Origin: Hyphomicrobiales bacterium | GTDB taxonomy: Bacteria > Pseudomonadota > Alphaproteobacteria > Rhizobiales > Rhizobiaceae | Assembly: GCA_900466005.1 (NCBI GenBank) | Contig: UEGQ01000004.1 | Span: 310,001-374,000, forward strand | Length of the DNA stretch: 64,000 nucleotides | Reading direction: 5' to 3' | In this document: piece by piece, positions 1-64,000 of the stretch | Layout of the letters: every line of letters begins with the position of its first letter | Numbering within the stretch: the stretch's first letter is position 1 | The notes under the pieces: model-generated | What the model saw: the letters and a program-made list of their open reading frames with translations, nothing else | What the model was told of the DNA's origin: nothing | Databases searched by the model: none | Made by a program: the position numbers and the translations under genes

Positions 1-894
1 TCCGTCGATCGCCTGCACGTCAAGGCCGGCCCTTACGATCTCTGGAGCGACGTCAACCGTCACGATCTCGAGGTTTCGTTTGTCGCGCCGACGGAGTCGC
101 TGTGCATCCTCACGCCTCTCACGGGCGCGCTCGCGGTGACCGCCAGGCGCGTTCGACTGACAGCTGTGCCCGGCTCGCTCGTCGCCGTGGATTTCCAGCC
201 GGCGGATTCGATCTTTCTCAAGGGCAACTGCGGGCACCTCGGCCTCGCGTTCGCCCGTTCCGTGGTGGTCCGTGAGTTGAGCGAGTTGCTGGATGCGCCC
301 GTACTTCAGGATTTCGAAATCGTCGGAGAGATCGACGCCGGCAAGGCACGCGACGTCGTCAAGCTCGCCACCTTCATCTGGGCGAGACTGGCAGACCTCT
401 CGACCGGCACCCCGCCCGATTCATTGATCAGGGGGCTTTTCCGCGCGGCGCTCGTCACACTCCTGGAGATATGCCCGCATCGATATTCCGACCAACTCGT
501 GCGGCCAGTCTCGCCGGCGGCGCCAAGGCATGTGAAGAGAGCGATCGAATTCATGATGGCCAATATTTCGTCGCAGATGGGCATCGGCGAGATTGCCAGG
601 AATGCCGGTACGAGCACCCGCTCGCTACAGGTCGCCTTCCAGAAGTTTAAGGGATGCTCCCCTCTTGAGTATTTGCGGAAGGCTCGCCTGGAGGAAGTCA
701 GGCGGGAGATTTCGGAAGCCTCCGACGGCAACACCATCACCGCGATCGCCCGCAGATGGGGTTTCACCCACATGGGACGCTTCTCTTCCATCTATAAGGA
801 AGCGTTCGGAGAGCTTCCTACTGAAACGTTGCAGGAGGCGAAGTCGGCGCGCGGACGCATCTCGTCTGTCCGCGACGATGGCCGTGGCGCGTAA
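1..894 (+). CDS. AraC-family transcriptional regulator, 5' end outside window
   Basis: The frame is open from base 1 to the TGA at 892-894, so the gene begins left of the window and 297 residues are visible. The C-terminal ~105 residues form an AraC/XylS double helix-turn-helix: a first helix pair around MGIGEIARNAGTSTRSLQVAF and a second around ITAIARRWGFTHMGRFSSIY, ending in the typical F-x-x-x-F-G-x-x-P signature. The N-terminal part looks like the beta-rich AraC ligand-binding-like domain (LCILTPLTGALAVT region), so reading only from the internal GTG at 136 would cut a real domain. Likely role: DNA-binding activator or repressor. Target and inducer cannot be told, and no partner gene is visible on its left. 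Confidence 0.85.
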   Translation, partial: SVDRLHVKAGPYDLWSDVNRHDLEVSFVAPTESLCILTPLTGALAVTARRVRLTAVPGSLVAVDFQPADSIFLKGNCGHLGLAFARSVVVRELSELLDAPVLQDFEIVGEIDAGKARDVVKLATFIWARLADLSTGTPPDSLIRGLFRAALVTLLEICPHRYSDQLVRPVSPAAPRHVKRAIEFMMANISSQMGIGEIARNAGTSTRSLQVAFQKFKGCSPLEYLRKARLEEVRREISEASDGNTITAIARRWGFTHMGRFSSIYKEAFGELPTETLQEAKSARGRISSVRDDGRGA

Positions 895-1503
895 CCGCTG
901 AAGACCCCTTCCCTGTCCGGCTTCCCCGTTCCGCGCGTCGGCGCGTGGAACATGTGTCCGCATCAGGTTGATATCCGCGCCGGTGCACTGCTGCACTGAC
1001 CTTCGGAACGCGCGATCAATATCCACATAAGTAATTTCCTATCCATTCTGCGAAGCAGTTTTTCGCAAGTTCAATCCGATTAAGGTTTTCTTCAGGCTGG
1101 TAGCGGCAACTGGAAATCGCAAAGACACAGTAATAATTTTGCAAAACCTAATGTAAAAATTGCCAAACCAGGAATTATCGCTTCGACTTTCGTATAACCA
1201 GAGCATTTAATTCTTCTTCGTGGATCGGCCAGCCTTGCTGGTCGATCCACGGAGGAAGTATCTCCGCCGAGGTTGAGCGCGCGAGATCCATCGCGGGCGT
1301 GGCATGATGCCGCCGGAGCCAGTTGAGCTCGTCGTCAACACAGATCCCGCGGCCTTTTTTCCCTTTATCGCCGGTACTGCCGTCATTCAGACAGCATCGT
1401 TCGGCCGCAACTACAATCTATGCGCGTATCTTTCCGAAGATATCGCCCTTGGCCATTTGGATCGGTGACCTCATTCGCTGAACCACAAAGCATTGAAGAG
1501 AGC
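895..1503. other. 609-bp intergenic region ahead of the chemosensory cluster
   Basis: No convincing gene. Roughly 1020-1215 is clearly AT-richer than its surroundings and probably holds the promoter for the cluster, although no clean -35/-10 pair can be fixed by eye. A strong hairpin lies at 1214-1256 (separate entry). An upstream in-frame ATG at 1420 would add 28 residues to the STAS protein, but that stretch is basic, low in family resemblance and lacks a ribosome site. Confidence 0.6.
1214..1256. repeat. Long imperfect inverted repeat / hairpin
   Basis: Arms 1219-1232 (CGTGGATCGGCCAG) and 1238-1251 pair over 14 positions with a single G-U wobble and a 5-nt loop (CCTTG). Pairing continues outward for about five more positions including wobbles. 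No T-run follows on either strand, so it is not a canonical intrinsic terminator. It could be a leader structure or part of a small RNA. Confidence 0.7.
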
Positions 1504-1878
1504 ATGGAAAGCAAAGCAGACCAGTCGACTATCCCATCGCAGGAAACGGGCGAAGTGATCCCCCTTTCTGGCCGGCTTACACTGCGCGATGCCCGCGCCA
1601 TCTGCGCGAGACTGCGCGAGGCCATGGCGGGCTCCAACCGCATAACGATCGATATCCAGGATTTGCAGAGCCTCGACGTCGCCGTTGTGCAGCTCCTGCT
1701 AGCGGCGCGCAAGAGCGCCGAACAGCAGCACAAGTCCCTGTCGATTTCCCCCCTCCCTTCCGAGGCGCTGCAGACGATCCTCATCGAGTCCGGGTTGGCC
1801 GGTCACGGAGGCGACGACGGTGACCGACGCGATGCGTTCGGATTGGCATCGAACTTCAAAGAAAGGCAGGACGCATGA
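1504..1878 (+). CDS. STAS-domain protein, first gene of chemosensory cluster
   Basis: 124 residues. Start ATG 1504 chosen because GAAGAG sits just upstream and the STAS fold begins soon after (GEVIPLSGRLTLRDARAICA). The domain resembles anti-sigma-factor antagonists (SpoIIAA type), here probably an adaptor or scaffold in the chemosensory pathway. In classical members a Ser or Thr after the DLSG-like strand is phosphorylated. Here the equivalent segment reads DLQSLDVAVVQLLL, with Val/Ala in place of the expected Ser, so phospho-switching looks lost. Its stop overlaps the cheY start (ATGA), so translation is probably coupled. STAS proteins heading che operons occur in rhizobia; their exact role is poorly defined. 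Confidence 0.8.
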   Translation: MESKADQSTIPSQETGEVIPLSGRLTLRDARAICARLREAMAGSNRITIDIQDLQSLDVAVVQLLLAARKSAEQQHKSLSISPLPSEALQTILIESGLAGHGGDDGDRRDAFGLASNFKERQDA

Positions 1879-2240
1879 GCAAGACCATCCTAACCATCGA
1901 CGACTCCGCCTCCGTGAGACAGCTGGTCGAAATGACTCTGACGGGTGCCGGCTACAAGGTGATCGAGGCGGCAGACGGCGCCGACGGCTACGCCAAGGCG
2001 ACGGCAAACCAGGTGGACGCCGTCGTCACCGACCTGAACATGCCGGTGATGAACGGCATCGACTTCATCCGCAAATATCGCGCCCATCCGGGCTCCGTCG
2101 GCGTCCCGGTGATCTTCCTGACGACGGAATCGGATGGAGAGCTCAAGCGGCAGGCGAAGGACGCCGGTGCGACGGGCTGGATCGTCAAGCCGTTCGTGCC
2201 CGAGCAGCTCCTGTCGGTCATCCGGAAGGTTGCCGGCTGA
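1875..2240 (+). CDS. cheY: Chemotaxis response regulator CheY (single receiver domain)
   Basis: 121 residues, one receiver domain and no output domain. The acidic pair D9/D10, phospho-acceptor D53 (VTDLNMP), switch T83 (FLTTES) and K105 (IVKPF) are all present, so it should accept phosphate from CheA. Overlaps the STAS gene by 4 nt and the cheA start by 1 nt (TGATG), placing it in one transcript. It is the only stand-alone CheY in the cluster and no CheZ, CheX or CheC phosphatase is visible. It could drive the flagellar motor or another output of this pathway. Confidence 0.95.
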   Translation: MSKTILTIDDSASVRQLVEMTLTGAGYKVIEAADGADGYAKATANQVDAVVTDLNMPVMNGIDFIRKYRAHPGSVGVPVIFLTTESDGELKRQAKDAGATGWIVKPFVPEQLLSVIRKVAG

Positions 2241-4279
2241 TGCTGTCCAACGATCCCGTCGAAACATTTCGCCAGGAGGCCCGCGACCTGCTCGAGCAGC
2301 TCGAGCAGTCCCTGCTCGACCTCGGCCAGTCGCCGCAGGATACCGACCTGGTCAACAGCGCCTTCCGCGCGCTGCACACCCTCAAGGGCTCGGGGGCCAT
2401 GTTCGGGTTCACCGAGGTCGCCGGCTTCGTCCACGCCTTCGAAACCGCCTTCGATCGCGTCCGCAAGGGCGAGACCGCCATCACGGCCCCGCTGATCGCC
2501 GTCGCGCTCGCCGCGAAGGATCATGTCAGCGAGCTCATCGCCGAGCCCGGTCAACACGCAGCCAAGGGGTCTCCGATCCTCGCGCGGCTGGAGGAGATCG
2601 TCAGCAACGTCCCGGCTGCGAACCGCAATGCCGCACAGACGGCTCCGATGGAGACGGAACCCTCTGCCTCCCCTTCCCTTCGCCTCTGGCACATCCGCTT
2701 CCGGTTGCCGGAGGATGCGCTTGCGCTCGGCGCCAATCCTCTTCTGCTGATCGACGAACTGCGTGGTCTCGGTGAATGCGTGGTAATCGCCAACGCCGAC
2801 GCCGTTCCGCCGCTCGAGGTGATCGACCCGGAGGTCTGTTACCTCGCCTGGGATATCAAACTGACCACCGCCGCCCCGCGGGACGCCATCGACGACGTCT
2901 TCATCTTCCTGAAGGATGGGATGGATTTGTCGATCGAGGCTCTCGGAGCCGATATGGAAAAGGCGAGCGACAAAGAAGAGCCGGCACCGGCGTCCGATGC
3001 GACCACGGCCGCGCCGACGACAGCCGCGAAGGAGGTCGCCGTGCCTGCTGCCGCCAGGTCAGCACGCACGACGGAGGCTCGCGAAAAAGCAAGTTCGTCC
3101 CTGCGTGTTCCCGCCGAACGTCTCGACGAACTGATGGATCGCGTCGGCGAACTGGTGATCGCCCAGGCGAGGCTGTCGCAGCTCGCCGACGCCAGCAACG
3201 ACGTCAATCTGAAGACCATCGCCGAGGAACTGGAACGGCTCTCGTCCGGCCTGCGCGACACGACGATGGGAATCCGGATGGTGCCGATCGGAACGCTGTT
3301 CGGCCGCTTCCGGCGGCTCGTCCACGATCTTTCGCGCGACCTTGGCAAGGAGGTGGAATTCCTCACCACGGGCGAGGAGACGGAGCTCGACAAGACGATG
3401 ATCGAACGGCTCGCCGATCCGCTGGTCCACATCATCCGCAATTCGGTCGACCACGGCCTGGAAAGGCCCGACCGCCGCAGTGAGTCCGGCAAGCCGGCTG
3501 TCGGGCGGGTTCGCCTCGCCGCAAGCCACACCGGAGCCGAGGTCGCGATTTCGATCTCCGACGACGGCGCGGGCCTGAATGCGGAGCGCATCCGCGCCAA
3601 GGCCGAGGAAGCGGGTCTCCTTGCGCCGGACGCGAAACTTCCCGAACAGGATCTCTTCCGGTTTATCTTCCATCCCGGCTTTTCGACGGCGAGGGAGATC
3701 ACCTCCGTCTCTGGCCGTGGTGTCGGCATGGACGTGGTGAAGCGGACGATCGACATGCTCCGCGGATCGATCGACGTCGCCTCGAAGCCGGGAGAGGGAA
3801 CGACGGTCACGCTGAGGCTGCCGCTCACGCTCGCCATCATTGAGGGCATGCTGGTGCGCGTCGGCAACGGCCGCTACTGCATTCCTCTCTCTGCGGTCGA
3901 GGAGTGCGTCGAACTGCCGGTCACGGCGGAAACCGTCGGAAAGGGCCGAAGCCTTCTCAACATTCGCGGCTCGCTGGTCCCGTTCCTCAGACTGCGCGAG
4001 CTGTTCAGGACCGATGCTCCGCCGGATCTTCACCAGAAGGTCGTCATCGTCGCCGTCGGAGAACAGCGCGTCGGTCTCGTCGTCGACCAGATCCTCGGTA
4101 ACAACCAAACGGTCATCAAGTCGCTGTCGAAGCTTCACGCCGACGTCGAAACCTTCTCCGGCGCCACGATCCTCGGAGACGGCACGGTGGCCCTGATCCT
4201 CGACGTCACCCATCTCGTGCGGTTCGGCCAGAGCTTCGAGAGCCGCCTCAGGGCAGCGCAAGCGGGGAGAGCGGCATGA
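2240..4279 (+). CDS. cheA: Chemotaxis histidine kinase CheA
   Basis: 679 residues with the full CheA plan. The N-terminal Hpt domain carries phospho-His H46 (RALHTLKGSG). A P2-like response-regulator docking domain covers about 150-240, followed by an Ala-rich linker. The P3 dimerisation helices start near 285 (RVPAERLDELMDRVGEL). The HATPase has its N box (HIIRNSVDHG, near 397) and G box (GRGVGMDVV, near 492), and a CheW-like P5 domain fills the C terminus. An upstream extension to 1820 runs antisense to family expectation and through cheY, so ATG 2240 was chosen. It overlaps the next gene (cheW) by 4 nt. It is the signal kinase of the array, phosphorylating CheY and CheB. Confidence 0.96.
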   Translation: MLSNDPVETFRQEARDLLEQLEQSLLDLGQSPQDTDLVNSAFRALHTLKGSGAMFGFTEVAGFVHAFETAFDRVRKGETAITAPLIAVALAAKDHVSELIAEPGQHAAKGSPILARLEEIVSNVPAANRNAAQTAPMETEPSASPSLRLWHIRFRLPEDALALGANPLLLIDELRGLGECVVIANADAVPPLEVIDPEVCYLAWDIKLTTAAPRDAIDDVFIFLKDGMDLSIEALGADMEKASDKEEPAPASDATTAAPTTAAKEVAVPAAARSARTTEAREKASSSLRVPAERLDELMDRVGELVIAQARLSQLADASNDVNLKTIAEELERLSSGLRDTTMGIRMVPIGTLFGRFRRLVHDLSRDLGKEVEFLTTGEETELDKTMIERLADPLVHIIRNSVDHGLERPDRRSESGKPAVGRVRLAASHTGAEVAISISDDGAGLNAERIRAKAEEAGLLAPDAKLPEQDLFRFIFHPGFSTAREITSVSGRGVGMDVVKRTIDMLRGSIDVASKPGEGTTVTLRLPLTLAIIEGMLVRVGNGRYCIPLSAVEECVELPVTAETVGKGRSLLNIRGSLVPFLRLRELFRTDAPPDLHQKVVIVAVGEQRVGLVVDQILGNNQTVIKSLSKLHADVETFSGATILGDGTVALILDVTHLVRFGQSFESRLRAAQAGRAA

Positions 4280-4791
4280 AGAGTGCAGCTGTAAACGCCG
4301 GCGGCGAACGTTCGCGGATACCCGCCACCTCAATGCAGGCGCTGACGCTCGGACTGCAGGGCGAGCTCTTCGCCATCGAAGCCGAGAGCGTGCGCGAGAT
4401 CCTCGATGTCGTGCCGATCACCGAAGTGCCGAACGCACGACCCTTCGTCAGCGGACTGATCAACGTCCGCGGCCGCGTGGTCCCGCTCGCCGACCTCCGC
4501 GTCATGTTCGGCATGGATCGGCCGCCGCCGGACCTCGACACCCGCATCGTCGTCATCGAGATCAATCTCGAAGGAGAACCCACCATCGCCGCCATCCTGG
4601 CCGACAGGGTGCACGATGTCACCGACATCGAGGCGACCTCCATCGAGGAAGCGCCGAAGGTCGGCATGCGCTGGCGGCCCGAATACGTTCGGGGCATCGG
4701 CAAGCGCGAGGACGGGTTCATCATCATCCCCGATATGGAAAGAATTTTCGGAACCGAGGGTCGCAAGGCCCCTGAACTTGAATTGGAATAG
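4276..4791 (+). CDS. cheW: Chemotaxis adaptor CheW (first copy)
   Basis: 171 residues, a single CheW beta-barrel domain starting near residue 20 ([21 protein letters not shown]), with the typical [19 protein letters not shown] core. Overlaps the cheA stop as ATGA. Couples CheA to the receptor encoded next. About 18 extra N-terminal residues precede the domain, so an internal ATG at 4333 is a possible alternative start. A second, separate CheW follows the receptor gene, a common arrangement in alphaproteobacterial che operons. Confidence 0.93.
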
Positions 4792-4802
4792 GGAATCATA
4801 CG

Positions 4803-6494
4803 ATGAGACTTACACTTAAAGTGAAATTGGGAGCGACGTTCGCATTCATCGTCGCAATGTCTGCAGTCAGCATGTTCTTCGCCCTGCAGAACCTCGGGGC
4901 CCTCAACACCTCGATCAAGGATATCGTCGGGTTTGGCGCCAAGACGGTCATCACCACCAATCAGCTACTCACGGATGCTGTTAAAATTCAGCGCGATCTG
5001 CGTGAACACATCCTGAATACGGACGACAGTGAAATTAAGACTCTCGAAGAGCGGATTGCCGCCGCGCGAGGCAGGGTGCAGGATGAACTGCAGCAACTGA
5101 AGGAGCTCGCGGACGAACAGGACCTCGTACAGATCGCCGACTTCGAGGCGCTCTGGAACGAAATGCGCGGCATCAACGACAAGGTCCTCGAGCTTTCGCG
5201 CGTCAACCGCAATGAGGAGGCGGCCAACCTCGTCATGCGGGAAGCCCGACCGATCTGGACCAAGGTGCAAGACGCGCTGAACGCCTATGCGCAGGCACAG
5301 AACGAAGAGCTTGCCGGCCAGGTCCAGCAGAGTGCTGAACTTTATGCCTCCAGCCGCACGCTGCTGATCGGCCTTCTGGCGGTATCTTCGCTTATCGCTG
5401 TCGGCGCGGCCCTCTGGATCGTCCTCAGCATCACCAAGGCCGTGTCCGGCGCCGTCACCCTCGCCCGTGCAGTTGCCGACGGTGATCTGAATACGTCCGT
5501 CTCCGTCAAGTCGAACGACGAGATCAAGGATCTGGTCGACGCCCTCAACCAGATGGTTGCCAAGCTCAAGGAAGTGGTCGGCGAAGTGGTCTCCGCCACC
5601 CGCAACGTGGCTGCCGGCAGCCAGGAACTGTCGGCTGCGGCCGAGCAGTTGAGCCAGGGCGCAGTCGAACAGTCGTCCTCGACGGAGGAAGCTTCGGCAT
5701 CCGTCGAACAGATGGCCGCCAACATCAAGCAGAATGCCGACAATGCCGGCCAGACCCAGGCGATCGCCCGCCAAGCTGCCGTCGATGCCGAGACCTCCGG
5801 CAAGGCCGTGGGCGAAGCCGTCAAGGCCATGGAGACCATTGCCGAGAAGATCCTGATCGTCCAGGAAATCGCTCGCCAGACCGACCTGCTCGCCCTCAAC
5901 GCTGCCGTCGAGGCGGCCCGGGCCGGCGAACACGGCCGCGGCTTTGCCGTCGTCGCGTCCGAAGTACGCAAGCTCGCCGAACGCAGCCAGGCTGCCGCCC
6001 AGGAAATCTCCGGCCTTTCCGGCGATACCGTCAAGGCGGCCCAGTCGGCAGGCGAGATGCTCTCGAAGCTGGTCCCCGACATCCAGAAGACTGCGGAACT
6101 CGTGGCCGAAATCTCGGCGGCTTCCAACGAGCAGAACGCCGGCGCCAGCCAGATCAATGCGGCGATCCAGCAGCTCGACAAGGTGACCCAGCAGAACACC
6201 TCCGCCGCCGAGGAAATGTCCTCGACTTCGGAAGAGCTCGCCACCCAGGCCGAGCAGCTGCAGGCATCGATCAGCTACTTCCGCCTCGATGAGACGGCAG
6301 GCTCCTCCGCCCGCGCTGTGCGCCAGATGCAGCACGCGGCTCCGGAGCATTCGGTTGCCGGTCTGCAGAAGAAGGTGAAGGCCGCCGCCCCGCAGCTCGC
6401 CGCGACCCGGCAGTCGAAATCGAACGGCGGCTTCGCGTTCGATCTCGGGGACGCCGGAGACAAGCTCGACGCGGAATTCAAGCGCTCGGCCTGA
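4803..6494 (+). CDS. Methyl-accepting chemotaxis protein
   Basis: 563 residues. TM1 is about 10-30, followed by a periplasmic helical region (about 35-185) of the four-helix-bundle ligand-binding type, TM2 about 187-206, a HAMP domain, and the long coiled-coil signalling domain. The conserved tip lies near 353-396 ([20 protein letters not shown]). Gln/Glu-rich heptads on both sides supply likely methylation sites for CheR and CheB. The tail after the coiled coil is an Ala/Lys-rich linker and shows no NWETF-like CheR tether. It sits between the two cheW genes and is the only transmembrane receptor in the cluster, so it is probably its dedicated input. The ligand cannot be predicted. Confidence 0.95.
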
Positions 6495-6617
6495 TCCGTT
6501 CCGCCACCTTTCCGCCCGATGCCGACGGCACGGGCGGCCGCCTCTCCCCCCTTCTTTGCCAGTCTTTGGGGGGAGAGGCCGGACCGACGAACGACTTACA
6601 CGAAAGAAGCGTGCCCC

Positions 6618-7094
6618 ATGGCTGACATACGGCAATACGTGACCCTCGGCATCGCCGGCGAACTTCTCGGCGTGCCGGTGGAGCGGGTGAGAGAAATCCT
6701 CGAAATTCATCCGATTTCGCGACTTCCCCACGCTCCGCCCCATCTTCTCGGAATGATCGATGTGCGCGGTCAGGGCGTGCCGGTCATCGACCTGCGCCTG
6801 AAGCTCGGCTTTGAGAAGAGCGCCGACACGCCCGACACCCGCATCATCGTGCTCAACGTTCCGGTCGGCGAGCGCGAGCTTACCTTCGGCCTCAAGACGG
6901 ACCGGGTCTTCGAGGTCAGCATTCTCGATGAGGAGCAGCTCGACGCCCCGCCGGAGATCGGCGTCAAATGGCGCTCCGAATTCATCGCCGGGATTGGCCG
7001 CCGAAAGGGCAATTTCGTCACGGTTCTGGACCTCGGGCGCCTTTTCAGCTCGGGCGAGGCGATGCTGATTTCGTCGCCCGCACACGCCGCCTGA
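6618..7094 (+). CDS. cheW: Chemotaxis adaptor CheW (second copy)
   Basis: 158 residues. ATG 6618 was preferred to the upstream in-frame ATG at 6519. The CheW domain starts at once after 6618 (MADIRQYVTLGIAGELLGVP), GAAAGAAG lies just upstream, and the 33 extra residues resemble no CheW N terminus. Conserved core LLGMIDVRGQGVPVIDLRLK. The sequence differs clearly from the first CheW copy, so the two may contact different partners (CheA versus receptor, or the tandem-tip protein at 9201). Confidence 0.93.
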   Translation: MADIRQYVTLGIAGELLGVPVERVREILEIHPISRLPHAPPHLLGMIDVRGQGVPVIDLRLKLGFEKSADTPDTRIIVLNVPVGERELTFGLKTDRVFEVSILDEEQLDAPPEIGVKWRSEFIAGIGRRKGNFVTVLDLGRLFSSGEAMLISSPAHAA

Positions 7095-7176
7095 GGGCGG
7101 TTTCCTGAACCACGGGCCGCGAGCTGCTTGCGGCCGCCGCCGATCCCATCCCACTCCCACGCAATCGGACCTCCTG

Positions 7177-8073
7177 ATGTCTCAAGCCTTACTTCGCGTT
7201 ACAGAAACACCGGCCCGGACAGGACAGGACCGCCTCAGCGACGCCGATTTCAGCCGTATCGCGACGCTGATCGGCGGCCATGTCGGCATCAAGCTGCCGC
7301 CGGCCAAACGGCTGATGGTGGAGGGTCGCCTGCGCAAGCGGATGCGCAGCCTCAATTGCGCATCGCTCACCGACTACTGCCGGTACCTGTTCCACGAAAA
7401 CGGCCTCGAAAACGAACTGGTTCACGTCATTGACGCCGTCACCACGAACAAGACCGACTTCTTTCGCGAAAACGAGCACTTTGTCCTGCTGCGACAGAAG
7501 CTGATACCTTCGCTGACGGCACGACGCCCCGCGGGCGCGAAACCGCGGCTGAAGCTGTGGAGCGCCGCAAGTTCAAACGGCGCGGAAGCCTATACCATCG
7601 CCATGGTACTGGCCGATATGGTCGAACGCGGCGACGATTTCCAGTTCGCCATTCTCGGCACGGACATCTCTACGGAAATGCTCGCGGCGGGTAGGCAGGC
7701 CATCTACCCTTCTGAGATGGTCGCGCCCGTGCCGCTTGACATGCAGGAGCGGTACCTCATGCGCGGGCAGTCCGCCTCCTGGCACGGGGAGGTCCGTATC
7801 GTTCCCGAGCTCCGGCGGCTCGTGCGCTTTCAGCGCCTCAACCTCATGGAAGAAACCTATCCCGTCGACCGCGACGTCGACGTGATCTTCCTGCGTAACG
7901 TTTTGATCTATTTCGATAAACCAACGCAGGAAGCGGTGGTGTCGCGGCTCGTGCGCCATCTGCGCCCCGGCGGTTTCCTGATCCTCGGCCACTCGGAATC
8001 AATGATCGGCACGAACCTGCAGCTCAAACAGTGGGCGCCGGGTGTCTTCGAAAACACGTCAGGACTGAGGTAA
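7177..8073 (+). CDS. cheR: Chemotaxis protein methyltransferase CheR
   Basis: 298 residues. It has the N-terminal helical substrate domain (about 20-85) and the SAM-dependent methyltransferase domain. Motifs: WSAASSNGAEAYTIAM (normally close to WSAACSTGEEPYTIAM), ILGTDISTEML, and DVIFLRNVLIYFDK followed by LRPGGFLILGHSES. It methylates receptor glutamates using S-adenosylmethionine. The GEEPY segment of the SAM site is altered to GAEAY, unusual for CheR. The rest of the fold is intact, so activity is likely but the substitution merits notice. The next gene, cheB, is 6 bp downstream. Confidence 0.93.
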   Translation: MSQALLRVTETPARTGQDRLSDADFSRIATLIGGHVGIKLPPAKRLMVEGRLRKRMRSLNCASLTDYCRYLFHENGLENELVHVIDAVTTNKTDFFRENEHFVLLRQKLIPSLTARRPAGAKPRLKLWSAASSNGAEAYTIAMVLADMVERGDDFQFAILGTDISTEMLAAGRQAIYPSEMVAPVPLDMQERYLMRGQSASWHGEVRIVPELRRLVRFQRLNLMEETYPVDRDVDVIFLRNVLIYFDKPTQEAVVSRLVRHLRPGGFLILGHSESMIGTNLQLKQWAPGVFENTSGLR

Positions 8074-8079
8074 CATTCC

Positions 8080-9204
8080 GTGCCCGGCTTATCCCCCAGC
8101 AACCCGGCAGCAAAGATCCGTGTGCTGATCGTGGACGACTCCGCCGCGGTACGCCAAGCCCTTGCCGACATCATCAGCAGCGCGCCCGATCTCGAGGTGA
8201 TGGCGACCGCATCCGATCCCTACGTGGCGGTCGAGCGCATGCGCCATCAGGTTCCCGACGTCATTTTCCTTGACGTCGAGATGCCGCGCATGGACGGGCT
8301 CACTTTCCTGCGCAAGATCATGAGCCAGCGGCCGATCCCCGTCGTCATCTGTTCGTCACTGACCGAGGAGGGCTCGGACACCCTCGTGCAGGCGCTCGAG
8401 GCCGGAGCCGTCGACGTCATCACCAAGCCGCGATACGACACCGCCCATGCCCTTGCCGAGTCGCAGATGCGGATCTGCGACGTCGCGCGTGCCGCGGCGC
8501 ACTCCCGCATCGGTAACCGCCGTCGCCCTGCCCCGCCCGTGAAGGCCGAGGCGAAGCTCAGCGCGGATGCCATTCTGCCCGCCATGGCTCCGGTCCGCGC
8601 AAATGGCGTGCTGACCGACAGGATCATCTGCATCGGAGCCTCGACCGGCGGGACCGAGGCGTTGCGGCAGCTGCTTGGCGAGCTCCCTGCTGACGCCCCG
8701 GGGATCGTCATCGTCCAGCACATGCCGGAAAAGTTCACGGCAGCCTTCGCGCGGCGCCTCGACAGCCTATGCGCCATCTCCGTAAAGGAGGCCGCCCATG
8801 GCGACGCTGTCGCCGCCGGCCAGGCGCTCATAGCGCCCGGTAATCGCCACATGCTGCTCGAGCGCGTCGGCAAGCACTATCGCGTGATGATCAAGGATGG
8901 CCCGCACGTCTCCCGCCACCGTCCGTCCGTCGACGTCCTTTTCCGCTCCGCCGCCCAGAGCGCCGGGGCGAACGCGACCGGTGTCCTTCTGACGGGCATG
9001 GGGGACGACGGCGCTCATGGGCTTCTGGAGATGCGAACCGCAGGTGCCGTGACCATCGCCCAGGACGAGGCGAGCTGCGTCGTCTTCGGCATGCCCAAGG
9101 AAGCAATCGCACTCGGCGGTGTCCAGCGGGTCCTGCCGCTCGACCGCATTGCAGACGACATCATCAACGGGACCCGTCCCAGATCCGCGGCAGGCGCAGC
9201 ATGA
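8080..9204 (+). CDS. cheB: Chemotaxis response regulator / protein-glutamate methylesterase CheB
   Basis: 374 residues, GTG start with GAGG about 10 nt upstream. Receiver domain at 12-125 with phospho-Asp in [13 protein letters not shown]. The methylesterase domain has the catalytic Ser in [10 protein letters not shown], the His in VQHMPEKF and the Asp in [11 protein letters not shown]. It demethylates or deamidates receptor glutamates when phosphorylated by CheA, giving adaptation together with CheR. Overlaps the following gene by 4 nt, which ties that unusual protein to the pathway. Confidence 0.95.
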
Positions 9205-11069
9205 GACACCACAATACCGCCATCGCACTCCGGCCGACGCCGGACGAAACGGGCGCGGGCGATCTGGCGAGCCGGCTCATCGACCTCGCGCGTGAACTCG
9301 CCGAGCCAAGAAAGGCGATCGAAAAGACCTTCCTCGAAATGGGCGAGCATCTCGGAACGTGCGCCGGGCTGCTGAACGAGATATCGAACCTCCACCAGGC
9401 GATGCCGGCCGAACTCGAAAGCGCCGATTTTCTTGCCGCGGCGGCGAGCCTCGAAACGGTACGGGAGCAACTGGGCGAACTCACCGCCTCACATGCGGAC
9501 GAACAGGAGCACATCGCGCAGCTCACGGCGATGGCGAGCAGCCTGGACACGCCTGTCGCGGGACTTCGCAATGCCGTTCGCGCCATCCGCTTCGTCGCCG
9601 TCAACGCGCGTATCGCCGCAGCCGGCATCTTAAGCGACCAGGTGGATCTCGGCGCCTTCACGATCGACATGGTCGAACTCGCGCAGAGCGTGGAAAACGC
9701 GATCACGACGCTCGGCCAGGCGCACCGGAGATTTGCCGAGACGCTGTCGGAGGCCCATCTCGCGAACGCCGCACTCTCGCGACGCCACGGCGACACCACG
9801 AACACCATCTCCGGCCGCATTCGCGAGCATCTGGCAACCATCGTCGAACACCGCACGAGCGCACAGGCGCGGGCACAGGAACATGCGTCGCTGACGCTGC
9901 AGATCAGAAGTCGGATCGGCGCGGCGATCGCCGGATTGCAGACGGGCGACGTCACTCGTCAGCGCATCGAGCATATCGAACTAGCGCTGGACCTCCTTGC
10001 AGGGCGCCTGCCCGATGTTCCTGTTGCGGATGCAACCTTTGCGGCCGTCTGCAATTTGCAGGTGAGCCAGCTTGACGAGACCATGGAGGATTTCGCCCAG
10101 AAGATCGGCGACATCATCCATTCGCTCCGGCAGCTTTCCCTCGATGCCTCGACGGTGCTCCGCTCCGGCAGTGAAGAAGCGGAGATACTCCTGTCGTCCG
10201 GCGGCACGGCGCTGCACGGCATGGTCGACGACCTGCGGGAAATCTCTTCCCTTTTCAGGGACTTCCGGGACACTCGCGGCAAGACCGAGGCGGCCGTCAA
10301 CCACGTCGCCGAGGCTCTCGAGGCCATGCTCGATCGCGTTCGTGCAATCACCGACATCGAGCACCAGATCCATCTTCTCAGTCTCAACACCGCCATCCAG
10401 TGCGGCAAGCTCGGAACGGAAGGCCACGCGCTCCGCGTCATCACCCACGATCTCCGTGAACTGGCCGGACAGACGGCGACCGCGGCGGGAACAATTGTCA
10501 CCGCGCTCGACGGGGCTGGCGATATCGCGCGCGCCCTGATGAGAGCCCGCTCAACGGGCCCCGCCGAGGGCATCGCGGCGATCGAGCAGGACGCCAATGC
10601 GGCGATCGGTCTCTTCGAAGCGGTCATTGAGCGCTTGAGCGAGCGGGCGACCGGCATGGCGGCAAGCGGTCCGCGAGCGCTCCATGAACTCGCTGCCGCG
10701 GCCGAAAGCGCCGTCGAACGCCAGGACTTTGCTGACCGCTGGAGCAACGCACGCAAGGAACTGGCAGTGCTTGCGTCATCGGCGCTCGCGCAGGATGAGG
10801 GACGGCACCTTGACGTCGATTTCCTTTGCCGATTGCGCACGAGCTACACGATGGAAGCGGAACGCCGGATCTATGACGGGCTCTTTGGCCATATCGCCGA
10901 AAGGAGCGTTTCGAGCCAGCACAGGCGGAAGCGACGGGTGAACTCGATGACATCCTGTTTTGAAGCGACACCAGTCAGAGATCCCGAAGGCGGATCGCAG
11001 GACCGAAGCGGCAGGAGCGGCTCCGGCGCGATCTCTTCGAGATTACCGGCGACGATAGCCGGAAAGTGA
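9201..11069 (+). CDS. Soluble chemoreceptor-like protein with two degenerate signalling tips
   Basis: 622 residues, almost wholly predicted helix and coiled coil, with no signal peptide, transmembrane or HAMP segment. Two regions resemble the hairpin tip of chemoreceptors. The first lies about 127-165 ([15 protein letters not shown]...VELAQSV). The second lies about 381-425 ([18 protein letters not shown] followed by [17 protein letters not shown]). Between them is [15 protein letters not shown], a motif common in receptor-like signalling proteins. Both tips depart from the strongly conserved receptor sequence. The gene overlaps the cheB stop and precedes the GGDEF-EAL gene by 28 bp. It may be a cytoplasmic array component or a pathway modulator; this is inference from context. 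Confidence 0.7.
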
Positions 11070-11097
11070 CGGTCGGGTGTCGGGGGGAGCAAGCGTC

Positions 11098-13710
11098 ATG
11101 ACCAAATGCCAAGCCATGTCCGCGAATGCCTGTGGGTGCGACGCAGCCGCCGCCCCACCGACGTGCAGGGACGTCAGCGGCCTCGCCAGATGCCTCGGCG
11201 ACTACGCGCGACTTCTGGGCGAGCGGACGCTGGAGCTGGACGCGGCATCCTGTCCGGGTCTTCCGTTTCAGGATCAGCTCGCCTCGTTGGCCGAAATGAT
11301 GTCGGCCGCTCTTTTCGCCGCCCGCATAGGGGGCGGCGAGCTCTCCTTCGTCTACGCAAGCGAGAAGATCGCGGATGCCATCGGTCCCTTGCCGAAGGAT
11401 ATCGGGCGGATTGCCGAGCTCTTGTTCGCCCGGTGCCATCCGGACGATCAGCCGGTGATGCGGGCCTGCCTGACGGCGTCCGCCCGCACCCTCGGTCCCT
11501 GCAGCACGGAAATACGCATCCTGCATCCCGGCAAGGGTGAGAGACAGCTCGAAATCAAGGCTGTCCCCCAACGCCAGCCCGACGGCACCGTTGTCTGGAT
11601 CGGCATGATGAGCGACGTGACCGACGCTCGGAAGGCAGCACGGGAACTGGACGAAACCAACGTCCGGCTCCTGAGCGTACTGCGAACCATTCCCGACATG
11701 GTCTGGCTGAAGGATACGGCAGGCACCTATACGATGTGCAATCACGCCTTCGAACGCCTGAACTGCAAGACCGAGGCGGAGATCGTCGGCAAGACCGACT
11801 TCGATCTTTTCGAACCCGAGCTTGCGACCTTCTTCGTGCAGAAGGACAGGGAGGCCATCGAGGCCGGCAAGGTGTGCCTCAACGAAGAATGGGTGGTTTA
11901 TCCCGACACCGGCGAACACGTGTTGCTGGAGACCCGAAAGGTGCCGATCTTCGACTCATCCGGCGCGGCAATCGGCATACTCGGCGTGGCCCGTGACATC
12001 ACCAAGCGAAAGCACATCGAGGAGATGCTCGCCAAGCGCGAGCAGGAGTTCCGAACGCTTGTCGAACACTCGTCGGACCCGATCCTGCGCTATGGGCCAG
12101 ACCTGTGCTGCCGGTACGCCAATCCCGCGGCTGGCGCCTTGCTCCGGACGCAGGCGGACACCCTCCTCGGTATCCGGCCTTCTCAACTGCCCGTTCGCGA
12201 AAACGGGGAAATCTTCGAACGGTTCCTTTCGGATGTGCTGACGACCGGCGGCGAGCAGGAATTCGAGGCCGTCTGGAAGGACGAGGCGGGCAACCGGTTC
12301 TGCCATCTCGTCAAACTGACCCCCGAGTTCAACACCGAGGGCGAAGTCACCAGCGTGCTCGCCGTCGGCCGCGACATCAGCGAGCTTCACACCTCCCGTC
12401 AGAAGATCCGGCAGATCGCCTATTACGATCAGCTCACGCAATTGCCCAATCGAGCGCTGTTCAACGAACGCCTGCGCCGAATGATCTCGGATGCGGCGAT
12501 TTCCGGACGAATGGCCGGCGTGATGGTCATCGACCTTGATCGGTTCAAGACGGTCAACGACACCATGGGACATCCCGCGGGTGACGCCCTGCTGCATGGG
12601 GTGGCGCAAAGGCTCTCCTCCTGTGTGCGCGCCGTCGACACGGTCGCCCGGCTGGGAGGAGACGAGTTCGCCGTCCTCGTGCCGGATATCCGCTGCAGAA
12701 ACGATCTCGAGCAGATTGCCGAGCGCATCCTGCGCAAGTGCGACAAGCGTTTCGTCGTGCAGGGGAAGGAAGTCTTCGTATCGTGCAGCGTCGGCATCGC
12801 GATGTCGCCCGACCACGGCACCGAACCAGACGAGCTGGTGCAGTACGCGGATACGGCCCTCTATTCGGCGAAGGGCGACGGTCGAAACGCCTTCCGTTTC
12901 TATACGAAGGAGCTGACCGCCCACGCCCGCGAGCGCCTGATGCTGGAACTGGATCTCCGCCATGCGGTGCGGAGGGGCGAAATGTGCCTGCATTATCAGC
13001 CGAAGGTGTGCCTGAAGAGCGGTCGGCGCTCCGGCGCCGAGGCTCTGTTGCGGTGGAATCATCCCCGCCTCGGCATGATGTCACCGGACCGGTTCATGGC
13101 AGTGGCGGAAGACACCGGCCTCATCGTCGACATCGGCGCGTGGGTGCTCCGCGAGGCCTGCTTTGCGGCGGCGGAATGGAACGGACCCGACAGGCCGGTC
13201 CAGAAGGTGGCGGTCAATCTGTCCGTGCGGCAATTCCAGACCCGCGGGCTGCTGGCACTGGCCGAGAGCGTTCTCGAGGAGACGGGTTGCCGCGCGGAAT
13301 GGATCGAACTGGAGATTACCGAAAGTCTTCTGCTGGAGGAGGATGAGCACGTTCTGGAAACGCTGACCGCACTCAGGAAAATGGGGTTCACCCTCGCCAT
13401 CGACGATTTCGGTACCGGCTACTCGGCGCTCAGCTATCTCACCCGATTCCCGATCGACGTCCTGAAGATCGACCGTTCGTTTGTCTCCCGCACGACGACC
13501 GACAGCCGTTCGACGAACCTGTTGAAAGCCATTCTCTCCCTCGCCCACAGTCTCGATCTCGAGGTCGTGGCCGAAGGCGTCGAAACCTGCGAGCAGGCTG
13601 CGATCCTCAGGAACTTCCACTGCCAGCTGGCGCAAGGTTACCTGTTCAGCCGTCCCGTGGCGAAAGATGTGCTCGAAACGCTCCCCGACGGCTTTCCGCT
13701 TGCGAGTTAG
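11098..13710 (+). CDS. PAS-PAS-PAS-GGDEF-EAL cyclic-di-GMP turnover protein
   Basis: 870 residues. ATG 11098 was chosen because GGGGGAG lies 8 nt upstream (a GTG at 11077 would overlap that site). Three PAS-like sensor domains cover about 60-185, 190-310 and 320-430. The diguanylate cyclase domain has an intact GGDEF near 520 (RLGGDEFAVL). The phosphodiesterase domain has an intact EAL near 646 (GAEALLRWNHP), plus NLSVRQF, ELEITES, IDDFGTGYSAL and VAEGVET. Both enzymatic activities therefore look possible. No transmembrane segment. Its position 28 bp behind the last che-linked gene suggests co-transcription and a c-di-GMP branch of the chemosensory pathway. Confidence 0.92.
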   Translation: MTKCQAMSANACGCDAAAAPPTCRDVSGLARCLGDYARLLGERTLELDAASCPGLPFQDQLASLAEMMSAALFAARIGGGELSFVYASEKIADAIGPLPKDIGRIAELLFARCHPDDQPVMRACLTASARTLGPCSTEIRILHPGKGERQLEIKAVPQRQPDGTVVWIGMMSDVTDARKAARELDETNVRLLSVLRTIPDMVWLKDTAGTYTMCNHAFERLNCKTEAEIVGKTDFDLFEPELATFFVQKDREAIEAGKVCLNEEWVVYPDTGEHVLLETRKVPIFDSSGAAIGILGVARDITKRKHIEEMLAKREQEFRTLVEHSSDPILRYGPDLCCRYANPAAGALLRTQADTLLGIRPSQLPVRENGEIFERFLSDVLTTGGEQEFEAVWKDEAGNRFCHLVKLTPEFNTEGEVTSVLAVGRDISELHTSRQKIRQIAYYDQLTQLPNRALFNERLRRMISDAAISGRMAGVMVIDLDRFKTVNDTMGHPAGDALLHGVAQRLSSCVRAVDTVARLGGDEFAVLVPDIRCRNDLEQIAERILRKCDKRFVVQGKEVFVSCSVGIAMSPDHGTEPDELVQYADTALYSAKGDGRNAFRFYTKELTAHARERLMLELDLRHAVRRGEMCLHYQPKVCLKSGRRSGAEALLRWNHPRLGMMSPDRFMAVAEDTGLIVDIGAWVLREACFAAAEWNGPDRPVQKVAVNLSVRQFQTRGLLALAESVLEETGCRAEWIELEITESLLLEEDEHVLETLTALRKMGFTLAIDDFGTGYSALSYLTRFPIDVLKIDRSFVSRTTTDSRSTNLLKAILSLAHSLDLEVVAEGVETCEQAAILRNFHCQLAQGYLFSRPVAKDVLETLPDGFPLAS

Positions 13711-13727
13711 CCGATACGGTCTCAGTC

Positions 13728-14363
13728 CTACCAGCGCAGAAGCCGTCGTCCGACCAAAGCGCCCAGAAGAACGACGAACGCGATGGCCAGCATGTACCAG
13801 GTGGCGCCGAAGAGCGGGCTGTCGTCCGGGCAGTGCCAGGCATAGATCGCCGCCGCGATCGAGCCGGAGGCAAGGCCCGCCGCCGCACCCGCGAAGGTCG
13901 GATTGTCGGGCGCGCCCCGCTTGAGTGCGGCCATCAGGCCGACCATCGGAGCGGCAGAAAGCACCGGGATGAAGAAGAGGCAGAAAGCGGCGTTTTCACC
14001 GATCAGTTTCCGGCCCCAGGTGCTTGCCGGCGATACGTAGAGCTCGGCGCCGACCGCGCCTGCAAGCAGCAGAAGAGGCAGAAGCAACGCCGACAACTGC
14101 ACGCCCAGCGAGGCGCCCGGCCGGCCGACGCGGAAGACGAGCACGGTCGAAAGGACAGCGAGCAGCAAGGTCATGCCGATCTTAAAGGCAACCCGCGCGG
14201 TCTCGATCGCCGTCGCAATATCGTCGCGGAAACCGATCGTTGCGAGCATCAGCAGAAGCGAGGCGCAGACCCCCGCGGCGACGGCCAGCCACATGGCGCG
14301 GCCGAGCGGGCGGACGCTCGGCGCGTCCGCCGCGATCAGGGAGATGAGTTCACTCGTCTTCAT
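13728..14363 (-). CDS. nrsF: Anti-sigma factor NrsF-like (DUF1109) membrane protein
   Basis: 211 residues with about six hydrophobic helices and a short cytoplasmic N terminus (MKTSELISLIAADAPSVRPL). This matches the DUF1109/NrsF family, which sequesters the ECF sigma factor SigF at the membrane. ATG 14363 was chosen: GGAG stands about 8 nt upstream, and the start lies inside the 3' end of the sigma gene (14-nt overlap), indicating coupled translation. Two Cys residues in the membrane part (AAFCLFF and WHCPDD) are positioned as in NrsF proteins where Cys residues have been linked to metal sensing. That role here is inference. Confidence 0.88.
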   Translation of the reverse strand: MKTSELISLIAADAPSVRPLGRAMWLAVAAGVCASLLLMLATIGFRDDIATAIETARVAFKIGMTLLLAVLSTVLVFRVGRPGASLGVQLSALLLPLLLLAGAVGAELYVSPASTWGRKLIGENAAFCLFFIPVLSAAPMVGLMAALKRGAPDNPTFAGAAAGLASGSIAAAIYAWHCPDDSPLFGATWYMLAIAFVVLLGALVGRRLLRW

Positions 14364-14916
14364 CGACACCACTCCGGTATAGCTTCGCCAGCGTCTTCAG
14401 CGCCCGATGCAGCGCGACGCGCACGGCCCCTTCCGACATGTCGAGCCGGCCTGCCATTTCGCGGGCATCCTTACCCTGGAGCGACAGGCGGACGATTTCG
14501 TCCTGCGGCGGCCGCAACCGCGCAATCAGCCGTTCCGCATCGCCGAGGTCCGTCGTTGCGTCGGCAGTCTCGTTTGCGGTCAGCATGTCCATCACGTCCT
14601 CGATCGGCACATTCGTTCTCCTGCCCCGCCGCCTCAAGGCGTCGATCAGCTTGTTGCGGACGATCGCCGAAAGCCACGGACCGATCGGCCGGTCCGGATC
14701 CCATGTGCCGCGCTTCAGATGCACGGCGAGCAGCACTTCCTGCACCACGTCTTCCGCCTCGCCCTTCGGCGCGCCGAACCGGCCGCATCCGTTGAGCGCC
14801 AGCGTCCTGAGATGTGGGGTCACGCCCGTCAGGAACGCCTGATAGGCGCGGCCGTCGCCGGCGTTCGCCGCCCGCATCCATTCGGCCCATTGCTCTTCTC
14901 GCGTTCTCGTCGACAA
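14350..14916 (-). CDS. sigF: ECF RNA polymerase sigma factor, SigF type
   Basis: 188 residues. Region 2 contains EDVVQEVLLAVHLKRGTW, and region 4 ends in a helix-turn-helix (MAGRLDMSEGAVRVALHRAL). The start is TTG at 14916, supported by the family-typical N terminus TREEQWAEWMRAANAGD. The nearest ATG would remove that segment. The stop lies inside the anti-sigma gene. The predicted promoter (14932-14957) places transcription start only about 10 nt before the TTG, so the mRNA would have a very short leader. Expected role, from family knowledge and the divergent bufferin operon: transcription of copper-stress genes. Confidence 0.9.
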   Translation of the reverse strand: MSTRTREEQWAEWMRAANAGDGRAYQAFLTGVTPHLRTLALNGCGRFGAPKGEAEDVVQEVLLAVHLKRGTWDPDRPIGPWLSAIVRNKLIDALRRRGRRTNVPIEDVMDMLTANETADATTDLGDAERLIARLRPPQDEIVRLSLQGKDAREMAGRLDMSEGAVRVALHRALKTLAKLYRSGVDEDE

Positions 14917-14931
14917 GCCTTCTCATTCCCC

Positions 14932-14957
14932 TACGCACCGGCCCGGGCCTTTATTAC
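14932..14957 (-). promoter_or_regulatory. SigF-type ECF promoter for sigF-nrsF
   Basis: On the minus strand GTAATA (14957-14952) is followed after 16 nt by CGTA (14935-14932). Spacing and element sequence match the promoter facing the other way at 15057-15082. This predicts autoregulation of sigF. Confidence 0.65.
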
Positions 14958-15056
14958 AGGCAGAAAGAAAAAAATCGTCAAATTTCCTCCCATCCCGGTC
15001 AATTTCTCGTGCACTGCCGGAAGACAAGCCCGGGCAACAAAACAATCTCGATGTCT

Positions 15057-15082
15057 GTAACAAATCGACGAACGGCACCGTA
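15057..15082 (+). promoter_or_regulatory. SigF-type ECF promoter for the bufferin operon
   Basis: GTAACA (15057-15062), 16 nt, then CGTA (15079-15082). SigF promoters in Caulobacter have GTAAC at -35 and a CG-starting -10 at this spacing. Transcription should begin near 15089, about 44 nt before the first precursor gene, which has GGAGACAG as ribosome site. Confidence 0.7.
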
Positions 15083-15132
15083 GTCCCTTTTGCAGCCGAT
15101 CCTCGGCCAGCACCCTCAAAGGAGACAGAACG

Positions 15133-15399
15133 ATGAAAAAGTCTATCGCAACACTTGCACTGACCGGCGCGATTGCTTCGGCTCTCGCATCGATTGCCGT
15201 ACCGGCGTCCGCCGCCGAAACCACGGAGAAGTGCTACGGTATCGCCCTCAAGGGCCAGAACGACTGCGCCGCCGGCAAGCACGACTGCGCCGGCCATCAG
15301 ACGATCGACTACGACAAGGCATCCTTCAAGCTCGTGCCGGCCGGCACCTGCACGACGATCAAGACGCCCGCCGGCATGGGTTCCGTCACCCCGGCCTGA
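15133..15399 (+). CDS. bufA1: Bufferin-type precursor peptide 1 (DUF2282)
   Basis: 88 residues. A Sec signal peptide of about 26-28 residues (cleavage after ASA near residue 28) precedes a short mature part with exactly four Cys: [14 protein letters not shown], then HDCAGH, then PAGTC. This is the DUF2282 pattern. Such proteins have been described as copper-binding, post-translationally modified peptides, in which a DUF692 iron enzyme with a DUF2063 partner converts core Cys residues to thiooxazoles. The gene lies first in the operon behind the SigF-type promoter. A His-containing segment (GKHDCAGH) separates Cys 2 and Cys 3 and is not shared with the second precursor. Confidence 0.88.
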
Positions 15400-15445
15400 T
15401 GGACGTCCCGACGTCAGCAACAATCTACGACAAGGAAGTCCCGAC

Positions 15446-15727
15446 ATGAATCTGCTTACCCCCACGCTTCTTGCAGCCTCCGTCGCCGCCGCCATTGCTG
15501 CCGCGTCCGCTACCCCGGCCGCGGCCGCCGACGCGAAGGAAAAATGCTACGGCATCGCCCTCAAGGGCCAGAATGACTGCGCCGCCGGCCCCGGCACCAC
15601 CTGTGCCGGAACATCCAAGGTCGACTACCAGCAGAATGCCTGGAAGCTGGTCCCGGCCGGAACCTGCGAGACGATCAAGACGCCCGGTGGTCACGGCACG
15701 CTGACCCAGGGCCCTGCACCCGTCTGA
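15446..15727 (+). CDS. bufA1: Bufferin-type precursor peptide 2 (DUF2282)
   Basis: 93 residues, 46 bp after the first precursor, with AAGGAAG ahead of the ATG. Signal peptide about 1-27 (ending AAAA), then four Cys in the same layout: [24 protein letters not shown]. The [14 protein letters not shown] block and the LVPAGTC end are identical or nearly identical to precursor 1. The middle linker differs ([11 protein letters not shown]), as does the tail (longer, Pro-ending). It looks like a tandem duplication that has diverged in the loop between Cys 2 and Cys 3. Upstream in-frame starts within precursor 1 are rejected, since they would put a long non-secretory segment before the signal peptide. 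Confidence 0.87.
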
Positions 15728-15809
15728 GCCGAGCCTCCCTGTCCCTCGCCGTCATGCACGAAGGCACCGGCGAGGGACGGGTACCGTCGCCACAAAAGGA
15801 GACCGACCG

Positions 15810-16664
15810 ATGCGAGCCTCACGACTACCGCCCCGTCCCGGCGTCGGTTTCAAGCCGGAGCACTTTCATGAGATCGACGCGGCCCCGCAGCCCCTCGGCT
15901 TCTTCGAGGTACACGCGGAGAACTACATGGGTGCCGGCGGGCCGCCGCATGCCCGCCTCGGCAAGCTCAGGGCCGAATACGCGCTCTCGATCCACGGTGT
16001 CGGCCTGTCGATTGGCGCAACGCAGCCGCTCGACCGCGATCACCTTGCGCGCCTCAGGACGCTCTGCGACCGCTACGAACCGGAGAGTTTCTCCGAGCAT
16101 CTCGCATGGTCGAGCCACGGCGAGAATTTCTACAACGATCTCCTTTCCCTCCCCTACACGGACGCGACGCTCGCGACCGTCGCCGAACACGTCTCGCAGG
16201 TACAGGAAGCGCTCGGGCGCCAGATGCTGCTCGAAAACCCGGCGACCTATCTTCTGTTCGAGGAGAGCACGATCGAGGAGACGGCATTCCTCGCCGAAGT
16301 GGTCCGCCGCACGGGTTGCGGTCTCCTGCTCGACATCAACAACGTCTTCGTCGCCGCGACCAACCACAATCTCGATGCGCGGGACTACCTCGACCGCTTT
16401 CCGCTCGCCCATGTGCGCGAAATTCACCTGAGCGGCCATTCGGCAACCGTCGACGATCATGGCGCTCCGCTGTTGATCGACAGCCACGATACGCCGGTCC
16501 ACGATCCGGTCTGGGCCCTCTACGCGCGGACGATCGCCCGCACCGGACCCGTCGCGACCCTCATCGAATGGGACAACGACGTGCCGGACTGGGCAACCCT
16601 GCGCGCCGAGGCGGAAGCGGCGGGGCACATCCTCGATCGCGCCGCGCTGGCCAGAGCGTCGTGA
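15810..16664 (+). CDS. bufB1: DUF692 multinuclear non-heme iron oxidase, bufferin maturation enzyme
   Basis: 284 residues, TIM-barrel protein of the DUF692/MbnB family, with AAAAGGAG upstream. Candidate metal ligands are in their usual positions: H in [11 protein letters not shown] and H in FSEHLAW, E in LLENPAT, D and N in LLDINNVF, H in EIHLSGH, and D and H in [14 protein letters not shown]. Relatives use iron and oxygen to modify Cys residues of peptide substrates. With two four-Cys precursors directly upstream and a DUF2063 partner directly downstream, it is the expected core-modifying enzyme. No signal peptide, so modification occurs in the cytoplasm before export. Confidence 0.9.
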
Positions 16665-16671
16665 GGTTGTC

Positions 16672-17436
16672 ATGACGTCACAAGCCATCTTCTCAGCCGC
16701 GCTGGTCTCGACCGATCCCTCCCCTCCCGAAGGACTGACGGCTTGGAACGGCACGCCGGACCGCCGCTTCGGCGTCTACCGCAACAATGTCATGGTCGGG
16801 CTGACGGCGGCCCTGCAGAGCCGTTTCCCGGTCGTGGAAAAGCTTGTCGGCGCGGATTTCTTCGCCGCCATGGCACGCGCGTTCATCGCCGCTCATCCAC
16901 CCCTGAGCCCGCTGCTGCTCGCCTACGGCGACGACCTGCCGGCCTTCATCGAAGGCTTCGAGCCGGCAGCATCGCTGCCCTATCTTGCCGATGTCGCGCG
17001 GCTGGAGATCGCCCGCTCCCGCGCCTATCACGCGGCGGATGCCGAGCCTCTCGAACCGGCTACACTGGCCGCAGTCCCGCCGGAAAGGCTGGTGTCACTG
17101 CGTTTCCGCCCTCACCCGTCGCTCGCGATCCTGCGTTCGTCCCACCCGGTCGTCACCATATGGGCAATGAACGCAGGTGAGGCAGAAGCTGAGCCGATTG
17201 CGGCATGGACTGGCGAGGATGCCGTCGTCGTCCGGCCGGAAATGCTCGTCGAAGTGCGGCGATTGCCGCCCGGCGGCGCCGTCTTTCTGCAGAGCCTCGC
17301 CGACGGCGTCCCGCTCGGCGAAGCGGCGGCCCGGGCTCTGGAAGCAAGCGCTGATTTCGATCTTCCTGCCAATCTCGCCGGCCTCTTCGAAGCCGGTCTC
17401 TTCACGGCCATAGAGGCCCCGGAGGAATTGCCATGA
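16672..17436 (+). CDS. bufC1: DUF2063 protein, partner of the DUF692 enzyme
   Basis: 254 residues. The N-terminal ~100 residues carry the DUF2063 signature (FGVYRNNVMVGLTAALQSRFPVVEKLVG and an LPYLADVARLE segment). The C-terminal ~100 are a mixed alpha/beta part. In bufferin- and MbnC-like systems this protein binds the precursor leader and forms a complex with the DUF692 enzyme. The ATG is 7 bp after the bufB1 stop, and its own stop overlaps the DoxX start by 4 nt. No catalytic motif is evident, consistent with a recognition role. Confidence 0.87.
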   Translation: MTSQAIFSAALVSTDPSPPEGLTAWNGTPDRRFGVYRNNVMVGLTAALQSRFPVVEKLVGADFFAAMARAFIAAHPPLSPLLLAYGDDLPAFIEGFEPAASLPYLADVARLEIARSRAYHAADAEPLEPATLAAVPPERLVSLRFRPHPSLAILRSSHPVVTIWAMNAGEAEAEPIAAWTGEDAVVVRPEMLVEVRRLPPGGAVFLQSLADGVPLGEAAARALEASADFDLPANLAGLFEAGLFTAIEAPEELP

Positions 17437-17930
17437 CATTCGTCGCATCTGCCGTCGCGCTCCATACGCGGGCGGTCTCTCTCGCCGAGATGATCCCCCA
17501 CTCGTTTCTTGCGCTCCTCGCCCGGGCCTCGATCGCTGCGGTCTTCTGGCAATCGGGCCAGACCAAGGTCGACGGCTGGATGGTCACCGACAGCGCCGTC
17601 TACCTCTTCGAGAACGAATACCGGCTGCCGCTGATCGACCCTTGGCTCGCCGCCCATCTCGCAGCGGCGGCGGAGCATTTCTTTCCCCTGCTGCTGGTCG
17701 TCGGCTTCCTCAGTCGTCTGTCGGCACTCGCGCTCCTCGCGATGACGGCGGTCATCCAGATCTTCGTCTATCCGGGCGCCTGGCCGACGCATGGAACATG
17801 GGCGGTCTGCCTGCTGGTGATCGTCATCCGCGGCCCGGGCGTCGTTTCGCTGGACCACTTGCTCGGGCGATGGTGGCACGGAAGTGCAGTGCCGCCGGCG
17901 ATGGCAGGCAATCGGCCTCACATGCGCTGA
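17433..17930 (+). CDS. bufD1: DoxX-family membrane protein of the bufferin operon
   Basis: 165 residues with about four membrane helices and the DoxX features RASIAAVFWQSGQTKVDGW near the start and YPGAWPTHGTWA in the last third. Overlaps the DUF2063 gene (ATGA). DoxX proteins commonly close bufferin operons. Function is not settled, with a redox or quinone-linked membrane role suggested for the family. The last ~15 residues are hydrophilic. Transcription meets the DUF2182 gene coming from the opposite side 31 bp later. Confidence 0.82.
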   Translation: MTFVASAVALHTRAVSLAEMIPHSFLALLARASIAAVFWQSGQTKVDGWMVTDSAVYLFENEYRLPLIDPWLAAHLAAAAEHFFPLLLVVGFLSRLSALALLAMTAVIQIFVYPGAWPTHGTWAVCLLVIVIRGPGVVSLDHLLGRWWHGSAVPPAMAGNRPHMR

Positions 17931-17961
17931 GAGCCAGGGACACGAGGAATGGATCGCTAGT

Positions 17962-18786
17962 TCACATGACGAGCAGGCGCAGACCTGCCGCCAGCAGGCC
18001 GATCCCCGCCACCCGCGAGAGCAGGCGCCCCGCCGGCATGAGCTTTTCCGCGAGGGCGAAGACGGCGAGCGCAGCGATCCACACGACATTCATCACGCCG
18101 CCGACGAAGAGGAGAGCCATCAGCGCCCAGCAGCAGCCGAGGCAATAGACCCCGTGCGTGGCGCCCATCTTGAAGGCTCCGGTCGCGCCGCGGCGAAAGC
18201 CGCCGAAACGCTGAATGAACAGCAGGGGCGACTGGCATTGTGAAAGGCAGGCGTGCTTCAGCGGCAGCCACTGGTAAATCCCGGCTGCGACCAGAATCAC
18301 GCCGCCCAGAACGTTGTTCGTGCTCGCCATGTCCGGACTGAGCAGTGTCAGCCGTTCCAGCGCCCATTGGGCCGTCGTTGCCGCGAGAGCAAACCCGCCC
18401 CACACAGCCAGGTATCCGGCCGCGAACCAACCGGTTGCGGCAAAGGGCTTGGCAGACGCGGCGGCCATCCTGCCCGTGCGTGCGTAGATGAGAATCATCG
18501 GCGCCGCCGACGGCGTCATCATGCCGATCATCATCACCGTCCACATGACGAACATCAAAACGAAATCGCCGGCCGTCCACGCCTGCTGCGCGGGCGCCAT
18601 CGCCATCTCGAAGCCGTTCGAGATCATGCGATAGCCCATCATGTCCATGCCGCCCATGGTCATGCCCGCAGCAAGCCGCAGGATATAGGCCCATGCAAGC
18701 ACGGTAAGGGCCGCGATGGACGTTGCGACGATCAGTCCATCGCGCCGCAGCACGGCCTTGAGTGGTGTATCCGTCACCGTGTTCAA
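17962..18786 (-). CDS. DUF2182 predicted metal-binding integral membrane protein
   Basis: 274 residues, six or seven hydrophobic helices. The N-terminal part is Met-rich (GMTMGGMDMMGYRM, then FVMWTVMMIGMMTPS). The C-terminal half has Cys clusters (HACLSQCQSP and VYCLGCCWALM). These are DUF2182 hallmarks and fit soft-metal binding such as copper. The start is TTG at 18786, overlapping the stop of the upstream DUF1326 gene as TTGA, so it should be translated by coupling. DUF1326 and DUF2182 are often neighbours; no biochemical function is established to my knowledge. Placement beside a copper-peptide operon supports, but does not prove, a metal role. Confidence 0.85.
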   Translation of the reverse strand: MNTVTDTPLKAVLRRDGLIVATSIAALTVLAWAYILRLAAGMTMGGMDMMGYRMISNGFEMAMAPAQQAWTAGDFVLMFVMWTVMMIGMMTPSAAPMILIYARTGRMAAASAKPFAATGWFAAGYLAVWGGFALAATTAQWALERLTLLSPDMASTNNVLGGVILVAAGIYQWLPLKHACLSQCQSPLLFIQRFGGFRRGATGAFKMGATHGVYCLGCCWALMALLFVGGVMNVVWIAALAVFALAEKLMPAGRLLSRVAGIGLLAAGLRLLVM

Positions 18787-19418
18787 TGGACGACACCGCT
18801 TTCGGTCATGTTCAACCGCGAGAAGTGCGCGTGCGAGTCATTCAGCGAAAGCGCCAGAGGTCCCTTTGTCTCGCCCCAGCCTCGCCCAACCTCGCACACA
18901 TCGTATTCGAAGCCCTGCGGCAGGTTGATCCGCGCACGATGCGCGTCACCGGTGACAGGGTTGCGGATCGGTTCTCCGCGCGCCTCGACCCAGCCCGGAA
19001 CGGCCACCCGCGCGGTGCGACCGTCGACGTCGATCTCGAAATCGATCTTTGCGAAGACCGGTTCGTGGACCTTTTCAAAAGTCGCCGAAAAGACCTGGAA
19101 AAAGGTGGCGCCGGGCTCGGTATCCAGTCCGCTCATGATGCGCAACAGCGATTCGCGCTGTTCGGGCGATGCACGCTCGTCGACGATCGGCACCACCTGC
19201 CCTCTGCCCTCATGAATGGCGCCGGGCCAGGAGGCGATGATGCCTATCGTCAGTCCGCCGAGCTTCGTATCCCCGTGATATCCCTCTTCGATATCGACGA
19301 AGCCGACAGCGTCACAGCCGCCTTTGGTGGGACGAGCATTGAACTGGCACGGACACCCGTAGTCACAGTTGCAGTGGATGAATTCGCGACCTTTGATGGC
19401 CCATTTTGTCTCGGTCAT
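18783..19418 (-). CDS. DUF1326 protein with N-terminal Cys cluster
   Basis: 211 residues. ATG 19418 was chosen for AAAAGGAGGAGACA directly upstream. An extension to 19610 would add 64 residues without family resemblance. The N-terminal motif FIHCNCDYGCPCQF (four Cys) followed by GGCDAVGFVDIEEGYHGD is the DUF1326 signature. No signal peptide or membrane helix. Its four-base overlap with the DUF2182 gene marks a two-gene operon. The compact CxCxxxCxC arrangement suggests metal binding or redox chemistry; the function is unknown. Confidence 0.83.
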   Translation of the reverse strand: MTETKWAIKGREFIHCNCDYGCPCQFNARPTKGGCDAVGFVDIEEGYHGDTKLGGLTIGIIASWPGAIHEGRGQVVPIVDERASPEQRESLLRIMSGLDTEPGATFFQVFSATFEKVHEPVFAKIDFEIDVDGRTARVAVPGWVEARGEPIRNPVTGDAHRARINLPQGFEYDVCEVGRGWGETKGPLALSLNDSHAHFSRLNMTESGVVH

Positions 19419-19767
19419 TGTCTCCTCCTTTTCTCGGTTTACATGTCCTGGCGGACCGCTCCCCTGGCGGTATGGTGTATGACGTTGAGCTGGCCATATG
19501 TGTCCTTCAGATCCAAGAGGATCGGATCGGACGCTGGTTCGTGGATCGTGCTCGACAGGACGCGCAACACGCTCCCACGCTGGTTGGCAGGTTTTTGCCG
19601 TAAACAACAAGTCTACACCTTTCGCGGTGGTCGCAGAAGTCGCCCGAAAGCATTATCTAATATATGCTGCAATTGACTTCATGCTGCCGGCGCGCCGCCG
19701 TACCTGCTCCTGATCGGCGTGCGCAATCCTGACTGCTTCCACCCTCCGGAACCGGAAGCGTCGAACG
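19419..19767. other. 349-bp intergenic region
   Basis: Lies between the start of the DUF1326 gene and the end of the DUF982 gene, both on the minus strand, so it should hold the DUF1326 promoter. The segment around 19650-19680 is AT-rich. No SigF-type GTAAC-N16-CG element, EcfG box or open frame with a ribosome site was found. Confidence 0.4.
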
Positions 19768-20064
19768 TCACCAGCGATGTGGCGCTGCGACCGTCCCGCA
19801 CCGCCGCTCGGGCTTGCCGGGAACGAGCATTCCGGCCTCACGGGCCGCCGTCATGAAGGAGCAGCGCGCGAGGCCCGCCAGTTGCTCCGTCTCGAGCGAC
19901 TGGCCGCACCAGAGCACGGCGCGGCGATAGGCAGCGCCATGCCGCGTCGGCCATTCGGATTCGAGGAAGTCGAGCGCATCGTAGGGGTGGCGAAAACTTC
20001 GCGTCAGCCCGCACTGCATTCTGATTTCGACGGGCTTCGTCCAGTAGAGATCGTAGATGCTCAT
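19768..20064 (-). CDS. DUF982 family small protein
   Basis: 98 residues. ATG 20064 has CGGAGGACACG before it. The sequence follows the DUF982 pattern common and amplified in Rhizobiaceae: WTKPVEIRMQCGLTRSF, then DALDFLESEWPTRHGAAYRRAVLWC, then a helical end FMTAAREAGM. No signal peptide. Function unknown. The gene is followed by intergenic DNA rather than an obvious partner. Confidence 0.8.
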   Translation of the reverse strand: MSIYDLYWTKPVEIRMQCGLTRSFRHPYDALDFLESEWPTRHGAAYRRAVLWCGQSLETEQLAGLARCSFMTAAREAGMLVPGKPERRCGTVAAPHRW

Positions 20065-20166
20065 CGTGTCCTCCGGTTCGCGAGGACTGTCGTGGAGGCA
20101 AAGGCGAGTCGTCGCTTTGACCGCGATCAAACGCAAGCGCTCCTGCAAAAGACGTCAGGCGGACTG

Positions 20167-21009
20167 TCAGGACTCGAAGGCCGGCGTTTCGGGGATTTTG
20201 GCGCGCTCTGCGTCACGCCGCCGCAACCAGTCGGCAGTCGCGCGGCCCGCCTCGGAGGCCGCCTCGTGAATCGATCGACCGAGCAGCAGATAGTGCAGGA
20301 GCGCGCCACTGAAGCTGTCGCCGGCGCCGATGGTATCGGCAGTCGTCACCGCGTCCGTCAGGCGGACTTCGGTCGTCTGCCGCCCGTCGTGAATGGTGAT
20401 GCTGTTCGGGCCGTCGGTCAGCAGCAGATTGGTCAGCCGATCGCCGGCAATCGCCCGCGCCCGCTCCCAGACCTCGTTAAGGCGCTCGCCCGGGAAATCG
20501 GCAACGGAGCCGACCATGACGTCCGCGGGACGCGGCGTCACTGAACGCAGCGGAAACTGCGACACGACGAGCGGCGCCCGCCCGAGCGTGGTGATCAGGG
20601 CGTCCGGCAGTTGCGTCCCGTTGATGTAGAAGGCGTCCCCCGAGAGCGGTCCGGAGAGTTCGACGGTGCGCGCCGCCTTGTGGATGCTTCCGAGGATCGT
20701 GCGCTCGCCCGCCGGATCGAGCAGGATCTCGGCGAACTCGGTCCTGCCTTCCGTCAAGGTCACATGATCGGTGACGAAGCCGAGTGCCGCGAGCTGCCGC
20801 AGCGCATCGAGGCCATGTGCGTCACGTGCGAGCGAGGCGACCAGCGTCACCCGGTGGCCGAGTTCGATCAGCCGCCGTCCGGTATAGTAGCCGCCGCCTC
20901 CGAGACGCAGGGTGCGGTCGATGAAGCTGATGCGCCCGCCGGGGCGCAACGGCTCGGTGATCCGCCAGATGTGATCGTGGTTCACGTGGCCGACGACGAC
21001 GATGTCCAT
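20167..21009 (-). CDS. PfkB-family carbohydrate kinase linked to thuR
   Basis: 280 residues, ribokinase/PfkB fold. Signature 1 is present as RLGGGGYYTGRRLIELG. Signature 2, with the catalytic Asp, is DTIGAGDSFSGALLHYLLLG. The substrate region at the N terminus (GHVNHDHIWRI) does not tell which sugar is phosphorylated. Its ATG overlaps the thuR stop (TGATG), so regulator and kinase form one transcript divergent from the trehalose-type transporter operon. A plausible job is phosphorylating a sugar released from the imported disaccharide or its keto product; this is inference. Confidence 0.87.
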   Translation of the reverse strand: MDIVVVGHVNHDHIWRITEPLRPGGRISFIDRTLRLGGGGYYTGRRLIELGHRVTLVASLARDAHGLDALRQLAALGFVTDHVTLTEGRTEFAEILLDPAGERTILGSIHKAARTVELSGPLSGDAFYINGTQLPDALITTLGRAPLVVSQFPLRSVTPRPADVMVGSVADFPGERLNEVWERARAIAGDRLTNLLLTDGPNSITIHDGRQTTEVRLTDAVTTADTIGAGDSFSGALLHYLLLGRSIHEAASEAGRATADWLRRRDAERAKIPETPAFES

Positions 21010-22025
21010 CAGGCAGTCCTCGGCCGGGACGATTCCCGCAGGATGAGCTCGACCGGCCAGAGTTCGTGGATGTCGGTCGGATCGCGCCCGCCGAGCATCT
21101 GAAGCAGGAGGTCGGCGACCCGCGTGCCCGCCGCCCGGATCGACGAGCGGGTGGTCGAGAGCGACGGCGACATGTTGTCGGCGGTGAGATAGGGAAAGAC
21201 GTCGTCGTGGGCGATGACGGAGATGTCCTCGCCGGCCCTCAGGTTCAGCGAGCGTGCGGCACGATAGACGCCGAGCGCCGTCATCATCGAGCCGGCGACG
21301 AAGGCGGTCGGGCGCGGTGTCTGCTCGAGTGCGGAACGGGCGAAGCGGAAGCCCACTTCGTCGGTGAAGATGCCGTGCGACACGAGCTTCGGGTCGAAGG
21401 GGATCTCCCGCGCCTCGATCGCCTTGCGGTAGCCGGCGTCGCGGTGGAGCGTGAACGTGAGACCCTCGCGGCCGTTGATCATGGCGATCCGCCGGTGCCC
21501 GAGGTCGAGCAGATGCTCGGTCGCCCGGCGCACGGCGCCCTCGTTGTCGATGTCGAGCCAGGCGTGCGGCACGGTCGTTTCCGACCGGCCATGCACGATG
21601 AAGGGCATCTGCATCTTGTGCAGCAGGGCGATGCGCTCATCCTTCGGCCGCGGCGCGTGGACGATCACCGCGTCGACACGCCGGCTTTCGGCAAGCCGCC
21701 GGAAAACCTGCAGCTCGCTCTGCAGGTCCTGCTCGGCCATCGGCGTCACGAGAATGTCGATGTCCTCGTCGCTCAACCGCTCGGCAATCCCGCTCATGAA
21801 TTCGGTGAACTGGTATTCGCCGGTCTTGCTCATCACCACGCCGATTGCGCCGACCCTGCCGGTGGCGAGCCTGACGGCGTTGATGTTGGGGCGGTAGCCG
21901 AGCCGGGCAGCCTCCTCGATGACGCGGGCGCGGGTCTCCTCGTTCACCTCCGGATAGCCGCCGAGCGCCCGGCTGACGGTGGTCGGCGAAAGCCCTATGT
22001 GTTCGGCAAATTCCTTGAGCTTCAT
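21009..22025 (-). CDS. thuR: LacI-family repressor ThuR
   Basis: 338 residues. ATG 22025 was chosen because the LacI helix-turn-helix begins at once (MKLKEFAEHIGLSPTTVSRA). The upstream extension to 22238 is non-homologous. The periplasmic-binding-protein-like effector domain follows (GAIGVVMSKTGEYQF to the C terminus). Divergently placed from thuEFGKAB, as in Sinorhizobium meliloti where ThuR controls trehalose/maltose/sucrose uptake. Likely operators are AAAGCG-containing sites at 22324-22333 and near 22141-22150. The 1-nt-overlapping PfkB gene downstream is an addition to the pattern I know from S. meliloti. Confidence 0.88.
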   Translation of the reverse strand: MKLKEFAEHIGLSPTTVSRALGGYPEVNEETRARVIEEAARLGYRPNINAVRLATGRVGAIGVVMSKTGEYQFTEFMSGIAERLSDEDIDILVTPMAEQDLQSELQVFRRLAESRRVDAVIVHAPRPKDERIALLHKMQMPFIVHGRSETTVPHAWLDIDNEGAVRRATEHLLDLGHRRIAMINGREGLTFTLHRDAGYRKAIEAREIPFDPKLVSHGIFTDEVGFRFARSALEQTPRPTAFVAGSMMTALGVYRAARSLNLRAGEDISVIAHDDVFPYLTADNMSPSLSTTRSSIRAAGTRVADLLLQMLGGRDPTDIHELWPVELILRESSRPRTA

Positions 22026-22386
22026 TCTGCGGCGGGTTCCTCCGGAGACATCGCGTCGGCGCCGCTCGCATCGGCGTCCGTCAAAGGGCTTATCCCACGC
22101 TCCCGCGGCCCCACGCAAGATGGCGGCAACACGGAATCGAAAGCGGTTACAAAAACCCATACAAACAGATGGGGCAAGACTTCTGTATCGGATCGAACAT
22201 GAACGACGTCCTGCTCCCCCGAACGAGTAACTATCCATAAAATCAATTGGTTAACATTCAAATGCAGCGATAGCGCTCCCCTCGTTTGACTCCCGTCAGG
22301 TTTTTTGCCACAGTCGCGAAACCAAAGCGCTTTCAATTTCATTGGAATGCAGCCTTGGATTCTGGTTTTTCTGGGAGGAGAGACGC
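22026..22386. promoter_or_regulatory. thuR-thuE divergent control region with LacI-type operators
   Basis: 361 bp. A perfect palindrome AAAGCGCTTT at 22324-22333 has the central CG typical of LacI-family operators and lies 53 bp before thuE. A related half-palindromic AAAGCGGTTA at 22141-22150 lies nearer thuR. Together they could allow ThuR to repress both directions. The thuE ribosome site is GGGAGGAG just before 22387. Confidence 0.6.
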
Positions 22387-23646
22387 ATGAAGAAGCTGTT
22401 GGGTGCCGCCATGGTCGCTGCCATGGCCTTGTTTGGTTCCGCACAGGCGGCCGAGATTTCGATGGCCGCGAATTCCACGGGCAAGAATCTCGATTTCCTG
22501 CGCACGCTGTTCGGGGAGTTCGAAAAGCAGACCGGCCACAAGGTCACGCTGGTGACCATGCCGCCGTCGAGTACGGAACAGTTCGCGCAGTACCGGCTCT
22601 GGCTCGCCGCCGGCAATTCCGACGTCGACGTCTACCAGACCGACGTTATCTGGGCGCCGCAGCTCGCTGACCAGTTCATCGACCTCAAGCAGGCGGCGAG
22701 CGACGTCGTCGACCAGTTCTTCCCCTCGATCATCGCCTCGCAGACCGTCGACGACCGTCTCGTCGCCATGCCGATGTTCACCGACGCACCGGCACTCTAC
22801 TATCGCAAGGACCTGCTGGAAAAATACGGCAAGGCCGTTCCGAAGACCTGGGAGGAGCTCGCCGCCACCGCGAAGGAAATCCAGGACAAGGAACGTGAGG
22901 CGGGCCAAAAGGACATGTGGGGCTTCGTTTTCCAGGCGAACGCCTATGAGGGCCTGACCTGCGACGCGCTCGAATGGATCAAGTCCTCCGGCGGCGGCCA
23001 GATCGTCGAGCCGGACGGAACGATTTCCGTCAACAACGAGAAGGCGGCCGCCGCCCTCGAACGGGCGAAGTCGTGGATCGGCACCATCGCGCCGCCCGGC
23101 GTTCTCTCCTACCAGGAGGAAGAGTCCCGTGGCGTTTGGCAGACCGGCAACGCGGTCTTCATGCGCAACTGGCCCTACGCCTACGCCCTCGGCAACGGCG
23201 ACGACAGCGCGGTGAAGGGCAAGTTCGACGTTGCCCCGCTGCCGGTGGCAGCCGTCGGCGACAAGCCCTCCTCCACCCTCGGCGGTTGGAATCTCGCCGT
23301 TTCCAAGTATTCCGAGGAGCAGGAGGCGGCGATTGCGCTCGTCAAGTTCCTGACCTCGGCGGAGACGCAGAAACGCCGCGCCATCGAGAACTCCAATCTG
23401 CCGACCCTGCAGGCACTTTACGACGACCCGGACATCGCCGCGGCCCAGCCCTTCATGCCGCGCTGGAAGCCGATCTTCCAGGATGCCGTGCCGCGGCCGT
23501 CGGCAGTCACCAAGGTGAAGTACAACGAAGTCTCCTCGCGGTTCTGGAGCGCGGTCCACAACACCTTGTCGGGATCGGGTTCGGCGGCTGAAAATCTCGA
23601 ATTGCTCGAGATCGAACTGACGGAACTGAAGGGCAGTTCCTGGTGA
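22387..23646 (+). CDS. thuE: Trehalose/maltose-type ABC transporter substrate-binding protein ThuE
   Basis: 419 residues. ATG 22387 was chosen for the upstream GGGAGGAG and because a Sec signal peptide follows directly (MKKLLGAAMVAAMALFGSAQAA, cleavage near 22). Family 1 extracellular solute-binding protein fold: early FGEFEKQTGHKVTLVTMP, middle YRKDLLEKYGKAVPKTWEEL, late ALVKFLTSAETQKRRA. Captures disaccharide in the periplasm for ThuFG. A G+C-rich hairpin separates it from thuF, probably allowing higher binding-protein expression. The exact substrate (trehalose, maltose, sucrose, or palatinose-type sugars) is inferred from synteny. Confidence 0.9.
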   Translation: MKKLLGAAMVAAMALFGSAQAAEISMAANSTGKNLDFLRTLFGEFEKQTGHKVTLVTMPPSSTEQFAQYRLWLAAGNSDVDVYQTDVIWAPQLADQFIDLKQAASDVVDQFFPSIIASQTVDDRLVAMPMFTDAPALYYRKDLLEKYGKAVPKTWEELAATAKEIQDKEREAGQKDMWGFVFQANAYEGLTCDALEWIKSSGGGQIVEPDGTISVNNEKAAAALERAKSWIGTIAPPGVLSYQEEESRGVWQTGNAVFMRNWPYAYALGNGDDSAVKGKFDVAPLPVAAVGDKPSSTLGGWNLAVSKYSEEQEAAIALVKFLTSAETQKRRAIENSNLPTLQALYDDPDIAAAQPFMPRWKPIFQDAVPRPSAVTKVKYNEVSSRFWSAVHNTLSGSGSAAENLELLEIELTELKGSSW

Positions 23647-23652
23647 TCCGCG

Positions 23653-23681
23653 GGCCGGGCGGCCGTCCCCGCCGCCCGGCC
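23653..23681 (+). repeat. Strong stem-loop between thuE and thuF
   Basis: Perfect 11-bp arms 23653-23663 (GGCCGGGCGGC) and 23671-23681 with a 7-nt loop. No T-run follows. Similar in place and strength to the hairpin between smoE and smoF, suggesting a 3'-end stabiliser or partial attenuator that favours the binding-protein mRNA. Confidence 0.7.
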
Positions 23682-23709
23682 TGACTTTGGCTGTTCCCGA
23701 GGATCGCTC

Positions 23710-24696
23710 ATGACCAATCTCACGCTCGACCGCCCTGCGCTGCATCGACCGGCCAAGGCTGCCGCCGGTTCCGATCTCAGCGCCCAGCGCATCCGTTCCG
23801 CATGGACCTTTCTTGCGCCGACGCTTCTGGTGCTTGCCCTCGTCGCCGGCTGGCCGCTGATCCGGACCATTTCCTTCAGCTTCACCAACGCCACCCTCAC
23901 CAATCTCGGCGCCGCGGAATTCATCGGCTTCGACAATTATCTGAGCTGGATCACCCTGAAGAGCGGCCGCACCGTCTATCGCGGACTGCTCGTCGATCCC
24001 GCCTGGTGGGGTGCCGTCTGGAACACGCTGCGCTTCACGCTGATCTCCGTCACCGTCGAGACGATGCTCGGCCTCGTCGTCGCTCTCGTTCTCAATGCGC
24101 GCTTTCCGGGACGCGGCATCGTCCGCGCGGCCATTCTCATTCCCTGGGCCATCCCGACGATCGTCTCGGCGAAGATGTGGGCCTGGATGCTCAACGACCA
24201 GTTCGGCATTCTCAACGAGATCTTCCTGAGCCTCGGCCTGATCAGCCAGAAGATCGCCTGGACCGCCGATCCGCAGACGGCCATGACCGCGGTGCTGATC
24301 GTCGACGTCTGGAAGACGACGCCGTTCATGGCGCTCCTGATCCTCGCCGGCCTGCAGATGGTGCCTCAGGACATTTACGAGGCGGCGAAGATCGACGGCG
24401 TCCACCCGCTCAAGGTCTTCTGGCGGATCACGCTGCCGCTCATCCGTCCGGCGCTGATGGTTGCCGTCATCTTCCGGATGCTCGACGCGATGCGGGTCTT
24501 CGACCTCATCTACGTGCTGACGCCGAACAACGCCCGCACCAAGACCATGTCGGTCATGGCGCGCGAGAACCTCTTCGAGTTCGACAAGTTCGCCTACGGT
24601 GCGGCCGCCTCGACCATGCTCTTCCTGATCATCGCGACGATCACCGTGCTCTACATCCGCTTCGGTCGCGTCAATCTGTCGGGAGGTGAGCGCTGA
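23710..24696 (+). CDS. thuF: ABC transporter permease ThuF (MalF-like)
   Basis: 328 residues, about six membrane helices, with the inner-membrane-permease EAA loop in the last third (IYEAAKIDGVHPLKVFWRITLPLIRP). The cytoplasmic N terminus is about 40 residues, longer than in the partner ThuG. Stop overlaps the thuG start by 1 nt. Forms the membrane channel with ThuG, energised by ThuK. Confidence 0.92.
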   Translation: MTNLTLDRPALHRPAKAAAGSDLSAQRIRSAWTFLAPTLLVLALVAGWPLIRTISFSFTNATLTNLGAAEFIGFDNYLSWITLKSGRTVYRGLLVDPAWWGAVWNTLRFTLISVTVETMLGLVVALVLNARFPGRGIVRAAILIPWAIPTIVSAKMWAWMLNDQFGILNEIFLSLGLISQKIAWTADPQTAMTAVLIVDVWKTTPFMALLILAGLQMVPQDIYEAAKIDGVHPLKVFWRITLPLIRPALMVAVIFRMLDAMRVFDLIYVLTPNNARTKTMSVMARENLFEFDKFAYGAAASTMLFLIIATITVLYIRFGRVNLSGGER

Positions 24697-25523
24697 TGCC
24701 CATGATCGTCCGGCAATCCGCCTTCTACCTTCTCGTCACCGTCATCGTCGTGGTCGCGGTCTTTCCGTTCTACTACGCCGTCATCACCAGCCTCAAACCC
24801 GGCAGCGCGCTCTTCGACGTCAGCTACTGGCCGCGATCCGTCACGTTTTCCAACTATGTCGCCGTGCTGTCGCGGGGAACATTCCCGCGCAATCTCGGCA
24901 ACTCGCTGCTGATCTCGACGCTGGTGGTGATGATCTCGCTGCTGCTCGCCATCACCGCGGCCTACGCGCTTGCAAGGGTCCGGTTCCGCGGGCGCGGCCT
25001 GCTGCTGCTGACCATCCTCAGCGTTTCGATGTTCCCGCAGATCGCCGTGCTCGCCGGTCTCTTCGAGCTCATTCGCTGGTTCGGGGTATTCAACACGCCG
25101 ATCGCGCTCATCTTCTCCTACATGATCTTCACCCTGCCCTTCACGGTCTGGGTGCTCACCACCTTCATGCGAGAACTGCCGATCGAGATCGAGGAGGCGG
25201 CGATCGTCGACGGCGCCTCGTCATGGGTGATCGTCAGCCAAGTCTTCATGCCGCTGATGTGGCCGGCCCTCGTCACCACCGGCCTTCTCGCCTTCATCGC
25301 GGCCTGGAACGAATTCCTGTTCGCATTGACCTTCACCTCGTCCGACAGCCAGCGCACCGTACCGGTCGCCATTGCGATGCTGTCGGGCGACAGCCAGTTC
25401 GAAATACCCTGGGGCACCATCATGGCCGCCTCGGTCATCGTCACCCTGCCGCTGGTCGTGCTCGTGCTGATCTTCCAGCGGCGGATCATTTCCGGCCTCA
25501 CCGCCGGCGGCGTCAAGGGATAG
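24696..25523 (+). CDS. thuG: ABC transporter permease ThuG (MalG-like)
   Basis: 275 residues, six predicted membrane helices, N-terminal AVFPFYYAVITSLKPGS typical of MalG-like permeases, EAA loop EIEEAAIVDGASSWVIVSQV. TGATG overlap with thuF; thuK starts 11 bp after its stop with TAGGAGGAAG between. Pairs with ThuF to form the translocation pore. Confidence 0.92.
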   Translation: MPMIVRQSAFYLLVTVIVVVAVFPFYYAVITSLKPGSALFDVSYWPRSVTFSNYVAVLSRGTFPRNLGNSLLISTLVVMISLLLAITAAYALARVRFRGRGLLLLTILSVSMFPQIAVLAGLFELIRWFGVFNTPIALIFSYMIFTLPFTVWVLTTFMRELPIEIEEAAIVDGASSWVIVSQVFMPLMWPALVTTGLLAFIAAWNEFLFALTFTSSDSQRTVPVAIAMLSGDSQFEIPWGTIMAASVIVTLPLVVLVLIFQRRIISGLTAGGVKG

Positions 25524-25534
25524 GAGGAAGACCC

Positions 25535-26560
25535 ATGGCCCACATCCAGCTTACCGATGTTCGCAAATCCTTCGGCGCACTCGAAGTGATCAAGGGCGTC
25601 GACATGGAGGTCCGCTCCGGCGAATTCATGGTTTTCGTCGGCCCCTCCGGTTGCGGCAAGTCCACACTGCTTCGCCTGATCGCGGGGCTGGAGGACATCA
25701 CCTCCGGCACGCTTGCCTTCGACGGCGAAACGATGAATCGCCTGCCGCCGGCCAGACGCGGCATCGCCATGGTCTTCCAGTCCTACGCGCTCTATCCGCA
25801 CATGACCGTGTTCGACAACATGGCCTTCGGCATGAAGCTCGCCGGCCAGGACAAGGCCGAGCGCGACCGGAGGGTGCGCGAAGCCGCCGAGATGCTCCAG
25901 CTCACCCCCTATCTCGAGCGATTGCCGCGCCAGCTTTCCGGCGGTCAGCGCCAGCGCGTGGCGATCGGCCGGGCGATCGTGCGCGATCCCCGCGTCTTCC
26001 TGTTCGACGAACCGCTGTCGAACCTCGACGCCGCCCTGCGCGTAGCAACCCGTCTTGAAATCGCAAAGCTCCATCGCAGCATGCACGGCACGACGATGAT
26101 CTACGTCACCCACGACCAGGTGGAGGCGATGACGCTCGCCGATCGCATCTGCGTACTGCGCGACGGCATCGTCGAGCAGATCGGCACGCCGCTCGAACTG
26201 TACGAGAGGCCGAACTCGCTCTTCGTCGCCGGCTTCATCGGCTCACCGCAGATGAACTTCCTCTCTGGTTCGTTCTCGGAAGACTTCCGCGCTCACACGA
26301 TCGGCATCCGCGCGGAGCACATGTCGCTCGTTGGTGAAGGTCGCTGGCGGGGATCGGTCGTCCATTCGGAGATGCTTGGGTCCGACAGCTACGTCTATGT
26401 CGATATCGGCGCGGCCGAGCCGCTGGTCGTACGACAGGAGGGCACCGTCACCCCGAAGCCGGGCGAGACCGTCGCCATAGCACCGCAGGAGAGCGAGTTG
26501 CACCGGTTCGACGCGAACGGTCGCGCGCTCCACCGCGCCCTCATGAAAGGCGCAGCCTAA
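25535..26560 (+). CDS. thuK: ABC transporter ATP-binding protein ThuK (MalK-like)
   Basis: 341 residues. Walker [11 protein letters not shown] loop [10 protein letters not shown], signature LSGGQRQR, Walker [13 protein letters not shown] and the switch His in [11 protein letters not shown] are all intact. The C-terminal ~110 residues form the TOBE/regulatory domain of MalK-type proteins ([12 protein letters not shown]). Start chosen at ATG 25535 behind AGGAGG; earlier starts would run through thuG in another frame. Powers ThuFG. It is closely similar to SmoK encoded 10 kb downstream. Confidence 0.93.
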
Positions 26561-26619
26561 GCGCCGTGGACAAGATTGCGGAGCGCCACGGCGGTGTTCC
26601 GGAAACAAGGAGAAGTCAC

Positions 26620-27405
26620 GTGACGATCAGGACAGTTGTCTGGGGAGAGAATATCCATGAGCGCGTCAACGAGGTGGTGCGCGCCATCTACCCGGACGGA
26701 ATGCATACGACCATTGCCGCGGCGCTGAACGCGGACGACGCGATCACCGCGTCCACGGCAACCCTGCAGGAACCGGAACACGGGCTCACCGAAGCGCGGC
26801 TCAGGGAAACCGACGTGCTCGTCTGGTGGGGTCACAAGGATCACGGTGCGGTGGAGGACGAAGTGGTCGAGCGCGTCGCCAGGCGCGTATGGGAAGGCAT
26901 GGGCCTCATCGTCCTGCATTCCGGCCATTTCTCGAAACCGTTCAAGCGGCTGATGGGCACGCCCTGCGCCCTGAAATGGCGCGAGGCAGGCGAGCGCGAA
27001 CGCGTCTGGACGGTCAATCCGGGCCACCCGATCGCCGCCGGCGTTCCGGAAAACTTCGTGCTGGAGAACGAGGAGATGTACGGCGAGTTCTTCTCCGTGC
27101 CGGAGCCGCTGGAAACGGTGTTCATCTCATGGTTCGCCGGCGGCGAGGTCTTCCGCTCGGGCCTCACCTGGCGGCGAGGCGCCGGCAACATCTTCTACTT
27201 CCGGCCCGGTCACGAAACCTACCCCACCTATCACGACGCGACGGTGCAGAAGGTGATTCAAAACGCCGTCCGCTGGGCCTACAATCCGCAGCCTGCGTTC
27301 GCCGGTATCCATGAGGCGCCGAACGTGCCGGTCGACAAGGCGCTCGAACCGATCACCGAACGCGGCCCGAGGCTCCACAAGGCCGGCGAGGAAGGATACC
27401 GCTGA
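26620..27405 (+). CDS. thuA: ThuA trehalose-utilisation protein (disaccharide 3-keto pathway)
   Basis: 261 residues from GTG 26620, preceded by AAGGAG. This length equals that of the S. meliloti ThuA. An ATG at 26566 would add 18 unrelated residues. ThuA family, glutamine-amidotransferase-like flavodoxin fold: [46 protein letters not shown]. In rhizobia ThuA works with ThuB in oxidative handling of trehalose and related disaccharides via 3-keto intermediates. Stop overlaps the thuB start (TGATG). Confidence 0.9.
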
Positions 27406-28457
27406 TGGCTCCCGTTCGTCTCCTTGTCCTCGGAACCGGCGGCATGGCCAATACCCATGCCATGAACTTCGCGACGATCCCGGATGTCCAGCTCGTCGCC
27501 GCGGTCGACGTCGATCTCGCGAAGGCGCGTGCCTTCGCCGCCCGCCACGACATTCCGAACACCTTCACCTCGCTGGAGGAAGCCCTTGCCTGGGGCGAGT
27601 TCGATGCCGTGACCAACGTCACGCCGGATCGCGCCCACTATCCGACGACGCTTCCCCTGATTGCCGCCGGCAAGCACGTGATGTGCGAAAAGCCGCTCGC
27701 CGAGACCTACGGCAAGGCCGACGAGATGGCGACGGCCGCCGAACGCGCCGGCCTCGTCAACGTCGTGAACCTCACCTACCGCAACGTCGCGCAGGTGCAG
27801 AAGGCACGCCAGATGGTGCTTGCCGGCGAGATCGGCAAGGTGCGCCACATCGAGGCCTCCTATCTCCAGAGCTGGCTCGTCTCCAAGGCCTGGGGTGACT
27901 GGTCGACGGAAAGCCAGTGGCTCTGGCGTCTCTCGACGAAGCACGGCTCCAACGGCGTGCTCGGCGATGTCGGCATCCATATCCTCGACTTCGCCGGTTA
28001 CGGCGCCGCGACCGATATCGACCACATCTTCGCGCGACTGAAGACCTTCGAGAAGACGCCCGGCAACAGGATCGGCGAATACGATCTCGATGCCAATGAC
28101 AGCTTCACGATGACAGCGGAGTTCACCAACGGCGCGATGGGCGTGATCCATGCGAGCCGCTGGGCGACGGGCCACCTCAACGAATTGAGGCTGCGCATTC
28201 ACGGCGACAAGGGCGCGCTCGAGGTCATCCACCGGCCGGATCGCTCGCTCCTGAGGGCTTGCCTGCAGGAGGACGTCGAACTCGCGGTGTGGAAGGAGAT
28301 CGAGGTCGATCCGATCGCGACCAACTACCAGAAGTTCGTCGCGGCGATCCAGGAGGGCCGCGGCCAGGAGCCGAATTTCCGCCACGCCGCCAACCTGCAG
28401 AAGATCCTCGATCTCGCCATGGTGACCGAGCTCGAACGGCGCGAGCTGACCGTCTGA
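27405..28457 (+). CDS. thuB: ThuB Gfo/Idh/MocA-family sugar dehydrogenase
   Basis: 350 residues. N-terminal NAD(P)-binding Rossmann fold (VLGTGGMANTHAMNF), the Gfo/Idh/MocA signature CEKPLAETYGKA with the expected Lys, and a C-terminal substrate domain containing GDVGIHILDFAGY (catalytic Asp-x-x-x-His pattern). Together with ThuA it is expected to oxidise imported disaccharide at C3. Last gene of the operon, followed by a textbook terminator at 28512-28547. Confidence 0.9.
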   Translation: MAPVRLLVLGTGGMANTHAMNFATIPDVQLVAAVDVDLAKARAFAARHDIPNTFTSLEEALAWGEFDAVTNVTPDRAHYPTTLPLIAAGKHVMCEKPLAETYGKADEMATAAERAGLVNVVNLTYRNVAQVQKARQMVLAGEIGKVRHIEASYLQSWLVSKAWGDWSTESQWLWRLSTKHGSNGVLGDVGIHILDFAGYGAATDIDHIFARLKTFEKTPGNRIGEYDLDANDSFTMTAEFTNGAMGVIHASRWATGHLNELRLRIHGDKGALEVIHRPDRSLLRACLQEDVELAVWKEIEVDPIATNYQKFVAAIQEGRGQEPNFRHAANLQKILDLAMVTELERRELTV

Positions 28458-28511
28458 AGCATCCCTTCCCCGAGGGCGCGGCACACCCCCTGCTGCGGAC
28501 CTCCCGGGGCG

Positions 28512-28547
28512 AGACCCCGCGGCTCTCTCCTGCCGCGGGGTCTTTTT
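28512..28547 (+). terminator. Intrinsic terminator after thuB
   Basis: Arms 28513-28523 (GACCCCGCGGC) and 28532-28542 pair perfectly over 11 bp with an 8-nt loop, followed by TTTTTC. Lies between the convergent thuB and LysR genes; the minus-strand side lacks an equal T-run. Confidence 0.85.
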
Positions 28548-28575
28548 CTGATCGAGTGCGGCCGTTCGATGCCCA

Positions 28576-29544
28576 CTACGGCACGAGGCTCTGCCCGCCC
28601 GGAGCCGGACGGGCGATGAACTGTGAAACCGAAGGCGGAAAAGCGGAAACGGTGGAGGCCGCGCCTTCCGGCATCTGAAGCTCGATTGCCCGCGCGAAGG
28701 CCTTCAAGGCCGCATTCGACCGGCCGGCGGCCTGGCGAAGCACGATCTCGACCATGCCGAGTTCGGCCAGTTCCACCTCGCCGAGCCTCTGCAGCCGCAG
28801 AAGCCCTCCTCCCTCGACCTGGCTCTCCGCCAGCGCGGTGATGCCGAAGCCGGCCCGGACGGCGGCGAGTACATTCGCATAGCTCTGGCCTTCGTAGACC
28901 ACCTGCGAGCGGATGCCCTTCTCCTCGAGGCTCTCCAAAAGATGGCGCCGGTAGGCGCATCCCTCATGAAAGACGACGAGCGGCAGGCGCTGTTCCGGGT
29001 CGGGGCGGAACCCGGGACCGGCGGCCCAGACCAGCGCTTCCCGCCGCAGAACGCCCGCGGCAGGCACAGCGTCGGCCGGGACGAGCTGCTTGATGAGCGC
29101 GATGTCGATCTCGCGGTTTTCCAGGCGAAGTTCCAGCCGGGCGGAGAAATCCGAGACCGCGCGGACGTCGCAGTCGGGATGGCTCGCCCGGAAGCGGCTG
29201 ACGAGCTCGTTCAGCCAGCCGACGTCGATGTCGTCCATGATGCCGACACGGATGCGGCCGGAAACCGAGGGCCGCTGCAGGCTCGTCCAGGCATCGTCCA
29301 CGGTGGCAAGGATCTTCAGCGCGAAGGGCAGAAGCCGCTGGCCGGCGTCGGTGAGCCCTTCGACGTGGCCACGCGAACGCTTGAGCAGGCGCTCGCCGAG
29401 CGCGTCCTCCATGCTCCTGATCTGCCGCGTGAGCGCCGTCTGCGTGCGCATCCGCGATCGTGCGGCATTCGTGAAGCTCTGGTGTTCGGCCACCGCGACG
29501 AAAGCCCGGATCTGTTCGAGCGTCAGCCTGCGCAAATCGATCAT
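28576..29544 (-). CDS. LysR-family transcriptional regulator
   Basis: 322 residues. ATG 29544 was selected: GGAGG lies upstream and the LysR helix-turn-helix begins promptly (LRRLTLEQIRAFVAVAEHQS). Effector domain of the usual two-lobed type (RIRVGIMDDIDVGWLNEL onward). The C terminus has a low-complexity Ala/Ser-rich tail. Divergent from the HMG-CoA-lyase-like gene and AEC transporter gene, with an inverted repeat in between, so it most likely regulates them. An organic-acid effector is plausible but not shown. Confidence 0.88.
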   Translation of the reverse strand: MIDLRRLTLEQIRAFVAVAEHQSFTNAARSRMRTQTALTRQIRSMEDALGERLLKRSRGHVEGLTDAGQRLLPFALKILATVDDAWTSLQRPSVSGRIRVGIMDDIDVGWLNELVSRFRASHPDCDVRAVSDFSARLELRLENREIDIALIKQLVPADAVPAAGVLRREALVWAAGPGFRPDPEQRLPLVVFHEGCAYRRHLLESLEEKGIRSQVVYEGQSYANVLAAVRAGFGITALAESQVEGGGLLRLQRLGEVELAELGMVEIVLRQAAGRSNAALKAFARAIELQMPEGAASTVSAFPPSVSQFIARPAPGGQSLVP

Positions 29545-29569
29545 CGTAATGCCTCCTTCGCATATCGGC

Positions 29570-29597
29570 GCAGCATAATTCATTTTCGTCATGCTGC
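29570..29597. promoter_or_regulatory. Inverted repeat, candidate LysR operator
   Basis: GCAGCAT (29570-29576) and ATGCTGC (29591-29597) are perfect 7-bp arms around a 14-bp AT-rich spacer, in the 127-bp gap between the LysR gene and the divergent operon. Placement 26 bp ahead of the LysR start fits an autoregulatory and activator site. Confidence 0.55.
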
Positions 29598-29671
29598 AAT
29601 GCGCAATACCCTTCATGCGGGAGGATGGTTCCGATCGTACCACCGAACGTTACATAACCAAGGAGCCCATC

Positions 29672-30922
29672 ATGGGAATGACATTTCCGGCTGGTCACAA
29701 GCCGCGTTTCTCGAACTTCACCATAGACGGCGTTCTCGACGAGACCCTGCGCGAGGGTGCGGAACGCTGCATGTTTTCGATCCCGACCGGCGACAAGCTG
29801 CCGTTGATCCGCAGCATCATGAAGTCGGGTGTGCGGGATCTGGTCTTCGGGAGCGGTCCCGACGATCCGGACGATCTCGCCGCCGTGCTTGCAAGGCTTG
29901 AGCGAGAGCATGCGATCGACGGGCAAAAATTCTCCTTCATCCTGCTGCTCAACTGCTTCGAGCCGCTGATGGTGCAGTTCGAGCGCTTTCCCGAGGCGCT
30001 GCGCAAGCACGTCACCATCAGCTTCGGCATGATCACCCATGACAGCGAGCACGGCCTGTTCGAGAAAACGGTCGACCGGTTCCACCGCCTCGGCTTCGAC
30101 AGCCTCCGCGTCTCCCTCCTCAACAATTTCGGCGGCGAGATCGGCGAGGCGGCCTACGCCAACATCACGCAGCAGATCGACCGGTCGCGGGCACTGGGGA
30201 TCGAGACCGTCCGGATCAACGATTCCCTCGGCACGATCTATCCCGAGGCGATGGCGGTGCTCGCGGCGAACCTGCGCCACGACTACCCGGAAACCAATTT
30301 CTGCCTGCACGCCCACAACGACCGCGGTTTCGGCCTCCAGAACGCGCTCGCCTCGATCTATCACGGCTTCAACCTGATCGAGGGCGGGTTCGCCGAGTTC
30401 GGCAACCGCTCCGGCCTGCCGGCCATCGAGCTTCTGTGCAAGATCTTCGCCGAGAAGGACATCCGCATCACCGGCGGCGACCTGAACGACGAGACCGTTT
30501 CGGAAACGGCGCGACTCGCCGAGCAGACCTTCCTGCTGGTGCCGAGCCTCTTCCGTCCGGCGAGCGGCCATATCGTCGACTGCGAGAACATGGGGGTTAC
30601 CAACATTCCCGACTATCTCGGCGCGAGCAGCGCGTCGCGCTACTTCCTGAACCGCATCGGCCTGCACATGCCGACACTCGAACGGCTCTTCCATGACCTC
30701 GGTGTCAACGACCAGGGGAGCATCTCGGAAATGGCCACCGGTTTTCGCGATCATCTCGAAGGGCTGATGCGCGAGATCACCGTGAGGAAGGCCTTCGAGT
30801 ACCGCGCGCTGCGCCGGATGGTCGAGAATTTCTACGATGACGACGTGCTGTTCTCCGACCGGGTCTACGACATGGCCCGGCAGTTCCTCGACGGCCGCGG
30901 CGCCCGGCCGGTCGCCGCCTGA
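29672..30922 (+). CDS. HMG-CoA lyase / homocitrate synthase-like DRE-TIM enzyme
   Basis: 416 residues from ATG 29672 (AAGGAG upstream). TIM-barrel of the pyruvate carboxyltransferase (HMGL-like) family. The usual RDGxQ motif reads LDETLREGAE, so the Asp of the DRE triad environment is shifted. The metal-binding HxH motif is intact as LHAHNDRGFGLQN, and GGFAEFGNRSGLPAIE matches the C-terminal signature region. It could be a lyase or aldol/Claisen synthase acting on a small organic acid; the altered first motif makes canonical isopropylmalate or homocitrate synthase unlikely. Paired with an AEC carrier 72 bp downstream under a divergent LysR regulator. Confidence 0.75.
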   Translation: MGMTFPAGHKPRFSNFTIDGVLDETLREGAERCMFSIPTGDKLPLIRSIMKSGVRDLVFGSGPDDPDDLAAVLARLEREHAIDGQKFSFILLLNCFEPLMVQFERFPEALRKHVTISFGMITHDSEHGLFEKTVDRFHRLGFDSLRVSLLNNFGGEIGEAAYANITQQIDRSRALGIETVRINDSLGTIYPEAMAVLAANLRHDYPETNFCLHAHNDRGFGLQNALASIYHGFNLIEGGFAEFGNRSGLPAIELLCKIFAEKDIRITGGDLNDETVSETARLAEQTFLLVPSLFRPASGHIVDCENMGVTNIPDYLGASSASRYFLNRIGLHMPTLERLFHDLGVNDQGSISEMATGFRDHLEGLMREITVRKAFEYRALRRMVENFYDDDVLFSDRVYDMARQFLDGRGARPVAA

Positions 30923-30994
30923 CCGCCTGCTTCATCCGGCCGTCGCATCATCGCGATGGCCGGTTTCCGACGAACCACAAAAGGCATGAGTTGC

Positions 30995-31948
30995 ATGATT
31001 GAGATCGTCATCCCGGTCTTCCTCGTCATCCTGGTCGGCTATCTCTTCGGTCGCCGGAACCAGTTCAGCGCGGAAGCCGAAAAGCTGATCAACGAATACG
31101 TCCTCTACATCGCGCTTCCGGCGCTGCTCTTCCTCGCGGTCGCGCGCGCCGACCCGAACGACCTCGCGCAATGGCGCTTCGTGCTGGCGACGCTGGCCGG
31201 CATCGCCGCGGCCTATGTTGCCGGCAACGTGCTTGCCAGGACGCGCGGTGTCCACTCGCCGCAATCCTCGCTCGTCGGCATGGCGTCGTGCTACGGAACG
31301 ACCGGCTACATGGGCATTCCGATCCTCGTCGCCGCCTTCGGCCCGCAGGCGGCCGTGCCGGCGGCGATCGCCACCATCCTCCACAACATTCCGGCGATCA
31401 TGACGGTCATCGTCACCCACGATATCGCGGGCCGGACGAATGTCGGGCTGTTGTCGAGCTTGAAGCGCGCCCTGACGACGACGCTCAAGAACCCGCTCAC
31501 GCTGGCGGTGCTCGCGGGCGCGGCCTTCGCGCTCCTGCGCATTCCCCTGCCGGGCGTCGCCGTGTCGTTCACCCAGTTCCTTGCGAATGCCGCCGGGTCG
31601 ACGGCTCTCTTCGCCCTCGGTCTCGGGCTCGCCCGCATCCCGATCTCCAGACAGGCGCTCTCGGCCAAGCTCGGATGGATCGGCCCGACGGCCCTCATCA
31701 AGATCGTCCTGCAGCCTGTCGTCACGCTTGCAGTCCTGCTTGCCCTGGTCGGCACCGGCGTCGACATCTGGTTCGCGACCGCGGTCGTCATGGCCGCCCA
31801 GCCGATCGGTGCGGGCGCCTATGTGTTCGCCAACCGCTACGGTTATTTCGGCGAGGAGACCTCCGTCGCGATCATCCTGTCGCTGCTGGTGACCGTCCTG
31901 ACGCTGACCGTCATCCTGCAGATTTTCGGGACGCAGCTCGCCACCTGA
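30995..31948 (+). CDS. AEC (auxin efflux carrier) family transporter
   Basis: 317 residues, about ten membrane helices in two five-helix halves, with N-terminal MIEIVIPVFLVILVGYLFGR as in bacterial AEC proteins. ATG 30995 was preferred; AAAAGG ends about 10 nt before it, while the ATG at 30986 would sit on top of that site. Family members include malonate and other organic-acid carriers. The linked DRE-TIM enzyme suggests the substrate or product is a small carboxylic acid. Confidence 0.85.
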   Translation: MIEIVIPVFLVILVGYLFGRRNQFSAEAEKLINEYVLYIALPALLFLAVARADPNDLAQWRFVLATLAGIAAAYVAGNVLARTRGVHSPQSSLVGMASCYGTTGYMGIPILVAAFGPQAAVPAAIATILHNIPAIMTVIVTHDIAGRTNVGLLSSLKRALTTTLKNPLTLAVLAGAAFALLRIPLPGVAVSFTQFLANAAGSTALFALGLGLARIPISRQALSAKLGWIGPTALIKIVLQPVVTLAVLLALVGTGVDIWFATAVVMAAQPIGAGAYVFANRYGYFGEETSVAIILSLLVTVLTLTVILQIFGTQLAT

Positions 31949-32092
31949 ACAGTGCCGGTTGGTGAGGAGCCCCTTTTGCGGGCACCCTCCACCCATGCCT
32001 GCAGGGAAAAATCCTCATGTCCCGGCAAAGGGTTGGCCGATCCGTGCGGCACTGCAGCATGGAATCTGCATTGACATTTTTCGTCACCAAAG

Positions 32093-32125
32093 TGAGTATT
32101 TGCCCATCAACAGCGCAAATGCTCA
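32093..32125. promoter_or_regulatory. Inverted-repeat operator and promoter region ahead of smoE
   Basis: TGAGTATTTGC (32093-32103) and GCAAATGCTCA (32115-32125) are inverted with one mismatch around an 11-nt spacer. A good -35 hexamer TTGACA lies just upstream (about 32071-32076). The repeat ends 15 bp before smoE and overlaps where RNA polymerase would sit, so a repressor or effector-dependent regulator is likely. No regulator gene is adjacent, unlike loci where smoC accompanies smoE. Confidence 0.6.
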
Positions 32126-32140
32126 TTTTGGGAGGAAGAC

Positions 32141-33454
32141 ATGACATTGAAGACCTTGTTGCTGGGCGCCTGCTCGGCCCTTGCTCTCGCCGGGATCGCC
32201 TCGGCCGAGACGTTGACGATCGCCACCGTGAACAACGGCGACATGATCCGCATGCAGGGGCTGACGGACGATTTCACCAGCAAGAACCCCGACATTAAGG
32301 TCGAGTGGGTCACGCTCGAGGAAAACGTGCTGCGCGAGCGCGTGACGACCGACATCGCCACCAAGGGCGGCCAGTACGACATCATGACCATCGGCACCTA
32401 TGAGGTTCCGATCTGGGCCAAGCAGGGCTGGCTGTTGCCGCTCGACAATCTCGGGCCCGACTATGACGTCGATGATCTGCTGCCGGCGATCCGCTCGGGC
32501 CTCACCGGCGACGACGGCAAGCTGTATGCCGCACCCTTCTACGGCGAAAGCTCGATGGTCATGTACCGCAAGGACCTGATGGAGAAGGCCGGACTCACCA
32601 TGCCCGACGCGCCGACCTGGGACTTCGTGGCCGACGCGGCACGCAAGATGACCGATCGTGAAAACGGCATCAACGGCATCTGCCTGCGCGGCAAGGCCGG
32701 CTGGGGCGAGAACATGGCCTTCCTGACGGCGACCGCCAACGCCTTCGGCGCCCGCTGGTTCGACGAGAACTGGAAGCCGCAGTTCGACCAGCCGGAATGG
32801 AAGAACACGCTCGACTTCTACGTCAAGCTGATGAACGACGCGGGCCCGCAGGGCGCGTCGTCGAACGGCTTCAACGAGAACCTCGCACTCTTCCAGCAGG
32901 GCAAGTGCGGCATGTGGATCGACGCCACGGTGGCTGCATCCTTCGTCACCAATCCGAAGGATTCGACCGTCGCCGACAAGGTCGGCTTCGCACTCGCTCC
33001 TGACACGGGACTCGGCAAGCGCGGCAACTGGCTCTGGGCCTGGAACCTTGCGATCCCGGCGGGCTCGCAGAAGGCAGAGGCAGCGGAAAAGTTCATCGCC
33101 TGGGCGACCGGCAAGGGCTATCTCGAGCTCGTCGCGGCCAAGGACGGCTGGGCGAACGTTCCCCCCGGCACCCGCACCTCGCTCTACGAGAACCCGGAAT
33201 ACCAGAAGGCGGCGCCCTTCGCGAAGATGACGCTCGACTCCATCAACGCGGCCGATCCGAAGAATCCGAGCGTCAAGCCGGTGCCCTATGTCGGCGTCCA
33301 GTTCGTGGCGATCCCCGAATTCCAGAGCCTCGGCACCTCGGTCGGGCAGCTCTTCTCGGCAGCCCTTGCCGGCCAGATGTCGGTGGATGACGCACTGGCC
33401 CAGGCGCAGAGCATCTCCGAACGCGAGATGACCCGCGCCGGATACATCAAGTAA
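32141..33454 (+). CDS. smoE: Sorbitol/mannitol ABC transporter substrate-binding protein SmoE
   Basis: 437 residues, with GGGAGGAAG upstream of ATG 32141. Sec signal peptide about 1-22 (LALAGIASAET). Family 1 solute-binding fold: LTDDFTSKNPDIKVEWVTLE, SSMVMYRKDLMEKAGLTMP, GKCGMWIDATVAASF. Opens an operon whose catabolic genes (sorbitol and mannitol dehydrogenases) define the substrate class as hexitols. Separated from smoF by 158 bp containing a hairpin. Confidence 0.92.
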   Translation: MTLKTLLLGACSALALAGIASAETLTIATVNNGDMIRMQGLTDDFTSKNPDIKVEWVTLEENVLRERVTTDIATKGGQYDIMTIGTYEVPIWAKQGWLLPLDNLGPDYDVDDLLPAIRSGLTGDDGKLYAAPFYGESSMVMYRKDLMEKAGLTMPDAPTWDFVADAARKMTDRENGINGICLRGKAGWGENMAFLTATANAFGARWFDENWKPQFDQPEWKNTLDFYVKLMNDAGPQGASSNGFNENLALFQQGKCGMWIDATVAASFVTNPKDSTVADKVGFALAPDTGLGKRGNWLWAWNLAIPAGSQKAEAAEKFIAWATGKGYLELVAAKDGWANVPPGTRTSLYENPEYQKAAPFAKMTLDSINAADPKNPSVKPVPYVGVQFVAIPEFQSLGTSVGQLFSAALAGQMSVDDALAQAQSISEREMTRAGYIK

Positions 33455-33475
33455 CGCGACCTCCCGAGAGCAACG

Positions 33476-33499
33476 CCGCCCGGACTGCGGTCCGGGCGG
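33476..33499 (+). repeat. Stem-loop between smoE and smoF
   Basis: Perfect 10-bp arms CCGCCCGGAC (33476-33485) and GTCCGGGCGG (33490-33499) with loop TGCG, no T-run. Mirrors the thuE-thuF hairpin and probably sets binding-protein to permease ratio. Confidence 0.7.
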
Positions 33500-33612
33500 T
33501 GCGGACATCGGCATCGTTTCCCCCGCCGGGCGGGGGAAAACAGCCCGATTGAGGATCAACGAACCGACGGAGCGGGCCTGCCCTCTCCCTCGGAATTCAG
33601 GATGGCTACGCC

Positions 33613-34485
33613 ATGGCAACGGAAAACACACGAGGATTGGCGCGCATGATGATGGCGCCGTCGGTCGGGCTCCTGCTGATCTGGATGATCGTGCCGCTGG
33701 CGATGACGCTCTGGTTCTCGTTCCAGAACTACAATCTCCTGAACCCGGCCAATGTCAGCTTCGCGGGCCTGTTCAACTACCGCTATTTCTACACCGATCC
33801 GGCCTTCTTCCAGTCGCTCGGGAACACGCTTCTGATCGTCGGCGGCGTGCTCCTCGTCACCGTCATCGGCGGGATCGCGGTCGCACTCCTGCTCGACCAG
33901 CCGATCTTCGGCCAGGGGCTGGTGCGGATCATGGTCATCTCGCCCTTCTTCGTGATGCCGCCTGTCGCAGCCCTCGTCTGGAAGAACATGATCATGCATC
34001 CGGGCTACGGCGTGCTTGCCGACATCAACCGGGCGCTAGGGCTCACGCCGGTCGACTGGTTCGCGCAATATCCGCTGGTGTCGATCATCATCATCGTCGC
34101 CTGGCAGTGGCTGCCCTTCGCCACCCTCATCCTGCTCACCGCACTCCAGTCGATGGACGCCGAGCAGAAGGAGGCGGCCGAAATGGACGGCGCGAATGCG
34201 CTCAACCAGTTCATTTATCTGACACTGCCACATCTCGCCCGCGCGATCACGGTCGTCATCCTGATCCAGACGATCTTCCTGCTCGGCGTCTATGCGGAAA
34301 TCCTGGTCACGACGAACGGCGGGCCGGGCTACGCTTCCACCAATCTCGCCTTCCTGATCTACCGCACCGCGCTCCTCGGCTACGACGTCGGCGGCGCCTC
34401 GGCCGGGGGCATCATCGCCGTCGTACTCGCCAACGTCGTCGCCTTCTTCCTGATGCGCGCCGTCGGCAAGAATCTCGACCGCTGA
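33613..34485 (+). CDS. smoF: Polyol ABC transporter permease SmoF
   Basis: 290 residues, six membrane helices, EAA loop KEAAEMDGANALNQFIYLTLP. N terminus starts with a short basic segment and then GLLLIWMIVPLAMTLWFS. Eleven bases separate it from smoG. Channel subunit for hexitol uptake. Confidence 0.92.
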   Translation: MATENTRGLARMMMAPSVGLLLIWMIVPLAMTLWFSFQNYNLLNPANVSFAGLFNYRYFYTDPAFFQSLGNTLLIVGGVLLVTVIGGIAVALLLDQPIFGQGLVRIMVISPFFVMPPVAALVWKNMIMHPGYGVLADINRALGLTPVDWFAQYPLVSIIIIVAWQWLPFATLILLTALQSMDAEQKEAAEMDGANALNQFIYLTLPHLARAITVVILIQTIFLLGVYAEILVTTNGGPGYASTNLAFLIYRTALLGYDVGGASAGGIIAVVLANVVAFFLMRAVGKNLDR

Positions 34486-34495
34486 GGAGACGACC

Positions 34496-35320
34496 ATGGC
34501 ACGCAGCATCACCACTCGCCGCAAGATCGCCGTCACCACCCTCGCCTGGGTCGTCGCGTTGCTGATCTTCTTCCCGATCCTCTACACGATCATCACCAGC
34601 CTGAAGACCGAGACCGAGGCGATCCAGGGTTTTGACCTCGTGCCCTCCTTCACGCTCGAAAGCTACGTGACGGTCCAGACCCAGCGCGACTACCTGAAGC
34701 CCTTCATGAACTCGGTCGTGCTCTCGGTCGGCTCGACGCTGCTTGCCCTTCTCGTCGGCATTCCGGCCGCCTGGGCGATGGCCTTCTCACCGACGAAGCG
34801 GACCAAGGACATCCTGATGTGGATGCTCTCGACCAAGATGATGCCGGCCGTCGCCGTCCTCGTCCCGATCTATCTCCTCTTCCGGGATTTTGGCCTGCTC
34901 GACACCCGGATCGGCCTCACCGTCATGCTGATGCTGATCAACCTGCCGATCGTCGTCTGGATGCTCTACACCTATTTCCGGGAGATCCCCGGCGAGATCC
35001 TCGAGGCCGCGCGCATGGACGGCGCGACGCTTTTCGGCGAGATCGTCTACGTGCTGACGCCGATGGCGATTCCCGGCATTGCCTCGACACTGCTCCTCAA
35101 CATCATTCTCGCCTGGAACGAGTCCTTCTGGACCATCCGGCTGACCACCACCAACGCCGCGCCGCTCACCGCCTTCATCGCCTCCTTCTCGAGCCCGCAA
35201 GGCCTGTTCTGGGCCAAGCTCTCGGCCGCCTCGACGCTCGCCATCGCGCCGATCGTCATTCTCGGCTGGTTCAGTCAAAGGCAACTGGTGCGCGGTCTCA
35301 CCTTCGGCGCCGTCAAGTAA
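34496..35320 (+). CDS. smoG: Polyol ABC transporter permease SmoG
   Basis: 274 residues, six membrane helices, N-terminal LLIFFPILYTIITSLKTET and EAA loop EILEAARMDGATLFGEIVYV. GAGGAGACGACC precedes the ATG. Partner of SmoF in the translocation pore. Confidence 0.92.
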   Translation: MARSITTRRKIAVTTLAWVVALLIFFPILYTIITSLKTETEAIQGFDLVPSFTLESYVTVQTQRDYLKPFMNSVVLSVGSTLLALLVGIPAAWAMAFSPTKRTKDILMWMLSTKMMPAVAVLVPIYLLFRDFGLLDTRIGLTVMLMLINLPIVVWMLYTYFREIPGEILEAARMDGATLFGEIVYVLTPMAIPGIASTLLLNIILAWNESFWTIRLTTTNAAPLTAFIASFSSPQGLFWAKLSAASTLAIAPIVILGWFSQRQLVRGLTFGAVK

Positions 35321-35332
35321 GGAACGACCATC

Positions 35333-36331
35333 ATGGGAAGCATCAGACTGGAACAGCTCTCCAAATCTTTCGGCGAGCACGCGGTCATCCCCTCGATCGA
35401 CCTCGAAATCAACGACGGCGAGTTCGTCGTCTTCGTCGGCCCGTCGGGCTGCGGCAAGTCCACGCTGCTGCGGCTGATCGCGGGCCTCGAGGATGCCAGC
35501 GGCGGCAGGATCATCATCGACGGCAAGGACGAGACGGCAACTCCGCCGGCCCAGCGGGGGCTCGCCATGGTCTTCCAGTCCTACGCCCTCTATCCGCACA
35601 TGAGCGTGCGCTCCAACATAGGCTTCCCGCTGAAGATGGCAAAGATGGACCTGGCGGAGATCGTCCGCAAGGTCGAGGACGCCGCACGCATCCTCAATCT
35701 CGGCGACTATCTCGACCGCAAGCCCGGCCAGCTTTCCGGCGGCCAGCGCCAGCGCGTCGCGATCGGCCGGGCGATCGTCCGTTCGCCGCGCTGCTTTCTC
35801 TTCGACGAGCCGCTTTCCAATCTCGATGCGGCGCTGCGCGTTGCCATGCGTCTCGAGATCACCGAACTCCACCACAAGCTCGGTGCCACCTCGATCTACG
35901 TCACCCACGACCAGGTCGAGGCGATGACCATGGCCGACAAGATCGTCGTGCTCAACAAGGGTCGCATCGAACAGGTCGGCTCTCCGCTCGACCTCTACCG
36001 CCGCCCCGCGAACATCTTCGTCGCCGGCTTCATCGGCTCTCCGAAGATGAACCTGATCTCCGGCCGGACGGCGACCGACGAAGGCGCGCACACGGTCGGC
36101 ATCCGCCCCGAACACCTCACCCTTTCGACCGAGACGGGTCGCTGGAAGGGCAAGGTCACGGTGGCCGAACATCTCGGCTCCGACACTTTCCTGCACGTCG
36201 ACGTTCCGGGCATCGGCGTGCTCACCACCCGCACCGGCGGCGACGTGCCGGTCCGCCACGGCGACGAGGTCTTCGTCACCCCCGAGCCCGGCCATCTCCA
36301 CAAGTTCGATGCGAAGGGACTTGCCCTATGA
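35333..36331 (+). CDS. smoK: Polyol ABC transporter ATP-binding protein SmoK
   Basis: 332 residues, MalK type. Walker [10 protein letters not shown], signature LSGGQRQR, Walker [13 protein letters not shown], switch His in [10 protein letters not shown], and a C-terminal TOBE domain ([12 protein letters not shown]). Stop overlaps the smoS start as ATGA. Very similar to ThuK, so sharing of ATPases between the two transporters is conceivable. Confidence 0.93.
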
Positions 36332-37104
36332 CGGGACGACTTCAAGGCAAATCGGCCCTGATCACCGGTTCGGCACGCGGCATCGGCCGCGCCTTCGCGG
36401 AAGCCTATGTCCGCGAAGGCGCGACGGTCGCAATCGCTGACATCGACATCGAGCGAGCGACGCGCACCGCCGAAGAGATCGGCCCGGCCGCCTATGCGGT
36501 TCGGCTCGATGTCACGGATCAGGCCTCGATCGACGCGGCGGTGAAAGCGGTCGAAGCGCGTACCGGCGGGCTCGACATTCTCATCAACAACGCCGCGCTC
36601 TTCGATCTTGCGCCGATCGTCGAGATCAGCCGCGAAAGCTTCAACCGGCTCTTCTCGATCAATGTCGCCGGCACGCTCTTCATGCTGCAGGCGGCGGCGA
36701 AGTCGATGATCGGCAAAGGAGAGGGCGGCAAGATCATCAACATGGCAAGCCAGGCCGGCCGCCGCGGCGAGGCACTCGTCGCCCTCTACTGCGCCACCAA
36801 GGCCGCGGTCATCTCGCTCACGCAGTCGGCCGGGCTCGATCTCATCAAGCACGGCATCAACGTCAACGCGATCGCCCCCGGCGTTGTCGACGGCGAGCAC
36901 TGGGACGGCGTCGACGCCCTTTTTGCGAAATACGAGAACCGCCCGCTCGGCGAAAAGAAGAAGCTGGTCGGAGAGGCCGTGCCCTTCGGGCGGATGGGGC
37001 GCGCCGAAGACCTGACCGGCATGGCGATCTTCCTCGCCACGCCCGAGGCCGACTACATCGTCGCCCAGACCTACAATGTCGACGGCGGCAACTGGATGAG
37101 CTGA
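36328..37104 (+). CDS. smoS: Sorbitol (polyol) dehydrogenase, SDR family, SmoS
   Basis: 258 residues, classical short-chain dehydrogenase. Cofactor motif [12 protein letters not shown], catalytic Ser in INMASQAG, and Tyr/Lys in YCATKAA. The D residue after the second strand (IADIDIERA) favours NAD. Encoded directly after SmoK with a 4-nt overlap, as in rhizobial smo operons, so oxidation of sorbitol to fructose (or galactitol to tagatose) is the expected reaction. The C terminus keeps the long [15 protein letters not shown] insert of this subfamily. Confidence 0.92.
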
Positions 37105-37139
37105 ACGCTTGGCCGGCACGTCAATTCGAGGACTTCCCC

Positions 37140-38621
37140 ATGACCTTCAAACTCTCGCTCGCCAACCTGCCCGCCATTGCCGCGAGCGCCTCCGTTCCCG
37201 CCTATGACCGGGCGAGCCTCAAGGCCGGCATCGTGCATTTCGGGGTGGGCAACTTCCACCGAGCCCACATGGCGGTCTACCTCCACGAGCTCTTCAATCG
37301 CGGGCGCGATCTCGACTGGGCGATCATCGGCGCCGGCGTGATGCCGTCGGACCGGAAGATGCGGGATACGCTGAAGGCGCAGGATTTCCTGACCACCGTC
37401 GTCGAACAGGATGTCGCCCGCTCCGCCGCGACCGTCACCGGCCCGATGGTGGACATCATCACGGCGCCTGATTTCGACCGGATCGTCGCGATGCTGGCCG
37501 ACCCGGCGATCCGCATCGTCTCCATGACGATCACCGAGGGCGGCTACTTCATCGACCCGGCGACCGGCAAGTTCGACCCCGCCCATCCGGCGATCACCGC
37601 CGATGCGGCCGATCCCGACCATCCGAAGACCGTGTTCGGCCTCATCATCGCGGGGCTGAAAGCCCGCCGCGCCGCGGGTCTTCCGCCGTTCACCGTCATG
37701 TGCTGCGACAACATCCCCGGAAACGGCGAAGTGACGGAGGCGACCGTCTGCGGACTCGCCGAACTCTCCGACCCGACCTTTGCCCACTGGATCCACGAAA
37801 ACGTCGCCTTCCCGAATGCGATGGTCGACCGGATCACGCCGGCGACCGGCGAACGGGAGATCGCGATTGCCCGCGACACTTACGGTATCGAGGACGGCTG
37901 GCCGGTCTTCTGCGAGGAATTCAAGCAGTGGGTGCTGGAGGACAGGTTCCCGCTCGGCCGTCCTGCCCTCGAAAAGGTGGGTGTCACGTTCGTGCCGGAC
38001 GTCGCGCCCTACGAGCTGATGAAGCTTCGCATCCTGAACGGCGGCCATGCGGCGATCGCCTACCCGGCGGCGCTGATGGATATCCACTACGTCCACGAGG
38101 CGATGGAGAACCCGCTGATCCGCGGCTTCCTCGCCAAGCTCGAAAACGAGGAGATCATCCCCGTCGTGCCGCCGGTTCCAGGCACCAGCCTCGCCGACTA
38201 CTACGCGCTGATCGAACGCCGCTTCGCCAATCCGAAGATCGGCGACACGATCCCGCGGCTCGCCCAGGACGGATCGAACCGCCAGCCGAAATTCATCCTT
38301 CCCTCGACCGCCGACCGCCTGGCGAAGGGGCTGGACGTCGTCGGGCTCGCCCTCGTCTCGGCCCTCTGGTGCCGGTATTTCGAGGGTGTTTCGGACAGTG
38401 GCAAGGCGATCGTCTTCAACGACGTCAATGCCGAGCGGCTCCAGACGGCCGCGCTTGCCGCCCGGCAGGACCCGAAGGCCTTCCTCGCCCTCGGCGACAT
38501 TTTCGGCGACGTCGGGACAAATCCGCGTTTCGTCCTGCGCTTCACCGGAGCGCTTGCGAGCCTGCGGGAAATCGGAACGGCGGCAACCCTGCAGAAATAT
38601 TTCGACGATAGGCTCGCCTGA
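37140..38621 (+). CDS. mtlK: Mannitol 2-dehydrogenase (polyol-specific long-chain dehydrogenase)
   Basis: 493 residues. N-terminal cofactor domain IVHFGVGNFHRAHMAVYLHE. Catalytic Lys with Asn and His in MKLRILNGGHAAIAY, the family signature. Converts D-mannitol (and possibly D-arabinitol) to the 2-ketose using NAD. Lies 35 bp after smoS with GAGGA before its ATG, completing the hexitol pathway. Length and motifs are normal for the family. Confidence 0.94.
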   Translation: MTFKLSLANLPAIAASASVPAYDRASLKAGIVHFGVGNFHRAHMAVYLHELFNRGRDLDWAIIGAGVMPSDRKMRDTLKAQDFLTTVVEQDVARSAATVTGPMVDIITAPDFDRIVAMLADPAIRIVSMTITEGGYFIDPATGKFDPAHPAITADAADPDHPKTVFGLIIAGLKARRAAGLPPFTVMCCDNIPGNGEVTEATVCGLAELSDPTFAHWIHENVAFPNAMVDRITPATGEREIAIARDTYGIEDGWPVFCEEFKQWVLEDRFPLGRPALEKVGVTFVPDVAPYELMKLRILNGGHAAIAYPAALMDIHYVHEAMENPLIRGFLAKLENEEIIPVVPPVPGTSLADYYALIERRFANPKIGDTIPRLAQDGSNRQPKFILPSTADRLAKGLDVVGLALVSALWCRYFEGVSDSGKAIVFNDVNAERLQTAALAARQDPKAFLALGDIFGDVGTNPRFVLRFTGALASLREIGTAATLQKYFDDRLA

Positions 38622-38639
38622 ACGGAAGAGGGAGATCCG

Positions 38640-39317
38640 ATGATGGAGGCGAAGCGGCTCGTCATCTTCGATTGCGACGGCGTCCTCGTCGACAGCGAGC
38701 CGATTTCGATCGAGGTGCTCGTCGCCTCCTTCGCGCGCGCCGGCGTGCTGATCGACGAGGCCGGCGCCTATGGCCGGTTTCTCGGCCGAAGCCTCTCCAC
38801 CGTGATCGCCGCCGCCCGTCAGGAGTTCGGCCTCGACATGGACGAGGCCTTCCTCGAACGGCTGCGCCAGGACCTCTTTGCACGCTTCCGGGCAGATCTT
38901 CGTCCGATCCCCGGCGTCATCGACGCCCTCGAGGCGCTGGAGGCCCATGGCATCGGCTGGTGCGTCGCCTCGTCGAGCCACATGGAACGCATCCGCCTGT
39001 CGCTCACGGTCACCGGGCTCCTCGACCGCTTTGCCCCGAACATCTTCAGCGCGGCGATGGTCGCCCGTGGCAAGCCCGCGCCCGACCTCTTCCTCTATGC
39101 CGCCGGACAGATGGGTCGCCGACCGTGCGACTGCATCGTGATCGAGGACAGCCCGGCAGGCATCGAGGCGGCCAAGGCGGCCGGCATGACGGTCTTCGCC
39201 TTCACCGGCGGCTCGCACGCGCATTTCGCGTCCCATCGGGGGGCGCTCGAAGCACTGGCACCTGACGCCACGTTTGACGCCATGGCCGATTTGATCCACC
39301 TTGTCGCAAAAGAATAG
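38640..39317 (+). CDS. HAD-superfamily sugar phosphatase / phosphoglucomutase-like
   Basis: 225 residues, HAD subfamily IA with variant 3 features. Motif I IFDCDGVLVDSEP (nucleophile D11, acid/base D13), motif II region CVASSSHMERI, Lys in GKPAPDLFLYAA, acidic motif IVIEDSPAGIEAA. Resembles beta-phosphoglucomutase and 2-deoxyhexose-6-phosphate phosphatases. Nineteen bases each side link it to mtlK and the FGGY kinase, so it probably dephosphorylates a misphosphorylated or dead-end sugar phosphate of polyol catabolism; substrate unproven. Confidence 0.87.
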   Translation: MMEAKRLVIFDCDGVLVDSEPISIEVLVASFARAGVLIDEAGAYGRFLGRSLSTVIAAARQEFGLDMDEAFLERLRQDLFARFRADLRPIPGVIDALEALEAHGIGWCVASSSHMERIRLSLTVTGLLDRFAPNIFSAAMVARGKPAPDLFLYAAGQMGRRPCDCIVIEDSPAGIEAAKAAGMTVFAFTGGSHAHFASHRGALEALAPDATFDAMADLIHLVAKE

Positions 39318-39335
39318 GGACGGAAACAGGCCAGA

Positions 39336-40916
39336 ATGCGCGATCACGTGATTGCGGTCGATGTGGGGACCGCCAGCGCGCGGGCCGGCGTCTTCGATGC
39401 GGCGGGAGGTCTGCTGGCGCGGTGCGAATGCCCGATCCTGCTCCGCCGGCCGGGTGCCGAGCGCGGGGAACACGATTCCGAAGACATCTGGCAGGCGAGC
39501 TGCAAGGCCGTTGCCGAGGCGCTCGCCGCCTCCGGCACAACGGCCGAGCAGGTTGCGGCGGTCGGCTTCGACGCCACCTGCTCGCTGGTGCTGCGCGCGG
39601 AAAACGGCTCGAAGATCGCTCTGGCCGAGGAAGACGGCATCGTTTTTGACACCATGTCCTGGCTCGATCACCGGGCCTCGGCGGAGGCGGAAGAATGCAC
39701 CCGCACGGGCCATCCGGCGCTTGCCCATTGCGGCGAGGTGATGTCGCCGGAAATGCAGGTTCCGAAGCTCATGTGGCTGAAGCGGCAGCGGCCGGATCTC
39801 TGGGCGAGCGCCGGGCTCTTCTTCGACCTCGCGGACTTCCTCACCTGGCGCGCAACCGGCTCCCCTGCCCGTTCGCTGTGTACGCTGACGGCGAAATGGA
39901 ACTATCTCGCCCACGAGGGAAAGGGTTGGAAGCCGGACTTTTTCTCGGCGATCGGCCTTGATGATCTCGTCGCCCGCGGAGGGTTGCCGGAGCAAGGCGT
40001 TGCCGTCGGCCGCCCGGTCGGCGTGCTGTCGCCCTGGGCGGCGGCTGAAATGGGTCTCGATCCCGGCATCGCGGTCGCCGCCGGCATGGTGGACGCCTAT
40101 GCCGGCGCCTTGGGTGTCCTCGGCCCGGTGGCAGCAGATCCCGGCGATCTTTCGCGGCAGGCCGCGCTGATCGCCGGCACGTCGAGCTGCCTCGTCGCCT
40201 TTGCACCCGAGCCACGCTTCGGGCGCAGCATTTGGGGGCCTTTCTTCGAGGCGATCTTTCCGGGCCAGTGGCTGGTCGAGGCGGGGCAGTCGGCGACGGG
40301 CGGGCTCCTCGGCCATCTGTTGCTCGCCCATGCCGAGGGCGGCGGTGCGACGACGGCCGCGCATCAGCGGGTGATCGCGCGCATCATGGAGATGCGGGCG
40401 GAAGAAGGCGCAAGCTTCGGCGAGCGGATCAACATTCTTCCCGATTTTCACGGAAACCGGTCGCCGTTTGCGGACGACAGGCTGACGGGAACGATCGCCG
40501 GCCTGACCCTCGATGCCTCGTTCGACGGTTTGTGCCGGATCTACTGGCGGGCTTGCGTCGCCATAGCGCTCGGCCTGCGCCAGATCCTGGAGACGCTCGA
40601 GGCGAGCGGCTTCGGGCCGGAACGGCTGCACCTGACCGGCGGGCATGTCCGCAATCCGCTTCTCGTCGAACTCTATGCCGACGTCACCCGGCTCGAGATC
40701 GCGGTCACCCGCAGCGAAGACGCGGTTCTCCTCGGTACGGCGATGAATGCGGCGACCGCCGCCAGCCTTTTTGCCACGCTCGCCGAGGCGGGCGAGGCAA
40801 TGGCCCGTCCCGTCACCGTCATGCGTCCCAACCCGGCAACCCGCTCGCTTTACGATCGGGACTTCGCCCGGTTCCGCGCAATGCAACGGCACCGCGCGGA
40901 GCTGGACGCGCTCTGA
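39336..40916 (+). CDS. FGGY-family pentulose-type carbohydrate kinase
   Basis: 526 residues. Phosphate 1 motif IAVDVGTASARAGVF, substrate region SWLDHRASAEA, CGEVMSPEMQVPKLMWLKRQ and FFDLADFLTWRATG. The middle and end agree with the FGGY pentulose-kinase (D-ribulokinase-like) subfamily (ITGGHVRNPLL-like segment LTGGHVRNPLLVELYADV). Last gene of the polyol operon. Likely phosphorylates a ketose made by SmoS or MtlK, for example ribulose or xylulose from pentitols, implying the operon also serves C5 polyols. No terminator is obvious after it. Confidence 0.85.
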   Translation: MRDHVIAVDVGTASARAGVFDAAGGLLARCECPILLRRPGAERGEHDSEDIWQASCKAVAEALAASGTTAEQVAAVGFDATCSLVLRAENGSKIALAEEDGIVFDTMSWLDHRASAEAEECTRTGHPALAHCGEVMSPEMQVPKLMWLKRQRPDLWASAGLFFDLADFLTWRATGSPARSLCTLTAKWNYLAHEGKGWKPDFFSAIGLDDLVARGGLPEQGVAVGRPVGVLSPWAAAEMGLDPGIAVAAGMVDAYAGALGVLGPVAADPGDLSRQAALIAGTSSCLVAFAPEPRFGRSIWGPFFEAIFPGQWLVEAGQSATGGLLGHLLLAHAEGGGATTAAHQRVIARIMEMRAEEGASFGERINILPDFHGNRSPFADDRLTGTIAGLTLDASFDGLCRIYWRACVAIALGLRQILETLEASGFGPERLHLTGGHVRNPLLVELYADVTRLEIAVTRSEDAVLLGTAMNAATAASLFATLAEAGEAMARPVTVMRPNPATRSLYDRDFARFRAMQRHRAELDAL

Positions 40917-40952
40917 GAAGCCTGACCGAGTGCCGCATGAAGCGGCAGTGAC

Positions 40953-41144
40953 TTACCGGTATTTCGGCGGGCGGGCAACGGCGTTCATCGTCAGTTCCTG
41001 GTGGGTCGCGAACTGGCCGAGCGCCTGCATCAGCTTTCGCGCCTCGGACTTGTCGATGCCGTTGCGCCGGCAATATTCGGAGACGTCATAGACTGGCTTC
41101 TTGCCGGGTACGCGTACCTGGCGATTGTCAACGTGATGGGTCAT
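40953..41144 (-). CDS. Small conserved protein of unknown function
   Basis: 63 residues from ATG 41144, which has GGAGGAGAAG upstream; a longer start at 41183 would cover that site. Basic N terminus followed by a helical part (YDVSEYCRRNGIDKSEARKLMQALGQF) that resembles small winged or SAM-like folds such as DUF3606 proteins, but the match is weak. Convergent with the FGGY kinase gene and divergent from the SDR gene. Confidence 0.65.
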   Translation of the reverse strand: MTHHVDNRQVRVPGKKPVYDVSEYCRRNGIDKSEARKLMQALGQFATHQELTMNAVARPPKYR

Positions 41145-41271
41145 CTTCTCCTCCCGTATGAAGGCTAAACGACGCTGTCTCACGAAAGGTCCTCAAGCTA
41201 TTTTAGCGTACGCTGAAATTATTCCAGAGGCAATCGGCAAACCTGGCAGCCGCGGGTTGACGAGAGTGCGT

Positions 41272-41297
41272 GGAACCTTCCCCCGAGGCTTTGGGTT
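41272..41297 (+). promoter_or_regulatory. Possible EcfG-type promoter ahead of SDR gene
   Basis: GGAAC (41272-41276), 18 nt, GTT (41295-41297). Spacing fits the GGAAC-N18/19-TT consensus reported for rhizobial RpoE2. It lies 72 bp before the SDR start. Single-site matches of this kind occur by chance, hence the modest confidence. Confidence 0.4.
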
Positions 41298-41368
41298 CAG
41301 CCCTCGCCTCGCCGGCACGGCCAGTAGGCGGCGCGGCACGGCATGGCGGTATCGGCAGGAGGACGATC

Positions 41369-42151
41369 ATGGATTTTCAGGGAAAGACCGTCCTGGTGAC
41401 AGGAGCCGGCTCGGGCATCGGCAGGGCGACCGCCATGCAATTCGCCGCGCTCGGGGCATCCGTCGGGCTCCTCGGGCGGACCAGGAACGAGCTCGAGGAC
41501 GTCGGGGAGGAGATCGAACGGCGTGGCGGCCGTGCGGTGGCGCTCGTCGCCGACGTCTCGGACGAAGACCAGATGCGCGCGGCGGTGCGGGATCTGGTCG
41601 GCCGCTTCGGCCCACCGCACGTGGTCGTCGCCAATGCCGGCATCAACGGTGTCTGGGCGCCGATCGATGAATTGCAGCCGCCGGAATTCGATCGCACGAT
41701 TGCCGTGAACCTCCGCGGCACCTATCTCACCCTGCATTTCTGCGTGCCACACATGAAGGCGAACGGCGGCGGCGCGATCGTCGTGGTCTCCTCGATCAAC
41801 GGCACCCGCACCTTCAGCTCGCCCGGCGCCTCGGCCTATACCGCCACCAAGGCGGCGCAGGTCGCCATCGTACAGCAGACGGCACTGGAGCTTGCGCGCC
41901 ACTACATCCGGGTGAATGTCGTTTGCCCCGGCGCCATCGCGACCAGCATTGAGGACAACACCTCGATACGCCATCCGGAAGAGACGGCATTTCCCGTCGA
42001 ATATCCCGAGGGCAAGGTGCCGCTGAGCGACGGCCGGCCAGGCACCAGCGGAGACGTGGCGGACGCGATCGTCTTCCTGTCGTCGGACAGGGCACGCCAC
42101 ATCACCGGCACGCCGCTCTGGATCGACGGGGCGCAGGGCCTCTTGCTTTGA
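41369..42151 (+). CDS. Short-chain dehydrogenase/reductase
   Basis: 260 residues from ATG 41369 with AGGAGG upstream; the frame extends to 41270 but adds nothing family-like. Cofactor motif TGAGSGIG, an Arg in LLGRTRNELED that favours NADP, NAGING, Ser in VVSSINGT, Tyr/Lys in YTATKAA, and C-terminal HITGTPLWIDGAQGLL. Substrate unknown. Stands alone, possibly under stress sigma control given the GGAAC-GTT element upstream. Confidence 0.88.
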   Translation: MDFQGKTVLVTGAGSGIGRATAMQFAALGASVGLLGRTRNELEDVGEEIERRGGRAVALVADVSDEDQMRAAVRDLVGRFGPPHVVVANAGINGVWAPIDELQPPEFDRTIAVNLRGTYLTLHFCVPHMKANGGGAIVVVSSINGTRTFSSPGASAYTATKAAQVAIVQQTALELARHYIRVNVVCPGAIATSIEDNTSIRHPEETAFPVEYPEGKVPLSDGRPGTSGDVADAIVFLSSDRARHITGTPLWIDGAQGLLL

Positions 42152-42236
42152 GTTTCAGGTCCGACCTGCAACCGCCGCGTCGCCGCTCAAACGTCCCAGG
42201 ATCGGCGCAGGCTCCGGGCAGTTTTCGTCCTCTGCT

Positions 42237-42518
42237 TCAGGGCCACTGCTGTGCACCATGAAGAAGGCGCAGGATCTCGAAGCGCTTTGGTCTCGCCCGC
42301 ACGCGATAGACAAGAATGCAGGGCGTCCGACTTACGACCGGTTCGCGAGTTCCGCGTCGGCGTCCGACCCGCCCGATCTCTGGGCGGTCCGCCAGCATGT
42401 CACTCTGCCGCTCAATTTCCCGGAGCTGATCGAGCGCAGCGCGGGGATTTTCCTGCGCGATATAGTCTATGGCGCGGGCGAGACCTGCTTGCGCCGTCGG
42501 CAGCCAAACGATGCTCAC
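42237..42518 (-). CDS. ParE/RelE-family toxin
   Basis: 93 residues from GTG 42518, whose first bases overlap the stop of the antitoxin gene (GTGA). Full-length ParE/RelE fold: ARAIDYIAQENPRAALDQL, ADRPEIGRVGRRRGTREPVV, TPCILVYRVRARPKRFEILRLLHGAQQWP. ParE members poison gyrase, RelE members cut mRNA; the sequence resembles the ParE side with its GTRE and LHGAQ motifs. The reading frame shows no damage, whereas the antitoxin next to it is frameshifted. Confidence 0.85.
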   Translation of the reverse strand: MSIVWLPTAQAGLARAIDYIAQENPRAALDQLREIERQSDMLADRPEIGRVGRRRGTREPVVSRTPCILVYRVRARPKRFEILRLLHGAQQWP

Positions 42519-42933
42519 GCCTTATCGCCGTTGATGCGCGCCAGCAGTTTGGCCCGCTGGCGAGCGATGTCCTGCTTGACCACCTCGTGGGACACCCATT
42601 CGGTCCTTGGGTCGTCGGCTTCGTTTATGGCTTCCTCGACCTGCACACGAAACCACTTGTCGTGAGCGCTGCCTCGTGAGTACGGCGCATTGCCCCCGCT
42701 CTATCAGGCCGCGACGTCCCTCCCTCAACCTCGTACTCTGTTGCGTCGACGTCGAAGCGTTCAATTCCCAAGTCCTTGAGGTAAGAAACGAGGGCCTCCA
42801 TACGCCGGAAAATACGCACCTGCCGGCTACGTTGTGCTGCAAGTATACGCTCTGCCGCCCCGTATTTTACTCGAAGCGACCAGCCGCCCGGTTGCCCGAC
42901 GACACGGGCTCCGCTGAGGTTTGACCACAGCTT
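42515..42933 (-). pseudogene. Frameshifted antitoxin gene of the ParE/RelE toxin
   Basis: Two coherent segments lie in different frames. The upstream one, ending about 42667, includes KLWSNLSGARVV, KYGAAERILAAQRSRQVR, LVSYLKDLGIERFDVDA and RPDRAGAMRRTHEAA. The downstream one runs from AHDKWFRVQVEEAINEADD through TEWVSHEVVKQDIARQRAK to the stop at 42515. They join exactly if one G is restored in the GCGCT at about 42666-42670. In addition no ATG opens the upstream segment; the first possible start is a GTG at 42819 in its middle. The joined product would be an antitoxin of about 135 residues with C-terminal toxin-binding part. Confidence 0.7.
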
Positions 42934-42965
42934 GAGACGGTTGCCCTCGCCGGCGCTCCTGGAAT

Positions 42966-44303
42966 CTACGCCTGGCCCCGGTCGAGATAGACCCTCGCCT
43001 CGAACCCGTTCTGCCGGCCGCTTGCCGGCGACAGCAGTTCGAGCCGGGCGCCGGCGCCGGCGGCGATGGATTCGGCGATCGCCAGGCCGAGCCCGGTTCC
43101 GTCGGCCGAGGTTTCACCGCGCGCGAAGCGCCGCGTCAGCGTCTTCAGCACCTCGGGTGCGACCGGCGGCCCGGCATTGCTGACGGAAAACACCCGTCCG
43201 GACGTCAGGGAGACCTCGACCCGGGTGTCGGCGGGGGCGTGCTTCAGGCCGTTCTCGATGAGGTTGCGCGCAAGGATCGCGAAGACATCCGCATCCATGC
43301 GCGACATCACCGGCTCCTTCGGCAGATGAAGGTCGAGCCGGTCCGCCGTCGCAGCCGCACGGGTGAAATCGTTGGCGACGAGCGAGAGAATGGGCACCAG
43401 ATTGTGAGGCTTGGCAGCGATGAGCCCGCCGCCCTCCGCCTTGGCGAGCTGCATCAGCTTTTCCCCGAGACGCGCGAGCGAATGCAGTGCCCCCTCGATG
43501 TCCCTGGCTCGGTCCTGCAGCGGGCCTCTTGGCGCCTCGGCGACCAGCCGCTGGGTCTGCGCAAGGGCTGCGGCGATCGGCGTGCGCAGCTCGTGCGCGC
43601 TGTTGGCGGTGAAGGTCCGTTCCGCCTCGAGCGCCCGTCGCAACCGCTCCATCAGCCGGTTGACGCCGTCTGCAATCGGTGTGATCTCGCGCGGCAGCGA
43701 GGCCGTGTCGACGGGGGTCAGATCGCCGCTGCCGCGCCGCTCGATCTGATCGCCGAAGACATGGACGGGCCGCATGCTGCGCCTGACCAGCCACCATACG
43801 CCGACGAAGCTTGCCGGGATCAGGGCGCCGAGCGGCAGGGCGAGCGCCATCGCCGCATCGAGCGTTGCCTTGAGCCGGTCGCCGAGCGGTTCGGCGATGG
43901 TGATGGTGACTGTGTCGCGCACGGCCGCCTCGGAGTACAGCCGATGGGTTTCGGTGGTCGTGAAGCCTGTCTTCTCGAAGGGCGGGAAAATGTTGAGCTC
44001 GGCATCGTGCGAGCGCATCAGGACATTGCCCTTCTCGTCGCGCACGACGTAGTTCAGGTGCTCGTCATGCTTGCGGATCGAGAGAATCCGCTGCGGCGGG
44101 CGTTCGTCGTCCTGGCCGATGATGTCGATCACCGCGAGCGGCAGTATCCGCTGGGCGGTCTCCTGCATGGCGCTGTCGAAGACCTCGTCGAGTTCCGCCC
44201 GCACGATGAGCGCCGCCGCCGCGCTCGCGGCGATCCACATCACGCTCACGCCGATTGCCAGCCCGAGCGAGAGATGTCGTTGAAGGCTCGCCTGCTTCCT
44301 CAT
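42966..44303 (-). CDS. Two-component sensor histidine kinase
   Basis: 445 residues from ATG 44303, overlapping the response-regulator stop (ATGA). TM1 about 11-33, a periplasmic segment about 35-145, TM2 about 150-173, HAMP, then H box with phospho-His H237 (FTANSAHELRTP), N box ARNLIENGLKHAP and G box GTGLGLAIAES. The plan and small periplasmic domain match QseC/PmrB-type kinases. Operon with its regulator and divergent from the PepSY/flavin module, which it most likely controls. A signal such as metal or redox state is suggested only by context. Confidence 0.92.
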   Translation of the reverse strand: MRKQASLQRHLSLGLAIGVSVMWIAASAAAALIVRAELDEVFDSAMQETAQRILPLAVIDIIGQDDERPPQRILSIRKHDEHLNYVVRDEKGNVLMRSHDAELNIFPPFEKTGFTTTETHRLYSEAAVRDTVTITIAEPLGDRLKATLDAAMALALPLGALIPASFVGVWWLVRRSMRPVHVFGDQIERRGSGDLTPVDTASLPREITPIADGVNRLMERLRRALEAERTFTANSAHELRTPIAAALAQTQRLVAEAPRGPLQDRARDIEGALHSLARLGEKLMQLAKAEGGGLIAAKPHNLVPILSLVANDFTRAAATADRLDLHLPKEPVMSRMDADVFAILARNLIENGLKHAPADTRVEVSLTSGRVFSVSNAGPPVAPEVLKTLTRRFARGETSADGTGLGLAIAESIAAGAGARLELLSPASGRQNGFEARVYLDRGQA

Positions 44304-44959
44304 GACTGGCGCAACCGATAGCCCATGCCGCGCACCGTCTCGACCACGTCGTGCCCGAGCTTGCGGCGAAGCCGGCTCACATAGACTTCGATGGCATTGC
44401 TTTCGATCTCGTCGTCGAAGGAATAGAGACGCTCCTCGAGCTGCGGCTTGGAAAGCAGCATGCCCGGATGCTGGAGGAAGGCCTCGAACAGCACCCATTC
44501 GCGGGCCGTCAGCGGCACCGGCTTGCCGTTGCGGGTCACGCTGCGGGCGGCGAGGTCGACCTGCAACTCGCCGACGGCGACGAGCGGATTGGGGTTGCCG
44601 GTATAGCGGCGCGCCACCGCCTTCACGCGGGCGGAGAGCTCGCTGAGATCGAAGGGTTTCACGAGATAGTCGTCAGCGCCCGCGTCGAGTCCTTCGATAC
44701 GGTCGGAGATCTGGTCGAGCGCGGTCAGGATGATGACCGGCGTCGTATCGCCGCCACCCCGCCGCATGCGCAGGAAGGGAATGCCCCGGCCGTCCGGCAG
44801 CATCAGGTCGAGCAGGATGAGGTCGTAGCCGGTCGTGCGCAGGTAGTCCTCCGCAAGATCGAGGCGCCGTGCCCAGTCGACGACATGTCCGTCCGCGGCA
44901 ATCTGGTCGCGCACCGCCGCACCCAGCCCACCGTCATCCTCCACCAGCAGTACGCGCAC
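44300..44959 (-). CDS. OmpR-family response regulator
   Basis: 219 residues. Receiver with acidic pair E7/D8/D9, phospho-D51 (LILLDLMLPDGRG), T and K105-type residues (LTALD, DYLVKPFD). C-terminal winged helix (LEERLYSFDDEIESNAIEVYVSRLRRKLG). QseB/PmrA-like. The first gene of the operon with the kinase. Two CTGACA-N5-CTGAAAG boxes in inverted orientation lie 54-102 bp before its start, in the divergent promoter region, and suit binding of OmpR-type dimers. Confidence 0.93.
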   Translation of the reverse strand: MRVLLVEDDGGLGAAVRDQIAADGHVVDWARRLDLAEDYLRTTGYDLILLDLMLPDGRGIPFLRMRRGGGDTTPVIILTALDQISDRIEGLDAGADDYLVKPFDLSELSARVKAVARRYTGNPNPLVAVGELQVDLAARSVTRNGKPVPLTAREWVLFEAFLQHPGMLLSKPQLEERLYSFDDEIESNAIEVYVSRLRRKLGHDVVETVRGMGYRLRQS

Positions 44960-45012
44960 GATTCCCCGCCCTTTTCACCTTGGTGTTTACATGAACGCGC
45001 TATCAGCCAAAG

Positions 45013-45061
45013 CTGACAACAAGCTGAAAGAAAAAGTCTCAGCCTTTCAGGTCGCTGTCAG
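45013..45061. promoter_or_regulatory. Inverted pair of response-regulator boxes
   Basis: CTGACA (45013-45018), 5 nt, CTGAAAG (45024-45030) on the plus strand; the same CTGACA-N5-CTGAAAG on the minus strand at 45061-45044. Each box is a near-direct repeat with 11-bp period, as expected for an OmpR-type dimer. One faces each divergent transcript, in the 149-bp gap between the regulator and the PepSY gene. Confidence 0.7.
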
Positions 45062-45108
45062 GATGACGATGCATGTTCCAGCCAGACAATAGTCAGAGGA
45101 CACCGAGA

Positions 45109-45552
45109 ATGAAATATCACGCCCTTGCAGCCGCCCTGTTTTGTGCCGGTCTCGGCGGCGGCATCGCGTTTGCCGACGACGACTGCGACGTGCCCATGGC
45201 CGACTGGCAGCCGCGAAACGTCATCCAGAAGATGGCGGAGGAGCGCGACTGGACCGTCCGCAAGATCCGCACCGACGACGGTTGCTACCAGATCTTCGCA
45301 ACCGACGCCTCCGGCCGGCAGATCGAGGTGAAGGTCAATCCTTCGACGCTGGAGATCGTGGAAATGGAGAACGAGAGTTTCCGCGACCACGAGCGTGAGC
45401 GTCATGACGGCGATCACGAAGAAGAGGACGACGATCACGACAACCGGCGCGGAACGACCGCCGGTGAAATCGCTCCGACCCCGATCAAGGCAACGCCCCC
45501 GGCAAACGGCCTCTTCAGGACCGGGGCAAGGCCGAAAGTGATCATCCAGTAA
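45109..45552 (+). CDS. Exported PepSY-domain protein with His/Asp-rich tail
   Basis: 147 residues from ATG 45109 (AGAGGA upstream). Signal peptide about 1-20 (ending GIAFA). A PepSY domain follows (ADWQPRNVIQKMAEERDWTVRKI to VNPSTLEIVEME). After it comes a charged stretch very rich in Asp, Glu and His (RERHDGDHEEEDDDHDNR), unusual for PepSY proteins and suggestive of divalent-cation binding. Two Cys (DDDCDVP and DDGCYQ) could form a disulfide. First gene behind the divergent regulator boxes. Confidence 0.85.
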   Translation: MKYHALAAALFCAGLGGGIAFADDDCDVPMADWQPRNVIQKMAEERDWTVRKIRTDDGCYQIFATDASGRQIEVKVNPSTLEIVEMENESFRDHERERHDGDHEEEDDDHDNRRGTTAGEIAPTPIKATPPANGLFRTGARPKVIIQ

Positions 45553-45584
45553 CGAGCCGCCCCCTTTTCCACCTCTTCGGCCGA

Positions 45585-45604
45585 CGGACCACCTCGGTGG
45601 TCCG
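45585..45604 (+). repeat. Palindromic stem-loop between PepSY and DUF2271 genes
   Basis: CGGACCACC (45585-45593) and GGTGGTCCG (45596-45604) form a near-continuous palindrome. No T-run. May partly separate expression of the PepSY gene from the genes behind. Confidence 0.55.
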
Positions 45605-45676
45605 CGGAACGGGCATCCCCTGCCCGCGGCCGGCACACGCCATCACCGCTTCACGACCCATCACTGGAGACAAGAC

Positions 45677-46147
45677 ATGAACAAGATTGCATCCGCGCTT
45701 GCCCTCGCCGCCGTCGTCGCGGCGCCCGCCGTGGCGGAGGCCCGGCAGGTTACCTTCAAGACCGTGCTCGACAACTACGGCGGCGACGGCGCTTACGTCG
45801 TCATCTACGTCACCGATGCCTCCGGGCAATATGCCGGCACGCTGTGGATGGCCGGCGGCAAATCGAAATACTACCGCCATCTCACCGACTGGCGTCGGCT
45901 GAGCGGCGGCAACCGCTCCGAGATCGACGGCATCACCGGTGCCAGCGTCGGCAGCGGGCAGACGCTCGGGATCACGATCGACCTCGCCGACACGCTGATC
46001 GACGCCGGCTACGAGATCCACATCGATACCGCCGTCGAAGACATGCGCGAGAACCCCTCCGACGTGACCGTGCCGCTGACCTCTGCCGGGGCCGGCAAGC
46101 CCGTCAAGGGCCGCGGCTACGTGAAAGCCTTCTCCTACGACATGTAA
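45677..46147 (+). CDS. DUF2271 periplasmic flavoprotein, ApbE target
   Basis: 156 residues, signal peptide about 1-22 (AAPAVAEA), then a beta-rich DUF2271 domain (VTFKTVLDNYGGDGAYVVIYV and WRRLSGGNRSEIDGITGAS). The DGITGAS sequence with S90 matches the D-x-x-(S/T)GA(S/T) site where ApbE attaches FMN covalently. DUF2271 proteins have been recognised as flavinylated extracytoplasmic electron carriers that accompany PepSY proteins. An ApbE gene closes this operon. Expected role: periplasmic single-flavin carrier receiving electrons from the PepSY flavoreductase. Confidence 0.85.
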   Translation: MNKIASALALAAVVAAPAVAEARQVTFKTVLDNYGGDGAYVVIYVTDASGQYAGTLWMAGGKSKYYRHLTDWRRLSGGNRSEIDGITGASVGSGQTLGITIDLADTLIDAGYEIHIDTAVEDMRENPSDVTVPLTSAGAGKPVKGRGYVKAFSYDM

Positions 46148-46166
46148 CAGACCGGAAAGTCTCGCA

Positions 46167-48383
46167 ATGCTCCGCCACCTCCATTCCATCCCCGGCCTGA
46201 TCGTCGCCCTCGTCGTCACCGTCATCGCCGCGACGGGCGCAATGCTGGCCGTCCTTCCCGCATGGGAGCATGCCCGCTCGGCCGGATCCCAGGCCGGGGT
46301 CAGCGTCGCCGACCTGGCCCAGGCGGTGGCGGACAAATATCCGGGCGTCGAGCGCATCGAGCGCAAGCCCTCCGGCGCCGTCGTGGTCTACTATTTCGAA
46401 GGCGACGTTCCGGGTGCCGATGTCGTCGATCCCGGGACGGGCGACAAGATCGAGCCTTACGCCCCGTCGGACTTCCTCCGGACCGTGACCCAGTTGCACC
46501 GGAGCTTCTTCGCGGGCAATGCTGGCCGCGTGACCGCCGGCGTCGGTGCCGCGGCGATGCTCCTGCTCGGCGTCACCGGCATCATGCTTCTTGCGAGCCG
46601 GCTCGGCGGCTGGCGCAAGCTCTTCTCGCCGATCCGCGGCGACGGCATCAAGCGCTGGCACGCCGAACTCGGGCGCCTCGCCCTCCCCGGCCTCACCGTT
46701 TCCGCCCTCACCGGCCTCTACATGTCGCTCGCGACCTTCGGCATGATCTCCGACGGCTCGGACGCGGAACCCGACTTTCCCGACGCCGTCGCCGGCTCGG
46801 AAGCCATGGCGATCAGCGACATCGCTCCGTTCAGGGCGACGAGCATCGACAATCTCCGGGAGCTGCGTTTTCCCTATCAGGGCGACCTGAACGACGCCTT
46901 CACGCTGACGACGGTCGACGGCATGGGCTATGTCGACCAGGCGACCGGCGAACTTCTGAACTACATGCCGAACGGCATGGTGAAGAGTGTCTACGAGACC
47001 ATCTTCATGCTGCACACGGGCCAGGGCCTGTGGTGGTTCGCCCTGCTCCTCGGCCCCTCGGCGCTCGCCGTTCCCTTCTTTGCCGCAACCGGCGTCCTGA
47101 TCTGGTGGCGGCGGCGTGCCGCGACCCCGAAGATCGCCGACAATCACGGCGCCCAGTCCGCCGACACGGTGATCCTGGTCGGCAGCGAGGGCAACACGAC
47201 CTGGGGTTTCGCCAAGACCCTGCACGAGGCGCTCACCGCCGCCGGTCACAAGGTCCACACCGGCGCCATGAACGATCTCGCCAGGTCCTACAAGCATGCC
47301 GAACGGATGTTCGTGCTGGCCGCCACCTATGGCGACGGCGCCGCTCCCGCCTCGGCCCGCCAGTTCCTCGACAAGCTCGAGGCTATCACGGCGGCTCCGG
47401 AGTTTCCGGTCGCCGTCCTCGGCTTCGGCGACCGCCAGTTCCCCCGTTTCTGCGGCTTCGCCCGCGACGTCGAGGAAGCGCTCGTCGCCAAAGGCTGGCG
47501 TCAGCTCGCGCCGATCGCCACGGTCGACCGCCAGTCGGCGCAGGAATTCGCCCGTTGGGGCGAGGAAATCGGCCAGCGCATCGGCACGCCGCTTTCGCTC
47601 GTCCACGTCGCCGCCCGCCCGAAGACGGCGCGCATGGTCCTCGTCGAGCGCGTCGACTACGGCACCGAAGTGCAGGCTCCGACCTCGGTGCTGCGCTTCG
47701 CCGCGACCGAAGGAGAGAAAAAGGGCCTTCTCGCCCGCCTCTTCCGCCGGTCTCTGCCGCGCTTTCATGCCGGCGACCTGGTCGGCATCCTGCCGCCCGG
47801 AAGCGACCTTCCGCGCTTCTATTCGCTCGCCAGTTCCTCGCGGGACGGCGTTCTGGAAATCTGCGTGCGCAAGCAGCCCGGCGGCCTCTGCTCCGGCTAC
47901 CTCCACGGCCTGCGGCCCGGCGACGCGATCGAGGCCTTCGTCAAGCCGAACCCCGCCTTCCGTCCGCGCCGCGGCAAGGAACCGTTGATCCTGATCGGTG
48001 CCGGCACGGGCATCGGCCCGCTCACCGGCTTCATTCGCGACAACAGCGGCCGGCGTCCGATCCACCTCTACTTCGGCGGACGCAGCCCGAATTCCGATTT
48101 CCTCTACCGCGAGGATCTGCGGACGTGGCTCACCGACCGCCGCCTCTCCGGCGTGCGGACCGCCTTCTCCCGCAGCGAAGAACGCGCCTATGTCCAGCAC
48201 AAGCTCGCGGCCGATGCCGACGTGCTGTGCCACATGATCTCCCGCGGCGCGCAGGTCATGGTCTGCGGTGGCCGCGACATGGCCCAGGGCGTCGTGGCGG
48301 CACTGGAAAAAGTTCTCCACCCCCTCGGCCTCGACGTCGGAACCCTCAAGGAGCAAGGCCTCTATGTCGAAGACGTCTACTGA
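46167..48383 (+). CDS. PepSY transmembrane flavoreductase (PepSY-TM + flavodoxin + FNR fusion)
   Basis: 738 residues. N-terminal PepSY-TM part with helices at about 8-29, 113-135, 170-190 and 285-308. Then a flavodoxin-like domain (VILVGSEGNTTWGFAKTLHE, AATYGDGAAPASARQF). Then a sulfite-reductase/FNR-type domain with FAD motif RFYSLASSS, a C-terminal-side GAGTGIGPLTGF for NADPH and VMVCGGRDMAQGV. This layout moves electrons from cytosolic NADPH through FAD and FMN across the membrane to a periplasmic acceptor, here probably the DUF2271 carrier. Overlaps apbE by 20 nt. Confidence 0.9.
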   Translation: MLRHLHSIPGLIVALVVTVIAATGAMLAVLPAWEHARSAGSQAGVSVADLAQAVADKYPGVERIERKPSGAVVVYYFEGDVPGADVVDPGTGDKIEPYAPSDFLRTVTQLHRSFFAGNAGRVTAGVGAAAMLLLGVTGIMLLASRLGGWRKLFSPIRGDGIKRWHAELGRLALPGLTVSALTGLYMSLATFGMISDGSDAEPDFPDAVAGSEAMAISDIAPFRATSIDNLRELRFPYQGDLNDAFTLTTVDGMGYVDQATGELLNYMPNGMVKSVYETIFMLHTGQGLWWFALLLGPSALAVPFFAATGVLIWWRRRAATPKIADNHGAQSADTVILVGSEGNTTWGFAKTLHEALTAAGHKVHTGAMNDLARSYKHAERMFVLAATYGDGAAPASARQFLDKLEAITAAPEFPVAVLGFGDRQFPRFCGFARDVEEALVAKGWRQLAPIATVDRQSAQEFARWGEEIGQRIGTPLSLVHVAARPKTARMVLVERVDYGTEVQAPTSVLRFAATEGEKKGLLARLFRRSLPRFHAGDLVGILPPGSDLPRFYSLASSSRDGVLEICVRKQPGGLCSGYLHGLRPGDAIEAFVKPNPAFRPRRGKEPLILIGAGTGIGPLTGFIRDNSGRRPIHLYFGGRSPNSDFLYREDLRTWLTDRRLSGVRTAFSRSEERAYVQHKLAADADVLCHMISRGAQVMVCGGRDMAQGVVAALEKVLHPLGLDVGTLKEQGLYVEDVY

Positions 48384-49332
48384 CGCCGTCGCGGCGAACA
48401 CCCCCCGCCGCCACGTGCTGAACGGCGCGACGATGGGCACACGGTATTCGGCGATCTTCTACGGTCCGGACCGTTTCGATCCCGCCCTGCCCGCGGCGCT
48501 GTTTGCGGCCGTCGATACTGTCGACCGGCAGATGTCGAACTGGAAACCGCAGTCCGACCTCTCCCGCCTCAACCGCGCACCGGTCGGCGAATGGGTCGAG
48601 GTGCCACAGGAAATGTTCGAGGTCCTGAAGACGGCGCTGCATGTCGGCAAGCTCTCCGGTGGCGCCTTCGACGTCGGCGTCGGCGATGCCGTCAACGCCT
48701 GGGGTTTCGGCCCCCGCGGACGGCAGGCGACCGATGCGGCCTCGGCACCGCCCCCCGGCGGGCGGTCGGATACCGGCGAGATGCTGGAACTCGATGTTGC
48801 CGGCTCGCGCGTTCGCAAGCACGCGCCGCTCACGCTCGATCTCTGCGGCATCGCCAAGGGCTTCGGCGTCGACGAGATGGCGCGCTGTCTCGAGCGCTTC
48901 GGCATCACCTCCTACCTCGTCGGCATCGACGGCGAGATGCGGGCGCGTGGCGAAAAGCCGGGTCGCGAACCCTGGGCGGTCGCCGTCGAACGACCGGACC
49001 GGGAGCACCGCGACGTTCTCGGCGTCATGACGCTGGAGGACGGCGCGATTGCAACCTCCGGGGATTACCGGCACTTCGCCGAGGTGAACGGCGAGATGGT
49101 CTCGCACACCATCGATCCGTCGGAAGGCCGGCCGGTGAAGAACCCGGTCGCCTCCGTCACCGTGCTTGCCAGCACCTGCATGGAGGCCGACGCACTCGCA
49201 ACCGCGCTGATGGTGCTCGGCGAGAAGAAGGGTGTGGCCTTCGCGCTTTCGCGTCAGCTCGACGCCCTCTTCGTCCTGCGGAAGGATGGCAAGCTCTCCG
49301 AGATCGGCCTCGGCCGCTTCGGCGGCGCCTGA
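48364..49332 (+). CDS. apbE: FAD:protein FMN transferase ApbE
   Basis: 322 residues from ATG 48364, inside the 3' end of the flavoreductase gene with AAGGAG upstream. Family motifs: NGATMGTRYSAIFYG, GAFDVGVGDAVNAWGFG, LDLCGIAKGFGVDEM, GDYRHFAEVNG with HTIDPSEGRPVKN, and the metal-linked MEADALATALMVLG. No clear signal peptide or lipobox, so it may lack the usual export signal, or act in the cytoplasm before Tat/Sec export of its target. It should flavinylate S90 of the DUF2271 protein. Confidence 0.92.
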   Translation: MSKTSTDAVAANTPRRHVLNGATMGTRYSAIFYGPDRFDPALPAALFAAVDTVDRQMSNWKPQSDLSRLNRAPVGEWVEVPQEMFEVLKTALHVGKLSGGAFDVGVGDAVNAWGFGPRGRQATDAASAPPPGGRSDTGEMLELDVAGSRVRKHAPLTLDLCGIAKGFGVDEMARCLERFGITSYLVGIDGEMRARGEKPGREPWAVAVERPDREHRDVLGVMTLEDGAIATSGDYRHFAEVNGEMVSHTIDPSEGRPVKNPVASVTVLASTCMEADALATALMVLGEKKGVAFALSRQLDALFVLRKDGKLSEIGLGRFGGA

Positions 49333-49351
49333 GGAACGGAGACCTCCGCCT

Positions 49352-49819
49352 TCACCCCCGCGTCTCGTAGGTGCCCATCACGCTCGCCTCGGCGAGCGCG
49401 TGCTTCTTCGCCTCCCGCCAGAGCTCGCCGACCTTCACGGTGCTCATCGGCGACAGCGTCGGCACGTCGAGCGCCGCAAGCCGGAAGAAATAGCGATGAA
49501 CGCCGTGGCCGGCCGGTGGTTGCGGTCCGTCATAGCGAGCATGGCCGAAGTCGTTTGCAACGAAGCGCGGCCTGCCGCCCGGCGCGGTATCGGCGCTTTC
49601 CTGCAGGGAAACCCAGTCAGCCGGAATGTTGAACATGCCGAGGTGGTGGAAGGTGCCGCTCGGGGCATCGGGGTCCTCGATGATCAGCACGAAGCTGCGG
49701 GTTCCTTCCGGCACCCCGCTCCATTTCAGTGGCGGCATGATGTTCTCGCCGCGACGGGCGTGTTTGTCGGGGATTTGCTCGCCCTCGGCGAAGGCGGGGC
49801 TGATCAGGGTGAGAGGCAT
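49352..49819 (-). CDS. YbhB/YbcL (Raf-kinase-inhibitor-like) family protein
   Basis: 155 residues from ATG 49819 (GGAGTG upstream). PEBP fold: SPAFAEGEQIPDKHARRGEN, SFVLIIEDPDAPSGTFHHLG with the conserved DPDAP, and GHGVHRYFFRLAALD. Function of bacterial members is unclear. Convergent with apbE, which ends 19 bp away. Confidence 0.9.
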   Translation of the reverse strand: MPLTLISPAFAEGEQIPDKHARRGENIMPPLKWSGVPEGTRSFVLIIEDPDAPSGTFHHLGMFNIPADWVSLQESADTAPGGRPRFVANDFGHARYDGPQPPAGHGVHRYFFRLAALDVPTLSPMSTVKVGELWREAKKHALAEASVMGTYETRG

Positions 49820-49951
49820 GTAAACACTCCTTGTCATCCGTTTGCAGGGTTCCGCCGGTCCGCCAGACACCGCGGAGCCGCCGGTGCTCACCGGGCAGAA
49901 CAATGTGCCGCCCGGCCATGTTCCGGTGTTCGAGCCCGAGCTTCGGCCTCA

Positions 49952-50236
49952 TCAGCCGCCGCGCCCGATCTCGCGGGCGAGATCATGAAAACTCGGGACT
50001 TCGCCGCGCGCCGCACACTTGCTCGCGAGAAGAAGAAAATGGATCGGAAAGGCGATCGCCTTGCGGCGGGATTCGGTATCTCCGTCGATATGGCTCTCGG
50101 CGACGGCGGTCCGTTCCGCCTTGGACAGGGCGTCGTGCAATTCCTCGCGTTCAACCAGGCCCTTTTCGACCAGCAGATCGCAAAGAGCCGACAAGGCGAG
50201 ATAGAGGCCTTCGAGTTGCGGATTGGCGGTGTTCAT
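49952..50236 (-). CDS. Hypothetical protein, all-helical
   Basis: 94 residues, with AAGGGGAAAC before ATG 50236. Largely helical (LEGLYLALSALCDLLVEKGLVEREELHDAL) with a hydrophobic segment AFPIHFLLLASKC. No family recognised. Divergent from the DUF4142 gene. Codon use is like its neighbours. Confidence 0.65.
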   Translation of the reverse strand: MNTANPQLEGLYLALSALCDLLVEKGLVEREELHDALSKAERTAVAESHIDGDTESRRKAIAFPIHFLLLASKCAARGEVPSFHDLAREIGRGG

Positions 50237-50352
50237 CCTGTTTCCCCTTCAGTCTTGGCGACGGATGGCAGCGGTCACGTCGGCGTTCAAAGACAAAACG
50301 ACAAATGCGGGTCCGATCCTTCCGGTTCCCCGAGTGGCGTCAAGCCGGCTGC

Positions 50353-50377
50353 GGAACAATGATCCGCACCGTCCGTT
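50353..50377 (+). promoter_or_regulatory. EcfG-type stress promoter ahead of DUF4142 gene
   Basis: GGAAC (50353-50357), 17 nt, GTT (50375-50377), the alphaproteobacterial general-stress consensus. It is 26 bp from the start codon, giving a short leader with GGAAGGAG as ribosome site. Confidence 0.65.
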
Positions 50378-50402
50378 CGGTCCGCGGAAGGAGAAGCATA
50401 TC

Positions 50403-50900
50403 ATGAAAACACCGACACTGATCTTCGCACTGCTTCTGTCTGGCAGCGCGGCGCTGGCCCAGGACAATGCCGGCCAGCAGACGGCCGAGGCTTTCGTGGC
50501 GAAGGCCGCCACCGCAAACCTCTTCGAGGTCGAGGCCGGCAAGCTGGCGCTTCAACGCGGCAAGGACCCGAAGGCGCAGGAATTCGCCCAGCAGATGGTC
50601 ACCGATCATCAGGCAGCGGGATCGAAGATGCAGGAGGTCGCAGCCGCCGACGGCATCACGCTCCCGCAGGAGCTCGACGACCAACACAAGAAGAAGCTCG
50701 AAGCGCTGAAGACGGCGTCCGAAGCCGACTTCGACCAAGCCTATCTGTCGACGCAGTTGATCGGTCACCAGCAGACGGTGGCCCTCTTCGACGATTATGC
50801 CAAGCACGGCCCGGAAGGCGAGGTCCGCGACACCGCGAAGGCGCTGCTCCCGACCTTGCGCATGCACCTCTCGCACATCGAGCAACTGACGGACGAGTGA
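50403..50900 (+). CDS. DUF4142 exported protein
   Basis: 165 residues. Signal peptide about 1-19 (SGSAALAQ), then the DUF4142 four-helix ferritin-like domain (AFVAKAATANLFEVEAGKLAL, KAQEFAQQMVTDHQAAGSKM, AYLSTQLIGHQQTVALFDDYA). Members are periplasmic and commonly belong to general stress regulons in rhizobia. The EcfG-type promoter directly upstream supports that. Molecular function unknown. Confidence 0.9.
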   Translation: MKTPTLIFALLLSGSAALAQDNAGQQTAEAFVAKAATANLFEVEAGKLALQRGKDPKAQEFAQQMVTDHQAAGSKMQEVAAADGITLPQELDDQHKKKLEALKTASEADFDQAYLSTQLIGHQQTVALFDDYAKHGPEGEVRDTAKALLPTLRMHLSHIEQLTDE

Positions 50901-51070
50901 CGGCGAAAAAAGGCGGCGACCGGAGGTCGGCTCGCGTCTCGGGGACGGGGCTTCCCCCGAAACGTGAAGCCGCCTCCAGCCGCCGGAAGGAAGCCGGGGT
51001 CGAAGGTGGGGAAGATCCACCGGCTTCCTCTGGCCCGTCTGCTTGGCGTGACGGGGCCAGTTAGAGACGC

Positions 51071-52030
51071 CTAGTTGACCGTCGGCTCACGCACGACGCG
51101 CCAGTTCGGGCGCCCGAGGTCATACGGCCAGGGGTGAACCTCCTTGTCGTTGAAGTAGACGACCGCCTCGAGCTTCGGGAATTCCGGACGCTTTACGGTG
51201 ACGTCCTGCATCCAAGTCTGGAGGTACGCGTTCTCGCCTTCGTAGCCGAGTTCTGCGACCCAGACCGGCTTTCCGTAGGCCTGGACGAGATCGTAGCCCT
51301 GCTGCAGGCGCTGCGTGAAGGACTGCGGAGCGCCGTAGGCGCGTTCGTCATACCCTTCCAGTCCGAAGACGGAGAGCCCGATGTAGTCGGCATAGTCGTC
51401 ACCCGGATAGTAGTCCTTGAGGTTCGGCAAGCCCTTCGGCGACCACATGAGCTTCGCCTGGGGCGCCTCCTTGCGGACGATGTCCATCATCCGGTGATAG
51501 GCGGTCAGATAGGACTGCGGGTCCCATCCGGCCCAGGAGAAGCGACCGGAGGTATCCTCCATTTCCTGACCCCAGCGGACGATCACCGGGCTCTTCATCT
51601 GCCCGATGATCGCGGCGATCGTGCGCATGTTCACGTCATAATCGCCGTTCAACACCTTCATCCGCAGCTGGTTTGAGGTGAGACGCCAGTCGACGTCCCA
51701 CGACCAGGGTTCGATGGTGATCAGCAGGGTCCGGCCTCGCGCCAGGGCATAGCCGTCTGCCGCCTTCAGTGACTCCAGATCGACGTCTTCCCAGGGCAGG
51801 AAGAGACCTTCGATGCCGAGATCCTTCTGTTCGGCAAAGTCGCCGTGGGGATCATAGGCACCGAAGGTCAGCCCGCCGGGATGAACGACCGGCCGCTTGT
51901 CCATGATGGACTGCACGGCGTTGCCCGCCATTCCGCCGGCATTCTGCGCCTGGCTGATCGGAACGGATGCGCCGACCAGCAGCAGCACCATAGCGGTTGC
52001 TGCGAGTGCTTTCTGTTTCAGCGTTTTCAT
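51071..52030 (-). CDS. GH26-like secreted glycosidase of polysaccharide operon
   Basis: 319 residues from ATG 52030, chosen because AAAGGA lies 6 nt upstream (a GTG at 52048 would cover it). Signal peptide about 1-29 (ASVPISQAQ). TIM-barrel of the GH26/beta-mannanase-like group. The acid/base Glu is expected in RWGQEMEDTSGRFSWAG and the nucleophile Glu in VWVAELGYEGEN. Last gene of a minus-strand operon with polysaccharide biosynthesis genes. May trim, release or set the length of the polymer. Confidence 0.8.
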   Translation of the reverse strand: MKTLKQKALAATAMVLLLVGASVPISQAQNAGGMAGNAVQSIMDKRPVVHPGGLTFGAYDPHGDFAEQKDLGIEGLFLPWEDVDLESLKAADGYALARGRTLLITIEPWSWDVDWRLTSNQLRMKVLNGDYDVNMRTIAAIIGQMKSPVIVRWGQEMEDTSGRFSWAGWDPQSYLTAYHRMMDIVRKEAPQAKLMWSPKGLPNLKDYYPGDDYADYIGLSVFGLEGYDERAYGAPQSFTQRLQQGYDLVQAYGKPVWVAELGYEGENAYLQTWMQDVTVKRPEFPKLEAVVYFNDKEVHPWPYDLGRPNWRVVREPTVN

Positions 52031-52048
52031 CGTTTTGTCCTTTCTCAC

Positions 52049-52555
52049 TCATTTGGTCGCGACGAGAGACTTCTTCAGCCGCGCGGCCTTGGCACCGACC
52101 GTGTCCGCTTCGACGAGCTTGTTGATCTCGTCGCTCGCGCGCAGTTTGGCATGGCGGAAGACGTACCAGTGGCCGAACGGATGACGTCGCTGGTAGATGG
52201 TGTTGCCGACCTTGGCGTGGCCGAAGCAGGTGGCGGCGCGCCCGGCGCCGTCGGCTGCGGTCCACTTGGCGAAGATGCAGAGCTTGCCATTGTTATCGAC
52301 GGCCCAGCGACCCTCGCCGAAGGACGGCTTGTTCTTTTCGTTCGTCCAGGCGACGAAACCATGCTTCTTGCCGTTGAAGCGTCCGCCGCCGGTGTTCCAG
52401 ACCCAGGTCTTGTCACCATAGATCTGCGTAAGCTCGCGCGCGGTCACGGGCTCGACATTCATCTTCGGCGCGCGCTCGCCCGCCGACACGGCGAAAGGCG
52501 AGACGAGACCGAGCAACAGGCACGCGACCGTTGCGGTTTTGATGAGTTCTTTCAT
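52049..52555 (-). CDS. DUF995 exported protein
   Basis: 168 residues from ATG 52555 with AAAGGAGGG upstream. Signal peptide about 1-25. Contains TWVWNTGGGRFNGKKHGFVAW and KLCIFAKWTAADG with a conserved Cys pair, matching DUF995 proteins that accompany exopolysaccharide and cell-surface genes in rhizobia. Function unknown. Eighteen bases precede the GH26-like gene. Confidence 0.78.
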   Translation of the reverse strand: MKELIKTATVACLLLGLVSPFAVSAGERAPKMNVEPVTARELTQIYGDKTWVWNTGGGRFNGKKHGFVAWTNEKNKPSFGEGRWAVDNNGKLCIFAKWTAADGAGRAATCFGHAKVGNTIYQRRHPFGHWYVFRHAKLRASDEINKLVEADTVGAKAARLKKSLVATK

Positions 52556-52600
52556 TGCACCCTCCTTTGAACACGACACACGGAGCGGCATTGCCCGGTG

Positions 52601-54466
52601 CTACACATCGGATTTCTCGGCGCCGGCAGCGCGCACGGGTTCGAAGCCGTGCCAGCGGATGCGCAAGCGGGTTATGGTTGTCTTGCCGCCGAAGCCGGCT
52701 CCGGCGACGGTGAAACGGGTTTCCGTGAAGCTGACGACGTCCTGCCCGGCGGCAAGCGCCTCGATCGAGCCGACCCCATGCCGGCCGAGTTCCGCACCGC
52801 CGACAAAGACGGCGAACACGGTGCTCGCGAGTGTCACGGCAAGCCCGCGGGAAACCGGGATGGCCGCAAGCCCGTTCTCGATTGCGTGGCGCACCACGAC
52901 CATCACTCCGAGCAGCGCGTAGAGCGCGACGTTGATCCCGACGAAGAGGTAGAAGCCCGCAGCGGAATTCTGCTGAGGCGCGAGCGCGATCGCCGCCGCC
53001 GATGCCACCGTCAGCACCGCATACGGCGTGATGACACGAACCGGCAACAGAGCGCGCTCCTGCTTTCCTTTCGGCGTGATGCGGAAGTCGACGAAGCTCC
53101 TGGCGATCGCATCGCGGACGGCGGCGATGACGCCGGCCAGCGACCACGGCCAGCGCAGAAGGATGAAGGCAATCCCCTCCCAGCCGAACAGTTTGGCGTC
53201 GTGCGGGCGGTAGGTCTCGGTCCGCCTCCAGAAGAAGGCGAGCACGATCAGCACCAGCGACAGCGGCGCGAAATGCAGGAGGAAGGCCGGATAGGTGACG
53301 TTGACGAAGACGCGTCCATCGACGAGCGCGACGAGCGGCAGCAGGAACATCAGCGCCATCATGCCGGAAAAGAGCGGATACCAGAGCTGCGAGAACAGGA
53401 ACTGGAACTTGAGCCGCAGCGGCAGGCGCCGGACGAGCGGACGGGAATACTGCAGCAGGATGGTGACGAGGCTTCGCGACCACTGGAATTCCTGGACGGC
53501 GAGGTCGGCGAAGGTCGCCGGTCCATCGCCGTGGGCGATCGCGTCGAGCGCGTGCACGCCACGCCAGCCGGCGGCATTCATCATCAGCGTGGTCGAATGG
53601 TCTTCGGCGAGTTCCGGGCCGAGGCCGCCGATCTCCTTCAGTGCCGCCGTGCGCACCGCATAGTGCGAGCCGATGCAGAGCGGCGCCCAGCCGTTGTTGT
53701 AGCCGGCCTGCAGCGAGCCGTGCAGGCTCGCTTCGGCATAGAGGCGCCCGCGCGCCGCCCAACTCTGGGCAGCATTGGCGTCGCAGATGCTCGGCGCCGA
53801 GACATAGCCGACCCGCGGGTCGGAAAAGGGGCGGATGACCTCCCGCAGATAAGTGGGATCGGGCACGTGATCGGCATCGAACTGCGCGACGAAGTCGTAG
53901 GCGTCATAGCCGTACTGGTCGTAGAAATAGGCGAGATTGCCTTCCTTGCAGCGCGTGCGGCGCGGCCATTCGCTGCGGTGATAGGCTTCGACGCCCTTGC
54001 GGCTCGATATCCGGATGCCGTGCTCCGCGCACCAGCGCCGGGTTTCCTCGTCGGGATCCTCGTCCGCCAGCCACACGTCGAAGGAGAGCCCCTCCTGTGC
54101 CAGCATGGCGAGCAGGGTCTTCTGGACGACCTCGAAGGGTTCGGAGGGCGCCTTGGTGGCGACCATCGCCACCCGTCCCTGCGGTAGCGGTGCCGTCCTG
54201 CTCACCCGTCGGGCGCCGAGAAAGATGAAAATGAAATAGGCCGGCAGCAGCGTCACCCAGGCGACGACCAGCGTCACGATGAGCCAGGCGCCCCATCCGA
54301 TCACATGGGCGGGATCGAGCCACCACGTCCAGAAGAAGCCGAGCGCGACGAGCCAGGCGAGAATGCCCATCCAGTAGCCGAACAGGCGCCGGCCGGTGAA
54401 GATCGGCTCCAGGATCGCTGGCGCCCCCGGCGCCTCCATCAGGGTTCTCGTCAGGCTCTCGCTCAT
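52601..54466 (-). CDS. Cellulose-synthase-like family 2 glycosyltransferase
   Basis: 621 residues. Two N-terminal membrane helices (about 30-50 and 57-82), a cytoplasmic GT2 domain with the three Asp signatures (WLADEDPDEE, QFDADHVPD, AEDHSTT) and QEFQWSRS in place of QxxRW, then four or more C-terminal helices. No PilZ domain is visible, so c-di-GMP control would have to act elsewhere. Overlaps the epimerase gene by 4 nt. Polymerises and exports an NDP-sugar-derived chain at the inner membrane, probably using UDP-pentoses supplied by the two upstream enzymes. Confidence 0.88.
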   Translation of the reverse strand: MSESLTRTLMEAPGAPAILEPIFTGRRLFGYWMGILAWLVALGFFWTWWLDPAHVIGWGAWLIVTLVVAWVTLLPAYFIFIFLGARRVSRTAPLPQGRVAMVATKAPSEPFEVVQKTLLAMLAQEGLSFDVWLADEDPDEETRRWCAEHGIRISSRKGVEAYHRSEWPRRTRCKEGNLAYFYDQYGYDAYDFVAQFDADHVPDPTYLREVIRPFSDPRVGYVSAPSICDANAAQSWAARGRLYAEASLHGSLQAGYNNGWAPLCIGSHYAVRTAALKEIGGLGPELAEDHSTTLMMNAAGWRGVHALDAIAHGDGPATFADLAVQEFQWSRSLVTILLQYSRPLVRRLPLRLKFQFLFSQLWYPLFSGMMALMFLLPLVALVDGRVFVNVTYPAFLLHFAPLSLVLIVLAFFWRRTETYRPHDAKLFGWEGIAFILLRWPWSLAGVIAAVRDAIARSFVDFRITPKGKQERALLPVRVITPYAVLTVASAAAIALAPQQNSAAGFYLFVGINVALYALLGVMVVVRHAIENGLAAIPVSRGLAVTLASTVFAVFVGGAELGRHGVGSIEALAAGQDVVSFTETRFTVAGAGFGGKTTITRLRIRWHGFEPVRAAGAEKSDV

Positions 54467-55446
54467 ATCCGTGCCTCCAGGCCGAAGGTCGGACAGGCGG
54501 TCCGTATGATCGTGTCGATGTCGGAGAGCTGCGGCCGGAAGCCCAGGCGTTCGCTCGCCCGGCCGGTCTCGGCAAAGAGCATCGGCGGGTCGCCCGGACG
54601 GCGCGGCCCGTATTCGACGGGCACGTTGCGGCCGGTGATGCGGCCGATCGCCTCAATGATCTCGCCGACGGAAGTCCCTCGACCGGAGCCGAGGTTGAGA
54701 CGCAGCGTTTCTCCTCCGAAGAGAAGGTGGTCCACCGCCGCGACATGCGCTTCGGCGAGATCGCTCACATGGATGAAGTCGCGCACGCAGGTGCCGTCCG
54801 ACGTCGGGTAGTCGCGGCCGAAGACCTCGAAGTGCGGGAGGCGTCCGACGGCGGCGAGCAGCGCCCGCGGGATGATGTGGGTTTCCGGATCGTGGCGCTC
54901 GCGAAGCTCGCCGTCCGGATCGGCGCCGGCGGCATTGAAGTAGCGAAGCGCTACGAAGCGGAGGCCGTGCGCGGCTGCGAAATCGTCGAGCATCATCTCG
55001 AAGATCAGCTTGGTGCGGCCGTAGGGGTTGATCGGCAGCTGCGGGCTTTCCTCGTCGATCGGCAGGCGCTCGGGCACACCGTAGGTCGCGCAGCTGCTCG
55101 AGAAGACGATGTTCGTCAGCCCCATGTCGAGGGCGGTCTCGAGCAGGGTGAGACCGCCGCCGACATTGTTGGCGTAGTATTTGCGCGGGTTCTCGACGGA
55201 CTCGCCGACATAGGCATTGGCCGCGCAATGGACGATGCAGGCCGGAGCGAATTCCTCGATCGCCCGGCGAAGGGTTCTAGCGTCGGCGATGTCGCCGACC
55301 ACCAGGGGACCCCATCTGACCGCATCGGCGTGACCGGTGGAGAGATTGTCGTAGACCACGGGCTGGTAGGCGGCCCTGAAGAGCGCCTTGCTGATGTGGC
55401 TGCCGATGAAGCCAGCCCCTCCGGTGACGAGAACGGTGCGCGACAT
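54463..55446 (-). CDS. uxe: UDP-sugar 4-epimerase, likely UDP-xylose 4-epimerase (Uxe)
   Basis: 327 residues, extended SDR. Cofactor motif GGAGFIGSH at about 9-17, catalytic Ser in VFSSSCATYG and Tyr/Lys in YGRTK. GalE-like overall; the general label would be UDP-glucose 4-epimerase. It directly follows a UDP-glucuronate decarboxylase gene (1-bp gap), the arrangement of uxs1-uxe in Sinorhizobium meliloti, where UDP-xylose is epimerised to UDP-arabinose. Sequence alone does not separate the two activities. Confidence 0.78.
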   Translation of the reverse strand: MSRTVLVTGGAGFIGSHISKALFRAAYQPVVYDNLSTGHADAVRWGPLVVGDIADARTLRRAIEEFAPACIVHCAANAYVGESVENPRKYYANNVGGGLTLLETALDMGLTNIVFSSSCATYGVPERLPIDEESPQLPINPYGRTKLIFEMMLDDFAAAHGLRFVALRYFNAAGADPDGELRERHDPETHIIPRALLAAVGRLPHFEVFGRDYPTSDGTCVRDFIHVSDLAEAHVAAVDHLLFGGETLRLNLGSGRGTSVGEIIEAIGRITGRNVPVEYGPRRPGDPPMLFAETGRASERLGFRPQLSDIDTIIRTACPTFGLEARI

Positions 55447-55447
55447 G

Positions 55448-56479
<1,032 letters not shown>

Positions 56480-56849
56480 TGCACACACTCCCTCCGCCTG
56501 TGCTCTCGATGAGAGCGCAGCGTAAAAACAACATCACTGGAAAGGAAAGGAACTGGCGGATTTTTCGCGAGATCAGCTTCGGCAATCCACGCAAAACTCT
56601 TGGGCCACCTCTCGTTTCATAGCAATTACGCGCCAGTTTTAATAAATCGTCAATCTTTTTTAAGCATAAAGTACGAATTGATTACGCGTATTACTTAAGG
56701 ATTATACTTAGTTGCTAATCCATCTAATCCCCAAACCCCTCCGTCGACGTAGGGGGTTATCCACAGCGTTTCCTAATATAGCCATATTTAGTAACCTTTG
56801 GATGGCATAGTTAGTTCGGACGGGACATCATCAGCGTCGGAGGAATGAG
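56480..56849. promoter_or_regulatory. AT-rich control region of the polysaccharide operon
   Basis: 370 bp between uxs1 and a divergent small gene. 56590-56820 is markedly AT-rich. A 20-bp near-palindrome, CCCCT-C-CGTCGACG-T-AGGGG (56736-56755), holds an inner perfect palindrome CGTCGACG and is a good operator candidate. TTATCCACA at 56757-56765 is a perfect DnaA-box 9-mer directly beside it. No open frame. Confidence 0.55.
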
Positions 56850-57191
56850 GTGACGACGAATTTCTGGACCATCCTGAAAAGCCGCGCCCGCGGCACAGGG
56901 CTCATCGCCACGGTATGCATGAGCGTGACCGTACCGACATCCTGCGCCTTCGTGGCGGATGAGGACGCCCCACGCGCGCCGTTGGCGCAACGCGGGGGAG
57001 TAATCCCCGGCGCGACGCCGGTGGCGAAGGCCAGCTATGGCTACAGTAAGACCGTTCCGATGGGACGCACGGCCGAAGCGCCGAGAAAGCCGGTTCTGGC
57101 CAAGGCCCAGATGACGAGCTATCTCGGATCCGCTCCCTATATCTGTTCGGCGAGCGGTTTCGGACGGAAGTCGCGCTGTTTCTTGCGCTAG
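56850..57191 (+). CDS. Small exported protein of unknown function
   Basis: 113 residues, GTG start at 56850 with GGAGGAATGAG before it. A hydrophobic N-terminal segment (GLIATVCMSVTVPTSCAF) may be a signal or lipoprotein-type sequence. The C-terminal SYLGSAPYICSASGFGRKS with two Cys and a final RCFLR recalls short exported proteins seen in Rhizobiaceae. No named family. Convergent with the LuxR-type gene. Confidence 0.6.
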   Translation: MTTNFWTILKSRARGTGLIATVCMSVTVPTSCAFVADEDAPRAPLAQRGGVIPGATPVAKASYGYSKTVPMGRTAEAPRKPVLAKAQMTSYLGSAPYICSASGFGRKSRCFLR

Positions 57192-57209
57192 CGACGCTGG
57201 ATTTCCCGG

Positions 57210-57980
57210 CTAGTTCTGTCGTACGGCACCGCCGATACGGCCGGCGCCGAAGAAATGAGAGGCCGCCTCGGTACGGTTCCGGACCTTCATCTTCTTGTAG
57301 ATGTTCCGGACGTGAACCTTCACGGTGTTTTCGGAGAGCCCGAGACGGTCGGCGATAATCTTGTTCTGCGTGCCGTCGCAGATGAGGTCGAGGATCTGCA
57401 CCTCGCGGGTGGTGAGCGCGGACGTGCTACCCGTGACAACCGCCTCATGGACGGGCTTGGTGGTCGCGACCAGCCGGCCGTCGAAGTCTGGATCGACGGC
57501 AGATTGCGGCTCGCTGCTCAGGAGGTGCAGCAGGGCCGAAGGGAAATGCTCTCCCCCCTTGACCAGCAGTTCGACCGCAGCAACGAACACGTCCAGTCGC
57601 AGATTGGCCGGAAGAATTCCCGCGATTTCACGGGACTCCGCCAGTGTCGCGAGCTGGCATTCGAGCTTGCTGATCGATTCCACCACGATCCCGACCGAGG
57701 TGTCGGAATTCTTGATCTTCAGCCGTTGCAAGACCGCCGTTATATCTTCGAACGGAAGACGATAGAGAAGGACGAGCGTCGCAAAACCCTCGACATCCTT
57801 GGTGACGGCCTCGTCACGCCCGTGAATGACCACGTCATAGCTCGGAAACTTCTTCGAAAGAACTTCCGCCAGGCATTCGGACAGGAGATCCTTCTTGGCG
57901 ATCATGAGTATCGTTTGCGGACGAAGCTCACCCTTTGGGATATGCGCTGGGGGCGCCGCTCTTGTCTCCATCATCTGCAT
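57210..57980 (-). CDS. LuxR/NarL-type regulator with degenerate receiver domain
   Basis: 256 residues from ATG 57980 (GGGAG 6 nt upstream). C-terminal LuxR helix-turn-helix (LTTREVQILDLICDGTQNKI then LGLSENTVKVHVRNIYKKM). The N-terminal ~140 residues follow a receiver-like alpha/beta pattern (TILMIAKKDLLSECLAEVL), but the strand that should carry the phospho-Asp reads TLVLLYRLPFED, without Asp, and the acidic pair is absent. It therefore probably works without phosphorylation. It is separated from the polysaccharide operon only by the small exported gene, so control of that operon is possible but unproven. Confidence 0.85.
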   Translation of the reverse strand: MQMMETRAAPPAHIPKGELRPQTILMIAKKDLLSECLAEVLSKKFPSYDVVIHGRDEAVTKDVEGFATLVLLYRLPFEDITAVLQRLKIKNSDTSVGIVVESISKLECQLATLAESREIAGILPANLRLDVFVAAVELLVKGGEHFPSALLHLLSSEPQSAVDPDFDGRLVATTKPVHEAVVTGSTSALTTREVQILDLICDGTQNKIIADRLGLSENTVKVHVRNIYKKMKVRNRTEAASHFFGAGRIGGAVRQN

Positions 57981-58807
57981 GGTGTGCTCCCTTTTTACAC
58001 AGTTACTCGGCAATCTGGGACCGTTGGGCGCACACGCCGCCCCCTCAGCCCTCTTATATTAGCGACAGACAATAATATGAATTATGCGTAAAGAAAACGA
58101 CTATAATGGGTTATATATTCGATGTGACTAATCCAGTCGGGTGAGACAAATACTGCCTTTGTGGCCCCGACTGATTTCGCCGGAGACAGCATATGAGAAA
58201 AACCCCCCAAATGCGCAGGGGCGAGTTATACCTCATTCGGCGAAAATCCAGGCGAAATAACCTAAAAAGGGCTATTTTTCGCTTGGCCGCATGAAAGCAG
58301 AACGACTGTTCGAGGCGAGGCTCGTTCAGTAGTGTTCCCTAGATTTTCAGGGGAAAATGCGCAGATTGCGCTGTTAAGGCAACATTGCCGGTGGTTTTCG
58401 GAGCGCTGAAAACGAAGTGTTTACTGCCTCAGATCGAGACAAAGGCCTCCACGAGGCGGTCGATTTGTTTCCGGCGCCCCGACACCAACGAGCAACGAAC
58501 GAAATATTAGCCGTTATACTTAGACGTAACATTCAAAAAATCATGCCACCCGTACGGTGTGCACAGCATCGAGCACAGACGCCGCAGGTGCCGCACAAGG
58601 CGGCGGACGCCCTTGAAAGAGCTTGCCGGGCTGCCGATCGGCCAAACCTTGGCATGCCGGCAAGCCTGTCCCGCTGTTCGAGCCGGTCATCATCACATCC
58701 GCGTGAAGGAACAAGCCCATCCCCGGGATTGTTAGAAGATCGTCGGGTCCGTGGTGGTGCAAGAGTACCGTGGTCCCGCCATTGAGGCGATCGCGCAGGA
58801 GGCGATG
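57981..58807. other. 827-bp gene-poor region with candidate small RNA
   Basis: No reliable coding frame. AT-rich from about 58050 to 58540. On the plus strand a perfect -10 hexamer TATAAT (58102-58107) precedes an inverted repeat CAGTCGGG (58134-58141) / CCCGACTG (58166-58173), with inner CAAA/TTTG pairing, giving a folded RNA of roughly 60 nt or more. No good -35 was seen. Small open frames on both strands near 58417-58814 lack ribosome sites. Confidence 0.45.
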
Positions 58808-58960
58808 ATGACATCAGGGACCAAACGCATGCGTACGGTCATCGGCCTTGTCATAGCTGCGCTCGCGGTCCTGCTTCTGGCCTGGCTTTTCGTCGGTGAG
58901 GAAAGCAACACGACGCGGACCGACCAGGGAAATTATCCTCCGCACGCGGTCGAGCAGTAA
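58808..58960 (+). CDS. Small single-pass membrane protein
   Basis: 50 residues from ATG 58808, chosen over ATG 58805 because AGGAGG ends 5 nt before it. One transmembrane helix (MRTVIGLVIAALAVLLLAWL) flanked by basic residues inside and a short polar C-terminal tail (EESNTTRTDQGNYPPHAV). No family recognised; such proteins are frequent near stress genes in rhizobia. Followed by a terminator-like hairpin at 59158. Confidence 0.6.
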   Translation: MTSGTKRMRTVIGLVIAALAVLLLAWLFVGEESNTTRTDQGNYPPHAVEQ

Positions 58961-59383
58961 CACCGTTCCAGGACAGACCATCCGCAACCGGAGCATGCGT
59001 GATGTCGCCGGTCGGAGCCGCCGGCCGCGGCGTTCTCTGCCGCGTCGGTCGCCGCCCCGGGACTAAAAAGTTTCCCGGGTCGAGGAAACTTCCGTGTGAT
59101 CCCCGTGTTTTGGGGCTGTCGGAGCGGAAACGCAACGCCCGACATGATCCTCCCAGGGCCCCGTCGCCGTCAGGCGACGGGGCTTTGGCTTTCCGAAAAC
59201 AATCTTTGCCGATGCGTCTCCGGGACTGGAACTTTTGTCACACGCTTACATTATTCCACGCGTCCGGGGCACAACGTCCGCCCTCTCGGCGAACGTCCGG
59301 GGTATCCCCATCACGCAGCATTAGGATAGCCGTATTCATCGATCTTTGTCCGACACGAACCGGAGAAGGCACGGGAACCCGCA
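58961..59383. other. 423-bp region ahead of glgA with hairpins and possible EcfG element
   Basis: Contains a perfect 8-bp stem AAGTTTCC (59068-59075) / GGAAACTT (59084-59091), the terminator-like hairpin at 59158-59186, and GGAAC (59228-59232) followed after 18 nt by TT (59251-59252). The last is a weak match to the rhizobial RpoE2 consensus, since the -10 reads ATT rather than GTT. No coding frame supported. Confidence 0.45.
59158..59186 (+). terminator. Terminator-like hairpin upstream of glgA
   Basis: GCCCCGTCGCC (59158-59168) and GGCGACGGGGC (59173-59183) form a perfect 11-bp stem with loop GTCA, followed by TTTGGCTTT. Probably ends transcription of the small membrane-protein gene. Confidence 0.65.
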
Positions 59384-60892
<1,509 letters not shown>

Positions 60893-60952
60893 GGTGGAAC
60901 CTTCTCATGCCACTCGCCGTTACTGGCGGACCAAGACACGAAGGGGCAAAAG

Positions 60953-62827
60953 ATGGAGGGGCGGCGGCAGACGTCACGGCAGGTGAAGGCGATAGTCTTT
61001 CCCGGCGAGAGGCGGCTTTTCCGAAAGAGCTGGGGCGCGGAAATCATCTCGCCGGGCGAGGTGTGCTTTCGCATCTGGGCGTCGGCCTGTTCCAGAATGC
61101 ACCTCCGGATCGAGGGACGCGGCGACCGGGCCATGAAGTCTCTCGGCGACGGCTGGTTCGAACAAGTGGCGCATGACGTTCCTCCCGGAACCCCCTATTC
61201 CTTCGTGCTCCCGGACGGAAGGACAGTGCCGGACCCAGCGGCCAGGGCACAAGTCTCGGGGACTGAAAGCCCGTCGCTCGTGGTCGACCCCTCGGCCTAT
61301 ACCTGGAAAAATCCCGTCTGGCGCGGCCGCCCCTGGCATGAGGCGGTCTTCTATGAACTCCACGTCGGGACGTTCACGCCCGAAGGAACCTTCAGGGCCG
61401 CCGCCGAACGGCTGGGCGAACTTGCCGAACTCGGCATCACAGCGGTTGAGCTGATGCCGGTTGCCGGCTTCTACGGCGAGCGCGGCTGGGGTTATGACGG
61501 CGTTCTGCAATACGCGCCCCACGCCGCCTATGGTGATCCGGACGACATGAAGCACTTCATCGACACGGCCCATGGCCTGGGAATGATGGTGGTGCTCGAC
61601 GTCGTGTACAATCACTTCGGCATCTACGGGAACTATCTCACGCATTACGCGCCCGATTTCTTCGACGCGCAGAGGGAGACCCCGTGGGGACCGGCACCCG
61701 ACTTCGGCAAGCAGCCCGCCCGCGATTTCGTCATCGAGAACGCACTTTACTGGATCGGAGAGTTCTTTATCGACGGCCTGCGCCTCGACGCCATCGACCA
61801 CTTCGTCGACAAGCCCGGCAGGATACCTCTGCTGACGGAGCTCGGCGAGCGCGTCGCTGCGACCTCGCCCGGGCGCCAGGTCCACCTGATCATCGAGGAC
61901 GCCCGCAATGTCACCGGACCGATGGAGGTTCAGCCGGACGGGACAAGGCTCTTCGTTGCCAAGTGGAACGATGACTTCCATCACGTGGCCCATGTGATCG
62001 CGACCGGAGAGACGGACGGCTATTATCTCGACTTCTCGGCCGATCCCTTCCGGTTCGTCCAGCGCGCGCTCGCGGAAGGCTTCGTCTACCAGGGAGAGCC
62101 ACGCCCGACCCTGGACGGCAAGCCGGTCGGGGAGCCGAGCAGCCATCTGCCGCCGGGCGCCTTCGTGAATTTCCTGCAGAATCACGACCAGATCGGCAAC
62201 CGTGCCTTCGGAGAGCGGCTGCGTTCCATCACCGATCCGCGGCTCGCCGACGCGCTCATGGCAATCCTCCTGCTCTCTCCGCAGATCCCTCTCATCTTCA
62301 TGGGCGAGGAATTCGCCTGCGAACAGCCTTTCGTCTTCTTCTGCGATCACCCCGAGGAGGTCCACGAGGCCGACTATCAGGGGCGACAGCGGGAGGCTCG
62401 CAATTTCGGCCATGGTTCTGACCATCGGTCCGACATCGAGGGATTGCCTGACCCGAACGACCGCAAAACCTTCGAGGCTTCGAAGCTCGACTGGGCGGCC
62501 GCGGCGACGGAGAAAGGTCGGGCATACCGAACCTTCGTCGGCGACCTCATCCAGGCACGGCGGCGGTTCGTCTGGCCGCTCACCGCCGGCGCGACGGCAA
62601 TGGGCGGCAGGGTCGTTGAGCAGAGGGACGGCCTCGTCGCCGTCGACTGGACGTTCGCGGAAGGAAAACTGGAACTGCGGGCCAACCTGACCCGTTCATC
62701 GTCGAAGGTGCCGGCCGTGGAGGGACGGATTGTCCACCGCTGGCCGAAGGACGCCACAGCCGCACGAACCGGCGCGATCGAGCTTGCGCCCTATGCCGTC
62801 TGTCTCGCCGCGGGCCGGCACGGGTGA
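60953..62827 (+). CDS. treZ: Malto-oligosyltrehalose trehalohydrolase
   Basis: 624 residues, GH13 with N-terminal carbohydrate-binding domain (about 30-115). Catalytic region: VFYELHVGTFTPEG, DVVYNHFG, DGLRLDAID (nucleophile Asp), LIIEDARN (acid/base Glu) and FLQNHDQIGNR (third Asp). Releases trehalose from maltooligosyl-trehalose. Its usual partner treY is not present in the window. GAAGG precedes the ATG. With glgA it points to a stress-linked trehalose route at this locus. Confidence 0.93.
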   Translation: MEGRRQTSRQVKAIVFPGERRLFRKSWGAEIISPGEVCFRIWASACSRMHLRIEGRGDRAMKSLGDGWFEQVAHDVPPGTPYSFVLPDGRTVPDPAARAQVSGTESPSLVVDPSAYTWKNPVWRGRPWHEAVFYELHVGTFTPEGTFRAAAERLGELAELGITAVELMPVAGFYGERGWGYDGVLQYAPHAAYGDPDDMKHFIDTAHGLGMMVVLDVVYNHFGIYGNYLTHYAPDFFDAQRETPWGPAPDFGKQPARDFVIENALYWIGEFFIDGLRLDAIDHFVDKPGRIPLLTELGERVAATSPGRQVHLIIEDARNVTGPMEVQPDGTRLFVAKWNDDFHHVAHVIATGETDGYYLDFSADPFRFVQRALAEGFVYQGEPRPTLDGKPVGEPSSHLPPGAFVNFLQNHDQIGNRAFGERLRSITDPRLADALMAILLLSPQIPLIFMGEEFACEQPFVFFCDHPEEVHEADYQGRQREARNFGHGSDHRSDIEGLPDPNDRKTFEASKLDWAAAATEKGRAYRTFVGDLIQARRRFVWPLTAGATAMGGRVVEQRDGLVAVDWTFAEGKLELRANLTRSSSKVPAVEGRIVHRWPKDATAARTGAIELAPYAVCLAAGRHG

Positions 62828-62857
62828 CGTCAGGAAAGACGAAGGGAGAAGAGGAAA

Positions 62858-63091
62858 ATGGAACGGGAATTTCTGGACATCGTACCGCATTCGAACGGCT
62901 GGTGCTTCGTCGGGCGTGGCCTGCGTTCGCCAACCTATCCGAGCTATCACATGGCGCTCGCCGCGGCAAAAATGCTCCGGTCGGAGCGCAGGACCAACAG
63001 CGCGCCTGTGCTGCGCCATCTCGACCTCAAGGGGCGCCTGCTGCCGATCGACGACCGCTCGGTTTTCCCCGAACCGCGCTTCGCCGGTTGA
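62858..63091 (+). CDS. Small conserved protein, DUF2188-like
   Basis: 77 residues, with GGGAGAAGAGG upstream. Central IVPHSNGWCFVGRGLRSPTY followed by MALAAAKMLRSER has the pattern of DUF2188 proteins (xGWxV, then a helix with AxxxAR), though the match is partial. Convergent with nepR. A stress-regulon link is plausible only from neighbourhood. Confidence 0.6.
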   Translation: MEREFLDIVPHSNGWCFVGRGLRSPTYPSYHMALAAAKMLRSERRTNSAPVLRHLDLKGRLLPIDDRSVFPEPRFAG

Positions 63092-63107
63092 AAACAGGAA
63101 GCGGGAC

Positions 63108-63275
63108 CTATTTCTTGTCGGTCCGCTGGTCTAGGGCGGCCTGAAGTTCCTTCGCGAGTTCCTGGATTCGCGGAGGCACGGGGCAGCTTTCGATTTCGGT
63201 CAGAAGCTGTCGGAGCTTTGCGTCGATGGAGCGGCCGGCCGTCTTGCGGCCTTTTCGGTCTTCGGATTCGTTCAA
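63108..63275 (-). CDS. nepR: NepR-type anti-sigma factor
   Basis: 55 residues, TTG start at 63275: the frame is closed by a TAG 13 codons upstream and no ATG or GTG lies between, so TTG is the only usual start. Core IDAKLRQLLTEIESCPVPPR followed by IQELAKELQAAL follows the NepR pattern (two helices linked by a PVP segment) that holds EcfG and is released by phosphorylated PhyR. Divergent from an EcfG-type sigma gene 232 bp away. No phyR is visible. Shorter than many NepR proteins but with both helices. Confidence 0.8.
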   Translation of the reverse strand: MNESEDRKGRKTAGRSIDAKLRQLLTEIESCPVPPRIQELAKELQAALDQRTDKK

Positions 63276-63436
63276 ACCTGGTCCCCGGAAATTCCCGCGC
63301 CGTTCGCGAGGCTAAGAGCGCACGATGAAGCATGGTGAGGAGGGTTCCTCTCCTTGCCTAAAAGTATGACGCGACGCGGCCGTTTTCAACGTATTCGCCG
63401 CAAATGAGTGCCGGCAACTTGCCGTAGAAGCCGTGG

Positions 63437-63461
63437 AACCAGTACCGGCCTTTCGCGTTGA
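63437..63461 (+). promoter_or_regulatory. EcfG-type autoregulatory promoter
   Basis: GGAAC (63437-63441), 17 nt, GTT (63459-63461), 46 bp before the sigma gene. Perfect elements of the general-stress consensus, predicting positive autoregulation. A GGAAC also occurs on the minus strand toward nepR (63348-63344) but without a correctly spaced GTT. Confidence 0.75.
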
Positions 63462-63507
63462 CGGGAAACACCCGCACCGCCGCAAACAAAGAGGATTACC
63501 GGTCGTG

Positions 63508-64000
63508 ACCACGTATCCGCAAGGAACTGTTGCGCATCACGAGCTCGTCGCGCTCATACCGGCCCTGCGAGCCTTCGCCAGATCTCTCTGCCGAAACCCG
63601 GACGAGGCCGACGATCTCGTGCAGGAGACGCTGGCGAAGGCGCTCGCCAACCTCGACAAGTTCGAGCGCGGCACCCGCCTCAAGTCCTGGCTCTTCACGA
63701 TCATGCGCAACACCTTTCTCACCCGGCGGCGAACTGCCGGTCGTGAGCCGGTGGGTATCGAGGAGTGCGTCTCGCAGATGCCGCAGATTGCCGCCGACCA
63801 GGAAGGCACCTTGCGGCTCTCCGACGTCAAGCGCGCCCTTTCGCGCCTGCCGCAGCACCACCGCGAGATCATCGTCCTGGTGGTGATGCTCGGAGAGCGC
63901 TACGAGGATGCCGCCGTCATCTGCGGCTGCGCGGTCGGAACGGTGAAGAGCCGCCTCTTCCGCGCACGCCAGCGGCTGCAGATCGAGCTCGGGGAAACTG
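63508..64000 (+). CDS. ecfG: EcfG-type ECF sigma factor, 3' end outside window
   Basis: GTG start at 63508 with AAGAGG about 11 nt upstream; 164 residues visible and the frame is still open at the right edge. Region 2 DEADDLVQETLAKALANLDKFE with LKSWLFTIMRNTF. Region 4 LSRLPQHHREIIVLVV, YEDAAVICGCAVGTVKSRLFRARQRL, where CGCAVGT(I/V)KSR is typical of EcfG/RpoE2. Partner of the divergent nepR. Its own promoter carries the EcfG consensus. Probably one of several EcfG paralogues, judging from the divergent layout and missing phyR. Confidence 0.88.

Follow-up and report, generated by a model that had tools for sequence, protein, structure and literature searches.

A putative SigF-controlled Buf1 bufferin operon with two stable precursor subtypes and a single maturase gene

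In a soil bacterium related to Ciceribacter, the 64-kb window (the whole stretch of DNA that was analysed) contains what we interpret, with a probability of roughly 0.7, as a SigF-controlled Buf1 bufferin operon, in which two precursors would both be modified by one MNIO-DUF2063 complex, exported and bind copper. The operon lies on the forward strand and comprises bufferin precursors A (15133..15399, 88 aa) and B (15446..15727, 93 aa), the MNIO (DUF692) bufferin maturase BufB (15810..16664), a DUF2063 MNIO partner of BufC/PME-type 1 (16672..17436) and, as the last gene, a DoxX family membrane protein (17433..17930), whose start overlaps the end of the DUF2063 gene by 4 bases. On the reverse strand, oriented away from it, are genes for the ECF sigma factor SigF (14350..14916; TTG start listed, exact start unsure) and the membrane anti-sigma factor NrsF (13728..14372). 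The original prediction of two DUF2282 peptides preceding one DUF692/DUF2063 pair agrees with both the positions and the Pfam matches, the precursors scoring 81.6 and 93.6 bits against DUF2282 (PF10048; cut-off 22.4). The gene order, in which A and B share an operon with MNIO and DUF2063 genes, gives the predicted Buf1 setting; under the Buf2 (BufA2) model NCBIfam NF050166, the two precursors score 29.8 and 23.2 bits, below the cut-off of 60. The MNIO scores 348.4 bits with Pfam PF05114 and 380.5 bits with NCBIfam MNIO_BufB (NF050167; cut-off 310), matches the solved structure 3bww (E 1.6e-37), and is the sole PF05114 match in a genome rated 99.97% complete. The DUF2063 protein (Pfam 86.6 bits, cut-off 27.2) falls below the NCBIfam HvfC cut-off (43 against 142) and matches no solved structure by sequence search; likewise, the DoxX protein (Pfam DoxX 64.8 bits) falls below that for HvfX (48.4 against 80). 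No Rfam family was found in 13500-18200.

Both precursors carry four cysteines, at positions 34, 45, 52 and 73 in A and 34, 45, 53 and 74 in B, all of them invariant in each peptide across 46 distinct tandem loci; four conserved cysteines are a feature of Buf1 bufferins (PMC12452194). As claimed from the outset, the peptides share a stretch of 14 residues together with PAGTC, and differ between Cys2 and Cys3, where A has a six-residue loop (AAGKHD) with His50 two residues before Cys52, and B a seven-residue loop (AAGPGTT) with no His. They also diverge in the Cys3-Cys4 stretch and in their N-termini, which, judged by eye, resemble Sec signals. The description of Cys3 in A as flanked by histidines held on one side: the His two residues before it is kept in 46/46 distinct tandem loci, but that of CAGH is often replaced by K or M in relatives. 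Nor is the His-x-Cys loop a rarity: further Buf1 bufferins in the phylum sample have it too. AlphaFold models of A and B, built on 24- and 22-row alignments, reached mean pLDDT values of 42.7 and 46.9 and were set aside; a sequence search of solved structures gave no match to precursor B.

The control region is mirrored. A motif scan places a SigF-type promoter, GTAATA-N16-CGTA, before sigF-nrsF on the reverse strand (14932..14957) and another, GTAACA-N16-CGTA, before the bufferin operon on the forward strand (15057..15082). In keeping with the predicted pair of outward-facing sites, GTAAYN17CGTA has exactly two matches in the window, one before each divergent unit, against a mean of 0.04 in 100 shuffles, none of which had two. 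When one mismatch to GTAAYA-N16-CGTA is permitted, a third window site appears at 1130-1155, compatible with chance (mean 0.46). Genome-wide, GTAAYR-N16-CGTA has three matches, two of them at the bufferin locus; the third precedes an ORF that looks, by eye, like an integrase and was treated as a chance match. Both units thus have a GTAAC-type -35 and a CG[AT]A -10 upstream. Across 66 loci compared, window included, a site adjoins the estimated sigF start in all 66 (scanned with a laxer -10 and spacer) and lies near the first precursor start in 64, being absent on the operon side from L029 and L039. Both sites co-occur in 64/66 loci as opposed to 1/3300 mononucleotide shuffles. SigF itself matches Pfam Sigma70_r2 and r4_2 and scores 244.4 bits with NCBIfam NF009165, above the cut-off of 198. 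NrsF scores 182.1 bits with Pfam NrsF (cut-off 26.8) and 95.9 with the equivalog model NF042994 (cut-off 300), and is therefore a relative of NrsF rather than an equivalog by that model. Its Cys131 and Cys181, which have been shown to matter in Caulobacter (PMC3511200), are present in 64/64 aligned rows, window included, the alignment having left out hits of 170 aa or less.

The predicted SigF control of the bufferin operon gains support from Caulobacter, whose related operon is SigF-dependent and copper-induced (PMC3511200, PMC8224329). There, copper induces the SigF regulon with its DUF2282 gene, and mutation of sigF confers sensitivity to copper (PMC8224329). We posit that NrsF, whose pair of conserved cysteines presumably faces the periplasm, is the target of a metal stress (most likely copper), and that SigF thus freed would transcribe both sigF-nrsF and the bufferin operon from the divergent promoters. 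The operon might instead answer another metal or thiol/oxidative stress: chromate and cadmium elicit responses from related systems (PMC3511200), and gig, a related operon, reacts not just to copper but also to gold and silver (PMC8224329). We hold this to be improbable: the characterised Caulobacter Buf1 bufferin binds copper (PMC12452194), and the copper-sensitive Caulobacter sigF mutant shows no raised sensitivity to dichromate or cadmium (PMC3511200, PMC8224329). With regard to the inducing signal in rhizobia, promoter fusions from the orthologous Sinorhizobium meliloti system were unresponsive to H2O2, Cd and chromate (PMC6180224), which we count against our preferred explanation.

The gap separating the precursors from the enzyme gene contains a forward-strand hairpin (15738..15781; arms 15738-15751 and 15768-15781), with a fold z-score of -3.42 that none of 200 shuffles equalled. 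A perfect stem of at least 8 pairs occurs in 57/69 precursor-enzyme gaps, window included, as opposed to 2.8% of shuffles, and in 1/43 A-B gaps; the remaining 12/69 precursor-enzyme gaps have no hairpin at this threshold. By fold energy, 46/84 precursor-MNIO gaps reach a z-score below -2 and 38/84 do not. In the mechanism we favor, A and B would come from a single message, and the hairpin downstream of B would keep the precursor message above that of the enzyme. In the cytoplasm, MNIO and its DUF2063 partner would then modify the central Cys2 and Cys3 of both peptides, which, upon export, would bind copper in the periplasm; Buf1 bufferins are defined in part by thiooxazoles formed at these central cysteines and by copper chelation.

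The two peptides appear, from comparison across relatives, to be stable subtypes. Among 82 distinct loci, most of them chosen by MNIO similarity, 46 have the tandem, invariably in the order A then B. Subtype A is defined by the six-residue Cys2-Cys3 loop with a His before Cys3 and subtype B by a seven-residue PGTTC-type loop, and these loops and the Cys3-Cys4 stretches remain distinct in 46/46 distinct tandem loci. A and B might be redundant copies that raise dosage, with no functional meaning in the loop difference; B-B tandems of the same loop class exist in L066 and L114, and the conserved hairpin points to an excess of precursor. Yet homogenisation or drift would be the expected fate of redundant neighbors, as opposed to the unfailing distinctness and order seen here, and we regard this alternative as unlikely. 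In the half around Cys1-Cys2, A and B are as alike as A sequences are among themselves. A-to-B identity in this shared half is 0.884 within genomes versus 0.871 between them (1/2000 permutations as high). As a slight excess is seen in the other half too (0.679 versus 0.670; 11/2000 permutations), kinship or base composition may account for the within-genome excess, and we do not claim gene conversion. The DUF2282 phylogeny envisaged by the original prediction bore out the division incompletely: in a core tree of 44 columns, with 13/218 inner branches starred, 1/32 A rows (L057) groups with B rows and the seven-residue row L177 with A rows, the label counts being blurred by A-type rows of the genus sample labelled H6.

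Both cores are under purifying selection, the median core dN/dS being 0.138 in A (870 pairs) and 0.068 in B (829 pairs). A single MNIO clade (98/85 support; 65 rows) takes in all 48 A-B loci, 12 B-only loci and three A-only Labrys loci; hence, one enzyme lineage accompanies either peptide alone or both. Together with the single MNIO gene of the genome and the conservation of both cores, which sustain the earlier idea of two potential products of one enzyme, this is consistent with one MNIO-DUF2063 complex most likely modifying both A and B. An alternative that we consider distinctly doubtful is that modification is confined to one precursor, probably B, with A being an unmodified metal binder, a decoy or on its way to loss. 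The stronger constraint on the B core, the 12/65 B-only rows in the same clade and L004, where the A gene is split across two frames next to a B with an intact core, would fit this. However, A retains its four cysteines, clear purifying selection and a half around Cys1-Cys2 that is as close to that of B as A sequences are to one another; moreover, in Labrys an A-type peptide is the only precursor found alongside an MNIO of the A-B clade.

The signal sequences have a more complex history. L054, in which an A signal sequence is joined to a B core, is the sole clear chimera of this kind. The notion that every B-only locus is such a fusion was dropped, and since 21/24 B-only loci of the genus sample have a different signal sequence, we take these to represent another operon lineage. 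Outside the A-B enzyme clade, 14/17 B-only rows carry signals whose scores are closer to A than to B (L012 having been left out of the scoring), and the A-like signal may therefore be the older state. According to preliminary results, the recognition sequence includes the signal peptide (PMC12452194).

The Discussion of PMC12452194 raises the question of a single MNIO-partner complex acting on several bufferin precursors, and allows that possibly only some are modified. The A/B pair, being kept in many related bacteria, is thus a good natural case for asking if one enzyme can make two copper buffers. The clade offers A with B, A alone, B alone and a naturally occurring fusion of signal and core; their enzymes are related and most share the promoter pair, such that the question is testable by co-expressing a few small genes. 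More tentatively, and with odds we judge to be low, A and B could be a purpose-built pair from which one enzyme complex yields two copper buffers of differing character. The ring forms with the residue preceding the Cys, and the residue just before Cys3 is Asp in A and Thr in B. With this Asp, and with His at the second position ahead of the modified Cys3, the A product may take up Cu(II) or bind differently. If so, A and B together would buffer copper over a wider range, and a PGTTC-loop lineage would have re-evolved the His-x-Cys loop of other bufferins, bringing both types into one operon.

Finally, the locus finds close parallels in known systems. Caulobacter vibrioides CC3254-CC3257 similarly has DUF2282-MNIO-DUF2063-DoxX genes adjoining sigF-nrsF, with the same NrsF Cys131/181 (PMC3511200); however, it has one precursor as opposed to two, and a SigF promoter of the form GTAACC-N16-CGAA, in contrast to the GTAACA/GTAATA and CGTA of the window (PMC3511200). 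In Sinorhizobium meliloti, rpoE7-ecfR7 and SMb20530-20527 likewise pair a divergent ECF sigma/anti-sigma unit with a DUF692-DUF2063 operon, and RpoE7 promoters are predicted on either side, a two-sided layout that the window shares, but one gene is listed before the DUF692 gene where the window has two (PMC6180224). Tandem precursors, and sigma/NrsF genes within the BGCs, are on record for Buf1 BGCs (Antoine et al. 2025, PMC12452194). Published work already covers bufferins and their role with copper, control by SigF/NrsF, and tandem precursors of Buf1; the comparative picture of A and B, with loop subtypes, fixed order, chimera and hairpin that the consulted passages of PMC12452194 do not describe, is the addition made here.

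The locus at 13728-17930 of the window has the gene content that the original prediction gave it: Pfam recovers nrsF and sigF on the reverse strand, followed on the forward strand by two DUF2282 genes encoding Buf1 bufferin precursors (A, 15133-15399; B, 15446-15727) and those for the MNIO (DUF692), DUF2063 and DoxX proteins. The MNIO lies above the NCBIfam cut-off as a bufferin maturase; NrsF, DUF2063 and DoxX did not reach NCBIfam equivalog cut-offs, and neither peptide reached that of Buf2. Both DUF2282 matches of this 5.0 Mb genome (42 contigs) fall within the operon, and its MNIO match is single. By the MNIO, the nearest named relative among the best 80 of 452 is Ciceribacter lividus (Rhizobiaceae; 98% identity). 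At 4803-11066, chemotaxis-like genes (MCP, CheR, CheB) are followed by a PAS-GGDEF-EAL protein adjoining nrsF. Convergent to the operon (17962-19610, reverse strand) are genes for a PpoB2/DUF2182 ‘copper chaperone’ and a DUF1326 protein, seen in this position only in the window and C. lividus among 85 loci compared.

To these best 80 relatives we added the window and four further genome regions. The precursor calls in 84 loci comprise 48 A-B, 29 single B, 4 single A-like, 2 B-B and one broken A plus B; none was made in L010, whose contig breaks off 148 bases short of the MNIO. With the repeats L112 and L113 (of L011 and L053) removed, A-B occurs in 46/82 loci, a share that is not a frequency because most loci were picked by enzyme similarity. 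Two adjacent DUF2282 matches occur in 16 of 60 genomes sampled from the genus, window included (any match in 43), and in 4 of 199 from the family (any match in 104), namely the window, G084, G100 and G058, the last being B-B. A precedes B in every A-B locus. In Rhizobium sp. G21 (L004:2661-2952) A is broken across two frames, by either decay or sequencing error, and the B core is intact. Another genome of the genus has a partial DUF2282 match, covering positions 2-21 only (G534:C3:277578-277637), perhaps a remnant. L122:1261-1504, from a different family of the phylum, carries a pair of DUF2282 segments 243 bases apart whose cores are identical, either a double-domain or a tandem B-B bufferin.

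Across the 46 loci, the A core has 40 residues with the invariant pattern CYG.A.KG.NDC.AG.H.C........D..SFKLVP.G.C, and the B core 41 with [18 protein letters not shown]...D.Q.N.WKLVP.G.C. The signal-like N-termini also differ by type, split-half profiles assigning 96/96 correctly (two repeats included). Over the first 15 core codons, A and B resemble each other (0.88) as closely as A sequences (0.87) or B sequences (0.88) do among themselves, and the core from Cys3 onward is type-specific (A-B 0.68, A-A 0.82, B-B 0.83). With a median core dN/dS of 0.138 (A) and 0.068 (B) over pairs with dS 0.1-1.2, both are, judging from codon comparisons, maintained.

DUF2282 is present in 63/299 genomes of the phylum sample, where the Cys2-Cys3 loops have seven residues, mostly PGTTC-like, or six or eight with a His-x-Cys; a smaller class (7 rows) has six without that His. 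A looks like a B-type framework with an acquired His-x-Cys loop. In a core tree built without the loop, 31/32 A cores share one fork with an SH-aLRT of 89, under the starred level and from only 44 columns; it sits among B-type cores, apart from the TATHSC and PGHSC types. The only A core outside it is that of Kaistia (L057), and one seven-residue row also lies inside.

In the midpoint-rooted MNIO tree, every one of the 48 A-B loci falls in a single supported branch (98/85), together with 12 single-B loci, 3 single-A loci (Labrys) and two unlabelled rows; outside it are a further 17 single-B rows, the two B-B rows and L115, which is A-like. This tree is compatible with one gain of A-B plus losses or with several gains, and, going by its starred branches, the A-B label must have changed four times or more. 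Nested within an A-B group is L054 of Agrobacterium vitis, with 5' DNA that is A-like (26-28/30 per block to A of the A-B locus L048 vs 12-20 to its B, first four blocks) and a remainder that is B-like (24-26/30 to B vs 16-24 to A). On this sequence evidence it is a natural chimera joined through the shared segment.

The mirrored SigF promoters were likewise borne out: GTAAYN17CGTA has two sites in the 64 kb window vs 0.04 expected, and two of only three genome-wide GTAAYR-N16-CGTA sites are at this locus (22 matches for the reversed control pattern). We compared 66 loci in which sigF faces a DUF2282 gene (the window, 63 relatives, L112 and L113), allowing spacers of 15-17 and CGTA, CGAA, CGTT, CGTC or CGAT as the -10. 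A site lies by sigF in 66/66 and on both sides in 64/66, the operon-side site not being found under these rules in L029 and L039; identical rules gave both sides in 1/3300 mononucleotide shuffles. Given this conservation, the Caulobacter motif GTAACC-N16-CGAA (PMC3511200) and the predicted motifs that flank the same arrangement on both sides for Sinorhizobium meliloti RpoE7 (PMC6180224), the promoters are real and known in kind.

B and the MNIO gene are 82 bases apart, and the segment spanning this gap (15725-15812) folds to -39.3 kcal/mol (z -3.42), with a hairpin at 15738-15781. A perfect stem of at least 8 pairs is present in 57 of the 69 precursor-MNIO gaps that measure 40-130 bases (counting the window but not the repeats) vs 2.8% of dinucleotide-keeping swap shuffles; in gaps between A and B the count is 1/43. 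The energy test is weaker, as only 46/84 gaps fall below z -2 against mononucleotide shuffles. Most related operons have a stem at this position, with a sequence that varies: of seven compared, those of the window and C. lividus (L003) are alike and the remaining five are unlike both. Since TTTT occurs anywhere in only 12/69 gaps, most of these hairpins are not classical terminators. The hairpin might act in stabilising or processing the message, raising precursor over enzyme.

Bufferins bind copper via Cys-derived thiooxazoles, and in Buf1 it is the central cysteines that carry the modification, the first and last being joined by a disulphide (PMC12452194). In Caulobacter, copper induces genes of the SigF regulon, DUF2282 among them, and a mutant lacking sigF is sensitive to copper (PMC8224329). 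Buf1 clusters are already reported to contain tandem precursors and sigma/NrsF genes (PMC12452194); the A and B subtypes are not described in the titles and abstract openings of the matches listed or in the main-text parts consulted, and we make no claim that they are absent from print. The two-peptide operon was real and well read, and is of a known kind; what is new is the conserved two-subtype pair together with the relatives in which single peptides or a chimera occur naturally, and these make the question of one enzyme with two substrates easily testable.
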